Positions 1-64,000 of a stretch of 64,000 nucleotides of DNA are shown one piece after another. A program made the translations under genes and the position numbers. The DNA is taken from contig WQVG01000001.1 in NCBI GenBank assembly GCA_009781675.1, positions 1-64,000 of the forward strand, written 5' to 3'. The stretch is from Candidatus Bathycorpusculum acetigenes (GTDB taxonomy: Archaea > Thermoproteota > Bathyarchaeia > Bathyarchaeales > Bathycorpusculaceae). Numbering within the stretch: the first letter of the stretch is position 1; each line of letters starts with the position of its first letter. The notes beneath the pieces were generated by a model. It searched no databases. It was not told the origin of the DNA and worked only from the letters and a program-made list of their open reading frames with translations.

Positions 1-1
1 A

Positions 2-115
2 GTGGTTTCCAAACGCGATACAATGGTTGATACTTCGTTAAAACTATGGAAAAACCTAACAACCCCTGAGGTCTTCACTCAAATACAAACAATAGCCTTA
101 TCTCCCTATAAGTGA
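2..115 (+). CDS. C-terminal tail of a CDS truncated by the window start (unknown product)
   Basis: Frame open from base 2 to TGA at 113-115 (VVSKRDTMVDTSLKLWKNLTTPEVFTQIQTIALSPYK*); no family recognised. Confidence 0.3.
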   Translation: MVSKRDTMVDTSLKLWKNLTTPEVFTQIQTIALSPYK

Positions 116-294
116 AAACTCTCCATATTCTTAATTGAAGAACAAATTTCTGCTGAATTAAACTTTCGAGTGAACAATCACTTAGAGACCCATTTTTTGC
201 CTTTCCAGTTTAACTGAAAAAAGCCATTTGAGACAAACAATGGATATTCTTAAATTATTAAACTGCATCACAGACAAGTTAAGGTGTAATTAAT

Positions 295-1224
295 TTGGCA
301 CAACCAACGTACAAAACAGTTTTCTTTTTCCTAGACACAGACAAATACTGTAGCCCATTTGACATCCTAGTCGTTATAGATGCATTCCCCGACTCATCAA
401 TATTCAAATATGAAAACGTTACAAGCGAAGATGCTCCCAAGATAGTCTTTGACCTTCTCTTCCCACGTGGGCCTGAAGGTGCAAAACATACTAAAATATT
501 CATCAATGGTAGCAACTTTGAAGAAGTTGAGAAAGTTGTCGCCGCAACCCAACAAGCCATGAAATCTGCTCCATGGGGAAACAGCATTATTGTTGACCCC
601 CGTGGTGGATACAGCACAGCCGCGGCAGCAGTCGCCAAAACCTTTGGTGCATCTATGGAAAGAGGTTTAGGCACCTTGGAAGGCAAGAAAGTCACAGTCT
701 TAGCAGGTACCGGCCCAGTGGGACAGACAGCTGCGCGTATCTACGCCGCAGAAAAAGCAGACGTAACCATAAGCAGCCGTAGCTTAGCTAAGGGTCAAAT
801 CATAGCAGACAAAATCAACGCTGAATACGGCACTCAATGCGTCAAAGTCATCGAAGTCAGTAAGCCAGAGCAAACAGCCGAAGTCATCAAAGACGCTGAA
901 ATCATCCTCGCGGCCGGTGCAGGAGGCATACAGCTTCTCAGCGCCACAGATTTAGCTACCGCGACCAAAGCAAAAATCGTTGCGGATATCAACGCCATCA
1001 ACCCCTTGGGTGTAGAAGGCTTAGGTTCAAACGACGATAAAGAGCTAAAGCCGGGCGTCTGGGGTATAGGTGCATTAGCCATCGGTAAACTCAAAATCAA
1101 GACCGAAGTAGAAATGATTAAACGCGCCACTGCTGAGCCGCAGGGACTCTTTGACTACTCAATCGCCTATTCGATAGCTAAGGATACAATTCTAAAGAAG
1201 CTTGCAAAGGCCGCTGCAAAATAA
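295..1224 (+). CDS. mtdB: NAD(P)-dependent methylene-tetrahydromethanopterin dehydrogenase, MtdA/MtdB family
   Basis: Translation matches the MtdA/MtdB layout: N-term FFFLDTD..SPFD, VLAGTGPVGQTAAR Rossmann loop, VADINAINPLGVEG, GIGALAIGKLK; TTG start. Confidence 0.88.
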   Translation: MAQPTYKTVFFFLDTDKYCSPFDILVVIDAFPDSSIFKYENVTSEDAPKIVFDLLFPRGPEGAKHTKIFINGSNFEEVEKVVAATQQAMKSAPWGNSIIVDPRGGYSTAAAAVAKTFGASMERGLGTLEGKKVTVLAGTGPVGQTAARIYAAEKADVTISSRSLAKGQIIADKINAEYGTQCVKVIEVSKPEQTAEVIKDAEIILAAGAGGIQLLSATDLATATKAKIVADINAINPLGVEGLGSNDDKELKPGVWGIGALAIGKLKIKTEVEMIKRATAEPQGLFDYSIAYSIAKDTILKKLAKAAAK

Positions 1225-1327
1225 GCGGCTTTTCAACCTTTTTTCCATTTGTTGAGAAGTAAATTTATCTATGTGAATCCTCACTGGCCTTGTAATTCAA
1301 GAGGTCTTGGAAGGATTTTGGGACTAA

Positions 1328-2434
1328 ATGAGTCTACATGAGAATGCCGTTAACAGCACTGCAATTCATAATTTAAGCGATGCATTAGAACACGGATTAA
1401 ACATCAGTTCCTCAAATGCTGAAATTTTAATTGCGATTTTAATATTTATTATCATTGGCTCTGTTGGCTGGGTTTTGTATGCCGTTATTAGTAAATACAT
1501 CAATCGTTGGGCCGCCAGAACTGCAACAACCTTAGTCGCCGAAATAGCGTCTACCTTTAAGATAGTTATGATGACATTGATTGGCATTTTAGTTATCCAA
1601 TTTTCAATAGCGCCGCTTTCATTTCTCGAACCATACCAAAATGTATTGCAAAGTCTGTTTTTAATTATACAAATTATACTTGCCGCTTATGCTACCACAA
1701 GAATTGCAAATGTTTTTGTTGACAAATTTGCTGACATGACGATACAAAGAGGCGGAAAAAACAATAAACATTCAACGTTTATCTTAAAAAAACTCATAAC
1801 TGGCGCCATTTTTGTTATTGCTTTTCTGCTAATTATAAATTTGTTTGATTTCCCAGGAGCATGGGAAACCACCTTTGCAAGCGTGGGTATAAGCGCTATC
1901 GTCATAGGTTTTGCGCTTCAAAGCACGCTAAGCGACTTATTTAGTGCATTATATATTTACCTTGACCGGCCATTTGAAATAGGTGACTTCATTTTTGTCG
2001 GTGAATACAGCGGAACAGTCAAAAACATCGGCATAATAAGCACAAGACTCCAGCTTTTACAGGGCGAAGAATTAGTAATTTCAAACAAAGAACTCACTTC
2101 AACATATGTTAGAAACTTTAGAAAATTACAAAAAAGAAGAATCGTCTTCAACATAGCTGTAGCCTATGATACACCAAATGAAAAACTTAGAAAAATACCC
2201 TGGCTCATTGCTGAAATAATAAAAAATGTCGAAGGGGCTTCTCCTCAATTTGTAAGCTTTAATGAATTTGGAGAATATAGCCTAAAATTCTTCGTCAGTT
2301 ACTTCGTCAATGCACCCGACTATGGCAGCTACCTTGCCGTCCAACAACAAATCAATTTAGCTATACGAGAAGCATTTGAACAAGAAGGCATCGAAATGGC
2401 ATACCTCAAAAATGTGACATTCATCAAACGGTAA
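1328..2434 (+). CDS. MscS-family small-conductance mechanosensitive ion channel
   Basis: N-terminal TM helices then MscS core (GFALQSTLSDLFSALYIYLDRPFEIGDFI..GTVKNIGIISTRL). Confidence 0.9.
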   Translation: MSLHENAVNSTAIHNLSDALEHGLNISSSNAEILIAILIFIIIGSVGWVLYAVISKYINRWAARTATTLVAEIASTFKIVMMTLIGILVIQFSIAPLSFLEPYQNVLQSLFLIIQIILAAYATTRIANVFVDKFADMTIQRGGKNNKHSTFILKKLITGAIFVIAFLLIINLFDFPGAWETTFASVGISAIVIGFALQSTLSDLFSALYIYLDRPFEIGDFIFVGEYSGTVKNIGIISTRLQLLQGEELVISNKELTSTYVRNFRKLQKRRIVFNIAVAYDTPNEKLRKIPWLIAEIIKNVEGASPQFVSFNEFGEYSLKFFVSYFVNAPDYGSYLAVQQQINLAIREAFEQEGIEMAYLKNVTFIKR

Positions 2435-2514
2435 TGCCTCCTTTTGTTCTCTTACCATTTAGCCAACATTACCTACATTCCAAGAAAAAAGAAAATCAAG
2501 AATAAACAGCGAAT

Positions 2515-3675
2515 TTAGAATATATTTGCCATACGGTCACAGGCTTCTTTGATGCACTCTTTAGGTTGCGTAAACGTTATTCGCGCATAACCTTCTCCAT
2601 GCTTGCCAAAACCAACACCGGGTGTAACGGCCACTCCAGCTTCAAGCATCTTGGTAGCAAATTCCATAGAGTCGCCTCTGCAGTTAACCCAGACATAGAA
2701 AGTGGCTTTAGGCCTCTCGCAACTAAAACCGAGCTTAGAGAGTGTATCGACGAGAAGATCACGGCGTTCCTGTAGAATCTGGTTGGTTCGATGGAGAAAT
2801 TCTGGCGGATCACGACTGGTATAGCTACCTAGTGCTTCAACTGCCGCTTTTTGTGTATACACTGGTGGTCCCGAGTCGATTTGGGATTTCACCTTAACTA
2901 AGCCTGTAATAAGTTCCTTGTTTCCCACCGCAAAGCCAATGCGGTCGCCGGTCATGTTAAACGTCTTGGATAGTGAATGGAATTCTACCGCAACATCCAG
3001 TGCGCCCTCAATTTCTAGAATACTTGGTGCCCGGTACCCGTCATAGGTGATTTCTGAGTATGCATTGTCATAGCAGAGGATAATGTTGTTTTCTTTGGCG
3101 AATTCCACGGCTTCTTTTAGGGTTTTATGGTCGATGGTGGCGGCAGTGGGGTTATTGGGATAGTTGATGAACATCATTTTGACCCGGTCAGCATCAATTG
3201 TTTCGAAGTCAGGGCGATAATTGTTCTCTTCTAATAACGGCAGGAAAACAGCGGTGCCGTCACAAAGGATTGTACTGCCATTGGCATAAACAGGATATGC
3301 GGGATCAGGACAGAGCACCCGATCCCCGGGGTTGATGAAGGCTCGGGCGATGTTTGCTATACCCTCTTTGGAACCTAATAATGCAATAACTTGGTCAGGT
3401 TGTAGATCTATGCCAAAACGAGTCTTGTACCAGTTTGTGACGGCAGTACGGAATGCGGGTTCGCCATGACTGAAGCTATAGTTATGGTTTTTTTGGTTTG
3501 CAGCTTCCCTTGCCAATGCATCTATGATGAATTGAGGCGGGGGTAGATCAGGATCACCGATGGACAATGAGATAAGATCTATACCCTGCGCTTTCTTTGC
3601 TTTCTGGATTTTCTCTATCTCAGCAAAGAGATAGGGTGGTAGTTGTTTGATTCGTTTAGCATACTCAAAGGTCAA
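2515..3675 (-). CDS. dapL: LL-diaminopimelate aminotransferase-type class I/II aminotransferase
   Basis: PLP aminotransferase motifs (SIGDPDLPPP, NYPNNPTAA, SLSKTFNMTGDRIGF); clustered with dapA/B/F and lysA. Confidence 0.88.
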   Translation of the reverse strand: MTFEYAKRIKQLPPYLFAEIEKIQKAKKAQGIDLISLSIGDPDLPPPQFIIDALAREAANQKNHNYSFSHGEPAFRTAVTNWYKTRFGIDLQPDQVIALLGSKEGIANIARAFINPGDRVLCPDPAYPVYANGSTILCDGTAVFLPLLEENNYRPDFETIDADRVKMMFINYPNNPTAATIDHKTLKEAVEFAKENNIILCYDNAYSEITYDGYRAPSILEIEGALDVAVEFHSLSKTFNMTGDRIGFAVGNKELITGLVKVKSQIDSGPPVYTQKAAVEALGSYTSRDPPEFLHRTNQILQERRDLLVDTLSKLGFSCERPKATFYVWVNCRGDSMEFATKMLEAGVAVTPGVGFGKHGEGYARITFTQPKECIKEACDRMANIF

Positions 3676-4517
3676 GGTAGCGACTCCTTAAACAATTTAC
3701 CCTCAAAGACCTTCTCAACGGGGCCAGTCATATATATGATATCGCTTTTGCCGGTTGTGATTTGGAGGTCTCCACCTCGTAGGTGAACCGTGACTTTGTC
3801 TTGAACCCTGCCGAGTTTTTTAGCAACAGCAAACGATGCACAGGCTCCGGTGCCGCAGGCCAAGGTTTCTTTACAACCCCGTTCCCAAACGCGCACGCTG
3901 ATTTCACATGGATTGAGCACTTGAACAAAGGCGGCGTTAGTTCTCTGCGGGAACGCCTCGTGAGTTTCCAAAAATTCTCCAACTAAACAAACCGGAAAGG
4001 TATCTACATTTTCGACGAAAGTGACACAATGGGGATTACCCATAGAGAGCCCTGTTACCTGGTAGATTTTATCGCCGACTTGAAGCTTTTGGTCTATGCA
4101 TGTACCTTCGCCGGTCATAGGTACTGAAGCACGTTGCCAGTTTGGTACCCCCATATCCACCTTTACAGCCAAAACTTCGTTGTCTTTGAATGTGAGCCAA
4201 ACCTGTTTTATACCTGCTAAGGTTTCAACGACAAACTCGGTTTTCTTAACGATGCCCTTTTCATAGCAGTATTTACTAAAACAACGAATACCATTACCAC
4301 ACATTTCAGCCTCACTGCCATCTGCATTAAACATCCGCATTTTAACGTCAGCAACACTGGATAGGCAAACCAGCAAAAACCCATCTGCACCGACTGAGAC
4401 CTGCCTCTCACAGAGCAACTCAGCCCAAATAGGCGCGTCTTTGTCGCTGATTTGCCCTTCCCGGTTATCGACAACTATGTAGTCATTTCCTAACCCATGC
4501 ATCTTCCAAAACTTCAC
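3672..4517 (-). CDS. dapF: diaminopimelate epimerase
   Basis: MHGLGNDYIVVD, MCGNGIRCFSKY, ERGCKETLACGTGACA motifs with both catalytic cysteines. Confidence 0.95.
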   Translation of the reverse strand: MKFWKMHGLGNDYIVVDNREGQISDKDAPIWAELLCERQVSVGADGFLLVCLSSVADVKMRMFNADGSEAEMCGNGIRCFSKYCYEKGIVKKTEFVVETLAGIKQVWLTFKDNEVLAVKVDMGVPNWQRASVPMTGEGTCIDQKLQVGDKIYQVTGLSMGNPHCVTFVENVDTFPVCLVGEFLETHEAFPQRTNAAFVQVLNPCEISVRVWERGCKETLACGTGACASFAVAKKLGRVQDKVTVHLRGGDLQITTGKSDIIYMTGPVEKVFEGKLFKESLP

Positions 4518-5806
4518 TAAGCTTCACCCTGCACCTTTTGATTGGTCAATAGATCTTTTAGCTGTTCACGTTCTCTAACCACCACGGGTTTACCTCCACG
4601 TATGAGCACCTCGGCAGCCCTTGGACGCGAGTTGTATTGGTTGCTCATGCTATACCCATAAGCGCCAGCGTTGAGAACTGCAAGGAGATCGCCTTCCATT
4701 ATTTCAGGTAGCGGGCGGTTTTTTGCAAGAAGATCGCCTGACTCACAGATAGGCCCTGCAACATCATAGATTTCTTTGTCAGTTGCAGTAAGTTTGTTTG
4801 CAACCAGTATAGGATGGTAACTGTCATACATTGTGGGGCGTATTAACGTGTTAAAGCCCGCATCTACCCCAACAAATCTGCGACTAGGTGTGACCTTTAC
4901 CGTGTTCACCGTTGTCAAAAGAATGCTGGCATCGGCGACAAGATATCGACCGGGTTCCACAAAAAGAAACGGCTTACCCAGTCCATACTCTTTGATTTTG
5001 TTCTTAAACAAGTTGACTACTTTGTTGGAGAATTCTTGGAGGTCAAGTTCTTTGTCTTTAGGTTTGTAGGGAACGCCAAAGCCTCCGCCGATGTCGATGA
5101 ATTCAAAGTCTATCCCAACTTCTTTGTGTACTCGTTTGGCTATACTCAACAACTTTTCCACTGCCTGTACATATGGTTCGAGATCAAGGATGCCTGAACC
5201 GATGTGCATGTGAATACCAAAGCGTTCCACGCGGGCGCGTTGGGCAATGGCGTAGGCTTGGATAACTTCTTCCTCCCAGAGGCCGAATTTGGATTCAGGA
5301 CCTGCGGTGATACAGTGATTGTGATGTCCGGCGACGACTTCGGGGTTGACACGTACAGAGAGAATTTGGGGCACAGAAATTTTGAGGAGACGATCCATTT
5401 CGGATTGAGAGTCCACGTTTATGGTAATGTTGGCATCAGCAAGCATCTTTAACTCGTCATTTCTTACGCTTGTGCCAGTGAAAAGAATGCGATCAGGCGT
5501 GAAACCGCTGCTGAGTGCCAAAAACACTTCACCCGGGCTTACTGTATCTAGGTATGCTCCCTGAGACTGCAGAATGCGGAGCACGTTGAGATTTGTGTTG
5601 GCTTTGGCGGCATAGTAGATGCGCACATACTTGTAGTTGTTAACCAAGGCACCATAGAGGCGGTTATAGTTGTCTTGAATGCGTTTCTCGCTTATCACAA
5701 AGAGCGGAGTATCGTAGGTTTTGGCTAGTTCAACTGTTGAGATACCCTCAAAGTAGAGGTTACCTTTGTGATCTTCTAAGGGTTCATGAAGTTTTCTCTT
5801 AACCAT
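4517..5806 (-). CDS. lysA: diaminopimelate decarboxylase
   Basis: PLP decarboxylase fold III: YYAAKANTN, GIHMHIGSGI, DIGGGFGVPY, CESGDLLA. Confidence 0.95.
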   Translation of the reverse strand: MVKRKLHEPLEDHKGNLYFEGISTVELAKTYDTPLFVISEKRIQDNYNRLYGALVNNYKYVRIYYAAKANTNLNVLRILQSQGAYLDTVSPGEVFLALSSGFTPDRILFTGTSVRNDELKMLADANITINVDSQSEMDRLLKISVPQILSVRVNPEVVAGHHNHCITAGPESKFGLWEEEVIQAYAIAQRARVERFGIHMHIGSGILDLEPYVQAVEKLLSIAKRVHKEVGIDFEFIDIGGGFGVPYKPKDKELDLQEFSNKVVNLFKNKIKEYGLGKPFLFVEPGRYLVADASILLTTVNTVKVTPSRRFVGVDAGFNTLIRPTMYDSYHPILVANKLTATDKEIYDVAGPICESGDLLAKNRPLPEIMEGDLLAVLNAGAYGYSMSNQYNSRPRAAEVLIRGGKPVVVREREQLKDLLTNQKVQGEA

Positions 5807-5843
5807 AAAGATTCACCAAGTTTCATGATTGATTATTCATTGT

Positions 5844-6902
5844 TTATGCTAAGCCTTTTGTTACATAGAGCTCTGCACTTAGGATTCCTCCGCCGGCGGC
5901 TCCACGGACTGTGTTGTGGCTTAGGCACATATACTTTAGTGTCATGATGGGGTCTTTGCGTAGTCTGCCAACTACGACACTTTGTCCCTGTTCTGCATCT
6001 CGATCGTATCGAGGTTGGGGGCGGTTCTTTTCGTGTCGGACGATTATGGGTTGTGTTGGAGCCGAGGGCAGTTTGAGCTTTTGTGGTTCACCCTTAAACG
6101 TTGTGAATGCTGTTTCGGTTTCTTCGAGGGAGGGTTCTTTATCGAGTTTTATAAAGACCGCTTCGAGATGTCCGTCTTTGACGTTTACGCGGTTACAGCT
6201 TGCGCTGAGCTGGAAATCTGCATAATCGATACTAACCCCGTTGAATGTGCCCAAGATTTTTAGGGCTTCGGATTCCATTTTTTCCTCCTCGCCCGAAATG
6301 TAGGGAATTACGTTATCGATGATATCTAATGAAGGTACACCAGGATAACCTGCGCCACTGAGTGCCTGCATGGTGGTTACCATGACTTGCTGTATGCCAA
6401 ACTGCATAAGTGGTTTTAATGTGAGGGTCATGCCTATGGTGCTACAGTTGGGGTCTGTTGTGATAAACCCTTTCCAGTTGCGCTTTTTTTGTTGTACCTT
6501 AACAAGCTCGATATGGTCGGGGTTGATTTCGGGGATAATCAAAGGTACGTCGTTGTCCATGCGATGGGCGCTGGCTTTGCTAAACACTGGATAGTGAGCG
6601 CCGAATTCGTTTTCTACCGGTCCTGCCAAGTCGCCAGGGAGGGATGTGAAGACTAAGTCGAAGTCATCTGTCTGTTCTGCGGATTTGACGTCTATATTGG
6701 CAACCTGCATCTCGCCGATTTCTTTAGGCATATCTGTATCCATCAGCCAGGTGGCGGCGTCTTTAAATTTTTTACCTGCGCTCCGCTCAGAAGCGGCAAG
6801 TACAGAAATCTCAAACCATGGGTGCCCCTGCAGGAGCTGAATGTAGCGTTGCCCTACGGCTCCGGTTGCGCCTAAAATGGCGACTCTGCGTTTATTGGAC
6901 AT
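5844..6902 (-). CDS. asd: aspartate-semialdehyde dehydrogenase
   Basis: GATGAVGQRYIQLL, TTDPNCSTIGMTL active-site Cys, VPLIIPEINPDHI. Confidence 0.95.
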   Translation of the reverse strand: MSNKRRVAILGATGAVGQRYIQLLQGHPWFEISVLAASERSAGKKFKDAATWLMDTDMPKEIGEMQVANIDVKSAEQTDDFDLVFTSLPGDLAGPVENEFGAHYPVFSKASAHRMDNDVPLIIPEINPDHIELVKVQQKKRNWKGFITTDPNCSTIGMTLTLKPLMQFGIQQVMVTTMQALSGAGYPGVPSLDIIDNVIPYISGEEEKMESEALKILGTFNGVSIDYADFQLSASCNRVNVKDGHLEAVFIKLDKEPSLEETETAFTTFKGEPQKLKLPSAPTQPIIVRHEKNRPQPRYDRDAEQGQSVVVGRLRKDPIMTLKYMCLSHNTVRGAAGGGILSAELYVTKGLA

Positions 6903-6968
6903 AACAATTCTCCCTTATGTCTCTCTATTATATAGTCGATAAAAAAGTTAACGGCGTCCTTTTGAGCT

Positions 6969-7754
6969 TTAGTTTAATCCCAGTACGTCGGCCATGCTGT
7001 AAATTTGGGGCTTTGTTTGGTGGCTTATCCACTCAGCGGCATACACTGCGCCCTGAGCAAATACATTACGGCTAAAAGCGGTGTGTTCAATGCGAAGCAT
7101 TTCATTGGGTCCGGCGATGATGAGGTTATGGATGCCTGCGATGCCTCCCGCTCGGTGTGTGGTGACTTCGAGTTCGTGGGGCTGTCGGGGGTTTATGCCT
7201 TCTCTACCAGAAACTGTTTCAGTGTAGCCTCGTACATTAGCGATGATTTCGCCGAGTTTTTTGGCGGTGCCGCTTGGGGCGTCAGTTTTGTAAACATGAT
7301 GGATTTCATTTATGCTAAAGTCATAGCCTTGAGGAAAGACTTTGAGTTGTTCGGCGAGTTTGAAGAGAATGTTGATGCCGACACTGTAGTTGGGTGAAAA
7401 CACCACGGGAACCTTGTCTGACATCGCGGCTACAACTTTTTGGCTCTGATCTGCTGTGAAGCCAGTGGTGCCCAAGATTATACGTTTTCCCAGACCTACG
7501 GCGGCTGGAATGTTGATTAAGTCGGCAGCTGGAGTGGTGAAACTTATGAATATGTCTGCGTCTTGGAGGGCTTTGTTTATGTCTGCGGAGATTTTGGTGT
7601 CAGAATTGATGCCGAAGTCACATAGGGATTTACCTAATGCGGGGCAGTTGGGGGCTTCTGTGGCTCCTGTGATTTGGTGTCCTTTGGCAAGGGCTTCAGC
7701 GATTATGGCTTGTCCCATTCTGCCTGCAGCGCCTGCGATGCAGAGCTTAAGCAT
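6969..7754 (-). CDS. dapB: 4-hydroxy-tetrahydrodipicolinate reductase
   Basis: LCIAGAAGRMGQAI, GTTGFT, FSPNYSVGIN, HHVYKTDAPSGTAKKL; start refined to MLKLCIAG inside the longer ORF 6969..7796. Confidence 0.95.
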   Translation of the reverse strand: MLKLCIAGAAGRMGQAIIAEALAKGHQITGATEAPNCPALGKSLCDFGINSDTKISADINKALQDADIFISFTTPAADLINIPAAVGLGKRIILGTTGFTADQSQKVVAAMSDKVPVVFSPNYSVGINILFKLAEQLKVFPQGYDFSINEIHHVYKTDAPSGTAKKLGEIIANVRGYTETVSGREGINPRQPHELEVTTHRAGGIAGIHNLIIAGPNEMLRIEHTAFSRNVFAQGAVYAAEWISHQTKPQIYSMADVLGLN

Positions 7755-8784
7755 AGGTGAGTCCCTCGATGTACTTGGTGTTGATGAGGCGGTCATCTAG
7801 ATCGATGCCAAAGTGGTCGGCAACTGGCTGGAGGATTTGGGGATTGGCTTTGTGGACTTTGCGTGTGGCCGATAGGATAACTTCGAGTCCATTTGGTGTT
7901 ATTTTACCTAGCGGTTGGCGGCATGGACCTGAGGGCATGCCTAGTATGTTCATCAAGGTTTTGATTGCTAGGGGGTTGCGGGCTTTGCATGCGGCGGGTC
8001 CGTATGGTGTTTGTTCGGTGGTTTTCACGGTTATGATGTCGAAGAGGGGTTGGAGTGCTTGGGTGATTATACTGGCGGCTTCTTGGTTGCCGTCAAGCAC
8101 GTATTGTGTTATGTCTGTTACTGCGCGGGGTGCTATATTCGATATGACTGAGATGACGCCGCTTGCCTTGATGTTGGAGGTTGTCATCATTGTGTAGGTT
8201 TTGTCATCGTCTCCGCTTAGGATGTCAAAGTCTTCTCCACAGAGTTTTCGTGTTAGTTCCATGTTTTGAAGGTCGCCTGTGGCTTCTTTGACACAGTGCA
8301 CGTTTGGGTATTGGGCGTGGAGTATGGCGAGGTCTTGGGGCAGGAGTTGGGTGCCGGTCCTGCCGGGGATGATGTAGGGTATGATTTGGATTTCGGAGAA
8401 GCGGCTGGCGATGGGTTCGATGTATTCGCGGCGGATTTCTAGGGAGCTGGGTCCGTTGTAGTAGGGGTCGACGAGAAGTACGGCGTTTACACCTGCGTTT
8501 TGGGCGTGGTTGGTTCCTTCGATGGCTTCTTGTGTATTGTTGCTGCCTGTGCCTGCGATGATTGAGCAACGGGTTCCTGTGTATTCGCGGGTTTTCTCTA
8601 TGACTTTACTGTGTTCTTTCCAGTCTAGTGTGGGTGATTCGCCGGTTGTGCCGACAGCAAGGACGCCTTTGGCGCCATTTTTTACTTGGAAATCTATTAA
8701 CTGTTGTAAACCATCGTAGTCTACTTGACGGTTAGAGGTCATGGGGGTTATTAATGCGGTATAGCAGCCGCTGAATGTTGCCAT
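7747..8784 (-). CDS. dapA: 4-hydroxy-tetrahydrodipicolinate synthase
   Basis: DapA TIM barrel: GCYTALITPM, GTTGESPTLDWKEH, GTGSNNTQEAIE, YIIPGRTG, CVKEATGD; start refined to MATFSGCY. Confidence 0.93.
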   Translation of the reverse strand: MATFSGCYTALITPMTSNRQVDYDGLQQLIDFQVKNGAKGVLAVGTTGESPTLDWKEHSKVIEKTREYTGTRCSIIAGTGSNNTQEAIEGTNHAQNAGVNAVLLVDPYYNGPSSLEIRREYIEPIASRFSEIQIIPYIIPGRTGTQLLPQDLAILHAQYPNVHCVKEATGDLQNMELTRKLCGEDFDILSGDDDKTYTMMTTSNIKASGVISVISNIAPRAVTDITQYVLDGNQEAASIITQALQPLFDIITVKTTEQTPYGPAACKARNPLAIKTLMNILGMPSGPCRQPLGKITPNGLEVILSATRKVHKANPQILQPVADHFGIDLDDRLINTKYIEGLTYA

Positions 8785-8975
8785 CTTGAATTCCTTCTTA
8801 ATGGGGATTGAGTTACACATCAATATTTAAAGTTTACGTTTATCACATTTTAATTACGAAAAACGAAAAAGGCTATTGCTTACTAGCTTAATAACCTTAA
8901 GATGTAAGACGTTTTTCGTACTAAACTGGTTGTGTGTCTCCACAATTTGTCAGAACAAAGTTAACACACATATTT

Positions 8976-9131
8976 CTAGTGGTCACTGTGGCAAGTAGCT
9001 AAAATGGTGATGATTGCAATTTCGTATTCCAGACTGCGCAAAACAAGTTCTACATTCACTGAGGACAGAACGGCCTGTTGTCTGTTCACCGTTTGCACCT
9101 TTTGGACTTCTGCAAATGTTGGAATGAACAC
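8976..9131 (-). CDS. unlisted 51-aa small protein candidate
   Basis: Manual translation from GTG: MFIPTFAEVQKVQTVNRQQAVLSSVNVELVLRSLEYEIAIITILATCHSDH*; amphipathic, protein-like composition. Confidence 0.45.
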   Translation of the reverse strand: MFIPTFAEVQKVQTVNRQQAVLSSVNVELVLRSLEYEIAIITILATCHSDH

Positions 9132-9282
9132 AAAAGAAATTAATTGACACTCGAAATCTATCTTATCAAATAAAATATGTTGACTAATGTATACATCAAA
9201 ATATGAATATACCCATTAATTAAAACGCTAACTAATTGAAAAAGGAAAAATTTGGGTTGAATTGTAGAAGTGGCTTGCGGGA

Positions 9283-9480
9283 TTACCCTTTGCCTTTTTC
9301 TTCTTTACCGAAGTACTGTGTCCACTTGAGTTTACGTGCATCGCGTTTGAATGCTAAGCTACTTTTCTTGCATTTGCTGGAATCGTACCAAAGGATTGAG
9401 CCGTCGTTTTTGACGTACATCATGCCTGTGCCAGCTGGGAAATCAGCACCACAGAACGAACATTTTCTCGGTTTTGGCAT
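9283..9480 (-). CDS. rpl24e: 50S ribosomal protein L24e
   Basis: CSFCGADFPAGTGMMYVKNDGSILWYDSSKCKKS zinc-ribbon signature. Confidence 0.95.
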   Translation of the reverse strand: MPKPRKCSFCGADFPAGTGMMYVKNDGSILWYDSSKCKKSSLAFKRDARKLKWTQYFGKEEKGKG

Positions 9481-9500
9481 GATAATTTTCTCCTATCAGA

Positions 9501-9722
9501 TTATCTTGTGATTTTCTTTGCTTCCCGTTCGGTTTCTCGAAGCATCAAAATATCTTGAACGCGCACAGGCCCTTTAACGTTGCGTGTAATGATTCGGCCT
9601 TTGTCTCTGCCTTCCATGATGCGAACGCGAACCTGTGTTATTTCGCCAGTTACACCTGTACGGCCGATGATTTGAATAACTTCAGAGGGCGTTAGTTCAT
9701 CGCTTGTTTCTTTGCTACTCAT
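9501..9722 (-). CDS. rps28e: 30S ribosomal protein S28e
   Basis: [51 protein letters not shown]. Confidence 0.97.
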
Positions 9723-9723
9723 G

Positions 9724-10104
9724 TTACTGAGTGCCTCGTTTAACCTGATCGATGCGTGTCACGATTTCTTTGATTAATCCTGTTGCTTCCCCTTCTCTCA
9801 TGATGCATGTTGCCGCACATGGAACATCAATACCGATGGATTTACCGAGCTGTTCTTTACTTGGTACAAATACGTATGGAATTTTACGTTCATCGCAGAG
9901 TAATGGCAGATGCGCTATGACCTCTGGCGGGTCAACATCTTCAGCGATAACAACAAGCTTCGCTTGGTTACGTTCAACCGCTTTTGTGGCTTCGTTGGTT
10001 CCTTTCCTAACTGATCCTGATTTTGAAGCAAGCGTTAGGGCTTCATAGGCTGCATCCACGAGTTCTTTTGGGGCTTCATATTTTACATAGAATGGTTTAG
10101 ACAT
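9724..10104 (-). CDS. rpl7ae: 50S ribosomal protein L7Ae
   Basis: [43 protein letters not shown]; start refined to MSKPFYVKY. Confidence 0.96.
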
Positions 10105-10559
10105 ATTTCTTAGCCTCACCCTTTATTAAGGCACAGTCTTATCTACACTCCTTGTTTAATAAGCTTTCTACACTGAAGTGGCATCTGTCTCGCCGCTTAT
10201 GTCTATCCTGTCTTTTCCCAAAATAATTTCCCCATTTCAGATTATATTTCTATTCACGATTTCATTATTCAAATTATTTAACCTCTAAACCAACCCCTCA
10301 GATCCCAGCTTCCTAACAAACGCTCATTAGGTAACCCGGCGTTATAGCTTTAGGGTGGTTAGCGGCCCATTTCACAGTTGCTTTGCCTGCCACATGCTTT
10401 TATAGGCACCATTTTAGTTTTCCACTCTTTTTGATTTTGACCATATCTCTTACTTAGGGGAGGGTGAAATAATTTTGGGAAAAGGCCTAACTTATCTAAT
10501 CCAGAAACATTTAAATCCAAAGCTACGGCTACGTACATGTTTTTGAGGGGGCAAAGTAT

Positions 10560-10814
10560 TTGCAAAAATTGGGTAAAATAACAAATGTTTCTCCTTCAGG
10601 AAACGCGCTAGTTAAAGTAGATAACCCTCCAAAAATTGGCTCCGAAGTTGTCGATGAGAACTTAAACGTTGTCGGTAAAGTTTTCGATATTATTGGTCCA
10701 GTCCCAGCTCCATATGTTGTGATTAAACCAACAGATAGGGAACTCACTAGGTTAGTAGATAAACCTGTGTATTTACTCCTTTCGAAAACGCAACGGAGCA
10801 GACGCGAGAAATGA
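10560..10814 (+). CDS. gar1: H/ACA RNP protein Gar1-like
   Basis: [56 protein letters not shown] start; ATGA overlap with tfb. Confidence 0.88.
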
Positions 10815-11782
10815 GCAGAGACAGCAAATTACACATATCTGAAGAAGACAAAACCGTAACGCAGACAGATACTCCCAAAACACGTGTTTGTCCCGAATGT
10901 GGGAGTACCCGACTTATGCATGATTCAGAAGTTTCAGAAATAGTTTGCATGGACTGCGGCGTTGTTGTGCAACAGAAATTTGCTGATCGGGGCCCTGAAT
11001 GGCGCGCTTTTGACGATGAACAACGTTCGAAACGAACCCGTGTCGGCGCACCCCTTACTTATACTATCCACGATAAAGGGCTATCCACAACCATTGATTG
11101 GCATGATCGCGATGTCTATGGCAAAAGTCTCTCACCCGGCCAGAAAGCGCAGGTTTATCGCCTGCGGAAATGGCAACGCCGTATCAGAGTTTCCGATGCA
11201 ACTGAACGAAACTTGGCGTTTGCCCTCTCCGAACTCGCCAAGATTTCAAACAACCTCAACTTACCCAAGAACATTCTTGAAACCGCCTCTGTTATCTACC
11301 GTAAAGCCGTGAAGGAACGCCTCATCCGGGGCCGATCGATTCAGGGTGTCACATCTGCGGCACTTTATCTGGCATGTAGACAATGTGGACTACCCCGAAC
11401 TCTAGATGAAATCTCGCAGGTTTCTACTGTGAGCAAGAAGGAAATTGGACGAAGCTACCGATTTCTCATCCGTGAACTCGACTACTCAATTCCACCGTTA
11501 AAGCCCAGTCAGTACATCACTAAATTTTCCAATCAGCTCACTATGCAGGGTAAAGTCGAGGAAATTGCCCATAAAATCATAGGAGCTGTCAAAGAACTCA
11601 AATTAACCTCCGGCAGGGGACCCACAGGCATCGCAGCGGCGGCAAGCTATGTCGCTTCAGTGCTGACTGGCGAACGTAAAACGCAGAGAGAAATTGCCGA
11701 GATTGCACAGGTCACAGAGGTTACGATTCGCAACCGCTACAAAGAACTCGTGGAGCGTCTGACGTTCCAGATAAGCCTATAA
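10811..11782 (+). CDS. tfb: transcription initiation factor IIB (TFB)
   Basis: N-term zinc ribbon [27 protein letters not shown]-finger, two cyclin repeats. Confidence 0.98.
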
Positions 11783-11917
11783 TCAACTTTTTTTCGCATT
11801 GAAGTTTTATGACTGAACGCGTATCCAAGGGTATATTACCAGATACCCATAATTTGTCAATAGACTGCACAGATAACTAGAAAAACAACAGCTAACACGG
11901 GTGCACAAGCGTTGCTT

Positions 11918-12061
11918 TTAGTAGGTGACGAAATTCCCATACTCTATCTCCACAACCAGATTCGGCTTGTCCGACCATGGCGTTCGCAATAATGTTGCTT
12001 CACCATTGATTTGACCAATCAAACGATAGAACTTACCCCTGACCACAAATGTCCCTTTCAA
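11918..12061 (-). CDS. unlisted 47-aa small protein candidate
   Basis: Manual translation from TTG: MKGTFVVRGKFYRLIGQINGEATLLRTPWSDKPNLVVEIEYGNFVTY*; in a gap with no ORF listed. Confidence 0.35.
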   Translation of the reverse strand: MKGTFVVRGKFYRLIGQINGEATLLRTPWSDKPNLVVEIEYGNFVTY

Positions 12062-12160
12062 AACTTACTTCTTAACGATGATTCATCTGCAACCTAACGG
12101 TGTTGCGGTATCCTCGCCAAGTTTTAATAAAAAGAGGACATACTTTCGGGAAAAGATAGA

Positions 12161-14116
12161 ATGAAACGAAAGGAATTATGTGAAATGCAGAAATCGAATT
12201 ACTTATCTGTTGTTGATTATATAAGACAACAAGATAAAAAAAGAAATGGTGCGGGGATTGCTATTGAATATGACGGGAATCAAATTACCCGCAATGAATA
12301 TTGGAGAACTATAGATAAATATGGCCACTATTTGAGGCATATAGGGTTCTTTTATGGTTGTGAAAAACCTGTTACAATTTGTAACCTGAATACTCCTGAG
12401 TATGAATTTATTTATATGGCGTTGCTTGAATTAGGTGCAATTTGCAGTACGGTCAGTTTATCATTTTTTAAAAGTGATATTAAACGGCATTCAATAGGTA
12501 AAGGTGCGGATACTATTGTGTTAAGTGTCGAATTTATTTCGCCTGAACTTAAAGAATCCTTTAAAAAATTGGGGAATAATGACGGTGAAAATAGACTTCA
12601 CAGAATTATTTTTACATCCGCGAGAGATTATCATTTGGAAGAAAAAGAAAGGAAATACATTTCACAGTTTGACTATAAAACAATGATAAATTCTTTAGAG
12701 TTGCCAAAAAACATTGAAATCATTTTTCCCGGAGAATTAAAGGAAAAAAGCTCTAACCAAAGTACTTCATCAATAACTGAACAATCTTTTAATCTTATAA
12801 ACGCAAACGCAACATATTCGAATACCGGTGGAACAACAAGCGGTATTCCAAAGTGTGTTGTACATACACATGAAGCGATAATTGAATTGCTAAAGGCACA
12901 TGAAAAAGATGTTTTCCCGGATTTTCCATTAAAAGAAGGGGATAAGACATTATTACTTATTCCGATTTCGCATATAACTGCACAGTTTTATGCTATGCTT
13001 GTGCGTAGGGCAGTGGGGGCTAATATTGTTTACAATACAGAAGCATTTGAACAAAATTTATTGACCAAAGCTTTAATTGAAGCTGAAATTAATGATGTTG
13101 TTGCTCCTTTTGGTCTTTATACTGCAATGGCTCATTCGTCGCTTAAAAAAGGAGATTTGAGGCATTTAAGGATGCCAACTTGCGGCGGAGAGTCGACTCC
13201 AAAGGGCCCGACTAAGATTGTAAATGAAAGACTTAAATGGGCAGGGGCCGAGCCGATAGCGATTGGCGGGGGAAGTACGGAGTTTGGGTCGGCTACTATG
13301 ATTTCATATGGATTAGAAAATAGGAGCAATGAAACCGGGTTGTCACTTCCTGGAGTAGAAAATATTATTATTAACCCATTGACAGGTAAAAAAGCAAGTG
13401 ATGGAGCGGATGGTATTTTATATACAAATTGCCCGTGGCAAATGAAAGAATATCTTAATGATGAAAAAGCAACAAAAGAATTTTTTAATTATATGGATGA
13501 AAATGGTAAAATTTTTGGAACTAATAATGATATAGGTAAAATTGTTGGCGAATATAAGGGGCGGCCTGTGTTCAGTCTGCAAGGGAGAGCGACTGATTTT
13601 GTTCTTCGCATTCCCGGCACAAAAAGATATACGCGCGGAATTACTTTTACAAATGGAAGAGTGAACCCTGTGGATTTCAAGAAGGGGCATTTTTTGTTCA
13701 ATATGCGTGATAGATTATTAAATGTTCCAGGAATTCTTGAAGCCGAAGCATTACTAATATCCAATGGTGAAAATGATAAATCAGGAACTCCAGTAGTCAA
13801 TATAGTGATTGCTTCAGATATTGAACCGTTGGATGTCCTTAGGGCTATATATTCATCTTATGGTCCAAATGAGGCATTTAAACCTGAAGGCGTGATATTT
13901 AGAACCAACTTTGCTCGTAGTTTAGCTACCGATAAACGAGAGACCACTACATTGCATGAGGTAAGAAAGGGGTATTATAAAGTTGGCGATGATGGGAATA
14001 TTTATACTGTAGAAATACCGGAAAATGGAAATGTAATCTATACATTAATTGACGATATCTCTCTCATTCAGAGGATCGCGCCGCCGTTGCCTAAAAGAAT
14101 TGAAGTTAAGCAATGA
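12161..14116 (+). CDS. AMP-dependent synthetase/ligase (acyl-CoA synthetase-like)
   Basis: Adenylation motif YSNTGGTTSGIPKCVVHTHEA; CGGEST and GSTEFGSA core; AT-rich codon usage unlike neighbours. Confidence 0.82.
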   Translation: MKRKELCEMQKSNYLSVVDYIRQQDKKRNGAGIAIEYDGNQITRNEYWRTIDKYGHYLRHIGFFYGCEKPVTICNLNTPEYEFIYMALLELGAICSTVSLSFFKSDIKRHSIGKGADTIVLSVEFISPELKESFKKLGNNDGENRLHRIIFTSARDYHLEEKERKYISQFDYKTMINSLELPKNIEIIFPGELKEKSSNQSTSSITEQSFNLINANATYSNTGGTTSGIPKCVVHTHEAIIELLKAHEKDVFPDFPLKEGDKTLLLIPISHITAQFYAMLVRRAVGANIVYNTEAFEQNLLTKALIEAEINDVVAPFGLYTAMAHSSLKKGDLRHLRMPTCGGESTPKGPTKIVNERLKWAGAEPIAIGGGSTEFGSATMISYGLENRSNETGLSLPGVENIIINPLTGKKASDGADGILYTNCPWQMKEYLNDEKATKEFFNYMDENGKIFGTNNDIGKIVGEYKGRPVFSLQGRATDFVLRIPGTKRYTRGITFTNGRVNPVDFKKGHFLFNMRDRLLNVPGILEAEALLISNGENDKSGTPVVNIVIASDIEPLDVLRAIYSSYGPNEAFKPEGVIFRTNFARSLATDKRETTTLHEVRKGYYKVGDDGNIYTVEIPENGNVIYTLIDDISLIQRIAPPLPKRIEVKQ

Positions 14117-14303
14117 ATGAAACGATATAGTCTCTATTTTCAGATTTCTTAATCTTTAGGATCACTTGACCAGTTATGTTGGGTGAAATACGATAGTACC
14201 AAGCTTCAAAAGCGACAATTCGCTCAATATTGATAGTTGCAAAATCCTTCTCTGAGACCTTTTTAGCAAGCTCATACTCAGCATCATCCCGAACACAAAC
14301 CAC
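14106..14303 (-). CDS. small hypothetical protein
   Basis: 65-aa ORF with plausible composition (AYELAKKVSEKDFATINIERIVAFEAWYYRISPNITGQVILKIKK); convergent overlap with the AMP ligase. Confidence 0.45.
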   Translation of the reverse strand: MVCVRDDAEYELAKKVSEKDFATINIERIVAFEAWYYRISPNITGQVILKIKKSENRDYIVSFIA

Positions 14304-14427
14304 CCCAAGTCCCGGTTGTGGTCTGCGTGCCCACTGTTAAGCGGTTAATTCACTGAATTTTTTACATCAAGTTGCCGAAGGTAAGTTATTAGATACTTTT
14401 TTATCCAATGACACTAACACTATCTCT

Positions 14428-14652
14428 ATGCTTTTAGAAAAAGAGCAAAAATTCAAGAAGCTCAAAATTGCAAGAATTTTACTATTCGTCGTCGGTATTG
14501 CGGCAGTCCTGCTCCTTTTTTACTTGTCCGCAATAGGCGCTATCTCAAACAATGCCTATCTTATCAGTGGATTTGGTATAGTCGTTACAATAGCAATAAT
14601 CAATTATACTTTCATTCGTGTCTATGGTAATAAACCGCCAAGACAATCGTAG
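14428..14652 (+). CDS. small membrane protein, two predicted TM helices
   Basis: 74-aa ORF: charged N-term, two hydrophobic stretches, KPPRQS tail. Confidence 0.5.
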   Translation: MLLEKEQKFKKLKIARILLFVVGIAAVLLLFYLSAIGAISNNAYLISGFGIVVTIAIINYTFIRVYGNKPPRQS

Positions 14653-14744
14653 ATAGGGTTCGTAGTAGGTATATAGTAGCTTTCATGCCCTACTGCTTTT
14701 ATGTCTGATTGCAATTTAGCATCACCGTTTAGAGGGTATGATAG

Positions 14745-15659
14745 CTGTATACAAAGCAAATTGGGAAAAACCTTCACCAAGTCGAACTTGACACCGGCGG
14801 TTTTAAGCAACTCATCTGTAGCTACATTCTAACCGGCCCAAAACCCCTGCTTATCGAATCTGGCCCAACCAACTCAGTGCATAACCTTCTCAGCGGCATG
14901 AAGGAACTGGGTATAGCACCGGAAGCCATAGAGTATGTTGCAGTAACTCATATACATCTCGACCACGGCGGCGGTGCAGGCACACTGCTCAAATCTCTGC
15001 CAAATGCTAAGGTCCTTGTTCACCCCCGTGGGGCCCCTCACCTAATCGACCCCGAGCGCCTCTGGTCCTCCAGTCAATCGGTCTTAGGATACGTCAGCGA
15101 AGTCTTCGGTAAACCCGAACCTGTTTCCAAAGATCGTATAATCCCAATAACCGCTGGTGTCTTCGATTTAGGTGATAGTGGTAAACTCACTGTCTTTGAA
15201 ACATTGGGTCACGCTTCACACAACCTTAGTTTCCAAGAAAGCTTCAACAACGGAGTCTTTCCTGGCGATGCTGCAGGTACATACCTGCCTGAATGCAACG
15301 TGGTTGTTCCAACTACCCCTCCCCCATTCTATCTAGACTCGTCTCTAGTATCACTTGATAAACTTATCACCCTCAACCCATCAGCACTTTACTTTAGCCA
15401 TTTCGGACGAGCAGATGATGCAATTAATCGACTCAACGCCTACAAGACACAGTTGCAACTCTGGGCAGATATTGCCGAAGCGGGTGTAAAGGCGAATCTA
15501 AGTTTGGAGAAAATTCGAGACAATATCATCAAAACAGACCTTGTCATGACACAAATCGCCGGATATATCCAAAACCACCCCATCTACAAAAAAACAGTAC
15601 TGGAAAACTGCATCATAGGGTTTATCGAATACGCCAAGATCAAACAGGCTAAGATGTAA
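14745..15659 (+). CDS. metallo-beta-lactamase fold hydrolase; N-terminus extends upstream of the listed GTG
   Basis: THIHLDHGGGAG MBL motif; in-frame coding upstream to 14745 (LYTKQIGKNLHQVELDTGGFKQLICSYILTGPKPLLIESGPTNS) with no ATG/GTG/TTG. Confidence 0.85.
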   Translation: MYTKQIGKNLHQVELDTGGFKQLICSYILTGPKPLLIESGPTNSVHNLLSGMKELGIAPEAIEYVAVTHIHLDHGGGAGTLLKSLPNAKVLVHPRGAPHLIDPERLWSSSQSVLGYVSEVFGKPEPVSKDRIIPITAGVFDLGDSGKLTVFETLGHASHNLSFQESFNNGVFPGDAAGTYLPECNVVVPTTPPPFYLDSSLVSLDKLITLNPSALYFSHFGRADDAINRLNAYKTQLQLWADIAEAGVKANLSLEKIRDNIIKTDLVMTQIAGYIQNHPIYKKTVLENCIIGFIEYAKIKQAKM

Positions 15660-15710
15660 CCGTAAACGTTTTAATAATCTGCTTCAGCTTTTGTCATGAA
15701 GTGAAGTATT

Positions 15711-17192
15711 TTGGGTGAAAATGAAAGCAGAACCGCTCCTGAACGAGTACCGCTTGAGAAAATTAACGATTACATGTGGCAGATTCCCAAATACAAACCA
15801 CAGATGAAAGTTCCCGCTATGATTTTTGCCAATCAGGCATTACTAGATAAGATGCAAACTGACCGCACGCTTTGGCAGTGCGGCAACGTGGCGCAACTGC
15901 CAGGTATCTACAAACATGCTATCACACTGCCCGATGGACATGAAGGCTACGGTTTCCCAATCGGCGGTGTCGCAGCAACCGACTACACAGACGGTGTCAT
16001 AAGTCCCGGCGGAGTCGGTTATGACATCAACTGCGGTGTCCGACTACTCGCAACCAACATAACCGACAAGGACGTCCGACCAAAACTATCCCCACTTACT
16101 GACGCAATCTTTCGCAATGTCCCCTCCGGTTTAGGAAGCCGTAGAAAAGACCTCACGGTTTCCAGCCGCGATCTTGATACACTCGCCGTTGAAGGTGTAC
16201 AGTGGCTCATCGACCAAGGCTTAGGCTGGGCAGAAGACGCCAAACACTGTGAAGAAAACGGCCACATGCCCAACGCTAACCCTGACAAAGTCAGCCAAAC
16301 CGCTAAAAATCGTGGTTTAACTCAAATCGGCACACTGGGTAGTGGTAACCACTTCCTCGAAATCCAAATGGTCGATAAAATTTTTAATCCCAAAACAGCC
16401 AAAGTCTTTGGTATCACCCACGAGGGACAGGTTACCGTTATGATTCATTGCGGGAGTCGCGGATATGGTCACCAAGTCTGCTCAGATTACCTCCGTGTGA
16501 TGGAACATGCGGTGCAGAAGTACAAAATCAGCTTGCCTGACCGCGAACTAGCTTGTGCTCCTGGTAGCAGTCAAGAAGCCAAAGATTATGTTGAAGCCAT
16601 GGCCTGTGCTGTTAACTATGCTTTTTGTAACCGTCAAGCCATTATGCACTGGGTCAGGCAAAGTTTTCAGCAAGTTTACGGACAGGACCCCGAAAAATTT
16701 GGACTTAAACTGGTTTATGATGTTGCTCACAACATCGCCAAAATGGAAACTCACGATATCGGGGATGGTGTACAAAAAAAGGTTTGGGTTCACCGTAAAG
16801 GTGCTACTCGTGCATTTCCACCCGGACATGAAGCAGTGCCTGAAGATTACCGGAGTGAGGGACAACCAGTGCTTATCCCCGGAAGCATGGGCACTAGTTC
16901 TTGGATACTGGTGGGTACACAGAAAGCCATGGAGCTAACGTTTGGCTCTACAGCCCATGGCGCTGGACGTATGATGAGCCGTTTTGCGGCCAAGCGGCAA
17001 TTTTGGGGCGGAGACATAAAAAGCAACCTCGAAAAACGTGGTATCGCAGTCCGCGCAGCGAGCCCCTCAGTGCTCGCAGAGGAAGCAGACCCCGCCTACA
17101 AGAATGTAGACATGGTTGCAGAGGTCAGCCACCAACTCGGTATAGCTACTAAAGTTGCCCGTCTCACACCCCTAGCAGTCGTCAAGGGATAA
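15711..17192 (+). CDS. rtcB: tRNA-splicing ligase RtcB
   Basis: LPDGHEGYGFPIGGVAATDY, GGVGYDINCGVR, GTLGSGNHFLEIQ, MIHCGSRGYGHQV, GSMGTSSWILVG. Confidence 0.98.
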   Translation: MGENESRTAPERVPLEKINDYMWQIPKYKPQMKVPAMIFANQALLDKMQTDRTLWQCGNVAQLPGIYKHAITLPDGHEGYGFPIGGVAATDYTDGVISPGGVGYDINCGVRLLATNITDKDVRPKLSPLTDAIFRNVPSGLGSRRKDLTVSSRDLDTLAVEGVQWLIDQGLGWAEDAKHCEENGHMPNANPDKVSQTAKNRGLTQIGTLGSGNHFLEIQMVDKIFNPKTAKVFGITHEGQVTVMIHCGSRGYGHQVCSDYLRVMEHAVQKYKISLPDRELACAPGSSQEAKDYVEAMACAVNYAFCNRQAIMHWVRQSFQQVYGQDPEKFGLKLVYDVAHNIAKMETHDIGDGVQKKVWVHRKGATRAFPPGHEAVPEDYRSEGQPVLIPGSMGTSSWILVGTQKAMELTFGSTAHGAGRMMSRFAAKRQFWGGDIKSNLEKRGIAVRAASPSVLAEEADPAYKNVDMVAEVSHQLGIATKVARLTPLAVVKG

Positions 17193-17296
17193 TCCCCTCT
17201 CAATTTTATTTTATGGTTAAAAATTTTGGCGATATTACCCTCATGTGGGAATAGCGTTAAGTTGTAGTAGTGTGCGGTGTCAATAACTTGATGGTC

Positions 17297-17692
17297 CTAA
17301 CTGTTGTTTTCAGGTTTGGCAGCTTTGGTTGTCGGTGTTTTTTTGCAAAATGTTGTACAGAGGTCACAAAAATGTGGTGTAACATCTCCTGCACCAATTT
17401 CTCTGTTAACTATTTTTTTGGCGATATCTGTGGCCAACGTCTGGATTTGGGGAAGAAACTCTTCTACATGATCCATGCCTTTGTAGGCGCGTTTTGAACT
17501 GAGGTATTGGCTGATGGCGGCTTGTGTGGTTCCCAGTTTTTTGGCGGTTTCAGTCTGGGAAAGGTGGTAGGTTTGAACGAGTTCTTTAGCTAGCATCGAG
17601 CGGAAGATAGGCAGAACGTATTTGCCGATTATTTCGCATTGCGGACCCATGAGTATCGTATTCAGTATAACACGCTTATACTTATAAGTCAT
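17297..17692 (-). CDS. XRE/HTH transcriptional regulator with Cys-rich C-terminal tail
   Basis: HTH: LSQTETAKKLGTTQAAISQYLSSKR; C-term HFCDLCTTFCKK; divergent to cysK. Confidence 0.8.
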   Translation of the reverse strand: MTYKYKRVILNTILMGPQCEIIGKYVLPIFRSMLAKELVQTYHLSQTETAKKLGTTQAAISQYLSSKRAYKGMDHVEEFLPQIQTLATDIAKKIVNREIGAGDVTPHFCDLCTTFCKKTPTTKAAKPENNS

Positions 17693-17889
17693 TTTAAATT
17701 TCCTTAATTTTTGTAAAAAAATGATGTGGCTTTAATCATCGGATTATTGCAGGTTGACTTGTTGTGTGGATGTTTGGATGACGCTTTAGAGACTGTTTTT
17801 GAGTTGTTTTGGCCTGAATTTCTTTTTTCTTGGAGTTCCGTAAAAGTTTTAAGGCGGAAACAACATTCCATAACAGCGTTATGTAGTGT

Positions 17890-18819
17890 GTGGAAGAAAT
17901 GGCAATAAACAACAACGTATTAGATACAATAGGCAAAACCCCCCTTGTACGCATAAACAAACTCGCCCAAGGCACAAACGCCACAATCGTGGGCAAACTC
18001 GAATTCCTAAATCCTAGCGGCAGTATAAAAGACCGTATCTGCAAAAACATGATAGAAACCGCCGAAGCTCAAGGCCTAATTAAACCTGGTGCAACAATCA
18101 TCGAACCCACCTCTGGTAACACCGGCATCGGTCTTGCCATGGTCGCCGCCGTCAAAGGCTACAAATTAATCTTAACCATGCCCGAAACCATGAGCATAGA
18201 ACGCCGTAACCTTCTCAAAGCATACGGTGCACAACTCGTACTCACCCCCGGATCAGAAGGTATGAGCGGCGCCATCAAAAAGGCCGAAGAACTCGCCGCC
18301 TCAACACCAGGTAGCTACATCCCCCAGCAGTTTAAGAACATAGCTAACCCCCAAGTCCACCGTGAAACAACCGGACCCGAAATCTGGGAAGACACCGACG
18401 GCAAAGTCGACATCGTCGTCGCAGGCGTCGGCACAGGCGGAACCATAACCGGTATATCAGAATACATCAAACCCAAAAAACCTTCATTCAACGCCATAGC
18501 TGTGGAACCCGCCGCATCACCAATACTCAGCGGCGGCCCAAGAGGCCCCCACAAAATCCAAGGCCTCGGCGCAGGCTTTAAACCTGAAATTCTCAAACTG
18601 GACTTAGTTGATGAAATCATTAAAGTAACCGACGGCGACGCCCTAAAAACCGCTCGTGCATTAGCCAAACAGGAAGGTATGCTAGTAGGTATCTCTGCTG
18701 GAGCAGCAACATGGGCCGCCATCGAAGTTGCTAAGCGCCCTGAAAATAAAGACAAACTTATCGTAGTTATCCTGCCCGACACAGGCGAACGCTACCTAAG
18801 TACTGCGCTATTCCAATAA
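17890..18819 (+). CDS. cysK: cysteine synthase A (O-acetylserine sulfhydrylase)
   Basis: [24 protein letters not shown] Lys, [22 protein letters not shown]. Confidence 0.96.
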
Positions 18820-18922
18820 CAACCAGACCTAATCCGTTTCTGTGCTTCTCCTTCTTTTCTTTACACCAGACGCTTCTCTTATATTCCTCTCTCACCAATA
18901 CAAAGCAAAGGGAAGACCCGAC

Positions 18923-19981
18923 ATGACTACAAATCAGCCTCGACACAAAGACTGCAAAAAATGCCTAATAGAGTCAAACAAGGATATTGATTGCTGGAAC
19001 CCCGACCGCATGCTTGACACATTAATGCATACCACTCAAACAGTAGAGCAGGACTGGACCGCAAAAGGCCTGCCAAAACTGGTTGATGATGTCGTGGTTA
19101 GTTACGAAGAATTTGGCGGAATGGTTCACCTTGAAGGACGCGATTTGCCCAGCAAAAAAATCGTCATCGAGGTTTTAGAAGATTTGTTCACCGTTCTTTT
19201 CCCAGGTTACCTTGGTGATTTAGAACTAACTAAAGCCAGCGTAAAATACCATTTAAGCATCAAATTAACCTCCATTTACGCCCGGCTCACCGATGAAGTT
19301 GAGAAAAGCCTCAAATATATTTGCAGAAAAATCAGTCAGTGTCCGCATGACCTCTGCCAGAAGCGGGCACATGTGGTAGCTTGGGAGTTGCTTGAAAAGT
19401 TGCCTGAAATCAGAGCTAAACTCAATGGAGACGTCCAGGCGGCATACAGTGGTGACCCCGCTGCGATAAGCACCGATGAGGTCATCCTAAGTTACCCCTG
19501 TATCTTAGCAATTGCAACTTACCGCATAGCCCATGAACTCTACCTGAGTGGCGTACCTTTGATTCCCCGTATCATGAGTGAGCACATGCACAGCTTAACC
19601 GGTATTGACATTCATCCAGGCGCAAAAATCGGCCGGAATTTTTTCATCGACCATGGCACTGGTGTTGTTATCGGAGAAACCGCCGAAATCGGCGACAACG
19701 TCAAACTTTATCAGGGTGTAACGCTTGGTGCCTTGAGCTTTCCTAAAGATGAGAAAGGTAACATCATCAAGGGCCGTAAACGGCACCCAACTATTGGCAA
19801 CAACGTGGTTATCTACAGTGGTGCGACACTTCTTGGAGCAGAAACAGTTGTGGGTGACAACGTGGTCATCGGTGGCAACGTCTGGCTGACTGGCCCGGTG
19901 GCGCAAGGGACAAAAATAACCCTCGCTGCACCCGAGCAGAAATACCGAATGGAAATCCGTCAGACAGAAAAATCGCCCTAA
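18923..19981 (+). CDS. cysE: serine O-acetyltransferase
   Basis: Hexapeptide LbH domain: [44 protein letters not shown]; start refined to [10 protein letters not shown]. Confidence 0.93.
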
Positions 19982-19989
19982 AGCCTATT

Positions 19990-20010
19990 TGACCCTACAA
20001 CAGAGGGTCA
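19990..20010 (+). terminator. 7-bp perfect stem hairpin after cysE
   Basis: TGACCCT-acaacag-AGGGTCA starts 9 nt after the cysE stop. Confidence 0.4.
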
Positions 20011-20092
20011 TACAACATAGCGGCTTCTGCTTGTTTAAAGAGTAAAAAATCAAAAAGCGACAATAAAAGAAGAAAAGAAGCGGAAAGAGCGG

Positions 20093-21199
20093 TTAATCTT
20101 CTCTCCACTTAAACAGTTTCACTGCGAAGACAAAGATAACCAGTGTTATGATTCCTAGAACTGCTATATCAAACATCGCCGCGGAAATGTTGTTGTATAC
20201 CATGACGTTGTTTAAGCCCTCGGTAACATAGAAAAGCGGTAGTACATGGGCAACAGTCTGCAGGTAGGTTGGCATACTGCTGATGGGGAAAAAAGTGCCT
20301 GCCAGAAACATCATGGGGAAAGTTACGATGTTGCCGATGACACCGGCAGTCTCTGGGTTCTTGGTCACAATGCCAACTAGCATGCCCAGTGACGCGAAGA
20401 GTACGGGACCCAATACTAAGAACGGTATAAGCCATAGTGACAGTGTGATATGTGCGTCGAAAACAAATATTCCTACTCCGACCATCAGCAGAAAACCGGC
20501 TATGCTCAAGAGAATGTAGAAGATCACTTTAGAGATGAGCCACTCCATTTTTGTCAGCGGGGTAAGGGAGAGTTGTTTGAAGAGTTTATTTTTCTTGTAT
20601 TCGCTGGATATGTTGACCAATGAGAACATGGGGCTGGTAAGGATGGAGAAACCGATTAAGCCCGGAATCAAAAAGTCTACATAGTTGGTCTGTTGAGTGT
20701 TGACGGTTGCCGAGGTTACGCCTATAACTGTGGTGCCATTGAAGCGCTGGAGGTTGAAGTAGTTGGCATATCCGTTGACTGTGCCGCTAACGATGCCGCT
20801 TGTGCTTGACGCTGGATTACCATAAACGGTTATGTTAATTTGATTTCCAGCTATGTAGTCGGTTGAGAAATTTGGCGGAATGAGTATGCCATCGGAGGCA
20901 GAGTTGGATGCTAAGAACTCAGCAAAGTTCTCTGAAGTATTAACCGTGATGACGTTGATTGTGGTGGATTGGTTTAATGCCGTGAGAAAGTTGTCACCTA
21001 TGTTTTGCCCAAACGCACCTGTATCTTGATTTTGTACATAGACATTGACGGCTTCACCTCCGCCGCCAGCGAAGATGGCTCCGAAAATTAAAATCAGCAC
21101 AACAGGAAATATTAAACCGAAGAATAAACCAAATTTATTCCTAAGGTACCCTACACTGAACACTTTAAAATCTGCATAGATACGTTTTGCACTAACCAT
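20093..21199 (-). CDS. ABC-2 type transporter permease
   Basis: N-term TM, extracytoplasmic domain, C-term TM block with GIVTKNPETAGVIGNIVTFPMMFLAGTFFPISSMP. Confidence 0.93.
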   Translation of the reverse strand: MVSAKRIYADFKVFSVGYLRNKFGLFFGLIFPVVLILIFGAIFAGGGGEAVNVYVQNQDTGAFGQNIGDNFLTALNQSTTINVITVNTSENFAEFLASNSASDGILIPPNFSTDYIAGNQINITVYGNPASSTSGIVSGTVNGYANYFNLQRFNGTTVIGVTSATVNTQQTNYVDFLIPGLIGFSILTSPMFSLVNISSEYKKNKLFKQLSLTPLTKMEWLISKVIFYILLSIAGFLLMVGVGIFVFDAHITLSLWLIPFLVLGPVLFASLGMLVGIVTKNPETAGVIGNIVTFPMMFLAGTFFPISSMPTYLQTVAHVLPLFYVTEGLNNVMVYNNISAAMFDIAVLGIITLVIFVFAVKLFKWRED

Positions 21200-21201
21200 A
21201 C

Positions 21202-22161
21202 TTAGAGTCTCCGTTTTTTGCCTGTTTGAGTTTCTGATGTTGTTTTTTCTTGTTCGTCGAGAGGTTCACGGGCGAGTTTAATGAACACATCGTCGAGGCT
21301 GTCTTGGCGGGTTTGAATGTTGCCCCACTCCAAGCCTGACTGCTCAGCTGCGGCCAAAGCCGCTAACGCATCGATTTTCTTTTTGAGTGCAACAGTTATT
21401 ATGCCTATTGCCGGGTCATATTCTACCTGTAGCTCAGTGTTTTCTTTAATGTAATCTGCAAGTTGCTGGCTACCATGAATTTCCAAGCGCTCACCAGAGC
21501 CATGTTGCTGGATGATTTCTTGAGTTGTGCCGATGGCAACGATGTGTCCGTGGTCCATGATGGCTACACGGTCCGAGAGTTGCTGGGCTTCGTCGAGGTA
21601 GTGAGTAGTTAAGATGATTGTTTTACCTTTAGCTTTCAATCCGCGAATGACTTCCCAAATGGCTCGGCGTGCATTGGGATCTAAGCCTGTGGTGGGTTCA
21701 TCAAGAAAAAGTAACTCTGGTTGATTCACAAGCGAGAGGGCTAAGCCAGTTTTCTGTTTTTGTCCGCCACTGAGGCTTTCAAAGTTGTGTTTAGCCATAT
21801 CTTCGAGAAGCACTTCGCGCAGGATAGCGTCGGCATCTGCTTTAACATGGAAGAGGTCGGCATAGTAGTTTATGGCTTCTCGGGGAGTAGTTTTCTCAAA
21901 GAAAGTAAAGTTCTGGGGAATGACACCGATTTTTTTGTGTAACTCATATCCGTTTTTCCATGGGTCAAATCCCAAGATTTTGACGTCTCCACTATCTCGC
22001 TCACGTAGGCCCTCCATGATTTCGATAGTGGTTGTTTTACCTGCACCATTGGGTCCAAGCAATCCGAAAACTTCACCTTTTTTAACGGTGAAGTCGATGC
22101 CGTCTACGGCTTTGAGGTTACCGTAGTATTTCTTTAATCCCGATACTTCGATCGATAACAT
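21202..22161 (-). CDS. ABC transporter ATP-binding protein
   Basis: Walker A LLGPNGAGKTTT, LSGGQKQKTGLA, LLFLDEPTTGLD. Confidence 0.97.
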   Translation of the reverse strand: MLSIEVSGLKKYYGNLKAVDGIDFTVKKGEVFGLLGPNGAGKTTTIEIMEGLRERDSGDVKILGFDPWKNGYELHKKIGVIPQNFTFFEKTTPREAINYYADLFHVKADADAILREVLLEDMAKHNFESLSGGQKQKTGLALSLVNQPELLFLDEPTTGLDPNARRAIWEVIRGLKAKGKTIILTTHYLDEAQQLSDRVAIMDHGHIVAIGTTQEIIQQHGSGERLEIHGSQQLADYIKENTELQVEYDPAIGIITVALKKKIDALAALAAAEQSGLEWGNIQTRQDSLDDVFIKLAREPLDEQEKTTSETQTGKKRRL

Positions 22162-22267
22162 TTAATGACGCCATTCCTGAGTTACTGAAATTCGATTCTC
22201 CTGTTCTCGTTTGGGTAAAAAATATAGCTTTCGGCCTAAAGAATAAAAAACGGTGTAATCATATGCG

Positions 22268-22783
22268 TTAGTTTGTTGGGGCTGATTTTTGGAGGATTCC
22301 GCGTTTTGCGCTGATGTTGAGGTTATTTACTAAAAAGCCCTCTATATCTTGTGGAGATAGGTAGCGGGGGCCGCGTTCGTGGTAGATTTGTAGTTCAAAG
22401 GTGCCCTTCTTAAACACCATTCGTAGCATGTAGTAATCAAACTTTAACGCTTGTTGCTTTCCGTAGCTGTTTTTATAGTAGCGTATTACACAGAAAAAAT
22501 CTAATGTCTGAACCTGTACTCTTGAGACATATTCCAGTGCTTTCTTAGTTTGTGTTTCATTGAGAAAAGTGAAGCTATCCGTTTCTGCCAGCCCAAACTC
22601 GAAGATAACCACGCCGTTTGGTATTGTTGGAATAGTAACTTCTTCAAAATTGAATCTCCGATGGTTTAATTCGTCAAAAAACTGGATTAAGTGTTGTTGA
22701 AGTTGTCGGTTTGTAACTATGACACGATAGTTTTCGGCATGGTGAACATTTGGCGGAAAATTATCGTAGAAACCAAGTGTCAA
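22268..22783 (-). CDS. conserved-looking hypothetical protein
   Basis: 171-aa ORF, coherent composition, no family recognised. Confidence 0.7.
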   Translation of the reverse strand: MTLGFYDNFPPNVHHAENYRVIVTNRQLQQHLIQFFDELNHRRFNFEEVTIPTIPNGVVIFEFGLAETDSFTFLNETQTKKALEYVSRVQVQTLDFFCVIRYYKNSYGKQQALKFDYYMLRMVFKKGTFELQIYHERGPRYLSPQDIEGFLVNNLNISAKRGILQKSAPTN

Positions 22784-22790
22784 GTGGCGT

Positions 22791-23174
22791 TTAATCCTTC
22801 ATTTTTTTGATTTTTTCAACGCTATTTAGTAGTTCGTTTAGTGATAGAGTGAGTTTTTGTAGTTCATCTATGTCTTGGGTTGTTTCGATTTTGTTCTGTA
22901 TATCTGTGATTTTAGTTATTAGGACAGTTTCAAGTTTGTCGTAGGTGTTGCTGTTTTGTGCTGGGGTTGCTTGTTTGGGTGGTTCTTCGCCTTCTCGGAC
23001 TATGACTACCTTTTTTTCATCTTTTGCACACCAGAGTGTGCCGTCTTTTAACCGAAACAGCGGTGAAGCGCAGACGGGGCAGGCGAGATCAGTTAAGGTG
23101 GCGCCCTGCCGTAGTAGTTCCGCCATACGTTTGATTGGATTACGTTCTTTGTCTTGTTGCATGTTTAACCCCAA
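22791..23174 (-). CDS. UPF0148 / Sjogren's autoantigen-1-like zinc-ribbon protein
   Basis: MAELLRQGATLTDLACPVCASPLFRLKDGTLWCAKDEKKV signature. Confidence 0.85.
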   Translation of the reverse strand: MGLNMQQDKERNPIKRMAELLRQGATLTDLACPVCASPLFRLKDGTLWCAKDEKKVVIVREGEEPPKQATPAQNSNTYDKLETVLITKITDIQNKIETTQDIDELQKLTLSLNELLNSVEKIKKMKD

Positions 23175-23243
23175 AGGTAAATACGTATAAATACATATAT
23201 AACTTGATTACTGCCAATGCAGTAAAACGGGGAGAACCATTTT

Positions 23244-23522
23244 ATGGTGCGAAAGAAGAAAACTGAAGAATATGAAGCAAAAATTAAGCAGGCGTTGATG
23301 GTGCTTGGCGAAGTTTCTGAAGATAGCACAACACCGCGGAACATACGCCGAAGTGCCAAAGACGCTATGAACGCTCTGCAAGGTAGCGAATATACGCCGG
23401 CTGTGAAGGCTTCAAATGCTGTCGCTTTGTTGGATGAGATCCTCCAAGACCCCAACATGCCGCCCTACACAAGGGTTAAACTCTGGAATGTCATGAGCTT
23501 TATCGAAGCTATAAAAGATTAG
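23244..23522 (+). CDS. UPF0147 family protein
   Basis: LGEVSEDSTTPRNIRRSAKDAMNAL..AVALLDEILQDPNMPPYTRVKLWNVMS. Confidence 0.92.
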   Translation: MVRKKKTEEYEAKIKQALMVLGEVSEDSTTPRNIRRSAKDAMNALQGSEYTPAVKASNAVALLDEILQDPNMPPYTRVKLWNVMSFIEAIKD

Positions 23523-23676
23523 TGCCGAGTTAGGCTACTTTTACTTTTCTTTATTTGAAGTGTTTTGTAGTGTTGTTTATTGTTTGAGTGTGAGGTTTTA
23601 ATGTTTGATAAGAGTCTTGCGTAGGTAACGCTAGGAAATAGAAGGGCGAAGTGATATTCTGTGTTTGGGTTGACTG

Positions 23677-24141
23677 TTACGTTTTTGGCGGTTTTTTATT
23701 TTGTTTGTATGCTTGGGCGCAGTGGATGCAGCAAAACGTTGTTTCTACGTTGTTGATGGTTTCGCGGTGAGTGCCTTTGTAGACTTTGCAGTTGCAGTGG
23801 GCGCATGAATCAAGGCTGGGTTCAAAGGCGATGGAGACTAGTTCGGAGAAGCGTTTGAAGAGGTTGGTGCAGAGTTCTTTACCTGCCTCGGTTAATTCGA
23901 AATTTTTGCGCCTTTTTTCTCCTACCATCTTTGCGGTGTGTTCGACGTAGCCTTTTTCTTCGAGTTGCTGGAGAAAGGGGTAGACGAGACTGGGGCTGAT
24001 TTCTTTTTTGATTTCTTTTTTGAATTGGTTTATGATGCTATAACCGTGGGCAGGGCCTTTATAGAGTATGGTGAGTATGTAGAAGCGGTTGAAGTCGCTG
24101 ATTAATTCGTCCATGCCTTCGGTGTCTTTGTCCGTTGTCAT
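23677..24141 (-). CDS. PadR-family regulator with C-terminal TRASH-like Cys cluster
   Basis: PadR winged helix (FYILTILYKGPAHGYSIINQF..SPSLVYPFLQQLEEKGYVE); C-term CAHCNCKVY..TTFCCIHCAQAY. Confidence 0.85.
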   Translation of the reverse strand: MTTDKDTEGMDELISDFNRFYILTILYKGPAHGYSIINQFKKEIKKEISPSLVYPFLQQLEEKGYVEHTAKMVGEKRRKNFELTEAGKELCTNLFKRFSELVSIAFEPSLDSCAHCNCKVYKGTHRETINNVETTFCCIHCAQAYKQNKKPPKT

Positions 24142-24309
24142 AACTCTCCAGTACTAATAGAGAAGTCATAGTATTAAATGTTTGTGCCAGATATATCCTT
24201 CAACTATTCATCTCATCCATACACCCACCAGTTTAAACACAGAGACTGTACTAACAGTTATATGTGAGCTGTTGTATCTACTTTTGGGTTCCAGAGGGAG
24301 ACTAATCCT

Positions 24310-25689
24310 TTGAAATATGATGTAATCATCGTTGGCGCAGGCCCTGCAGGTATATTCTCAGCATTAGAACTAACCGAACACGCAAACCTCAACGTCCTTG
24401 TCATAGACAGAGGCACAGATATCGACAAACGTAAATGCCCCTCAAAACGAGGCTTTGAATGTGTTCACTGCGAACCATGCGCGGTACTCTCAGGTTGGGG
24501 CGGAGCAGGCGCTTACAGCGATGGCAAACTCACACTATCAACCGAAGTTGGAGGCTGGTTAAACCAATACGTCTCCAACAAAGAGCTGCAAGAACTCGTC
24601 AAGTACTGTGACGAAATCTACCTTAAATTCGGTGCCAGCAAAGAAGTCTACGGTGGCGACAACGAACAAGTTGATGAAATCGAACGTCAAGTCTCACTGG
24701 CCGGCTTAAAACTTATCAAACAAGAAGTCCGCCACATGGGCACCGATCGCTGTCTAGAAACACTCAAACGTATGCGCGAATACCTTGACAGCAAAATTAC
24801 ATTTTTGCCCAAAACTGACGTAAAAGGTCTCATAGCCGAAAACAAAACCATCCAAGGCGTTGAAACCGTGGATGGCGAAAAAATTATGGCTAAATATGTA
24901 ATTATCGCTCCAGGCAGAAGTGGCGCTGAGTGGTTACAGACCGAAGCACAAATCCGAGGCCTAAAAACCATTAACAACCCCGTAGACATCGGTGTCCGGG
25001 TTGAGTTGCGGGCTTCTGTGATGGAGAAGCTTACCAAAGTCCTCTACGAACCAAAATTAGTTTACTTCTCACGATCATTTGATGATCAAGTCCGTACCTT
25101 CTGTGTTTCACCCTACGGAGAAGTCACCACCGAATCCTACGACGGTGTCTTAACCGTCAACGGCGGTAGCCAAGCAGAAACAAAAACTGCCAATACCAAC
25201 TTTGCAATTCTAGTCAGCACCCAGTTCACAGAACCATTCAAAGAGCCTATCGCATACGGCAAATACATCGCACGCCTAAGCAACCTGCTCAGCGGTGGCG
25301 TCATGGTCCAACGGTTAGGCGACCTCAACCACGGTAGGCGTAGCACACCCGAACGCATAAATCACAGCGTTGTCACTCCAACCCTCAAAAATGCAACCCC
25401 CGGCGACCTCAGCTTCGTCTTACCCTATCGTTACATAACTGACATCCGCGAAATGCTTGGAGCACTCGACAAAATCGTCCCCGGCATCGCATCACCCGAA
25501 ACCCTGCTCTATGGAGTCGAAGTCAAATTCTACTCCTCACATCTACAACTAAACCACGCCCTAGAAAGCCAAATCCAAAACATGTTCACCATTGGCGACG
25601 GCGCAGGCGTTACCCGCGGCTTAATCCAAGCATCAGCATCAGGCATTATCGTTGCCCGAGAAATCCTCAAACGAGAAAAACTGAATTGA
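24310..25689 (+). CDS. NAD(P)/FAD-dependent oxidoreductase
   Basis: VIIVGAGPAGIFSALEL FAD motif; GWGGAGAYSDGKL; C-term TIGDGAGVTRGLIQASASG. Confidence 0.93.
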   Translation: MKYDVIIVGAGPAGIFSALELTEHANLNVLVIDRGTDIDKRKCPSKRGFECVHCEPCAVLSGWGGAGAYSDGKLTLSTEVGGWLNQYVSNKELQELVKYCDEIYLKFGASKEVYGGDNEQVDEIERQVSLAGLKLIKQEVRHMGTDRCLETLKRMREYLDSKITFLPKTDVKGLIAENKTIQGVETVDGEKIMAKYVIIAPGRSGAEWLQTEAQIRGLKTINNPVDIGVRVELRASVMEKLTKVLYEPKLVYFSRSFDDQVRTFCVSPYGEVTTESYDGVLTVNGGSQAETKTANTNFAILVSTQFTEPFKEPIAYGKYIARLSNLLSGGVMVQRLGDLNHGRRSTPERINHSVVTPTLKNATPGDLSFVLPYRYITDIREMLGALDKIVPGIASPETLLYGVEVKFYSSHLQLNHALESQIQNMFTIGDGAGVTRGLIQASASGIIVAREILKREKLN

Positions 25690-25702
25690 AGGCCCAAAAA
25701 AC

Positions 25703-26446
25703 ATGGCTGTAGCTCAAAGCATAAGTTGTTCGCACTGCGGCGCACCTGTAGAGTTTAAGCCCGGCGAAATCATAGCTACCTGCAAGTACTGTGGCTTTAC
25801 AACCGTTATAGAAACCGGGCAAGCATTCACCTTTGAACATTCTGTTCTTCTCAACCGATACAGCCCTGAACAGATGGAAGACTTCATACGCGACTGGATG
25901 CGCTCGGGCTTTATGAAACCCAACGATTTAGCCAAAAAATCCAAAATCATCGAAAAAACCCTCACCTACTTGCCATTTTGGGTTGTATCTGTAGAAGCAT
26001 CAACCCAATACAAAGGCATCTTTGAACGTATTGCCCCCCCAATAGTCAAAGAAGGTGAAATCAAAAAACAATACAACTGGCTCGTACTAGCCAGGCAAGC
26101 CTCAGATTTTCCCACACGCGCCTACGACATCCCCCTAGAAGGCAAAATACCCTATGACTTCCGCAAAATCGAAGGCTTCGCCAAACTACTAAACAGCGAA
26201 ATGGAACGAGACCAAGCATTGACAGTTGCGCACCAGCAAATCGATGCACATCATCGTTTTCTACTCCAGCAAGACATCGATCGCATCATCGAAGCCTCCA
26301 CTACTATAACCCTCAAACAGATGGTATACCTGCATGCACCGGCATGGTTCATCAAATATGAATATAAAAATAACCTCTACCAGATAATCATCGATGGCGC
26401 AAAAGGCATGGTTCTCAAAGGCGACATCCCCAACCGAAAGTTCTAG
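25703..26446 (+). CDS. zinc-ribbon protein (YdjG-like)
   Basis: N-term CSHCGAPVEFKPGEIIATCKYCGFT; followed by coiled-coil and SPFH genes. Confidence 0.65.
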   Translation: MAVAQSISCSHCGAPVEFKPGEIIATCKYCGFTTVIETGQAFTFEHSVLLNRYSPEQMEDFIRDWMRSGFMKPNDLAKKSKIIEKTLTYLPFWVVSVEASTQYKGIFERIAPPIVKEGEIKKQYNWLVLARQASDFPTRAYDIPLEGKIPYDFRKIEGFAKLLNSEMERDQALTVAHQQIDAHHRFLLQQDIDRIIEASTTITLKQMVYLHAPAWFIKYEYKNNLYQIIIDGAKGMVLKGDIPNRKF

Positions 26447-26499
26447 CCAACCTTTAAAAGCCAGCGTTTTTTATAACGAAGTGAAAATGCAGGAGGAAA

Positions 26500-27045
26500 G
26501 TGAAAATGAGCGAAAATAAAGATATTTATGCCCAAGCAAAAAGCCAAATGGGGCTCTCTGAGCGTATAGTAGCCGCCCTTCCAGGTTTCCGCGGCTACAA
26601 AGAAAAAGAACTCCGACGGGAATCCGATAAACTAATCCGAACTCACCTCGCCCTCAAACTATCCAAAGGCAAAAACAACATCAGCACAATTGCCCAAAAA
26701 ATCGCGGATAAACGATACCTCGACGTTCTAACCGACATCGATCGCTTAACCGCAAAAATGGACCGTATAACTGAAAAAATCAACCACGCATCATACGGCT
26801 ATGCAGGATTCTTTGACACAATAAAAATCAAAGAAGACAACCTCGACCGCATGATAGCATATGACAACCAACTCATAGACAGCGTCAACACCCTAACAGA
26901 CCAAATCGACAACCTAAAAACACAGCTCTTAGGTGGCGACTACACAAACCTCAAAGACAAAATCCAAATCATAACCGACAAATTCGAGTTACTCGAAGAC
27001 GCGTTTGATAAACGCCAAGAAATCATCATAGGAGTGCATGCATAA
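26500..27045 (+). CDS. helical/coiled-coil protein of unknown function
   Basis: 181-aa charged helical ORF; stop overlaps next start (27045). Confidence 0.7.
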   Translation: MKMSENKDIYAQAKSQMGLSERIVAALPGFRGYKEKELRRESDKLIRTHLALKLSKGKNNISTIAQKIADKRYLDVLTDIDRLTAKMDRITEKINHASYGYAGFFDTIKIKEDNLDRMIAYDNQLIDSVNTLTDQIDNLKTQLLGGDYTNLKDKIQIITDKFELLEDAFDKRQEIIIGVHA

Positions 27046-28022
27046 TGCCACAAGTTATTCAATGGACAAACGCCGGCGCTGACGACATCGTATGGCGTTA
27101 TCCCAACGAAGACATAACCTGGGGTGCCCAACTTATCGTCCACGAATACGAAATGGCCGTATTCTTCCGTGACGGTAAAGCCTACGACATATTCCAAGCC
27201 GGTAGACACACCCTAACAACCCTAAATTTACCCCTGATCACCGGTTTACTAACAAGACTAGCAGGATTTGGCGGCAACAAACCGTTTAAAGCAACGGTTC
27301 TGTTCATCAGCACCAAAATCTTTGCCGGAAAATGGGGCACACGCGCTCAAACCACCGAACTTGCCCCCCTCCAAGTATATGGCCAGTTCTGGTTCAAAAT
27401 AGCTGATCCCACCCTATTTGTCAACGAAGTCATCGGAGGCCAAAAAGCCTACACCACCGACAGCGTCAACAACTTTCTGCGCGGGTACCTTAACGAAAAA
27501 ATCATCACCGAACTCAGCCACTACGACCTCGTATCCGTATTCACCCGCTTAACCGAAACCTCCCTTATCGTCAAAAATACACTAATCGACTACTTCAAAC
27601 GCGTCGGTATAGAACTCACCGACCTCCGATTCGAAGGCATAGACACCACCCCCGAATACCGCGAACGCCTCTTCTGGCTAAAAACCGGCAACACCTCAGC
27701 TGGCGACGTACTGCGTATGGAAACATTGAAAAGCTCAGCCGAATCCCTCGGCAAAGGCGGCGGCTCAGGAGCACTAGGCGCAGGTATGGTGCTAATTCCC
27801 CAAATCATGAACCAACAAGGCACACCCCAAGCAGCACCCGTAGCTGCACTAGTTATCTGTCCCAAATGCGGTGAAAAAGTACCCGCGACCAGCAAATTCT
27901 GCCCCAGTTGCGGAACCAACCTCACTCCACCAAGCCAACAGACGATGACCTGCCCCAACTGCGGGAAATCCATCCCAGCACACAGCAAATTCTGCCCCGA
28001 ATGCGGACATAAAATCAGCTAG
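27045..28022 (+). CDS. SPFH-domain protein with two C-terminal zinc ribbons (YdjI-like)
   Basis: SPFH/virion-core-like body; C-term CPKCGEKVPATSKFCPSCG and CPNCGKSIPAHSKFCPECG. Confidence 0.85.
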   Translation: MPQVIQWTNAGADDIVWRYPNEDITWGAQLIVHEYEMAVFFRDGKAYDIFQAGRHTLTTLNLPLITGLLTRLAGFGGNKPFKATVLFISTKIFAGKWGTRAQTTELAPLQVYGQFWFKIADPTLFVNEVIGGQKAYTTDSVNNFLRGYLNEKIITELSHYDLVSVFTRLTETSLIVKNTLIDYFKRVGIELTDLRFEGIDTTPEYRERLFWLKTGNTSAGDVLRMETLKSSAESLGKGGGSGALGAGMVLIPQIMNQQGTPQAAPVAALVICPKCGEKVPATSKFCPSCGTNLTPPSQQTMTCPNCGKSIPAHSKFCPECGHKIS

Positions 28023-28034
28023 GAACCAAAAACC

Positions 28035-28376
28035 ATGAGTACTACGCACAAACAAACCACACTAACCATCGGCATTTTTTTTATTGCCCTCACCGTCGCT
28101 ATACTACTCTACGCTGTAGCTCTCATCAATTGGACACTGATTACACCGGTGGTATTTGTGCTATGTGGACTCTGGCTACTTATCCTAGGCGTCATACGCA
28201 CGAGCCAACCCACACGATATGAACGCAGCGGCTTTAGCACCATCACACTTGGACTAATCGCCATTGCTGCGGGCAGTGCCTGGTTCGTCGCTACAATCAA
28301 CTGGATCTACTCCATAGCCATCATACTAATCGTCATCGCCGCCATAGCCATTGCCGCCGCACTACAACACAAATAG
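28035..28376 (+). CDS. small multi-TM membrane protein
   Basis: 113-aa ORF with about four hydrophobic segments; co-oriented with the SPFH gene. Confidence 0.7.
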   Translation: MSTTHKQTTLTIGIFFIALTVAILLYAVALINWTLITPVVFVLCGLWLLILGVIRTSQPTRYERSGFSTITLGLIAIAAGSAWFVATINWIYSIAIILIVIAAIAIAAALQHK

Positions 28377-28625
28377 CACATTTCTTTCCATTTCTTAGCC
28401 CAATTGAAACCTGATTCCTTCAGATTTTAGCGTAGACAACTTCGACTTTTAGGGCTTTGTCGACATATTTAGCGCCTATACGGTGGAGCTAATGTTTCTA
28501 CTCTTCACTCAGCGCTTTGGAAAAACAATGGCCGTCTTACTTGAGCGGGAACCTGTATGAAGACTATGTGTTTCAACATTTAATGGCAAATGTTGTTTTG
28601 CAAAAAATCAATTTACTCCCTTGGT

Positions 28626-29444
28626 TTATTTTTTAGCAATCCAGTAGCTCATTTCGGGCTTGCAGACTAGTCGGTATGGATAGAACAGAGGGTTAGGTGT
28701 CCAAGTTGCGTTTTGGTAATAGTCTGTACGCTTATAATAGGTAAAGTGTCCCTGCTTGAATACTGCCTCTATATCTTTATGATTTAGCGCGTGATCTTTT
28801 TTAAACCAGTAGTCTGATAGGGTGTAGTCTATCATAGGAACCCTCAAGCCGGTGACTTGAAAGTATAGGCTGTTGATTATAGGATTAGAATGCAGATAGA
28901 AACCCTTGACCATCTCTGTTAGCATGCTACGTTCGCTTGTCCAGTAGAAGGGCGAAGCTTCATGGTCAATATAAATTACGCCGCCTTTCTTGAGCAGACC
29001 TGCAAGAATTTGAAGTGCAACTGTGTAGTCGGGCAGATGATGTAGCACCGAGTAGCTGGTGATTAAATCAAAGGTGCCCCGCTCAAACGTTAAATCCTCT
29101 ACCGGAGAAGTAATCACCGTTAACCTCTTGCCAAGAAAAGTTGAATACTTCTTTTTGAGGATGTTCCCCATTTCTGCAGAAATATCTATGGCAGTTACAT
29201 GATAGCCCATCTGTAGTAGTTTACCAGTCAAGTTACCGGTTCCCGCGCCCACATCCAAAGCATTCTTTTTGCTCTTTCCAATAAATCGATCGACTTCTCG
29301 GAGTCTGGACAAGATGCGTTTTTGCTCTTTTCTGCTATAGACTTCAGGGTGGAGCCGTTCGTAGTATTCTGCCTCTTGCCGGTGAACGATGATATTGGCT
29401 TCCAGAATTTTCTGTTTTAGCATGAGATCGTTTTGCAAACACAT
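28626..29444 (-). CDS. SAM-dependent class I methyltransferase
   Basis: ALDVGAGTGNLTGKLLQMGYHVTAIDIS; FDLITSYSVLHHLPD. Confidence 0.92.
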   Translation of the reverse strand: MCLQNDLMLKQKILEANIIVHRQEAEYYERLHPEVYSRKEQKRILSRLREVDRFIGKSKKNALDVGAGTGNLTGKLLQMGYHVTAIDISAEMGNILKKKYSTFLGKRLTVITSPVEDLTFERGTFDLITSYSVLHHLPDYTVALQILAGLLKKGGVIYIDHEASPFYWTSERSMLTEMVKGFYLHSNPIINSLYFQVTGLRVPMIDYTLSDYWFKKDHALNHKDIEAVFKQGHFTYYKRTDYYQNATWTPNPLFYPYRLVCKPEMSYWIAKK

Positions 29445-29708
29445 GGCTCCACTGGGTTAGCTTGGTATATGTTTCTGTTATAAACTAATAAATCTTAAAA
29501 TCAAAATCCGTTTTTGCAATGCCTCCATGGCTAAAAGCAACAAGAGTTGTATCCATCAGGTTAAAATCGTTTGCCTCAATTCCGGGATGGATGAAGCGGT
29601 AGCCATAGGTTAGTTGCTGTTTAAGTAATCGGTTTTAGGTTGCCAATTATGACTGAACTAAAATTGTGGCTTTATGTGCGTGGTTTAAAGTTAGGTCCTC
29701 TTTTCAGA

Positions 29709-30137
29709 CTATGTTTTCTTCTTAAATCGCAATCCCTGTACTATAAAAATCGCGGCACAAACAACCGTGAGCAGAGTCAAAAGCCAAAATGACTCTTGAA
29801 TAGGCGACGCCACAAGTAGATGTGGGACGAGAATGGCTATTTCACCGATTAAGATGCCGATGAATATGAGGCCAAAGGCTATAAAGCTGGGAATAAGCGT
29901 TTTCCCAAACCAAATATATCCCTTCATGTTCTTTTTCTCTTTCACTACATAATTACCATATTGATCTTTAACGACTAAACCTAAGTCGATTAATTTCTGG
30001 AGGTTGCGGTAGGCAACACTTGGGCTGCTGAGGCTGGCTCCTCGCATCAAGTCTCTTGGACCAATAGGCTTCCCGACTTTGACAAGATAGAGATAGCTTT
30101 GGAAAGTAGTTGCGTTTAGTTCTTCTTCAAACTCCAA
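29709..30137 (-). CDS. membrane-anchored winged-HTH protein
   Basis: HTH-like N-term (GPRDLMRGASLSSPSVAYRNLQKLIDLGLV) then two TM helices. Confidence 0.75.
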   Translation of the reverse strand: MEFEEELNATTFQSYLYLVKVGKPIGPRDLMRGASLSSPSVAYRNLQKLIDLGLVVKDQYGNYVVKEKKNMKGYIWFGKTLIPSFIAFGLIFIGILIGEIAILVPHLLVASPIQESFWLLTLLTVVCAAIFIVQGLRFKKKT

Positions 30138-30279
30138 GAGGCATCCTCTACAACATTAAGCATAATTTGTCCTTAAAAACTAACCGTGGTATGTCGATGA
30201 ATTAGAACCGCTTTAGAAGCGCACTGCAATTTTAGGAATATGTAAATAAAAAAAGAAAGTGGATGGTTTGTTGGTTTGT

Positions 30280-32811
30280 TTATGGCCGTTTTCTGAGTAT
30301 GAATAAACCTACTATGGCTATAGCTATGATGATTGCTATGGTTGACGCGACAAAGTACATTTCCATAGGCGGCATCATGACATTTGGGATTTCTTGGGTT
30401 ACTGTTTCAACGTCGTCGACTACAAATGCTGATTGTGCTTGTGAGGGCCAGTAGGATTCAGAACCATCAAAGTTGGCATATACTGTGTATTTGCCTGCAA
30501 TATCGGGTTTATACGCATAGCTGAAATAGCCGTTTTCGTCAGTGGTTGTTCCACCGATGAGGCGGTAGTTTCCGTTTGTGTCAGCTACATAGAGATTAAC
30601 TGGTACTCCGGTGATGTCTTTTGGTTTTGGCATTTGCATGTAGACGTATTCCATCCAAGCAGTCATGTTTTCATCAGCGATAGCTGGTACACCATTAGGG
30701 AAGCGACTGGATAGTGCCGAGCTTGTTGCGCCTGCAGATTTGTCTATGATTGATCCGCGGATAACCAATGAATTTCCAAGGTTTATTGCTGTGGAGGGTG
30801 CATCTATGGTGAGTGCAGTGGGTCCTTTACCAAAAGCGTAGACCTGCATGTCAAACAAGTTTAAGCTGGTTAGGTAGCCATCAGCTACTGCTGGGTTTCT
30901 CCATGCGCCGGTGATGTCCCAGATTCGATCGCCGCTTTCAGCATCGAATGCATACATCTTCCATGTCCTGTAATAGGGCTGTGTCATTGAGTGTTCTTGT
31001 GTATATACATAGACTTTGCCATCGACAACTGTTGGTCCACTAAGGGGTGCCCGTTCGTAGACGCTTTCGAGTCCCTCAGTATCAATTGAGGCCGTCCATA
31101 CGCGTTTGCCAGTTGCAAGTTCATATGCAAATATTTGTCCGCCGTATCCCGAAGAGTAGAGTTTGTCTTCTGAGAAGCCAACACTGCGGCTATACATCAT
31201 CCATTGGGGCTCAGGTTCAGTAACCCATAGTTGCTTTCCATTCTTAATGTCAAAAGCTATCCATTGCATTGTTTCTTTAGCTCTAACAAGAATAATGCCT
31301 GCATCAAGTGTTTCTTGAGTGACCATGGTACCTTCAAACTGTAGGGTTACATTTGCTGTTGGTGCTTTGGGATGAATGTGCCAGAGTACTTCTCCTTCTT
31401 TGCCTTGTTCTGTATTTATTGCCCAGATGGAGTAGGTGTCATGGAATACGCTTTGACCGCTACTGCCAAAGCCGGTGCCGCCGAAAATTATGTTGTCGAA
31501 TGCAAAGAGTACGTTTCCTGGTAATCCTGCTGGTAGGGTTACATTCCATGAGTAGCCGGTGTTTCCGTCGTGGACCTGTCCTGCACGTGTTGAGGGTCTC
31601 CATTGCCAGGCGTTGGTGTTGCTGGAGAGTGCTGGGTCATTTGGTAGCTGTTCTATTTGTGAGGTTGAAAGCAAAGTTGTTGTCGGCATTTTAGACATGT
31701 TCCAGAGTGCTAACCAAGTTCTGCTTGTGGCGGGTCCCCCAATGGTGTATATGAGGCGTTCGCCTGAGGGTCCAACGGCTTCGGCGCCTGATGGGACGTT
31801 TGTAACGTTGAATGCAATCGCTCCTGTGAAGGGATCATAGGCAATGCTGTTGCTGCCTGAAGTATGCCACAGATATGCATGCGCGCCATCTTGGTTGGGT
31901 GTGTTATAACGGTAGATTGTGCCTTTCTGTGCACCTGCGGCGTCTCTGCGCCAAATTTCTTCACCGGTTCGTATGTCAACAGCAACTAGACTTTGTCCTG
32001 AAACGGGGTTGTAATCTCTGCTTTGATACTCCTTGTGACCAAGGGGTTCAGTGTAGAAGAGGATTCCACCGATGATGATTGGATGGCTGAATCTTTGTTC
32101 ATATGATGTTCCTTCGTAGTAGCTAACGTCTTCAAATGGTTCTCCGATTATACCGCCGTACTGAATTGGTTTAGTCCAGGCTATGTGGGCAGTATTGGGT
32201 GCCGTTGTATAGGGATTACCTCTGCCGTCCCCTAGCCAGTTGCCTGCAATCTTGCTCCACTCCCTATTATAGGCGTTTATTGGACGTGTCCAATATTCCA
32301 CGGGAAGTGGTACCCCAGATAACCATGAAAGCGGTTCGTCAGTTACGGTGAATATTTCTGAGGGGCTGTTAGAGGCTGCGTATAGTCTGCTGTAGGTTGT
32401 TGTGTTTTTCCATTGCGCTGGGAAGTGTGCCTGAACTGAATAGTTGCCGACGATATCAGGTTTAAAACTGTAATACGTTCCGCCGACGGGATCAGTAACG
32501 CCTAGTTTTATAGTTTCATTTTTCCCATTAGGGTCAGTGATGGTTATTGATATGTCAGACCAAGCCTGCCTGTTACCAAACGAGCCAAGTTTATGGTCAT
32601 CTGGTGTTTCTGGAGGTATTTCTGCTGTCCAAGTGACGATGGATACTTGTTGTCCGACACCAACAGGGTCTGGTCCACTGCCGACATAAACGTAACTTGG
32701 GTAGTACTGGAGGGTTTGAGCGCTAGTTTGAGAAATAAATGATGGAATAGCGATAATCACTGCTAATAATGCTATCAACGGAATTATGGTTTTATTTTTT
32801 ATGGTTTTCAA
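30280..32811 (-). CDS. secreted, membrane-anchored PQQ-like beta-propeller surface protein
   Basis: Signal peptide (TIIPLIALLAVIIAIPSFISQTSAQT), repeated VAVDIRTGEEIWR / FDIKNGKQLW / YELATGKRVW propeller blades, C-term TM. Start refined to TTG at 32811; listed ORF starts at 32862. Confidence 0.85.
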   Translation of the reverse strand: MKTIKNKTIIPLIALLAVIIAIPSFISQTSAQTLQYYPSYVYVGSGPDPVGVGQQVSIVTWTAEIPPETPDDHKLGSFGNRQAWSDISITITDPNGKNETIKLGVTDPVGGTYYSFKPDIVGNYSVQAHFPAQWKNTTTYSRLYAASNSPSEIFTVTDEPLSWLSGVPLPVEYWTRPINAYNREWSKIAGNWLGDGRGNPYTTAPNTAHIAWTKPIQYGGIIGEPFEDVSYYEGTSYEQRFSHPIIIGGILFYTEPLGHKEYQSRDYNPVSGQSLVAVDIRTGEEIWRRDAAGAQKGTIYRYNTPNQDGAHAYLWHTSGSNSIAYDPFTGAIAFNVTNVPSGAEAVGPSGERLIYTIGGPATSRTWLALWNMSKMPTTTLLSTSQIEQLPNDPALSSNTNAWQWRPSTRAGQVHDGNTGYSWNVTLPAGLPGNVLFAFDNIIFGGTGFGSSGQSVFHDTYSIWAINTEQGKEGEVLWHIHPKAPTANVTLQFEGTMVTQETLDAGIILVRAKETMQWIAFDIKNGKQLWVTEPEPQWMMYSRSVGFSEDKLYSSGYGGQIFAYELATGKRVWTASIDTEGLESVYERAPLSGPTVVDGKVYVYTQEHSMTQPYYRTWKMYAFDAESGDRIWDITGAWRNPAVADGYLTSLNLFDMQVYAFGKGPTALTIDAPSTAINLGNSLVIRGSIIDKSAGATSSALSSRFPNGVPAIADENMTAWMEYVYMQMPKPKDITGVPVNLYVADTNGNYRLIGGTTTDENGYFSYAYKPDIAGKYTVYANFDGSESYWPSQAQSAFVVDDVETVTQEIPNVMMPPMEMYFVASTIAIIIAIAIVGLFILRKRP

Positions 32812-33009
32812 TTTTTCCCTTTTCCTATTTTTCTTTTTAAAAAAAAGGCTTTCGCCTTTCACGCCTCTTTCATCCTAAGATATATATAAAACTATTGGGA
32901 AAGCGCTCTATTGTATATATATCACAGGATCCACCGCTAAACTTGAACCCCTGTACTCTCCTTAAGTGATCAACCGTTTGTTTTGTTGAGTTACCGTAAT
33001 TGATATTAA

Positions 33010-34062
33010 GTGAGTTTCCAAAGTATCGAACGCATGTCGCTTCCCCTTAATCCTTGGCTGGTACAAAACACAACAAACATCTTGGTTGCCATCGTTATGC
33101 TTGTTTTAGCGGTTGCTCTAGACTTGATTCTAGGAGACCCCTCACCTAACTATCCCGACCGATTAGCGTTCAAGTTACACCCCACGGTTTTGATGGGTAA
33201 ATTTACCGGTAAAATAGAACCCTACTTCAAAAATCCCGATCCAAAAATCGAAAAGTTCCTAGGCGTCTTGCTTGGCCTAACAGTGATTGCTGTTTTCTCG
33301 ATACCGGTGTTCTTTGTATTATGGCTTATTGTAACCTATGTGGGATTTTGGTCCATAGGCCTCTTTATCTACGCTTTTCTCGGTATCATCATCCTAAAGA
33401 TGACTATCTGTATCAAACTCGAGACGGACTGGGCTAAGGCTGCTGCCAAAGCCATTGCCGTTGATGATCTAGATGAAGCCAAAAAGTATAGTCACTTCTC
33501 CCGTCGAGATAGCAAAAACCTCAACGGTAGCCAAATCAGCAGTGCAGTTATCGAATCTATGGCAGAAAACCTCATAGACTTCAAACTGTCACCTATGATG
33601 TCGTTTGCACTCTTCGGTGTTACCGGTGCTATCGCATTTCGTGCCATAAACACCCTAGACGGTATGGTGGGCTTCAAAGATAAGGCACACATCAACACAG
33701 GCTGGTTTAGCGCCAACCTCGACACAGTTGTCAACTACATCCCAACACGACTCACCGCACTTTTGATGATTGTCGCAGCGGCAATTCTGCGTATGGACGC
33801 AAAGAATGCTTGGAAAATAGCCTACCGTGACCACAAAAAAACGCCCAGCCGCAACCATGGCTGGCCGATGGCGGCGGTTGCCGGTGCATTACGAGTGCAA
33901 CTAGAAAAACCGGGACAGTACATCTTAGGTGACCCCCTTGAACCCTTAACTGGGGACAAAATAATAAGTGCCTTACGGATTCGTGACGTCACCATTGTGC
34001 TATGGGCACTTTTATGCGTATTAGTTATTGTGATCACCCGAACATTATTTGTGCCGATTTAA
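33010..34062 (+). CDS. cbiB: adenosylcobinamide-phosphate synthase CbiB/CobD
   Basis: LDLILGDPSPNYPDRLAFKLHPTVLMGK; ESMAENLIDFKLSPMM; RAINTLDGMVGFKD. Confidence 0.93.
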   Translation: MSFQSIERMSLPLNPWLVQNTTNILVAIVMLVLAVALDLILGDPSPNYPDRLAFKLHPTVLMGKFTGKIEPYFKNPDPKIEKFLGVLLGLTVIAVFSIPVFFVLWLIVTYVGFWSIGLFIYAFLGIIILKMTICIKLETDWAKAAAKAIAVDDLDEAKKYSHFSRRDSKNLNGSQISSAVIESMAENLIDFKLSPMMSFALFGVTGAIAFRAINTLDGMVGFKDKAHINTGWFSANLDTVVNYIPTRLTALLMIVAAAILRMDAKNAWKIAYRDHKKTPSRNHGWPMAAVAGALRVQLEKPGQYILGDPLEPLTGDKIISALRIRDVTIVLWALLCVLVIVITRTLFVPI

Positions 34063-34156
34063 CTAACCAGTTGCACACATATATCAACAGCCGGTTGCTC
34101 TTTTGTGCAAACCTATTAATCAAAGCTTAGGCGTGTTGTTTTAAGAAGGGTCTGTA

Positions 34157-35614
34157 TTGCGTGTCTGTTTAATAAATCCACCAAGGATACAGCCAAAAGC
34201 ATGGGGACGCCCCAATGTTTTTCCACCCATAGTCATGGCATCCATAGCATCAGTGCTTGAAAAAAACCATCAGGTCACAATCATCGACACCCCAACTGAG
34301 GGATGGAACAATCTAATAGAACTAGATGCAACCAAATATCGTGTCGGTTTGAGTGCAGAAACCATCGCAGACCGCATAAAATGCTGGCGGCCTGATGTTG
34401 TTATCGTTGAGATCCCCTTTTCCGGTTGGTCCAAAACCGCCTACGAAGTCGTTACCATCACAAAAAACGTCGATAAAAACATCTCAGTAGTACTATTTGG
34501 TCTCCATCCCTCTTCACGCCCCAAAGATTGCCTACAGAATAGCGAAGCAGATTTTGTTGTGATAGGCGAACCTGAACTCACACTCTCCGAGTTAATCTTG
34601 GCTCTGGAGCAGAAAAAAACTGACTTAAGTAGTATCGACGGATTAGGATACAAAAAAACCGACACAATCATCCTAAACCGTAGTCGAGATGTTATCAAAG
34701 ACTTAGACACTCTACCCATACCCGCTCGACACCTGTTACCCATGCAGGTCTACGCCGACGCTGTCAAAGAAAACCCTCTGCGTGGAGAAATCACCAAACC
34801 CAACACTATAGTCATCACCAGCCGAGGTTGCCCCTTTAACTGCGTCTTCTGTACCCACTCCATTCTGTGGGGCAAAAAATGGCGTCCCCGAAGCCCCAAA
34901 AACGTGGTCGATGAACTAGAGCATGTCATTAAAACCTATGGAATCAAACAGATAGACTTCGCAGACGACAACATGACCTGGGACCCCAAACGCATAGCAG
35001 AGATATGTGAACTAATCGTAGAACGCGGTTTACACTTTGAATGGTTCACACCCAACGGCGTCCGTGCCGACACCCTCAACGAGGAATTGCTAGGCAAGAT
35101 GAAGCAGGCAGGATGCAAAAAAATACGAATTGCACCCGAATCAGGCGTACAACGCATCGTCTCTGAGGTCGCCAAAAAAAATCTAGATCTAAAAAAAGTT
35201 GAAGCCGCCATCATAGCATGCAAGAAAATAGGCATAAAAGTCGGTTGCTTTTTTGTCATGGGCCTAATCGGCGAAACCAAACAAGACATTGAAGCCACAA
35301 TCCAGTATGCCTACAAACTCAAAACATTAGGTGCAGAAAGCTTCATTTTCAGTATCGCAATGCCACTTTATGGCACAACATTCTACGAGCAGGCAAAAAC
35401 CGGGGGATACATCTGCGAAGGCTTCTGCGACTACGCCTTGGCCGCAACAGAACCGCTTGTAGAAACACCACAATTCACCGCCCAAGAACTAACTGAGCTG
35501 TGCATAAAAGCTAACGCGATAAACCGGACCGTTACCACAAAAAAAATTCTAAAGGCCCTGCGGCATCCCCGAAGAACCGCCCAAATGCTCCTATTTAAAT
35601 CAAACACAACATAA
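34157..35614 (+). CDS. B12-binding domain radical SAM protein
   Basis: N-term B12-binding-like domain; SRGCPFNCVFCTHSILWGKKWR CxxxCxxC; C-term radical SAM fold. Confidence 0.93.
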   Translation: MRVCLINPPRIQPKAWGRPNVFPPIVMASIASVLEKNHQVTIIDTPTEGWNNLIELDATKYRVGLSAETIADRIKCWRPDVVIVEIPFSGWSKTAYEVVTITKNVDKNISVVLFGLHPSSRPKDCLQNSEADFVVIGEPELTLSELILALEQKKTDLSSIDGLGYKKTDTIILNRSRDVIKDLDTLPIPARHLLPMQVYADAVKENPLRGEITKPNTIVITSRGCPFNCVFCTHSILWGKKWRPRSPKNVVDELEHVIKTYGIKQIDFADDNMTWDPKRIAEICELIVERGLHFEWFTPNGVRADTLNEELLGKMKQAGCKKIRIAPESGVQRIVSEVAKKNLDLKKVEAAIIACKKIGIKVGCFFVMGLIGETKQDIEATIQYAYKLKTLGAESFIFSIAMPLYGTTFYEQAKTGGYICEGFCDYALAATEPLVETPQFTAQELTELCIKANAINRTVTTKKILKALRHPRRTAQMLLFKSNTT

Positions 35615-35643
35615 GGCCAAGGACAAACTATTCCGCCTTCTAC

Positions 35644-35948
35644 GTTAAACCGTAAATTTCAGGTTTTAGGGATATATGTTCGTTTGAACGCTTGTTTTTG
35701 TGTCTAAAATTGAAAAAATGCACGTTATCTGAGCGTTTCACAGTTTAGTTTTAACAGGGGCATATATACCTATTAGGTATATATGTAGCGCGTTTTTCGT
35801 TTTTCACACTTTACTCTAAACTATAATATTCAACCAAGTTTATAATATTTTCTTCTCAAACATCGAACTTTAACTATTAATTTCCTCAACTATGATGCAA
35901 AAACTCAAAAACACATATTACCTAAAAACCGAAATTTACGGGTTAAAC
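35644..35948. repeat. ~300 bp element bounded by imperfect terminal inverted repeats
   Basis: gttaaaccgtaaatttcaggttttagg (35644-35670) pairs with cctaaaaaccgaaatttacgggttaaac (35921-35948), about 24 of 28 positions. Confidence 0.55.
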
Positions 35949-36203
35949 ATGTAGAAGCCTGATTGAGTGGCATAAAAGCCAGGGCTATAATGGCGTTCTA
36001 AATGATTAAAACTGCCCAAAAAAACAAAATAGGCCTGTGCCGTGTCCGTCTACTCAAACCGGACCAAAAAATATCTCTTAAAAAAACACACCAATAATGC
36101 CCATAGCATAGGCTGATAGTGTCTCTATATGGCTATCTACTCTCTAACAATAAATTTCAAATACCTGCCTTCTAACATAAAACGACAGGTGTATACATTA
36201 ACA

Positions 36204-37277
36204 ATGGGTAATGATTACTTTACCAAAAAACTTGAGCCAATCAAGGTTACCAAACAAAAACCGATTTCTCAACTATTAAAGGAAATGAGCAGAACTGCCT
36301 ATCAAGGCCGCAAACTGGGAGAAGCAGTTGATGTTTGGGAGAACATGCTTAAAGAAAAAGATCTCGTTATCGCCTTAGGTTTTGCCGGTTCAATGTCTAC
36401 GGCTGGACAGTGGACAGTCATTAACTGGCTTATGGAAAATCGTTTCATAGACGTTTTGGTCTCAACGGGAGCAAACGTATCTGAGGACATTGTGGATGCG
36501 ATGGGTTTGGGTTACTGGCAGGGTAGCCACATGGTCAACGACGAAGAACTTCTAGATGCAGACGTTAACCGTTACTATGACGTCTTTGGCAAAGAAACTG
36601 ACTACCGTGAGATGGAGGATCTCGTCACCGACTATGTTATGACCTGCAACCAAGACTATCAGTACACTTCCGCAGAATTTCTCCACGGACTCGGCCAATT
36701 CTTGAATAAGAAAAACATCCCAGCAATCACCGCAGTTGCCGCCGCCAATAACGTTCCAATCTTTAGTCCCGCTATGGTGGATAGCGCATATGGCGAAACT
36801 TTTCTTCTCGCTAAAAACAAAGGGCACAACGTTCACATCGACAGTGTCAAAGAATTCGACCAGTTTGTGCAGATCGGGACAAAAACAAAAGAAGTCGGCG
36901 TTATATATGTCGGCGGGGGCGTCCCAAAAGACCTTACACAACTTATCGCCATATCCGTCTCACCTATGACTGAAGACCAGGGTGTCCAAGGCAGAAAAGG
37001 CGGTCTGCGTAAATCTTTACAAGAATACTACTATCCCCACAAATACGCCATCCAAATCACCACCGATTCGCCACAATGGGGTGGACTCAGCGGGTGCACC
37101 TTGGAGGAGGCAATCAGCTGGGGCAAAATCAACAGCCAAACCGGAACCCGAGCAGTATGCTACTGCGACGCAACCATCGCCCTACCCCTCATCGCCCATG
37201 CCTTAGCTGAACGTGTTCCTGAGAAACGAAACGCTCCAGACATGAGCTGGATCTTCAAAGATATGCCAAAAGCCTAG
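36204..37277 (+). CDS. deoxyhypusine synthase-like protein (divergent paralogue)
   Basis: GGGVPKDLTQ, YAIQITTDSPQWGGLSGCTLEEAISWGKI; start refined to MGNDYFTKKL. Confidence 0.88.
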   Translation: MGNDYFTKKLEPIKVTKQKPISQLLKEMSRTAYQGRKLGEAVDVWENMLKEKDLVIALGFAGSMSTAGQWTVINWLMENRFIDVLVSTGANVSEDIVDAMGLGYWQGSHMVNDEELLDADVNRYYDVFGKETDYREMEDLVTDYVMTCNQDYQYTSAEFLHGLGQFLNKKNIPAITAVAAANNVPIFSPAMVDSAYGETFLLAKNKGHNVHIDSVKEFDQFVQIGTKTKEVGVIYVGGGVPKDLTQLIAISVSPMTEDQGVQGRKGGLRKSLQEYYYPHKYAIQITTDSPQWGGLSGCTLEEAISWGKINSQTGTRAVCYCDATIALPLIAHALAERVPEKRNAPDMSWIFKDMPKA

Positions 37278-37436
37278 ACGGCTTTTCTTTTTTGTTTTTA
37301 AAGTCGTCTTTGCCTCTCACAAATATACTCCAAATTTATGCAATCTTCATATGCTGGTTTATGGATGGGTCACCCATCAGATATCGGGAAGTTAGCCATT
37401 TGTTAAATTTTTAGATAATCTCTAAGTTATCTGATA

Positions 37437-38171
37437 TTAAGAAACGGCCTGTCCTGCGCTTATGCCGATCCACAATGGCATTAAATCCTTGTCAAGTATG
37501 ACTATTTGATAAACATCAGAAAAGAAAGCGGCTGTCGGAGCATAATATTCTGAATATTGAAAGTTCATTTCTATAAAGTAGCAATCAGAAAAGTTTAATT
37601 CAATCTCTGGATGCCATGTCTGATATTCAGACTGATTCTTGTAAAAAACATGTGCATATGAAGACATAAAATTAGTTGTCATCAAAGGTGCAGAATTTTC
37701 TATATCATAGAAAACAACGGCGTTGTTACGCCAAGGTATTGTTTGGTTTTGGTCAATTAGACTTTGGTCGGGGCAGTTGAAGATATGGAGGTGGGCAAGT
37801 TTGGTAACGTTTGCTACGTAGTTTAATGTTATGCCTTTTGTGTTTGTTTGATTAAGTTGGTAGTTGTATCTTGTTTGATAATAATTTATAACTTCTGTAT
37901 CAACAAAGTTGGCATAGGTATATGCAAGATATGGTTCCGGGTGGATGTACGCTTCAGGACCTCCTGGTCCATTAAAGCGTTCAAACGATGTAATAGTTGC
38001 ATAATCCGCTGATTCAGCTGCTGTAAGCGCACGCTCTCCCTCGGGATTATCAAAATTTCTGTCAACCCTCAGCTGGGTAGCTTTGCTGTTTGATAGGTTC
38101 CAAGCTAACATTGAGGCTGTAAGAACCGCTATAACACATACCGCAAGTAGCATTATCATCCATCTGCGCAT
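37437..38171 (-). CDS. hypothetical exported/membrane-anchored protein
   Basis: N-term MRRWMIMLLAVCVIAVLTASMLAW signal/anchor; no family recognised. Confidence 0.65.
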   Translation of the reverse strand: MRRWMIMLLAVCVIAVLTASMLAWNLSNSKATQLRVDRNFDNPEGERALTAAESADYATITSFERFNGPGGPEAYIHPEPYLAYTYANFVDTEVINYYQTRYNYQLNQTNTKGITLNYVANVTKLAHLHIFNCPDQSLIDQNQTIPWRNNAVVFYDIENSAPLMTTNFMSSYAHVFYKNQSEYQTWHPEIELNFSDCYFIEMNFQYSEYYAPTAAFFSDVYQIVILDKDLMPLWIGISAGQAVS

Positions 38172-38288
38172 TGTAAAGCCTCACTACTGATTGTGATAAC
38201 TTCAAAAGTATCTAATAAACGTTACTTTACTGTATTGTATTTGTCGTGTTCAGATTTAATTGATGCAAATATGTGTTAAATGAAGTAT

Positions 38289-38438
38289 ATGGCGAAAAGT
38301 GTCCGTGTATATACCACCAATTTTAATGACAACCGGTACCTTCTGGAGGATAGCGTTTGGACACCCGTTATAATACAGCAGCATCAATTTGGTTCATGTC
38401 TATTCGTTATCGAGGAAGTTCTAAAACAAAAAAATTAG
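38289..38438 (+). CDS. unlisted 49-aa small protein candidate
   Basis: MAKSVRVYTTNFNDNRYLLEDSVWTPVIIQQHQFGSCLFVIEEVLKQKN*; followed by GGGTtagtACCC and T-tracts. Confidence 0.4.
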   Translation: MAKSVRVYTTNFNDNRYLLEDSVWTPVIIQQHQFGSCLFVIEEVLKQKN

Positions 38439-38455
38439 TTTGGGTTAGTACCCAG

Positions 38456-39424
38456 TTAGGTTTTTGTTTTTTTATTTTCCCTCTCTATAAGCGCGCTCAT
38501 CATTATGGGCATGATTATTGTGGCGTCTCCCTCAATCATTGTGCGTTTGGCCTTCTCACTGATTTTACCCCACGACACCGCTTCTCTGGGACGCGCGCCG
38601 CTGAGACTGCCGTCCCATTCGTTTGCTGTGCTGATGTAGACGACGTAGTCTAAACCATCTTTGAATTGGTTCCACCAGATTGTGTGGTGTTTGCTTATGC
38701 CGCCTCCGATTATGAGGGCCCCTGACTTTTTAGCGTCAAAAACGGTGTTGTTGAGATCATCTTCGTCTTTTAGGAGGTTAACTCGGAAGTCTTTGTGGTC
38801 TTGGCTAAAGAACCATAGTTGGTAACCCACAGAGCCATCCGTTATGCCGGGTACGTAGATGGGGATGTCGTTTTTGGCTGCCCAATAGAGAATCGAGGAT
38901 TCGTTGCAACAGCGTAAGCCGATTTCGCGTGATAACTCGGTTGTGGAGAGTTCTTTTTTCCCTTCCTTGTAGAGGTCAGAGAGCATAGTTTGGATTTTCT
39001 TTTCAATGATAGTGCCATAGCTGTCATTAGGAACAAGAACGTTGCCCAATCGATTGACACCTTCCTCATGTAGTCTGCTGTCATTCATGATAAAACTGCC
39101 TCTGTAGTAGTCCTTCCAACACCGGGCGAGATCGTGATCAAGGGTACCGCAGGTTGTGATAATAACATCAACGAGTTTGCGCTTTACTAATTCTCGAATG
39201 ACGCCCCGAGTACCCGTTGCAATGATGTCGGCGGTAAATGAGAGGAATTTAACACATTTCTTGTCTGTCACCATAGCCTCAATGATGTCCACACCAGTGG
39301 CCAGTTTACCAGCTGTGAAACCCCAAGCATTCTCCATCTGTCCCACTAACTCATTCACCGTCATATTTTCTGTGAATTGGTAATCTTTCACTGCAACTTT
39401 ATGTGCTTCATGCGTTTTTGGCAT
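38456..39424 (-). CDS. dys: deoxyhypusine synthase (canonical-looking)
   Basis: GGGISKHHTIWWNQFKDGLDYVVYISTANEWDGSLSGARPREAVSWGKI, with conserved active-site Lys. Confidence 0.92.
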   Translation of the reverse strand: MPKTHEAHKVAVKDYQFTENMTVNELVGQMENAWGFTAGKLATGVDIIEAMVTDKKCVKFLSFTADIIATGTRGVIRELVKRKLVDVIITTCGTLDHDLARCWKDYYRGSFIMNDSRLHEEGVNRLGNVLVPNDSYGTIIEKKIQTMLSDLYKEGKKELSTTELSREIGLRCCNESSILYWAAKNDIPIYVPGITDGSVGYQLWFFSQDHKDFRVNLLKDEDDLNNTVFDAKKSGALIIGGGISKHHTIWWNQFKDGLDYVVYISTANEWDGSLSGARPREAVSWGKISEKAKRTMIEGDATIIMPIMMSALIERENKKTKT

Positions 39425-39564
39425 TTCTCAGTCTCCACCGAAAGAACAAATAAAGAAAAATAAATAGCTGTCGAAAATAGCGATGCTATGGCGATGTTGA
39501 TTTAATGATTCGGCTATAGTGTTGGGATTTAGCTGTTTTTGTAGTAGCAGACAGTGGACTGGGT

Positions 39565-39903
39565 TTATAGGAAACCTGCGTCTCGTAGCTTTAAAGCAAC
39601 TGAGATATTGCCTTGAAACTGGATTTTGCCGCTGAGCACCGCTTTTTCTGCGCTCAATTTTCCGTTAACTATATCTAAAAAATCTGTACCACTCATTTTG
39701 AGTTCCAGATTTGGTGATAGTGCAGTCCCTTCTGTTACTTGGAGTTTCTGGTTTTTTACAGTTATACTCCAGTTGCCACCGTCAGGGCCAGATACATCGA
39801 ACTGGGTTACTATATCGATGCCTGCGGCTTTTTCTGGTTTAAATTTTTCCGGTAAACGTTTCTCGAAGAATTCACGTGGGGTTTGTACATCCATCCTTTT
39901 CAT
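39565..39903 (-). CDS. SCP2 sterol-binding domain protein
   Basis: FDVSGPDGGNWSITVKNQKLQVTEG..LELKMSGTDFLDIVNGKLSAEKAVLSGKIQFQGN. Confidence 0.88.
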   Translation of the reverse strand: MKRMDVQTPREFFEKRLPEKFKPEKAAGIDIVTQFDVSGPDGGNWSITVKNQKLQVTEGTALSPNLELKMSGTDFLDIVNGKLSAEKAVLSGKIQFQGNISVALKLRDAGFL

Positions 39904-39957
39904 CTCGTGTTTTTGCTAAATGTATGTCGAGCTTTTTGAACTTTTTTTTTTAAAAAA

Positions 39958-40701
39958 TTATCTGAAGAGATCTCTATCTTTGGGCCGCGTAAGTATAGCT
40001 GTAGTTGCATCTTCAGTGCGTCGATAGTTGTAGCCTCGTACAATAGCTGCCGGTATGCCCTCGTTGGCTTGCCCCATCACCAGTTCTGTTGCAGAAGCCA
40101 GTTCATCTGCTATGGCGGTTTGCTTAATTTTAAGTACATAGCCGAACAGATCTTTTTCGCCCCGTCTATCTCGGATCGGTTTAAACCCTGCGGTGCCGAT
40201 TGCAACGTTGATTTCACCCATTCGAAACGGTCTGCCATGTGTATCTGCAACAATCACTGCCGTATCTGCGTCGCTGAAGCGTTTGATTTCTGCTCGGATA
40301 TTTGTTGCGGAGATGTTGGGGTTTTTGGGCAGGGGAACCACGTTGTGATCCCCGCTGACATTGGAGTGGTCAATTCCGGCGTTTGCGCAGATTATGCCGT
40401 TGTGAGTTTCGGTTATGATGCTATTTTGTCCTATGCGTACGATGTCTTTAGTTTCTTGTAGTATGACTTCGACAAGTGCGGGGTCTTTGTTGGTTTGGTT
40501 GGCGATTTCTATGGCGCGTTGGGACGGTTTAATTGTTTTGAGGTCCACGATGTTGCCCTCGGATTTGGAAACCACCACATGTGTAACTACCACAACATCG
40601 TCCTGTTGGATTGGGGTACCCTGTTTTTTTGCGGTTTCAGCAATCATTTTGCCCAAGTTGTCGCCTGGTTGTATCAGTGGTAACCCTTCAATGGGTATCA
40701 C
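39958..40701 (-). CDS. cofE: coenzyme F420-0:L-glutamate ligase
   Basis: GLPLIQPGDNLGKMIAE, GIICANAGIDHSNV, DTHGRPFRMGEINVAIG, ADELASATELVMGQANEGIPA. Confidence 0.95.
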   Translation of the reverse strand: MIPIEGLPLIQPGDNLGKMIAETAKKQGTPIQQDDVVVVTHVVVSKSEGNIVDLKTIKPSQRAIEIANQTNKDPALVEVILQETKDIVRIGQNSIITETHNGIICANAGIDHSNVSGDHNVVPLPKNPNISATNIRAEIKRFSDADTAVIVADTHGRPFRMGEINVAIGTAGFKPIRDRRGEKDLFGYVLKIKQTAIADELASATELVMGQANEGIPAAIVRGYNYRRTEDATTAILTRPKDRDLFR

Positions 40702-40858
40702 TTGAATGGTGGTTGTGATGTTTATCTCTCCTATCAGAGATGCTTGTTGTCCTGAACTTAAGGTTTGCTTTAAGCTTGAACTGAATTGGGCGCTTTTATT
40801 TGGTAAATGTTACTGAATAATATTTACAGTTTAAATGGGCGTGTAATAGTTAACAAGT

Positions 40859-42088
40859 ATGGACGATACAGATGTGCTTGCATTGCAAGCACGAATAGCG
40901 GCAGTACTGCCAGCATTGAACGAATATCAACGCCGTAGATATTTGGCGATTGAAGCAAAAACCATAGGATATGGCGGTATAAGTCTTGTAAGCCGCTTAT
41001 CGGGCGTGTCTCGTCAGACATTGACTACAGGCCTAAAAGAACTCGACAACCCAAACACAAAACCACCAAAACAGGGCCGAAGCCGCAAAAGTGGAGGGGG
41101 ACGAAAACCCATATGGGAAACTCAGCCCCGCATACTATACGCCCTTAACGATTTGATTAACACACATACCAAAGACAATCCAGACTGTATTTTGTCATGG
41201 ACCAACAAAAGCCTGCGAACCATCGAGAGGAGCCTAAAAGAGCAGGGGTTTGAGGTTTGTTATCGGGTTGTGGGCATGATGCTAAAGATGCTAGGCTATG
41301 GTTTAGCGACCGATAAAAAAACCACGACAACCGCTATGTTGCCTGATCGTGACAAACAATTCGAATACATAAATAGTGAAACAGCAAAGGCCATGGTAGA
41401 TAGGAATCCTGTACTCTCAATCGATGTAAAAAAGAAAGGCCGCTTAAGCAATCTCACGGACAGCAGTCAAACCTGCCAAACGATAAACACACCTCTTGAG
41501 GTGGTAGATCATGATTTTCCAATCCCTGAACTCAGCAGGGCTACCTCGTTTGGAATATATGAGATTTTTAAAAAGCAGGGGTTTACCAATGCCAGACTTA
41601 GCTCGGAACTGATCGTATTTACCGTGGAATCCCTGCGGAAATGGTGGTATGCCGAGGGCGTATTTGAGTATCCGGATGCTTTAGAACTTGTCATTGTTGC
41701 TGATTGCGGCAGGAGGAGATATCGAAATCACCTCTGGACGTATGAACTACAAAGGTTTGTAAACGAAATTGGAAAACCCATCAAAATTCTTCATCATCCA
41801 CCGGGAACCAGTAAATGGAACAAAACGGCATGTCGTTTTTTTTCATTCATCCACAGAAATTGGCAGAGCATGCCCATGGTCAATGGCGCTGTCATTATCT
41901 CTTTAATTGGAGACGCAAAAACAGAAAAGCGTTTGGCGATGCGGTGTATTTTTGATGAAGCCACACACAAAACCGGCCGTAAAATATCTGATGCAGAATT
42001 TTCCTCAATCAACATATCCCCCGCAGATTTCCACGGCGAATGGAACTACACCATCGCTCCAACAACGGTTGAGATCTCACTTAATTAG
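40859..42088 (+). mobile_element. ISAzo13-like transposase, apparently intact ORF
   Basis: LVSRLSGVSRQTLTTGLKEL N-term; LSIDVKKKG, VADCGRRRYRNHLWTYELQ, IKILHHPPGTSKWNKTACRFFSFI. Confidence 0.9.
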
Positions 42089-42114
42089 TACCATCTCCTG
42101 CTGGGGAGAGTACT
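42087..42114 (+). terminator. imperfect hairpin overlapping the transposase stop
   Basis: AGTAC-ca-TCTCC-tgctgg-GGAGA-GTACT. Confidence 0.4.
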
Positions 42115-42223
42115 CCAATAAGACATCGCAAAGTTAGTTGTGAAATAAAGAAACCTATGCTTAATCGATTTTAATCCGGTTTGAAATAACGCTTAAACCA
42201 AAAAAAGATAAAAATAAAGTTGG

Positions 42224-42239
42224 GAGACCACCGGGTCTC
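42224..42239 (-). terminator. hairpin plus T-tract downstream of the metF-like gene
   Basis: Minus strand: GAGACC-cggt-GGTCTC followed by CCAACTTTATTTTTATCTTTTTTTGG. Confidence 0.55.
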
Positions 42240-42252
42240 ACGGATCTATATT

Positions 42253-42978
42253 TTAGTCACGGAATTTCTGGAGTTTCTGCAACATCAGTTTGTCGCCCTC
42301 AGCATCACCAGCACAGGTTGCGATGAGGCCATCGACAAGTCCAACGCATTTTTCTGCTTTTTCTTCCACGGTTTCCATGGTTGCAGCAGTTGGCCAGCCG
42401 ATGAGTTTGAGGGTTTCTACGTTCTTAGATGTGCCGACCAAGAAATATGCAAACAGTGGTTTGTTGAGTTTCTTGCATTCTGCGGAGACTGCTTTGAGTT
42501 GATCAAATGAATCATCGCATAGTCTCATAAAGTAAACGAAGTCCCATGGCTGACGGACACGTTCCAGTGTATCTTCGATTGACTGCCTTGCGCTCAGGAG
42601 ACATCCGAGTTTTAGGTTTTTGGTTTTTACGTCATTGCGTATAAAGTCCCGGGCAACTTCAGAGGAAGACAATTGTTTTATGGCTTCACCAAAGTGGGGC
42701 TTGTCTCCCATAGTGACTGCTAAACCGTCGAGTCCAACGACATCTGATGCAAGGGCTAAGCCGCCGACTTCAACAGGGCCCTTATAGTGTAGTATGAAGA
42801 TTGGGCAGACATACTTGTCTGGGTATTTGTTTTTAAGTAGGCAACTGACTACGACACCGCTTGGCGCTGGAAAACCGGCGGCGCTGTCAGTTACATTCCA
42901 TCCGTCGACTAGATCTTTGAGTTCTTCTGCAAGCTTGAAGAATTTACGTGTTGGCACAAACTCATTTAAGATTTTCAT
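42253..42978 (-). CDS. MetF-like methylenetetrahydrofolate/H4MPT reductase-type TIM barrel
   Basis: WNVTDSAAGFPAPSGVVVSCLLK..YVCPIFILHYKGPVEVGGLALASDVVGLDGLAVTMGDKP resembles the MTHFR N-terminal half. Confidence 0.75.
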   Translation of the reverse strand: MKILNEFVPTRKFFKLAEELKDLVDGWNVTDSAAGFPAPSGVVVSCLLKNKYPDKYVCPIFILHYKGPVEVGGLALASDVVGLDGLAVTMGDKPHFGEAIKQLSSSEVARDFIRNDVKTKNLKLGCLLSARQSIEDTLERVRQPWDFVYFMRLCDDSFDQLKAVSAECKKLNKPLFAYFLVGTSKNVETLKLIGWPTAATMETVEEKAEKCVGLVDGLIATCAGDAEGDKLMLQKLQKFRD

Positions 42979-43185
42979 AGAGATTCCATCTCGATTTAAG
43001 AGGGGAGGCCTTCTGGGTTAAAAAATCTTTTGCATATCCACCATTCTGGTGTTCTCTGACTTTAATCTCTATAGCTGAGTCACACTTTAGTCTGCCATTT
43101 ATTTACCAAATTGTTATTTCATCTGTTGTTGTTTATCTTGGATAAAGCGTTGCTTGGTGTTATACGGCAGTTTCTATGTTACTCT

Positions 43186-44016
43186 TCATTGTTTTTCTCT
43201 GCGCTCCCTTTTGAGCCTGGATAGTTTAGCGATTTCCGATTTGTCAGCTACATCCATCTCGACATCTAAACCTGACGTCAGTTTTGCACCCCTATTTGAG
43301 CGTACAATCACTGTAGAATACCCAATTTTGTTGCCTGCCGAACCAACTGAAACATCTGATAATCGAGAAACAAAATCCCCACAGAAATTACATGCTTTCT
43401 CAGATGCTCTGTCAAGATCTTTTATTCCACAGCTGAGTTCTTTGCCCTCAATCCACACGATGAATTTACCCTGTTTAACCTGTGTTTTCATAGCTTTATC
43501 TAAATCAGCGCCCAACTGTATTTTTATTTCTTCTTTGAGTCTCTGGGGGTTGAAGGCCCCAAAACAGAATAATCCAATAACGGTGATTTCTATATCTCTG
43601 CTGAGGGTTTGCTGAATTTTTCTGATAGCCGTTATCTCACATGGTGTGCAAACTACCGCTATGCGTTTTTTACCCTCTGATAAGAGTTCTCGTAACTTCT
43701 TGGTTGTGCTGACTCTATGGTAGACGGTGCCTTTAGATGCCAAAATATCCTCTGCAGTTTCTGCTGCTTCCGCCTCTGCGTTGTATCCGTTCTTGCGTCG
43801 GGCAACTATGGCCACATCAAACAAACCCTCATGCATCCCCTTCAGTAGTAATGCAGTGACTACGCCACCGTCTTGCCCTTCAATTTGACTCTTTGCTGAA
43901 AATAGGTTACGATAGGTACCCAGCTCCAAATCTTTGGTTCCATCAAGGAACTGTTGTTCCATTTTTTCATCCTCTGTGTTGCAGACCGGGGCCTTCTCTG
44001 TTTGCTCAGCTGTCAT
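43186..44016 (-). CDS. FrhB/FpoF-like coenzyme F420 hydrogenase/dehydrogenase beta-subunit family protein
   Basis: GQDGGVVTALLLKGMHEGLFDVAIVARR, VCTPCEITAIRKIQ, GLFCFGAF, ACNFCGDFVSRLSDVSVGSAG. Confidence 0.88.
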   Translation of the reverse strand: MTAEQTEKAPVCNTEDEKMEQQFLDGTKDLELGTYRNLFSAKSQIEGQDGGVVTALLLKGMHEGLFDVAIVARRKNGYNAEAEAAETAEDILASKGTVYHRVSTTKKLRELLSEGKKRIAVVCTPCEITAIRKIQQTLSRDIEITVIGLFCFGAFNPQRLKEEIKIQLGADLDKAMKTQVKQGKFIVWIEGKELSCGIKDLDRASEKACNFCGDFVSRLSDVSVGSAGNKIGYSTVIVRSNRGAKLTSGLDVEMDVADKSEIAKLSRLKRERREKQ

Positions 44017-44350
44017 CTATGTTGCACGTCTCTACTTTAGAGCTGATTTAGCCGCAAATAAAGTTAAGCCCAAACAAAGCCTCTTCTGTCTGCACGGACA
44101 TGTATGCAATCAATCGGAAGGCACCAAGTCAAGATACCCCACATAAAGGTTGCTTGGCATGTCAGAAAGGTGCAAAGGACTCACGTTGCCGTTGGTCGTC
44201 GTTTTGAACGTTATATGCATTTTGAAGAGATACTGTTGTAGTGACTTGCAAAGCGTTGATATATTCTGCTCATGGGCCTTCTCAATTTTTCCTGAGATGA
44301 TGGTAAATCTTAATTATTTTGGAATCATTCTTTCTTTGTTTGTGAAGGTT

Positions 44351-45130
44351 ATGAAGATAGCTGTTGCTGGTAAGGGCGGAGTCGGTAAAACCCTCATCGC
44401 AGGCGGCATCGCCAGGGGTTTTGCTGAGCGTGGATTAAAAACAATCGGAATAGACGCTGATTCCTCCCCCAATCTCGGTTTAACTTTAGGGTTATCTGCG
44501 GAAGAAACCCGGAAAATAGTTCCCATATCAGATAATCAGCCACTTGTGGAAGCAAAGACCAGCACAGGTTACAGTGGTGTCTATAATCTTAACTTTACTG
44601 TTGATGATATTGTCAAGCAGTACTCTGTACCCACCCCGTTGGGTGTAAACCTCATCGTCATGGGTACTGTTCATACCATGGGTGCTGGTTGTATGTGTGC
44701 CCCAACTGCTGTTATACGGGCTCTTTTACGGCATCTTGTGGTTGAAGTAAACGAAGCAGTAGTCATGGACCTTGAAGCAGGTGTGGAGCACATCGGCAGA
44801 GGTACAGCACGTCAAGTCGACGATCTTCTCATAATTGCCGATTCCAACATGAAATCGCTTGAAATCGCCAAACATATCCATGATTTAGCAGTTGACGCCG
44901 GCATGAAGAGCCTGCATCTCATCGGTAATCGTGTCATGGATAATACACAACGGGAGGCCATTCAAACCTTCGCCGGCCAAAACGGCATCAACGTGGCCGC
45001 TTATGTTCCTTGGGATCAGAAAATCATAGAATCCGACATGCTGGGCATAACTCCGCTTAAAAACAAAGGCAACGAAGCGGTAAAAGCTATAGATGGCATC
45101 TGCGAGTTTCTACTAAGCAAAAAAGCCTGA
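44351..45130 (+). CDS. cooC: CooC-like nickel-insertion ATPase
   Basis: MKIAVAGKGGVGKT deviant Walker A; IDADSSPNLG; CMC (CxC) motif; start refined from ORF 44150. Confidence 0.9.
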   Translation: MKIAVAGKGGVGKTLIAGGIARGFAERGLKTIGIDADSSPNLGLTLGLSAEETRKIVPISDNQPLVEAKTSTGYSGVYNLNFTVDDIVKQYSVPTPLGVNLIVMGTVHTMGAGCMCAPTAVIRALLRHLVVEVNEAVVMDLEAGVEHIGRGTARQVDDLLIIADSNMKSLEIAKHIHDLAVDAGMKSLHLIGNRVMDNTQREAIQTFAGQNGINVAAYVPWDQKIIESDMLGITPLKNKGNEAVKAIDGICEFLLSKKA

Positions 45131-45228
45131 TTTTTGATCTATCCTTTAGTTGACAGACCTTTTTGTATTCGTGGGGCAGACAGGCTTTAAAATTTAAGGC
45201 AAAACAGATTACACTCTATTGAGGAATT

Positions 45229-46548
45229 ATGCGTCACATAAAAATGTATAAATGGAAACATTCTTCGACACGTTTTGATCTAGTTAATTTTGGCGCAAAA
45301 GGCGACGGCGTTACAGATGACACTCAAGCTATCAATAGCGCCATTTCTGCTGCGGAAGCTTCTGGAGGCGGTATCGTCGTTTTCCCCAAAGGTATCTTCA
45401 AGTGTATGGCGGTACGCCCAAAAAGCACAGTTACACTGCAGGGACAAGGCTGGGGTGAATCTATACTCAAAGGCTTTGATGATAAAAGCAACAACGCAAT
45501 CATAGACGGCACAGGATACTTCTCCCAAACTTCTCCTCTCACAGAATTCAGTATGTACGATTTAGAATTAGACGGTAAAGACATGAATCGAAATGGCTAT
45601 CACTACAACCGAAAAGGAATCGGTAATCAATGGATAAAAAACGCTATTTTCCACAACATCTTTGTACATGACACTCCTGCAACCGGTATTGGAACCGACT
45701 TTACAATCAACGTCTACTTCACTGATAGCCTAGTCAAAGACTGCGGTACAGAGGGCAAAGTCGGCAATGGTATAGGTAGCAACGGCTTTGGCATCGGAGT
45801 TGGAGATGTGACAGAGGTTGTGGTTTTCTCTGGTTGCCAAGCAATCGGCATAGCCAATAATGGTTTCACACTTGAAGCACAGACGACCCAAGGCATCGGC
45901 TATGCATCGATAACTGACTGCTACACTGAACGGTGCCATGCAGGCTATTCAAACTCTGGTTCACGCGGTGTCACAATCGATGGTTGCATCGACAACTCCA
46001 GCAAACTCGGTGTGTACATAAGCTCTAATGCTTCTAAACCTGGAAACCAAACTCTTATCAGTGATTGCCAATTCATTGAGCAACAAAGCCACGGTGTATA
46101 CTCCGACGACCCAGCCAACAACCACCTACAAATTAGAGGGTGCCTCTTTGAGGGTTGCGGCGGTTCTGCAATAAAAAGTTATGGAAGCTACTGTAGCTTC
46201 ACCAATAATATCTTTAAGGGGTGCAGAGAACCGATCATCCTCTGTCAGCCTGGAACAAACGCAGATGGCAAAGGTTACCTAATCACCGACAACCTCATCC
46301 TAAACGGCGGTGCATCTGGTATACAGATAGACTCAACCAAGCAGGTAGTCATTGGGATGATCGTTAAAGACAACATAATTTTGGACTGTAGAGGACCCGG
46401 AATAAAAGCGATATGTAAAGATGACATGAACAGCGGTAACTATACCGCTTCAGTTATAGACGGTAATGTATGCAACAGCAATTCTTCTCCCCAAATCGAT
46501 GTGCCCAGCAACTGCCATGGTTTAATTGTTAGAAACAACATCGAATAA
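45229..46548 (+). CDS. pectate-lyase-superfamily parallel beta-helix protein
   Basis: FDLVNFGAKGDGVTDDTQAINSAISAAEASGGGIVVFPKGIF; beta-helix repeats (DGCIDNSS, ISDCQFIEQ, IRGCLFEGC). Confidence 0.85.
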   Translation: MRHIKMYKWKHSSTRFDLVNFGAKGDGVTDDTQAINSAISAAEASGGGIVVFPKGIFKCMAVRPKSTVTLQGQGWGESILKGFDDKSNNAIIDGTGYFSQTSPLTEFSMYDLELDGKDMNRNGYHYNRKGIGNQWIKNAIFHNIFVHDTPATGIGTDFTINVYFTDSLVKDCGTEGKVGNGIGSNGFGIGVGDVTEVVVFSGCQAIGIANNGFTLEAQTTQGIGYASITDCYTERCHAGYSNSGSRGVTIDGCIDNSSKLGVYISSNASKPGNQTLISDCQFIEQQSHGVYSDDPANNHLQIRGCLFEGCGGSAIKSYGSYCSFTNNIFKGCREPIILCQPGTNADGKGYLITDNLILNGGASGIQIDSTKQVVIGMIVKDNIILDCRGPGIKAICKDDMNSGNYTASVIDGNVCNSNSSPQIDVPSNCHGLIVRNNIE

Positions 46549-46872
46549 ACGTCAGTTGCCTCAATATCACAAGAAGGCAATATCTAGTAGATAGCCACCG
46601 CTCCCTACTCCCCAGTACATTCTTTTTAGTCTTAATTATCTGCACCTAATCAATAAACTCGTAAGAAACACTTCGGCAAAACATGGCATATTCATCATTC
46701 CCATCGGTGAACTCTTCTATTGGGTACTGACATAGGCCGATTTAAAATATTTTATATTAGAACACTACCAAATTTTTGTTCATCTTGGTTTATTGGATGA
46801 AGAAACTTCATCGTGTAAACCACAGACAATATATGCGGCTTTTTGGTTAAAAGAAATTGAGGTTATTTGTAG

Positions 46873-47637
46873 ATGAAAACTCTTGTTACTATTGGACGGG
46901 GTGGAACTGGGAAATCCAGTTTCAGTGCATTGATGGCTAAAGTCTTCATTGAAGCCAAACAGTCACCTATACTTCTGGTTGATGCTGATCCGGACCAGAA
47001 TTTGGGTGAAATGTTAGGCGTGGACCTCAAAGAAGCCGGTAAATACACCATAGCTGATTTGATTGTGAGCACTTTTATCGAAGGCGGTGGTACCACTATC
47101 GGTGTTGCTCCAACTCAGCGTATTGAGAGCCGTATCTGGGAAAAGGGGTTATATGAAAGTGAAAACTTTGATTTTATGGCTGTGGGTAATAAATGGGTTG
47201 AAGGTTGCTACTGTATGCCCAACAGTGCCCTCAAGGGTGCCTTAGAATCACTGGCGAAAAACTACAAATATGTAATCGTCGACTCTCCAGCGGGGTTGGA
47301 GAACCTAAATAGACGTATAACCTCTGAGGTTAATGATATCTTTGATATCTTAGATCACTCCAAAAAGTCGCAGGATCATGTCCGTCGAGCTTACAAAATC
47401 GCAAAAGAAGTTGACATGAGATTTGAAAATTTTTATCTAATCGGTGGTTACCGTTTTCCAGATGATTTAGGGAAGCGTGCTGAGGAAGAGCTGAACTTTA
47501 AGTATCTGGGTAAAATTGAGGCTGATGAGCAGTTGGACCAGTTTGTTCTTGATGGAGAATCGCTTCTGGATTTACCAAATACCAACAAGGCTTACTTGTC
47601 AGTCAAGCAAATTCTCAGAAACTTGGATTATTTGTAA
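46873..47637 (+). CDS. second CooC-like ATPase
   Basis: TIGRGGTGKSSFSALMAKVF; LLVDADPDQNLGEMLG; GCYCMPNSALKGAL (CxC). Confidence 0.87.
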   Translation: MKTLVTIGRGGTGKSSFSALMAKVFIEAKQSPILLVDADPDQNLGEMLGVDLKEAGKYTIADLIVSTFIEGGGTTIGVAPTQRIESRIWEKGLYESENFDFMAVGNKWVEGCYCMPNSALKGALESLAKNYKYVIVDSPAGLENLNRRITSEVNDIFDILDHSKKSQDHVRRAYKIAKEVDMRFENFYLIGGYRFPDDLGKRAEEELNFKYLGKIEADEQLDQFVLDGESLLDLPNTNKAYLSVKQILRNLDYL

Positions 47638-47748
47638 GGGTATTTCCTTCACACATTTTATTAAAAACCTAACGTTTCTCTAAATCCGACCTGACTTTCG
47701 AATAAAGATTCTGGAAAGGTTTAAAAATACTGTAATTGAGTGTAGTTG

Positions 47749-47770
47749 GTAAACCTTTACTGAGGTTTAC
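47749..47770 (+). promoter_or_regulatory. leader hairpin covering the cdhA SD, downstream of a TATA-like box
   Basis: GTAAACCT-ttactg-AGGTTTAC, 3 nt before the TTG start; upstream ggtttaaaaatac. Confidence 0.55.
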
Positions 47771-47773
47771 AAT

Positions 47774-50119
47774 TTGACTAAAAACGTCCATGTAAAAATA
47801 GACGAAATGAAGACCAACGCCGGTCTTATCAAAAACCTCGAGTTATCCATCGGTAAAGTTGTCAATGACAACTACACTGAGCCCATGGGTCCAACTCCAA
47901 TGCCCTCCGTAACTGCCCTGAGAGATTGGGACATGAAGCTTCTTACTAAGTATAAGGCCTTCTATATGCCCGATTGCGATTCATGTTGCCTTTGTACCTT
48001 TGGTAAATGTGATTTGACTGCTGGCAAACGTGGTGCATGCGGCATAGACATCGAAGCCCAATCATCTCGTATTGTCATGATTGCTTGTGCAATCGGCGCA
48101 GCCTGCCACTCAGCACACTCAAGGCACTTGGTTCATCATTTGATCGAGAAATATGGCCGCAGATTCCCACTAGATATCGGCGGTTTAAACATCAAAGTTG
48201 AAGCACCAATCACGCGTCTAGTAACCGGTATCAAGCCCGAGACACTCGGCGACCTAGATGAAGTTTTAGCATATGTCGAAGAGCAAATCACACAAATTCT
48301 TGCAGTAGCCCATACAGGTCAAGAGGCTAGTGCATTAGACTTTGAGTCTAAAGCAATGCACGTCGGTATGTGTGACCATGTTGGCATGGAAGTCGGTGAT
48401 ATTGCACAGATTTCCGCTTTAGGTTACCCAAAAGCTGACCCCGAAGCTCCACTTGTGAAACTGGGTATAGGTAGCGTTGAACGTTCCAAACCAGTTATCA
48501 TGTGTATCGGACACAACGTCGTTCCATCAGTCGGCATCATCGACTACGCTAAAGAAACCAAAGTTGACGATAAAATCGAAGTAGTCGGTTTATGTTGTAC
48601 AAGTCACGATATGACGCGATACTATAACCGTGCCAGAATCGTCGGTCCAATCAGTTGGGAACTTAGATTTATTCGCGCAGGATTAGCAGACGTCGTTGTG
48701 CTTGATGAACAATGCATCCGAACAGACGTCGCTGAGGAAGCTGCTAAAGTTAACACACCCGTCATCGCAGCTTCTGAGAAAAACTGTGTTGGTTTTAAGA
48801 ACCGCACAAATGATGACACAAATACAATAGTTGAAGATCTTGTCAGCGGTAAAGTTAAAGGCGTACTTATCCTCGACCCCGAAAAAGTCGGTGAAGTAGC
48901 AGTCCGAGTAGTACAGAAAGTAGCTCCAGCACGCAAACGTATGAGCGCCTTGCCGACACCTGAAGAACTTGTCGAAATCGCAAAAACCTGTCGGCAATGC
49001 AAACAATGCCAACGCAACTGCCCTCAGGACTTCGCAATTCCCCCTGCCTTAAAAGCAGCCGCCACAGGCGACATCTCACTGCTAACAGACCTCTATGAAG
49101 TCTGTATCGGATGCGGTAGATGTGAAAGTGCCTGCCCACAGAAAATCAAGATACATAGTCTCATCGTCAAAGCAGGCGAAAAAACGATGTATGCTGAAGA
49201 CAACCTCTGTCGTGTTGGCAGAGGGGCCATCCAAGACACTGAAATCCGTAACGTCGGTAGTCCCATTGTACTTGGCGAAATCCCCGGCATAGTAGCACTC
49301 GTAGGTTGTAGCAACTATCCAAAAGGCGGCAAAGACGTCTACGATATAGCCCGAGAATTCGCAAGCAGACGATACATCGTCGTCCTATCCGGATGCTCAG
49401 CCATGTCCGCAGGCAGCTACCGCAACGAAGACGGCAAAACCATATGGGAAGAATTCCCCGGCGGATTCGAAGCAGGAGGCGTCTGTAACGTCGGCTCATG
49501 TGTATCAAACAGCCACATCGCAGGTGCAGCAATCAAAGTAGCAAACATCTTTGCAAAACGTAGCCTAAGAGGAAACTATGAAGAGATCGCAGACTATATC
49601 CACAACAGACTTGGCGCCGTCGGCTTAGCTTGGGGCGCATACAGCCAAAAAGCCGCAGCCATCGCCGCAGGTTTCTGGCGCTTAGGTGTACCAGTGGTCG
49701 TTGGTCCACACGGTAGCAAATATCGTCGCACCCTTATGGGCAGAAAAGAAGACCCCAAGAACTGGGAAGTCATCGACGCACGCACCGGCGAAACAGTTAA
49801 CGTCGGCCCCACACCCGAACACCTCTTCGCTATTACTGAAACCAAAGAGGAATGCATCGTAGAAATCGCTAAACTCTGCATGAGACCCAACGACACCTGG
49901 AAAGGACGAAGCATCAAACTAAGCCACTACGTTGACCTAAGCAAACGCTACTTAGGTGTCATGCCCGACGATCTACACCTCTTTGTCAGAACAATGGCTG
50001 ATGTCCCATCAACTCTAAAAGATGAATTCACAAAAATCTTGGCAGAGAAAAACTGGAAAGAAACAATCATTCCAGACCCGACCATGTTACCAAGAATGGT
50101 CCGAAAAATGAAGGAGTAA
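47774..50119 (+). CDS. cdhA: CODH/ACS complex subunit alpha (CO dehydrogenase)
   Basis: DSCCLCTFGKCDLTAGKRGACGID; ferredoxin motifs CRQCKQCQRNCPQ and CIGCGRCESACPQ; VALVGCSNYPKGG. Confidence 0.96.
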   Translation: MTKNVHVKIDEMKTNAGLIKNLELSIGKVVNDNYTEPMGPTPMPSVTALRDWDMKLLTKYKAFYMPDCDSCCLCTFGKCDLTAGKRGACGIDIEAQSSRIVMIACAIGAACHSAHSRHLVHHLIEKYGRRFPLDIGGLNIKVEAPITRLVTGIKPETLGDLDEVLAYVEEQITQILAVAHTGQEASALDFESKAMHVGMCDHVGMEVGDIAQISALGYPKADPEAPLVKLGIGSVERSKPVIMCIGHNVVPSVGIIDYAKETKVDDKIEVVGLCCTSHDMTRYYNRARIVGPISWELRFIRAGLADVVVLDEQCIRTDVAEEAAKVNTPVIAASEKNCVGFKNRTNDDTNTIVEDLVSGKVKGVLILDPEKVGEVAVRVVQKVAPARKRMSALPTPEELVEIAKTCRQCKQCQRNCPQDFAIPPALKAAATGDISLLTDLYEVCIGCGRCESACPQKIKIHSLIVKAGEKTMYAEDNLCRVGRGAIQDTEIRNVGSPIVLGEIPGIVALVGCSNYPKGGKDVYDIAREFASRRYIVVLSGCSAMSAGSYRNEDGKTIWEEFPGGFEAGGVCNVGSCVSNSHIAGAAIKVANIFAKRSLRGNYEEIADYIHNRLGAVGLAWGAYSQKAAAIAAGFWRLGVPVVVGPHGSKYRRTLMGRKEDPKNWEVIDARTGETVNVGPTPEHLFAITETKEECIVEIAKLCMRPNDTWKGRSIKLSHYVDLSKRYLGVMPDDLHLFVRTMADVPSTLKDEFTKILAEKNWKETIIPDPTMLPRMVRKMKE

Positions 50120-50134
50120 ACGGAGGAACAACCT

Positions 50135-50680
50135 ATGTCCTGTGAACCATGGCAATGTGCAGAAATCGCATCAACTAAAAAAGCAAACCCAATCCAAAAC
50201 CCCGAGATAGCGGTTGCAATGATGAAGAAGGCTCAACGCCCTCTCCTCATCGTAGGTAGCCAAATCGTTGATAAATATATGGAAGGCAAACAAGCAATCG
50301 AATACATCATAGACCTCGCAAATGCATCAAAAATCCCCGTCGTAGCAACAGCCCATATGGTCGGAGAATTCATCAAACGCGGCTATACCCCCGCATCTCA
50401 CTTAAACGCGATGGAAATCAGTCAACGCGTCTGCGACCCCACGTGGATGGGACTAGACGGTAAAGGTCATCCAGACCTTGTAATATACGTCGGTATGCCC
50501 TACTACATGGAATCTCTGATTTTGTCCGGTCTTAAACACTTTGCACCTGACCTCAAAACCATGACTATTGATAACATGTACCACGTCCATGCAAGTTGGT
50601 CTTTCCCAAATGCAAGCCTAGAAGTCTGGGCAAACAACCTCAAAGTAATGACCTCAAAATTTAATGAAGGAGGAAATTAA
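50135..50680 (+). CDS. cdhB: CODH/ACS complex subunit epsilon
   Basis: Starts after cdhA; AQRPLLIVGSQIV..KIPVVATAHMVGEFIKRGY; DLVIYVGMPYYMESLILSGLKHFA. Confidence 0.92.
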   Translation: MSCEPWQCAEIASTKKANPIQNPEIAVAMMKKAQRPLLIVGSQIVDKYMEGKQAIEYIIDLANASKIPVVATAHMVGEFIKRGYTPASHLNAMEISQRVCDPTWMGLDGKGHPDLVIYVGMPYYMESLILSGLKHFAPDLKTMTIDNMYHVHASWSFPNASLEVWANNLKVMTSKFNEGGN

Positions 50681-50681
50681 A

Positions 50682-52088
50682 ATGTCAATGTTTAAAGATA
50701 TACCTGTAGAAGTTGGCGTAATCTACGAAGGTGAACGTATCCGCAGAAACGACATGCAAGTCGAACTCGGCGGACCCACGGTCAAACAAAAGTTCGAACT
50801 AGCAAAAGTAAAACCCCTTGACCAGATCGAAGATGGCAAAGTCGTCATAATCGGTCCAGATCTGAATAATCTAGCGGAAGGTGGTGCATACCCATTCGGT
50901 ATTCTCATTGAAGCTGCAGGCGAAAAACTCGATGCAGGCCTTGAAGGTGTCATAGAAAGACGCATCCACGGCTACCTCAACTACATCGAAGGCTTCATGC
51001 ACCTAAACCAACGTTACGATATCTGGATACGCCTCAGTAAAAAATCCTTCCAAAAAGGACTAAACAATTTTGAGGCAATCGGCAAAGTCCTCTACAAACT
51101 CTTCAAGAGCGAACTACCCATAATTGAAAAACTCCAAGTTACCTTCATAACCGATCCTGCAAAACTTGACCAGATGACCCCTGAAGCAATCCAAGACTAT
51201 GAAGCACGTGATTCAAAGGCTCGCGGACTCAAAGACTCTGAAGTGGATACCTTCTATGGATGTGCACTCTGCCAATCCTTCGCACCAAGCCACGTCTGTG
51301 TTATCACACCGCAAAGGTACAGCAACTGCGGTGCCATCAGCTGGTTTGACGGCAAAGCCTCCGCAAGCATTGATCCCAAAGGGCCCGTCTTTGCAATCCC
51401 AAGAGGCGAGATGATCAACGAAGAGAAAGGCGAATTCAGTGGCATCAACGAGGCAGCAAAGAAACGAAGCATGGGTGACGTTACCAAAGTCTGGCTATAC
51501 ACAGCATTTGATCACCCGCATACTAGTTGCGGCTGCTTCGAAGCAGTAACCTTCTACATCCCCGAAGTCGACGGAATGGGTGTTGTCCAACGTAACTTTA
51601 AAGGCGCCGCAGTAAACGGTTTACCCTTCAGCACATTAGCTGACTCCACAGCAGGCGGACGCCAAATCGACGGTTTCCATGGGATGTCAATTGAATACAT
51701 GCGAAGCACAAAATTCTTCGCGGCAGACGGCGGATGGAACCGTATAGTTTGGGTGCCCAAAGAAGTCAAAGAAAAAGTCAAAGATTTCATTCCCAAAGAT
51801 ATTGTCGACAAAATTGCAACTGAAGAAGACGCCAAAACCATCGACGAACTAAAAGCATTCCTCAAAGCAAAGAACCACCCAGTTGTCGCGAAATGGACCA
51901 CTGAAGAAACACCCGCAGAAGCAGAGGCAGTTACCATTAACGAAGAAGCCGCAGGAACCATGATGCCAGTTGCAACTGCAGGTTCACTTCCAATCATGGC
52001 CGGGGGATTCAAAATCATACTTAAAGACGCTAAAATATACGCCAACAGAGTCATCATCCAAACAGTAAAAGACAAAGACAAACGGTGA
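50682..52088 (+). CDS. cdhC: CODH/ACS complex subunit beta (acetyl-CoA synthase)
   Basis: PVEVGVIYEGERIRRNDMQVELGG; YGCALCQSFAPSHVCVITPQRYSNCGAISWFDG; HTSCGCFEAVTFYIPEVDG; start refined after ggagg. Confidence 0.97.
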   Translation: MSMFKDIPVEVGVIYEGERIRRNDMQVELGGPTVKQKFELAKVKPLDQIEDGKVVIIGPDLNNLAEGGAYPFGILIEAAGEKLDAGLEGVIERRIHGYLNYIEGFMHLNQRYDIWIRLSKKSFQKGLNNFEAIGKVLYKLFKSELPIIEKLQVTFITDPAKLDQMTPEAIQDYEARDSKARGLKDSEVDTFYGCALCQSFAPSHVCVITPQRYSNCGAISWFDGKASASIDPKGPVFAIPRGEMINEEKGEFSGINEAAKKRSMGDVTKVWLYTAFDHPHTSCGCFEAVTFYIPEVDGMGVVQRNFKGAAVNGLPFSTLADSTAGGRQIDGFHGMSIEYMRSTKFFAADGGWNRIVWVPKEVKEKVKDFIPKDIVDKIATEEDAKTIDELKAFLKAKNHPVVAKWTTEETPAEAEAVTINEEAAGTMMPVATAGSLPIMAGGFKIILKDAKIYANRVIIQTVKDKDKR

Positions 52089-53317
52089 TCACTACGACTC
52101 ACCATGACACAGACAAAAAAAAGGACACTGAAGGCCTGCAACTAAGCAGTGACATCTTAGCGGCACTTGCCAAATTCCAACAGATAGAACTCGAAGACTT
52201 CCACTTGGACGCTAAAGAACTCGAAATCCTCTTCACGCCCGGCATGGCCGCACAAATCCTGCCTAAACTCAAACTTCCAGGCGTAGCAGGTAGCAAACCC
52301 TCTAGTTTGCTATCCACAACCTTCATGCCCCCAATCGAGACTTACCCCAACAAAATCAGTACCGTTAAACTAGGCGCAACTAAAAGCGAAGGCGGCACAC
52401 GCGGCAAAACATTTACAATCGGCGGAGAACTCTCTCCTGCCTTCTATACATTTGAAAATGTAATTCCACACAAACCCATCGTTACCTTAGATGTCTTTGA
52501 TATGGAAGTACCCCTATCCAAAGCAGTCAAAATGCACGTTAAAGACGTAGTCGGCGATCCCGCCGCATGGGCCAAACTTGCAGTCGAAAAATTCGGTGCA
52601 GATATGGTCACAATGCACCTTATCAGCGTCGACCCGCTCCTAAAAGATGCCTCACCCAAAGAAGCATGCAAAACAGTTGAAAAAGTCCTTCAAGCCGTAG
52701 ATGTACCACTCATCATCGGTGGATGCGGTGACCCAGTCAAAGATACTGCCCTCTTCGAAGAAGTATGTACCCAGTTCTCCGGCGAACGCTTCCTAATGAG
52801 TTCTGTCACACTCGACATGGACGTAGAGAAATGCGCTAAATTCATCAAAAAGGCAGGCAACGCAGTTCTTGCATTCACACCCATGGATCTTAACTTTGCA
52901 CGTGAACTCAACAGACGCCTCTACGACCACCTTGCACGCGAAGACATTGTCATGGACCTAACAACCGCAGCGCTCGGCTATGGGTTAGACTACGCATTCA
53001 CCAACATGGAACGTGCTCGTATCGGTGGATTAATGGGAGACCAAGAACTTGCACACCCTATGAGTAGCGGGACAACCAACGCATGGGCAGCTCGTGAAGC
53101 ATGGTTAAAGATGTCAGCTGATTGGGAACCACGTGAACTCAGAGGCCCACTCTGGGAAGTCACCACAGCTCTAACCTTGTTGCTCGCAGGTGTCGACCTG
53201 TTCATGATGATGCACCCAGCAGCCGTAAAAACCCTCAAAGACGTAACTAACTACCTAACAAGCGGCAAAAAAGTCGACCCAGCCAATTTTGCTGATTGGG
53301 TCAAAGTGAGAGCTTAA
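52085..53317 (+). CDS. cdhD: CODH/ACS complex subunit delta
   Basis: PIVTLDVFDMEVPLSKAVKMHVKDVVGDP; LIIGGCGDPVKD; GTGA overlap with cdhC. Confidence 0.95.
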   Translation: MITTTHHDTDKKKDTEGLQLSSDILAALAKFQQIELEDFHLDAKELEILFTPGMAAQILPKLKLPGVAGSKPSSLLSTTFMPPIETYPNKISTVKLGATKSEGGTRGKTFTIGGELSPAFYTFENVIPHKPIVTLDVFDMEVPLSKAVKMHVKDVVGDPAAWAKLAVEKFGADMVTMHLISVDPLLKDASPKEACKTVEKVLQAVDVPLIIGGCGDPVKDTALFEEVCTQFSGERFLMSSVTLDMDVEKCAKFIKKAGNAVLAFTPMDLNFARELNRRLYDHLAREDIVMDLTTAALGYGLDYAFTNMERARIGGLMGDQELAHPMSSGTTNAWAAREAWLKMSADWEPRELRGPLWEVTTALTLLLAGVDLFMMMHPAAVKTLKDVTNYLTSGKKVDPANFADWVKVRA

Positions 53318-53323
53318 GGAGAC

Positions 53324-54757
53324 ATGAAGTGTATGGCAGAAAAGAAAAAAGGTGGATTAAAAGAACTCAGCCCCATCACAATTTACAAGAGTTTACCTAA
53401 AACCAACTGTAAAGAATGCGGCCAAGACAACTGTATGGCATTTGCCACAAAAATTGTCAACCGTGAAGTTGACCTAGAAGCATGCAAACCCCTGCTAAAA
53501 CCCGAAAACGCAAAACATTATGCTCTATTAAAAGAATTACTCAAACCCGCAGTTAAAGAAGTCACAATCGGTATTGGTGATAAAGCCAAAAAAATCGGCG
53601 GCAAACTCGTCATGTACCGCCATGAATTTACCTACAAAAATCCCACAGCCCTCGCAATAGACGTTACCGATGAAATGTCCGAGAGCGAAGTTGTTAGCCG
53701 CGTACAGAAAACAGAGAACTTTAGTTACGAATACATCGGTAACACACTAAAACTCGATTTAATCGCCGTTCGAAGTACCAGCGAAGATTCAGACAAATTC
53801 AAAGCATGCGTTAAAAAAGTCTTTGAAACCACCCAGTTGCCCCTTATCCTTGTTACCCTCAACCCCGCCATAGCCGAGGCGGGTTTAATGGCTGCACCTA
53901 AAGCCAGACCGCTCATCTACGCTGCAACCACCACTAACTGGAAAGAAATGGCCGAACTAGCCATCATGTATGATGCCCCACTCGTTGCATCTGCACCAAA
54001 CGATCTAAGCGCACTTATCTCACTGGCAAAGACTCTGCAGGAATACGGCGTCAAAGACATCGTCCTAGACCCTGGAACCTTCGCAAACGAGGGCTTAGCA
54101 GACACCATCAACAACTTTACCATGTTGCGACGTGCAGCCACTAAAGGCGGCGAAGAACTCGCAGGTTTACCCCTTCTAGGGATCCCCATGGTTACTTGGG
54201 TAAACAAGGGTGAACTTGCAGATGATCTCGTCAAATGGCGCGAATCCTATCTGGCATCGATGATGATTACCCGATTCGCAGACGCACTCATACTCCACGG
54301 TAATGATGGATGGAGTTTGTTGCCAATAGTCGTGCTAAGACAAAACATCTACACCGACCCCAGAAAACCAGTCGCGGTTGAACCCGGCCTCAAAGTCTTC
54401 GGTACTCCAGACGAAAACAGTCCCGTTATGTTCACAAGCAACTTCGCATTAACCTACTACACCGTTGCCTCAGACATCGAGAGTAGCAAAACAAACGCCT
54501 ACCTCATCGTAGTCGACGCAGAAGGTGCCGCTATCGACAGCGGAGTTGCAGGACGCAAACTTACAGCTGAAAAAATCGCAGAAGCAATCAAAACTAGTGG
54601 TATCGAAAACAAAGTCAAACACCGAAAAATCATAAGCCCAGGCAAAGCATCTCGCATCAGCGGCGAAATTGAAGAATTGTCCGGTTGGAAAGTTTTGGTT
54701 GGACCACGCGACAGCAGTGAGATCCCCAAATACATTATCGACAAGTGGCAACCATAA
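53324..54757 (+). CDS. cdhE: CODH/ACS complex subunit gamma (corrinoid Fe-S protein)
   Basis: KSLPKTNCKECGQDNCMAFATKIVNREVDLEACKPL Fe-S motif; corrinoid-binding C-term. Confidence 0.96.
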   Translation: MKCMAEKKKGGLKELSPITIYKSLPKTNCKECGQDNCMAFATKIVNREVDLEACKPLLKPENAKHYALLKELLKPAVKEVTIGIGDKAKKIGGKLVMYRHEFTYKNPTALAIDVTDEMSESEVVSRVQKTENFSYEYIGNTLKLDLIAVRSTSEDSDKFKACVKKVFETTQLPLILVTLNPAIAEAGLMAAPKARPLIYAATTTNWKEMAELAIMYDAPLVASAPNDLSALISLAKTLQEYGVKDIVLDPGTFANEGLADTINNFTMLRRAATKGGEELAGLPLLGIPMVTWVNKGELADDLVKWRESYLASMMITRFADALILHGNDGWSLLPIVVLRQNIYTDPRKPVAVEPGLKVFGTPDENSPVMFTSNFALTYYTVASDIESSKTNAYLIVVDAEGAAIDSGVAGRKLTAEKIAEAIKTSGIENKVKHRKIISPGKASRISGEIEELSGWKVLVGPRDSSEIPKYIIDKWQP

Positions 54758-54908
54758 ACTATCCCCTTACTTTCTTTTTTAACAATCATCTATTTTGCTA
54801 CAAAAATCTACCTGACACCCTGTCGATTTTTATTTATAACCACTCTTGGAATTTAGGTAAAGATTTATCCGAAAGAATGTTGAGAATAAAGGGGAAGAGG
54901 GTATAGTT

Positions 54909-55850
54909 ATGGATATAGACCTGCCCAGTGATGAGTTTATCAAAACAAGCTTCCAAGATGCCTGCAAAACACTGGGAATAGAAAACTTTGAGCAAAGCCT
55001 CAAACAGACCGTCATCTACGATATGACTGACGGTATGCGTACTTCAACTCAGTTAAAAGGATCTAATGCTTATTATGATGGCGGTATTTTTGTTGTGCGT
55101 TTAATGAACATCATGCGGGTACTGGGTATGCCCGCATGTTACGTCAATGTCATCGAAGAAAAGCACCGCCAAAGAGAAAACTACTCCGATATCTATGACG
55201 GCCTTAAGCGTCTCTACACTGATTATGCGGAATACGCCCAAAAATATGGTGTTAGACTTAATTTCGTCGGCGATTTGGAAACCGCTCTTGAACCCGAAGG
55301 TTCATCAGGAGGGTTTGGTAAAGAACTAAAGAGGCTCTGTCAAAAAACTGCGGGTAACACCCAGTTTACGGCTAACTTTTTAATCAACTACTCCTTGGAT
55401 TGGGCAATGAAACACGAATCTTACTTCACAGGATTTCCAAAGATAGATGTGACTATCCGTCACACTAAGCTCCAGTTCCCAACAGGTATGATGCTCCCAC
55501 CTGCGATTTCTGATTTTAGCAGTCTTATGTATGTCCAACAGGGCTCTGCAAGCAGTACTTGGAACGATACTCAACTCATCTATTTGGTTGCTGTGGCACT
55601 GAGAAGCAAGATCCTGAACGAATCCACCCAATACTTCAAACAATACGCCGAAGGCGAACGCGATTTCGTGCGTTCCCAGCGGGAAACTGAACTCTACCTA
55701 GTTCATAGGCGTCCTTTCGTAGAAAAACTCATCGGCGATATCATGTATGCAAAAATTAAAACCTCATCTATTCCCATGGCAGAGAATACACCTCAAACTA
55801 AGCGGATGATGATAACAGGGAACCTTGGACCGGAAATATATGAATTCTAG
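54909..55850 (+). CDS. putative cis-prenyltransferase (UppS)-like protein
   Basis: NFLINYSLDWAM resembles the UppS NYGGR.EI region; IDVTIRHTKLQFPTGMMLP resembles the DLxIRTGGExRxSNFLLWQ region; adjacent to ubiA. Confidence 0.5.
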   Translation: MDIDLPSDEFIKTSFQDACKTLGIENFEQSLKQTVIYDMTDGMRTSTQLKGSNAYYDGGIFVVRLMNIMRVLGMPACYVNVIEEKHRQRENYSDIYDGLKRLYTDYAEYAQKYGVRLNFVGDLETALEPEGSSGGFGKELKRLCQKTAGNTQFTANFLINYSLDWAMKHESYFTGFPKIDVTIRHTKLQFPTGMMLPPAISDFSSLMYVQQGSASSTWNDTQLIYLVAVALRSKILNESTQYFKQYAEGERDFVRSQRETELYLVHRRPFVEKLIGDIMYAKIKTSSIPMAENTPQTKRMMITGNLGPEIYEF

Positions 55851-56709
55851 CGAAGCAGGCAAAGAAAAAGTGCCCTTCCGTAGTATTTTGCATATCGGAC
55901 GTCCTTTCACTTCTTTGCTTGTGGGCTTGGGGGTTTTAGCTGCCTGTGTTGCCGGCGCCGGTTTAACTGTTGCTGATTTGTGGTTGCCAGTAACCTTGGC
56001 AACTCTTGTGGGCTTCTTGTTTGGATTGGCCAGCAACTCTATAAACGATTATCTTGACATCGAAATAGACAAAGTTGCCCATCCCGAACGCCCGTTACCC
56101 TCTGGTATACTCAAACCTAAGCTATATCTTGTTTTTTCAGTTGTAATGTTTGGGGCTTGTTTTGCCTTAACTTACCTCTTGAGCACAATATCGGGTATAG
56201 CCGCTTTTGTAATGGTGATGTTTGCTGCGGTCCTCCAAATCGGTTATGAACTGGGTATAAAAAAGAAAAAAGCCGCCGGTAACATACTTATGGGCTTCCA
56301 GGCGGCATTGGGTTTCATATTCGGTGGCGTAATTGTGAATGGTTTGGAAGCTACAGCGGTTATGGCCGTATCTTCCTTTTTGGCTATCTTTGGCCGTGAA
56401 ATCATCAAAGATATCGAAGATATCAAAGGTGATGTAGACCGTAGCACATTGCCAAAGATAATTGGGCCAAAAAACGCCGGCATCTTCGCCGCGTCTCTGG
56501 TGGTTGTAGCAGTGGTCATCAGTATTTTATCGTATTATCCCTTTCAAATCTTTGGCTTAGGCTATCTGGTACTTGTCATAGTTGCGGATTGTATCTTCAT
56601 TGGTTCTATTCCATTAATATTTCAAAACCCCAACAAGGCAAGGAAGCTACTTAAAATCGCTATGCTGATCGCCATTATCGCATTCATATCAGGCCGTATC
56701 CTGCCCTGA
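55825..56709 (+). CDS. UbiA-family prenyltransferase
   Basis: LASNSINDYLDIEIDKVAHPERPLPSG; GREIIKDIEDIKGDVDRSTLPKIIG; multiple TM helices. ORF start overlaps the preceding gene. Confidence 0.92.
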   Translation: MDRKYMNSSEAGKEKVPFRSILHIGRPFTSLLVGLGVLAACVAGAGLTVADLWLPVTLATLVGFLFGLASNSINDYLDIEIDKVAHPERPLPSGILKPKLYLVFSVVMFGACFALTYLLSTISGIAAFVMVMFAAVLQIGYELGIKKKKAAGNILMGFQAALGFIFGGVIVNGLEATAVMAVSSFLAIFGREIIKDIEDIKGDVDRSTLPKIIGPKNAGIFAASLVVVAVVISILSYYPFQIFGLGYLVLVIVADCIFIGSIPLIFQNPNKARKLLKIAMLIAIIAFISGRILP

Positions 56710-56914
56710 CTTGGCTCTTTATCCCTTCTGCATCTAGAACAAGTGTTTTTGTGCAGTCTGCTATTGGAATTGTATGTGTAAGTTTAATGCGATTTTAGGT
56801 TTTTATCGTTGTGTTATTATGCTTAGGTGGATGTTACTTTTTTTACTCTGCCGTTAGGTTCAAACTGGTAGATGTCAAAAAACTAATGAGATTCTGTTAG
56901 ATTTGTACTAAAAA

Positions 56915-58450
56915 TTGATAAACCCCCGCTGTCACTACATGCATACTCAACGAGAGAAGGGAACAACAACGGGCTGCGGTATCTTTGGCGTAATAAACTA
57001 TGAAAATCAACATGTCTTCCCATATGTTTACTGGGGACTGAGGGCGCAAAATCACAGAGGCCACCAGTCACATGGTTTTCTTACATACAGTAACGGAGAA
57101 TTCTATGCATACAAAAGCCTTGACTTGGTACCAAAAGTCAAGAGCGATGCTATACATGAGTGGTTTAGCCGTCTGCCGGGCTCGATTGGTATCGCAAATG
57201 TCCGCTATACCACCTCGGGCAAATGCGACGAAGTTTCCATTGTACAGGGCACCCAGCCCTTCATAGCTGCTATAGACGGTCTAAAAGTTGCTTTGTCTTT
57301 TAACGGTAATATTGTGAATACCCAACCTCTCAGAAAAGAGATGGCTGAGAATTTCTCCAACTTTATCTACAACTGCGATTCTGACTTGGTTTGCCATAAG
57401 ATGCTCCTTGGACTCAAACAAACAAACGATTTGGTGCTGGCCGCCAAAGGCGTCATGGAAAGTCTAGATGGTGCATTTAGCGTCACTGGTATAACCGGTG
57501 ATGGCACGTTTTTTGCTTTCAAAGATCCCCATGGAATAAAACCACTCTGCGCTGGGCATGATCCCAACAGCAAAACATATGCGTTTTCATCTGAAACCGT
57601 CAGCCTTGATATGAACAGTTTTGTTCGAGATTTCGAATTAAACCCCGGTGAACTCGTTATTGTCTCCAAAGACGGTTTTAAACGTATCCAAGTCATCCCA
57701 AATCCACGACACGCATTTTGCGCTTTTGAGTACGCCTATTTTGCGCGGCCCGACTCGATTTTTAACCACAAATATGTTTATGAAATCCGCGAAGATTTTG
57801 GACGCAATATCGTAAAAGAATACCCTCAAATCGCTAAAGACGGTGATATTATCATATCAGTGCCTGAAACCGGGGATGACTCTGCAATGGGTGTTCATGA
57901 GGCGTCTGGTTTGCGCTGGGAACGCGCCTCACGCCGCCACCGATATGTCACCGAACGCGCTTTCATTCTACTAAATGCCGAACGTTATTCCACTATAGAC
58001 AAAAAAATAAATATTTTGGACGCAAAAGTCAAAGACAAAAACGTCATTATTACCGAGGACAGCATTGTCCGCGGAGACACAACTAGTATTATTATCGAGA
58101 AAATGCGAAAAGCAGGCGCAAAAAAAGTCTACGTCTTTGTCACTTTTCCCCGCATCATTGGTCCCTGCTTCTATGGTATCGATATGTCTAGTTACGGCCA
58201 ACTTATCGGTAGTCGTCATAGCTCTGAGGAAATTGCCAAAATCATCGGAGCTGACGGTGTCTGCTACCAATCTCTTGAGGGCTTAATCAAGGCAATAGGT
58301 ACAAAAGAAGACGAACTCTGTTTAGCCTGTGTCACCGGCAAGTATCCCACACCGTGTGCACAGAAAATCGCTGATATAATGAAGAATCGCTTTCAGGAAG
58401 GCTGTGAGGAAAAGGGCAGAATCTATGAGAACGACGATGTTCAGCCGTAA
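56915..58450 (+). CDS. purF: amidophosphoribosyltransferase
   Basis: CGIFGVINYENQHVFPYVYWGLRAQNHRGHQSHG; PRTase ITEDSIVRGDTTS. Confidence 0.95.
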   Translation: MINPRCHYMHTQREKGTTTGCGIFGVINYENQHVFPYVYWGLRAQNHRGHQSHGFLTYSNGEFYAYKSLDLVPKVKSDAIHEWFSRLPGSIGIANVRYTTSGKCDEVSIVQGTQPFIAAIDGLKVALSFNGNIVNTQPLRKEMAENFSNFIYNCDSDLVCHKMLLGLKQTNDLVLAAKGVMESLDGAFSVTGITGDGTFFAFKDPHGIKPLCAGHDPNSKTYAFSSETVSLDMNSFVRDFELNPGELVIVSKDGFKRIQVIPNPRHAFCAFEYAYFARPDSIFNHKYVYEIREDFGRNIVKEYPQIAKDGDIIISVPETGDDSAMGVHEASGLRWERASRRHRYVTERAFILLNAERYSTIDKKINILDAKVKDKNVIITEDSIVRGDTTSIIIEKMRKAGAKKVYVFVTFPRIIGPCFYGIDMSSYGQLIGSRHSSEEIAKIIGADGVCYQSLEGLIKAIGTKEDELCLACVTGKYPTPCAQKIADIMKNRFQEGCEEKGRIYENDDVQP

Positions 58451-58499
58451 CTGCTATTAAGTGTCTCCTCACAAAGTAGAACATAACGGTGGTATCTGA

Positions 58500-59909
58500 G
58501 TGGAAAAAATAGGTGTCCTGCTGGTTTCATATGGTGCAAGAGAAGTCGCCATGGCAGATGCGCTTCTAAGAAGCCCAAACCACAAAGTCGAACTCTATAT
58601 CGCCGACAAACAATGCAATCCCTTCAACGCTAAACATGCCACTAAACACATGATTATTCCCAGTCTCGATATCGCGGACATCTGCCATTTTGCCCTAGAA
58701 AACAAGGATCATCTAGATTTTGTTTTAGTAGGTTCGGAAAATCCAATCATCAAAGGTATCCGTGATTTAATCGAGCAGAAAACGGGTATCCCCGTTATCT
58801 GCCCAAAAAAGGCATATGCGATTGAAGAAAGCAAAGTAGCACAGCGTATTCTCTTTGAGGAGATTGCGCCCCAAGCTAACCCCCGCTTCAAAGTTTTCAA
58901 CCCCGCCGAATACCAAACCCAAGCAGATGTAAAAGTTGCTGTCTACAAGTGGCTCGACGAACTCGGCAACAACGCCGTCGTTAAACCAGACAAACCCGCC
59001 TTGGGTAAAGGTGTCGGTGTCTGGGGTGATCATTTCACCAACCGCGAGCAACTCTTTGAACATTTCCTCTCAAGCTTCAAATCCAACTCTGTTATCATCG
59101 AAGAGAAAGTTCCCGGCGAAGAATCCAGTTGTATGGGATTTTGCGATGGTAAACATTTCATTTTGCTTCCCGATACCCGTGACTACAAACGTGCATTTGA
59201 CAATGACCAAGGACCAAACACAGGCGGCATGGGCTCATATAAAGACCAAAAAGACTACCTGCCTTTTCTCACATCTGCTGACCGTGAAGCTGAACTAGCG
59301 TTGGCACAGAGAGTCTTTGAAGGCTGGAAGAAAAAAATCCCCGATGATACCGCACTCCGTGGTGTACCCCTCTACCTTGCATTCATGCATACCGGCCGGG
59401 GTATAAAGATTCTAGAAATCAATAGTCGTCCCGGCGACCCCGAAATCATAAACTTGCTCCCTATCATAAAAGACGACTTTGTTGATATCTGTCTTCGCAT
59501 GGTTGATGGCACTCTTAGAGACGTTGCCATAGAGAAAGCTGCAACAGTTCTAACCTACAAAGTTCCACCCGATTATGGTGGATACTCCGAAGTGCACGCA
59601 TACAGGCTCAACAAAACCGATATCGGTACACCCATAGACTTAACAAAAGCCCAAGCCCTAAAACAAAAGTACGGCGACAACATCCGCATCTACCCCGGAT
59701 CTATGGAAATCCGCAACGGCAAAATCTACACCCTCAAATCCCGAACTGTGGGTATTTTAGGTATCGGTTCATCCATAGAAGAAGCCCGTCAAATCAGCCA
59801 AGAAGGCGCAAAAACCATCACCGGCGGCGCACTATGGAACCGCACCGATATAGCCACCAAAGAACACATCACAAAAAGTACCCAAAACTTGGAGAAACTA
59901 CGAAGATGA
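58500..59909 (+). CDS. purD: phosphoribosylamine-glycine ligase
   Basis: ATP-grasp: VVKPDKPALGKGVGVW, EEKVPGEESSCMGFCDGKHF, NTGGMGSY, EINSRPGDPEIINLLP. Confidence 0.93.
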   Translation: MEKIGVLLVSYGAREVAMADALLRSPNHKVELYIADKQCNPFNAKHATKHMIIPSLDIADICHFALENKDHLDFVLVGSENPIIKGIRDLIEQKTGIPVICPKKAYAIEESKVAQRILFEEIAPQANPRFKVFNPAEYQTQADVKVAVYKWLDELGNNAVVKPDKPALGKGVGVWGDHFTNREQLFEHFLSSFKSNSVIIEEKVPGEESSCMGFCDGKHFILLPDTRDYKRAFDNDQGPNTGGMGSYKDQKDYLPFLTSADREAELALAQRVFEGWKKKIPDDTALRGVPLYLAFMHTGRGIKILEINSRPGDPEIINLLPIIKDDFVDICLRMVDGTLRDVAIEKAATVLTYKVPPDYGGYSEVHAYRLNKTDIGTPIDLTKAQALKQKYGDNIRIYPGSMEIRNGKIYTLKSRTVGILGIGSSIEEARQISQEGAKTITGGALWNRTDIATKEHITKSTQNLEKLRR

Positions 59910-61003
59910 AACCAAAGCTTCCAAAACATATAGTGGTTTCTGATTGTGAGGGCCCCATCTCAATAAATGATAATGCATACGAATTAGCCGCACATTTTAT
60001 CCCAAACGGTGAAACCCTTTTTTCTAACCTAAGTTGCTATGACGATGTGCTAGCCGACATTGTTCACAAATCCGGCTACTCCGTGGGCAGTACACTGCGT
60101 TTGATTCTGCCCTTCTTTAAAGCATACAACCTCACAGACCAACAACTCGAAGAATTCTGCACCCAAAACATCGCCCTTCTACCCCACATCACCGATACAT
60201 TGAACTACATCAACGGCATCGCAGAAGTCTTCATCGTTAGCACCAGTTATGAACACTACATCAAAGCACTATGCAAAACCCTAAACTTCCCCTACAAAAA
60301 CACCTACTGCACAAAAGTAAGTCTCGACAAATACCCCCTCAATCCCCAAGAGCAAACCCGTCTAAAAGAACTAGCCCAAGAAATTGTACAAATGCCCAAG
60401 ATTACAATCCCACCCAACGCGAGATCACTTGATGATTTTCCAGCAACAGACCAAGCAACAATCCAGCGGCTCGATGAAATCTTTTGGGTCGAACTTCCAA
60501 AAACCTCTGCCGGCAAACTTCTCACCGAGGTGGTCACAATTGGTGGCCAACAGAAAGCCGAAGCTATCTGTGATGCCGCCAAACGCACAGGCACACAACT
60601 TTCAAACGTAATGTATGTAGGTGATAGCATAACCGATGTGGAAGCCTTCAAACTGGTTCGTGAATCCGGAGGGTTAGCGGTCTCCTTTAACGGCAACGCT
60701 TATGCAGTAAGAAATGCCGGGGTCTCAGTGCTCTCAGAGAGCACCCTTGCAACTGCGGCACTTGCTGAATTGTTCTGCAGAGTAGATAACAAAAAATTGC
60801 TTCTGTTAGTTAGGGTTTGGTGTAGAGAGGTGCTCACCAAAAACAGTCTTAGTTCAATGTCGATGATACGTCCGTTCACAGTTTATCCTAGCACATTGCC
60901 TGAAGTCCAAGTGATAACACCTAAAAACATGGAAAAAATCGTGCAAAAAAGTTGTGCGTTTAGAGAAAAAATACGTGGAGAAAACATTGGGAGATTAGGA
61001 TAG
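59906..61003 (+). CDS. HAD-superfamily phosphatase (EhaR/phosphoserine-phosphatase-like)
   Basis: VVSDCEGPISINDNAYELAAHF; VGDSITDVEAFKLVRESGGLAVSFNGN; ATGA overlap with purD. Confidence 0.8.
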   Translation: MKPKLPKHIVVSDCEGPISINDNAYELAAHFIPNGETLFSNLSCYDDVLADIVHKSGYSVGSTLRLILPFFKAYNLTDQQLEEFCTQNIALLPHITDTLNYINGIAEVFIVSTSYEHYIKALCKTLNFPYKNTYCTKVSLDKYPLNPQEQTRLKELAQEIVQMPKITIPPNARSLDDFPATDQATIQRLDEIFWVELPKTSAGKLLTEVVTIGGQQKAEAICDAAKRTGTQLSNVMYVGDSITDVEAFKLVRESGGLAVSFNGNAYAVRNAGVSVLSESTLATAALAELFCRVDNKKLLLLVRVWCREVLTKNSLSSMSMIRPFTVYPSTLPEVQVITPKNMEKIVQKSCAFREKIRGENIGRLG

Positions 61004-61909
61004 ATGAATAAAAAAATAGATGATACATTTATAGAAGCTTTTTCCGGCATCTATTGCCGCATAATCATAACCGCAGATGATGTAGAAACCCTTTGCAAAG
61101 CGGCCTCCGACGCTACCGCGACCCCCTCGGTGGTAATTGGCCGAACAGAGGGCGGCGTAGAGCGCTACCTCGGCCCAGAACAAACCCCTGATGGTAGAAT
61201 CGGCGCTATACTGCAACTCTGGGGAGAAATTAACGCCAAAAAAGACTTCACCCAATCCGTAGAAAAATTCGAAAAAGAGCTCAGTTACCGTATCCGCCAA
61301 GACATACTCGTCAAACCCTTCACCGCTGTCTATGACGCTATGCCAAACGCTGAGGGAAAGATGGATATGATGGAACGAGTAGGACACTGCGGGGACGGCT
61401 ATGAATGGATCGAAAAACGCCACAACCGTGACGTCATTGTGGTTCCATTGATGGTGCCCGACTTTGTTATCGAACGCTACCTCGGCTACGCGCGAGGCGT
61501 GATGGGCGGTAACATTTGGTTTATGTGCACAACCAAAGAAGCCCTTAAACAAGCCGGTGCCAAAGCCCTCGAGGCTATCCACCACATCGATGGGGTTGTT
61601 ACAACCTTTGACATCTGCTCAGCGGGTAGCAAACCCGAAACAAATTTCCCCCAAATCGGCCCCACAACAAATCACTACTTCTGCCCCTCCCTCAAAGCCA
61701 AGTTAGGCGACAAATCCAAGGTACCCGATGGTGTGGGATACATAGCTGAAGTTGTCTACGACGGTATCTCTGTGGAGGCACTTAAAGCTGCAACCAAAGC
61801 AGGTATCGAGGCCATTTTAGACCTCGAAGGCGTAGTGCGTATTTCAGCTGGTAACTATGATGGCAAACTAGGACAGTACAAAATCCCCCTGCGGGAGATT
61901 TTCCAATGA
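61004..61909 (+). CDS. ftr: formylmethanofuran:tetrahydromethanopterin formyltransferase
   Basis: [56 protein letters not shown]. Confidence 0.96.
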
Positions 61910-62817
61910 CCAGTTTTAACGTTATTGGCTTTGGAGCGCTAAACGTCGATACACTGCTAAAAGTGGACAAAATTGCAGGGGCCGAAGATGAGAGCTTTAT
62001 TCATGATTATGGCGAAGCCTGCGGCGGTTCAGCAGCCAATACTATCGTCGGCTTGGCACGACTGGGCTGCAAGGTAGGATTTATCGGTAAAGTTGCCGAT
62101 GACCCTCAAGGTAATCTCCAAGTGGACTGCTTCAAAGCCGAAGGTGTTAACACCGACGGCATTATACACGCTCCCAAAGGTAAAAGCGGCGTCTGCTTTG
62201 GATTTATAGACAAAAAAGGTGCCCGTGCACTCTACATAAACCCCGGCGTTAACGATAACATCGAATTCCGCGAGTTACAAGCAAACTATATCACTGATAC
62301 CCAATTCCTACACATATCCTCATTTGTCGGTGAAAAATCCTTCCGAACACAAAAAAAACTCATGAGTTTTCTACCTGATACTGTCAAAGTCAGCTTTGAC
62401 CCAGGGGCGCTCTATGCCCAAAAGGGTCTAGCGGCAATAGAACCCCTAATTCAAAACAGCTATATTATGATGCCTAACTTGGCAGAGCTTGAACTCCTCA
62501 CAGGCGAGACCGACATCCCCAAAGGTGCTGCACTGCTCCTGCAAATGGGCGCTAAAATCGTCGTCGTTAAACTTGGCGCCAAAGGTTGCTATGTAACAAA
62601 CGGAACCGAAAAACGCACAATCGAACCTTTCAAAGTCTCCGTTGTTGACACAACAGGTGCAGGTGACGCATTTAACGCAGGATTTCTCTATGGTTTACTC
62701 CACAACAAACCACTCTTTGAATGCGGCAGACTGGGTAATTTTGTCGCCTCAAGAAGTGTGACAAAAATGGGTGCACGAGATGGTCTAATATACGAAAAAG
62801 ATTTAGCGATGACCTAA
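61906..62817 (+). CDS. PfkB-family carbohydrate/ribokinase-like kinase
   Basis: [53 protein letters not shown]. Confidence 0.94.
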
Positions 62818-62830
62818 ACCTCAGTAGATG

Positions 62831-62857
62831 CCAAACAGAGAACATGTTCTCTTTTGG
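62831..62857. terminator. 13-bp hairpin between convergent genes
   Basis: CCAAA(c)AGAGAACA/TGTTCTCTTTTGG, with one C bulge. Confidence 0.5.
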
Positions 62858-62908
62858 TTTGTTGTCTATTTGTCGCCGCACCGCTGTCTATATTGTAGTG
62901 GCCTTCAA

Positions 62909-62927
62909 TAGCATACTTTGTATGCTA
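62909..62927. terminator. 8-bp hairpin between convergent genes
   Basis: TAGCATAC-ttt-GTATGCTA. Confidence 0.45.
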
Positions 62928-62959
62928 GATGATGACTCAAAAAGGGTTGGATGGGGAGT

Positions 62960-64000
62960 TTAGGTTTTGACTTTTTGGGCTATTTGCACGCCATAGTCAA
63001 AGCATTTTTTGAGTTCTTCTTCAGTGGGAACCCATTTTAGCTCGACGCTGGGGGCCATCACTTCAAAACCTGCTTCTTTTACCATCTTTACCATGTTTTG
63101 TACGGCGCCGCCGCCCCAGCCATATGAGCCAAAAAAGCCCCAGAGTTTACCCTTAGGTTTTAATCCGGTGATGTAGGTGAGAAACATGCTAACTGAGGGG
63201 AACATACCGTTGTTGAGTGTGGGTGACCCTACCAAGACTATTTTGGAATCGGTGATTTCGGTGACTATATCAGTGTTTTCGGTGCATCGTAGTTTAAACA
63301 GTTTGGCTTCGATGCCCTGGCTTGCGATCCCATCACCGATCGCTCGAGCCATCTTGTTGGTGCTGTCCCACATGGTGTCAAAGACTATGGCTACTTTTGG
63401 CTTCACGGTTTTGCCGGTTGCCCAGTCCATATAGGCATTGATGATTTTCATAGGATCTTTGCGCCAAATGACACCGTGGCTGGGTGCGATGATGTCGATG
63501 GGTAGCTTCATATCGATAACTTCTTGGATTTTCTTAACTATGAGTGGCGCGAATGGGGTGAGAATATTACTGTAGTAGGTGATAGCCTCCTCCATCAGAA
63601 CTACTTGGTCAACTTCATCGTCAAAACGGCCTGAGCTGGCAAGATGTTGTCCAAAAGCATCGTTTGGCATCAGAACTTTGTCTTCAACTACGTAGGTGAA
63701 CATACTATCAGGCCAGTGTAGCATCGGGGCCTCAAGGAACGTGAGCGTTTTTTTACCTAAACTGATTTTATCTCCGGATTTTACGATTTCAACCCGTTCG
63801 AATTCAGCTCCGTAGTGTTTGATGAGTTCTTCCTTACCCCGAGTGGTGGCATAGATTTTGGCGTTTTTAGCGAGTTTAGCGATGATGGGCAGACCACTTG
63901 AATGATCCATCTCCACATGATTGACTATTATGTAGTCGATTTTTTCAAGGCTGGTTAATTCTGAGATATGGGTGATCAATTCATTGCAGAACGTCGCTTT
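62960..64000 (-). CDS. fprA: A-type flavoprotein / flavodiiron protein FprA-like, N-terminus beyond window
   Basis: VNHVEMDHSSGLP diiron motif; VAIVFDTMWDSTNKMARAIGDGI flavodoxin domain; frame stays open to the window end (KATFCNELITH). Confidence 0.9.
   Translation of the reverse strand, partial: KATFCNELITHISELTSLEKIDYIIVNHVEMDHSSGLPIIAKLAKNAKIYATTRGKEELIKHYGAEFERVEIVKSGDKISLGKKTLTFLEAPMLHWPDSMFTYVVEDKVLMPNDAFGQHLASSGRFDDEVDQVVLMEEAITYYSNILTPFAPLIVKKIQEVIDMKLPIDIIAPSHGVIWRKDPMKIINAYMDWATGKTVKPKVAIVFDTMWDSTNKMARAIGDGIASQGIEAKLFKLRCTENTDIVTEITDSKIVLVGSPTLNNGMFPSVSMFLTYITGLKPKGKLWGFFGSYGWGGGAVQNMVKMVKEAGFEVMAPSVELKWVPTEEELKKCFDYGVQIAQKVKT

Follow-up and report, generated by a model that had tools for sequence, protein, structure and literature searches.

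A short MetF-like protein family as a candidate methylene-tetrahydropterin reductase in place of Mer and MetVF

The window analyzed here is a stretch of 64,000 nucleotides of Candidatus Bathycorpusculum acetigenes. It belongs to a genome of 2,139,595 bases in 140 contigs, Emb289P1_bin127 (WQVG), from the TB2 lineage of termite-gut Bathyarchaeia (Loh et al., 2021, PMC7886697), since renamed Bathycorpusculum (PMC10684969). On the minus strand, an ORF for an FrhB-like F420/FAD/4Fe-4S protein of 276 aa (43186..44016) is followed, after a gap of 207 bp (42979..43185), by an ORF for a short MetF-like protein of 241 aa (42253..42978), a candidate methylene-tetrahydropterin reductase. An earlier reading of this DNA from its letters alone (hereafter, the sequence-only reading) had located both ORFs correctly, coordinates and strand included, and had described them as a co-directional pair upstream of the cooC/cdh genes. 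The pair is co-directional, but its members are 207 bp apart and the cooC/cdh genes lie divergently on the opposite strand.

These plus-strand genes comprise a CooC-like nickel-insertion ATPase divergent from frhB/metF (44351..45130, assigned by reading, with the start taken at the internal MKIAVAGKGG), a second CooC-like ATPase (46873..47637, also by reading), and cdhA-E, encoding CO dehydrogenase/acetyl-CoA synthase (CODH/ACS; 47774..54757). CdhC is confirmed by a PF03598 match at 50700-51164, and the other subunits are assigned by reading and from PMC7886697. The two cooC genes are separated by an ORF resembling right-handed beta-helix/pectate lyase proteins (45229-46548); in relatives they are mostly adjacent, and locus L072 also has an ORF, of 440 aa, between them. 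The preceding step of the pathway is represented by an MtdB-type methylene-H4MPT dehydrogenase (PF09176; 295..1224, plus strand). On the other side of metF lies a gene for a CofE-like F420 gamma-glutamyl ligase (39958..40701, minus strand, by reading). This is the usual downstream neighbor of metF in the genus, at 94–169 bp in most close relatives; in the window, a transposase-like ORF of 409 aa (40859..42088, plus strand, by reading) is interposed.

The 241-aa ORF is a real gene, since 49 genomes of the 101 relatives, among them that of the window, encode it at 57–96% identity; over the whole family, identity ranges from 45 to 96%. Family members were found in Bathyarchaeia, Hadesarchaea, Archaeoglobales, Mnemosynella, Desulfurococcaceae/Ignisphaera, Bipolaricaulota, and one Actinomycetota MAG, the bacterial sequences forming a separate branch. 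The window protein has no match by sequence in Pfam, NCBIfam, or PDB, and searches of the same collections with the family profile gave no informative match either. The two family models proposed for comparison by the sequence-only reading both failed to match: PF02219 is unmatched by the window protein and by all 40 diverse family members, and neither the Mer model (TIGR03555) nor any luciferase-like model of NCBIfam or Pfam matches the 241-aa protein. A first hhalign comparison of the family with archaeal MetF covered 37 columns only; after addition of the E. coli and other MetF sequences, the alignment extended to 79 columns (residues 13–92) with E 3.4e-4. The MetF-like assignment made by the sequence-only reading thus receives weak support from profile comparison and finds its support in the predicted fold.

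The AlphaFold model of the 241-aa protein, built with 40 diverse homologs, is a barrel with a mean pLDDT of 94.8. The best Foldseek match in PDB is the Chaetomium MTHFR (8uy1, E 2.9e-7, TMq 0.74), and MTHFRs head the list, with Haemophilus MetF (5ume, TMq 0.71), the Thermus (8eac, 0.68) and the E. coli (1b5t, 0.61) structures among the further matches, as well as the flavin-free mycobacterial Mfr (7wmz, E 4.7e-7, TMq 0.65; 8bgr, TMq 0.57). The list also contains tryptophan synthase alpha, hence the fold by itself is no proof of a reductase. Fifty-four alignment columns are invariant in the 40 diverse members in addition to Glu6, situated in the N-terminal EFVPTR motif, and Asp92. Glu6 was equated with Glu28 at the end of strand 1 of E. 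coli MetF by motif and strand order rather than by superposition, and Asp92 was paired with E. coli Asp120 by profile alignment. In MTHFR, Mfr, and Mer, the counterpart of Glu6 is a catalytic residue, and that of Asp92 touches the pterin, as shown by Gehl et al. (2024, PMC11094777). A third position, C, is occupied in MTHFR, Mfr, and Mer by Gln or another carboxamide (PMC11094777); in the corresponding region of the 40 members (E. coli Gln183, strands 5–6), inspection of the sequences revealed no invariant Gln, while Arg152 is invariant. By the same inspection, strand 5 is followed by a shorter loop than in MetF, where this loop holds the A-x-P-x3-P segment and Lys172. As this loop is the FAD site of MTHFR, its shortening argues against a standard FAD site.

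We conclude that the short protein represents a hitherto unnamed family with the MTHFR fold; no description of it was found in the openly accessible papers searched. Family models do not detect a sequence resemblance to any known reductase. This counterpoint, together with the presence of several other TIM barrels (tryptophan synthase alpha) among the fold matches and the apparently missing key Gln, could be taken to mean that the family consists of C1 enzymes with a TIM barrel but another function, regulatory or resembling methyltransferases, which travel with CODH/ACS genes. The phyletic and operon evidence given below, along with the MTHFRs at the top of the fold list, makes this quite improbable.

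In the set of 101 relatives, the short gene occurs in 49 genomes and Mer above the curated cut-off in 23, and they never occur together (Fisher p 1.3e-8); in 257 Bathyarchaeia genomes, the respective numbers are 76, 52, and zero (p 1.1e-9; two 32-residue fragments with stop codons were left out of the 76). Both p-values ignore relatedness, the genomes are non-independent samples, and the MAGs are incomplete. Ordinary MetF above the PF02219 cut-off was found in 23 of the 101 relatives, and none of these 23 has the short gene. More telling than the p-values are switches between the short gene and Mer within single genera, observed in four of them (29 and 2 genomes, respectively, in g1, 6 and 1 in g18, 1 and 1 in g20, 2 and 5 in g40). 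Of the 74 relatives with CdhC, the short gene accounts for 38, Mer for 21, and PF02219 MetF alone for 8; the other 7 have none of the three. The correlation with CdhC was discounted as evidence, being weak by itself, as almost all complete relatives have CdhC. The exclusion has the following exceptions: a Hadesarchaea MAG (G120) combines a short gene near cdh (L120) with a Mer of 355 bits, slightly above the cut-off, two Bathyarchaeia carry the short gene along with a C-terminal Mer fragment (G163) or a 241-bit, sub-cut-off Mer-like protein (G214), and PF02219 MetF is present in two remote carriers of the short gene.

The sequence-only reading had recognized no mer in the window; canonical mer turned out to be absent from the rest of the genome as well. 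The only luciferase-like protein of this genome (C8:24968-25720) scores 233.6 bits with TIGR03560 (Rv1855c), passing its cut-off, and 68.8–71.6 bits against the Mer model, whose cut-off is 348.7; it was rejected as Mer, being an Rv1855c-type paralog. The single PF02219 match in the genome is likewise to be discarded as a spurious stretch within an ORF assigned by reading to a P-type ATPase. Loh et al. (PMC7886697), applying an HMM threshold of 1E-5, reported Mer in TB2 and not in TB1 or AD8-1, saw no methylene-THF reductase in any of the Bathy-6 genomes, and concluded that the ability to reduce CO2 to the methyl level had been lost repeatedly. Of TB2, G000 and G014 contain the sub-cut-off luciferase-like match, which is lacking in TB1 (G001, G009, G019, G020, G026, and G027) and in AD8-1 (G057). 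Since the distribution of the paralog reproduces the published pattern, we infer that the TB2 "Mer" is this Rv1855c-type protein, the probable origin of the Mer distribution described for termite-gut Bathyarchaeia. The alternative, that the paralog does act as Mer and the MetF-like protein has some other role, would agree with the TB2 genomes having been credited with Mer and with the residual score against the Mer model. It is nevertheless very improbable, given that score's distance from the cut-off, the TIGR03560 match above its own cut-off, and the lack of the paralog in TB1 and AD8-1, which retain CODH/ACS and the short MetF; the short gene is common to TB1, TB2, and AD8-1. Elsewhere, the step has been named "Mer/Fgd" in a later study of Bathy-6 (PMC11697101), and mer was reported missing in two families, for which "an alternative and unknown complex" was proposed (PMC8407382).

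The strongest operon evidence comes from bacteria. The Wood-Ljungdahl operon of Bipolaricaulota has the order AcsE-RACo-X-FTHFS, where X is MetV with a PF02219 MetF at loci L181, L184, L185, and L186, and the short gene alone at L179/L147 (one genome) and L148. In L180, MetV and MetF also lie between RACo and FTHFS, with hydrogenase-like genes in the same gap. PF02219 is unmatched in the genomes of L179/L147 and L148. MetV beside the canonical MetF was identified by PF12225 in L181 and L184 and by sequence in L180, L185, and L186. In L179, L148, the window, and the other contexts examined, the short gene had no MetV neighbor. Thus, a single short gene takes the place of both MetV and MetF in an operon that already holds a methyltransferase, AcsE, which, like the strict exclusion from Mer and MetF, is difficult to reconcile with a methyltransferase-like or regulatory function. 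FTHFS points to H4F as the C1 carrier in Bipolaricaulota; both pterins are therefore probably used within the family. In Archaea, the genomic neighborhood is also that of the pathway: in Bathyarchaeia the short gene usually adjoins cooC/cdh and cofE or cofD, the F420-dependent Mtd adjoins it in L109, L121, and L123 (by PF01993 in L121), and in Ignisphaera/Desulfurococcaceae MtdB (PF09176 in L140) lies 16–48 bp downstream.

With MTHFR (PF02219, E. coli MetF), the short family shares the beta-alpha barrel, the N-terminal EFxPxR-type motif with the catalytic Glu, the GD motif after strand 4 with the pterin-binding Asp, and the pathway position in bacterial Wood-Ljungdahl operons. It is, however, about 50 residues shorter, is missed by PF02219, lacks an obvious counterpart of Gln183 and a recognizable A-x-P-x3-P/Lys172 segment, and was not found beside MetV. 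The MetVF systems of acetogens and the ANME-type MetF with MetV would carry out the same C1 step and share the operon slot in Bipolaricaulota, but contain the Fe-S subunit MetV (PF12225). The parallel with ANME-1 drawn by the sequence-only reading is therefore inexact, since MetV is reported to be always adjacent to the ANME MetF (PMC9012536). Mer (TIGR03555) shares the proposed reaction and the place in the archaeal pathway, and the sampled Bathyarchaeia contain no co-occurrence above the cut-off; it is a bacterial luciferase-like barrel (PF00296) with no sequence similarity to the short family, whose electron donor, moreover, may not be F420. Mfr, the flavin-independent methylene-H4F reductase known only from mycobacteria according to PMC11094777 and itself missed by PF02219 (PMC7857596), likewise has an MTHFR-like fold, a single subunit, and a catalytic Glu near the N terminus. 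Mfr is larger, about 290 aa, and PDB searches, which included Mfr chains, gave no sequence match to the short family.

Taken together, the exclusion from Mer and PF02219 MetF, the MetVF operon slot, and the MTHFR fold with its Glu and Asp strongly support the earlier suggestion that a MetF-like protein replaces Mer, and the 241-aa protein can, with high probability, be predicted to work alone as a methylene-tetrahydropterin reductase in place of Mer or MetVF. The reaction and its direction, the cofactor, and the part played by FrhB are what we infer, as follows. In Archaea, the short protein would convert methylene-H4MPT to methyl-H4MPT, or the reverse; in the bacterial carriers, the reaction would most likely be that of methylene-H4F to methyl-H4F. 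Glu6 may act as the acid that opens the methylene-pterin to a 5-iminium ion, similarly to Glu28, Glu9, and Glu6 of MTHFR, Mfr, and Mer, respectively, with Asp92 holding the pterin; a hydride would then be delivered to the C1 unit, and the resulting methyl group would enter CODH/ACS. The FrhB protein of the window could serve as an F420-linked module supplying or taking up F420H2, rather than as a required subunit.

The FrhB-like assignment of 43186-44016 stands, as both FrhB_FdhB domains are matched above the curated cut-offs of 22 (N) and 23.3 (C) bits: PF04422 with 48.8 bits (E 8e-13) and PF04432 with 119.2 bits (E 1.9e-34). The closest solved relatives are the F420H2-oxidizing halves of Fsr, FpoF-type proteins, and FrhB, and on inspection its four cluster cysteines align with those of Fsr; it differs from this family in having neither the N-terminal ferredoxin domain nor hydrogenase subunits. 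The sequence-only reading had combined this protein with the MetF-like one in a two-protein enzyme: FrhB would accept electrons of F420H2 or ferredoxin and hand them on to the MetF-like subunit, the route within FrhB presumably being its flavin and 4Fe-4S cluster. The genes are adjacent and co-directional in the window and at about 15 other loci, and electron-transfer genes do cluster with the short gene: an FpoF/FrhB-type protein adjoins it, in other orientations, in L114 and L143, and NfnAB-like genes lie upstream in L121 and L123. As a general mechanism, however, the two-protein enzyme is unlikely. The pair is not conserved: FrhB directly precedes the short MetF at about 16 of the 81 loci, which all belong to Bathyarchaeia, and is not beside the short gene at the great majority of 80 loci, including most TB1 Bathycorpusculum loci. 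The gaps are 96–207 bp, and those of 96–186 bp in relatives may accommodate a metF promoter of its own. FrhB is also less conserved, at 48–70% identity where the short MetF has 77–96%, and the bacterial slot is filled by a single gene without FrhB.

Moreover, FrhB keeps other company. In L089:4201-10726 and L097:4063-10729, it stands between HoxE,F,U,Y,H-like genes, whose assignments are backed by Pfam domains for L089, and the short MetF; this order hints at an F420-coupled Hox hydrogenase. In L099:1459-8164, within the cdhA–cdhC interval, Pfam domains reveal a HoxU-like 2Fe-2S/4Fe-4S domain fused to FrhB, a NuoE-like protein, and a NuoF-CdhB fusion. The same set, CdhB being the acetyl-CoA synthase epsilon subunit, is found in the cdh operon of L094:788-7493, suggesting an NAD(H)/F420 module wired to CODH/ACS. 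The location of FrhB behind Hox genes or its fusion to a HoxU-like domain makes F420 electron exchange with Hox/diaphorase or CODH partners probable. FrhB thus more likely serves as an F420 electron module; supply of F420H2 to the short MetF is possible, whereas an obligate FrhB–MetF complex is unlikely.

As for the electron donor, we favor a soluble dihydro-cofactor that differs between hosts, being either F420H2 or NAD(P)H, and the enzyme may have no flavin bound. A stricter version would make the short protein a flavin-free, F420H2-specific reductase, equivalent to Mer in function but built on a barrel derived from MTHFR. The frequent neighborhood of cofE, cofD, and the F420-dependent mtd speaks for this version, as do the shorter strand-5 loop and the presence of flavin-free Mfr among the fold matches, and it has an appreciable, albeit clearly less than even, chance of being correct. 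On the other side, CofD was not found in eight crenarchaeal carriers, which, though for any single MAG such an absence is no proof, indicates that F420 is not the donor throughout the family; the methylene-H4MPT dehydrogenase of the window genome is of the MtdB type and not of the F420 type (see also PMC7886697). The CofD matches in Bipolaricaulota were not accepted as evidence of F420, as PF01933 also matches E. coli and other controls. Returning to the host-varying donor, we tentatively propose, at only a little under even chances, a new reductase class: minimal, single-subunit, flavin-free, and MetV-independent enzymes that would act on H4MPT in Archaea and on H4F in Bacteria, with hydride donors varying between hosts. 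They would have repeatedly replaced Mer and MetVF and would make the methyl branch complete again in lineages at present regarded as without it.

The debate on whether Bathyarchaeia have full Wood-Ljungdahl capacity has hinged on the apparent absence of Mer. Mer or ordinary MetF explains 29 of the 74 CdhC-positive relatives, and the short family would explain 38 more. If the prediction is correct, many archaea and a few bacteria lacking the two known enzymes may manage the methyl-forming step after all, and annotation pipelines systematically overlook a core step of CO2 fixation. The division of termite-gut Bathyarchaeia into acetogenic and non-acetogenic ones would then have no basis in Mer, although their hydrogenases still differ. 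The bacterial homologs would offer an easily testable enzyme.

Several neighborhoods of the short gene and its surroundings contain further genes. In L121:6477-11655 and L123, the NfnAB-like pair lies directly upstream of the short MetF and the F420-dependent Mtd downstream, possibly forming an NADPH/ferredoxin-linked C1 redox operon. In L128:7719-10726, a methionine synthase homolog (PF01717) and an adjacent gene, similar by reading, are divergent from the short MetF, which suggests a link to methionine synthesis. Finally, two deoxyhypusine-synthase-like genes of the window (36129-37277 and 38456-39424) are kept near cofE and metF across the short-MetF family.
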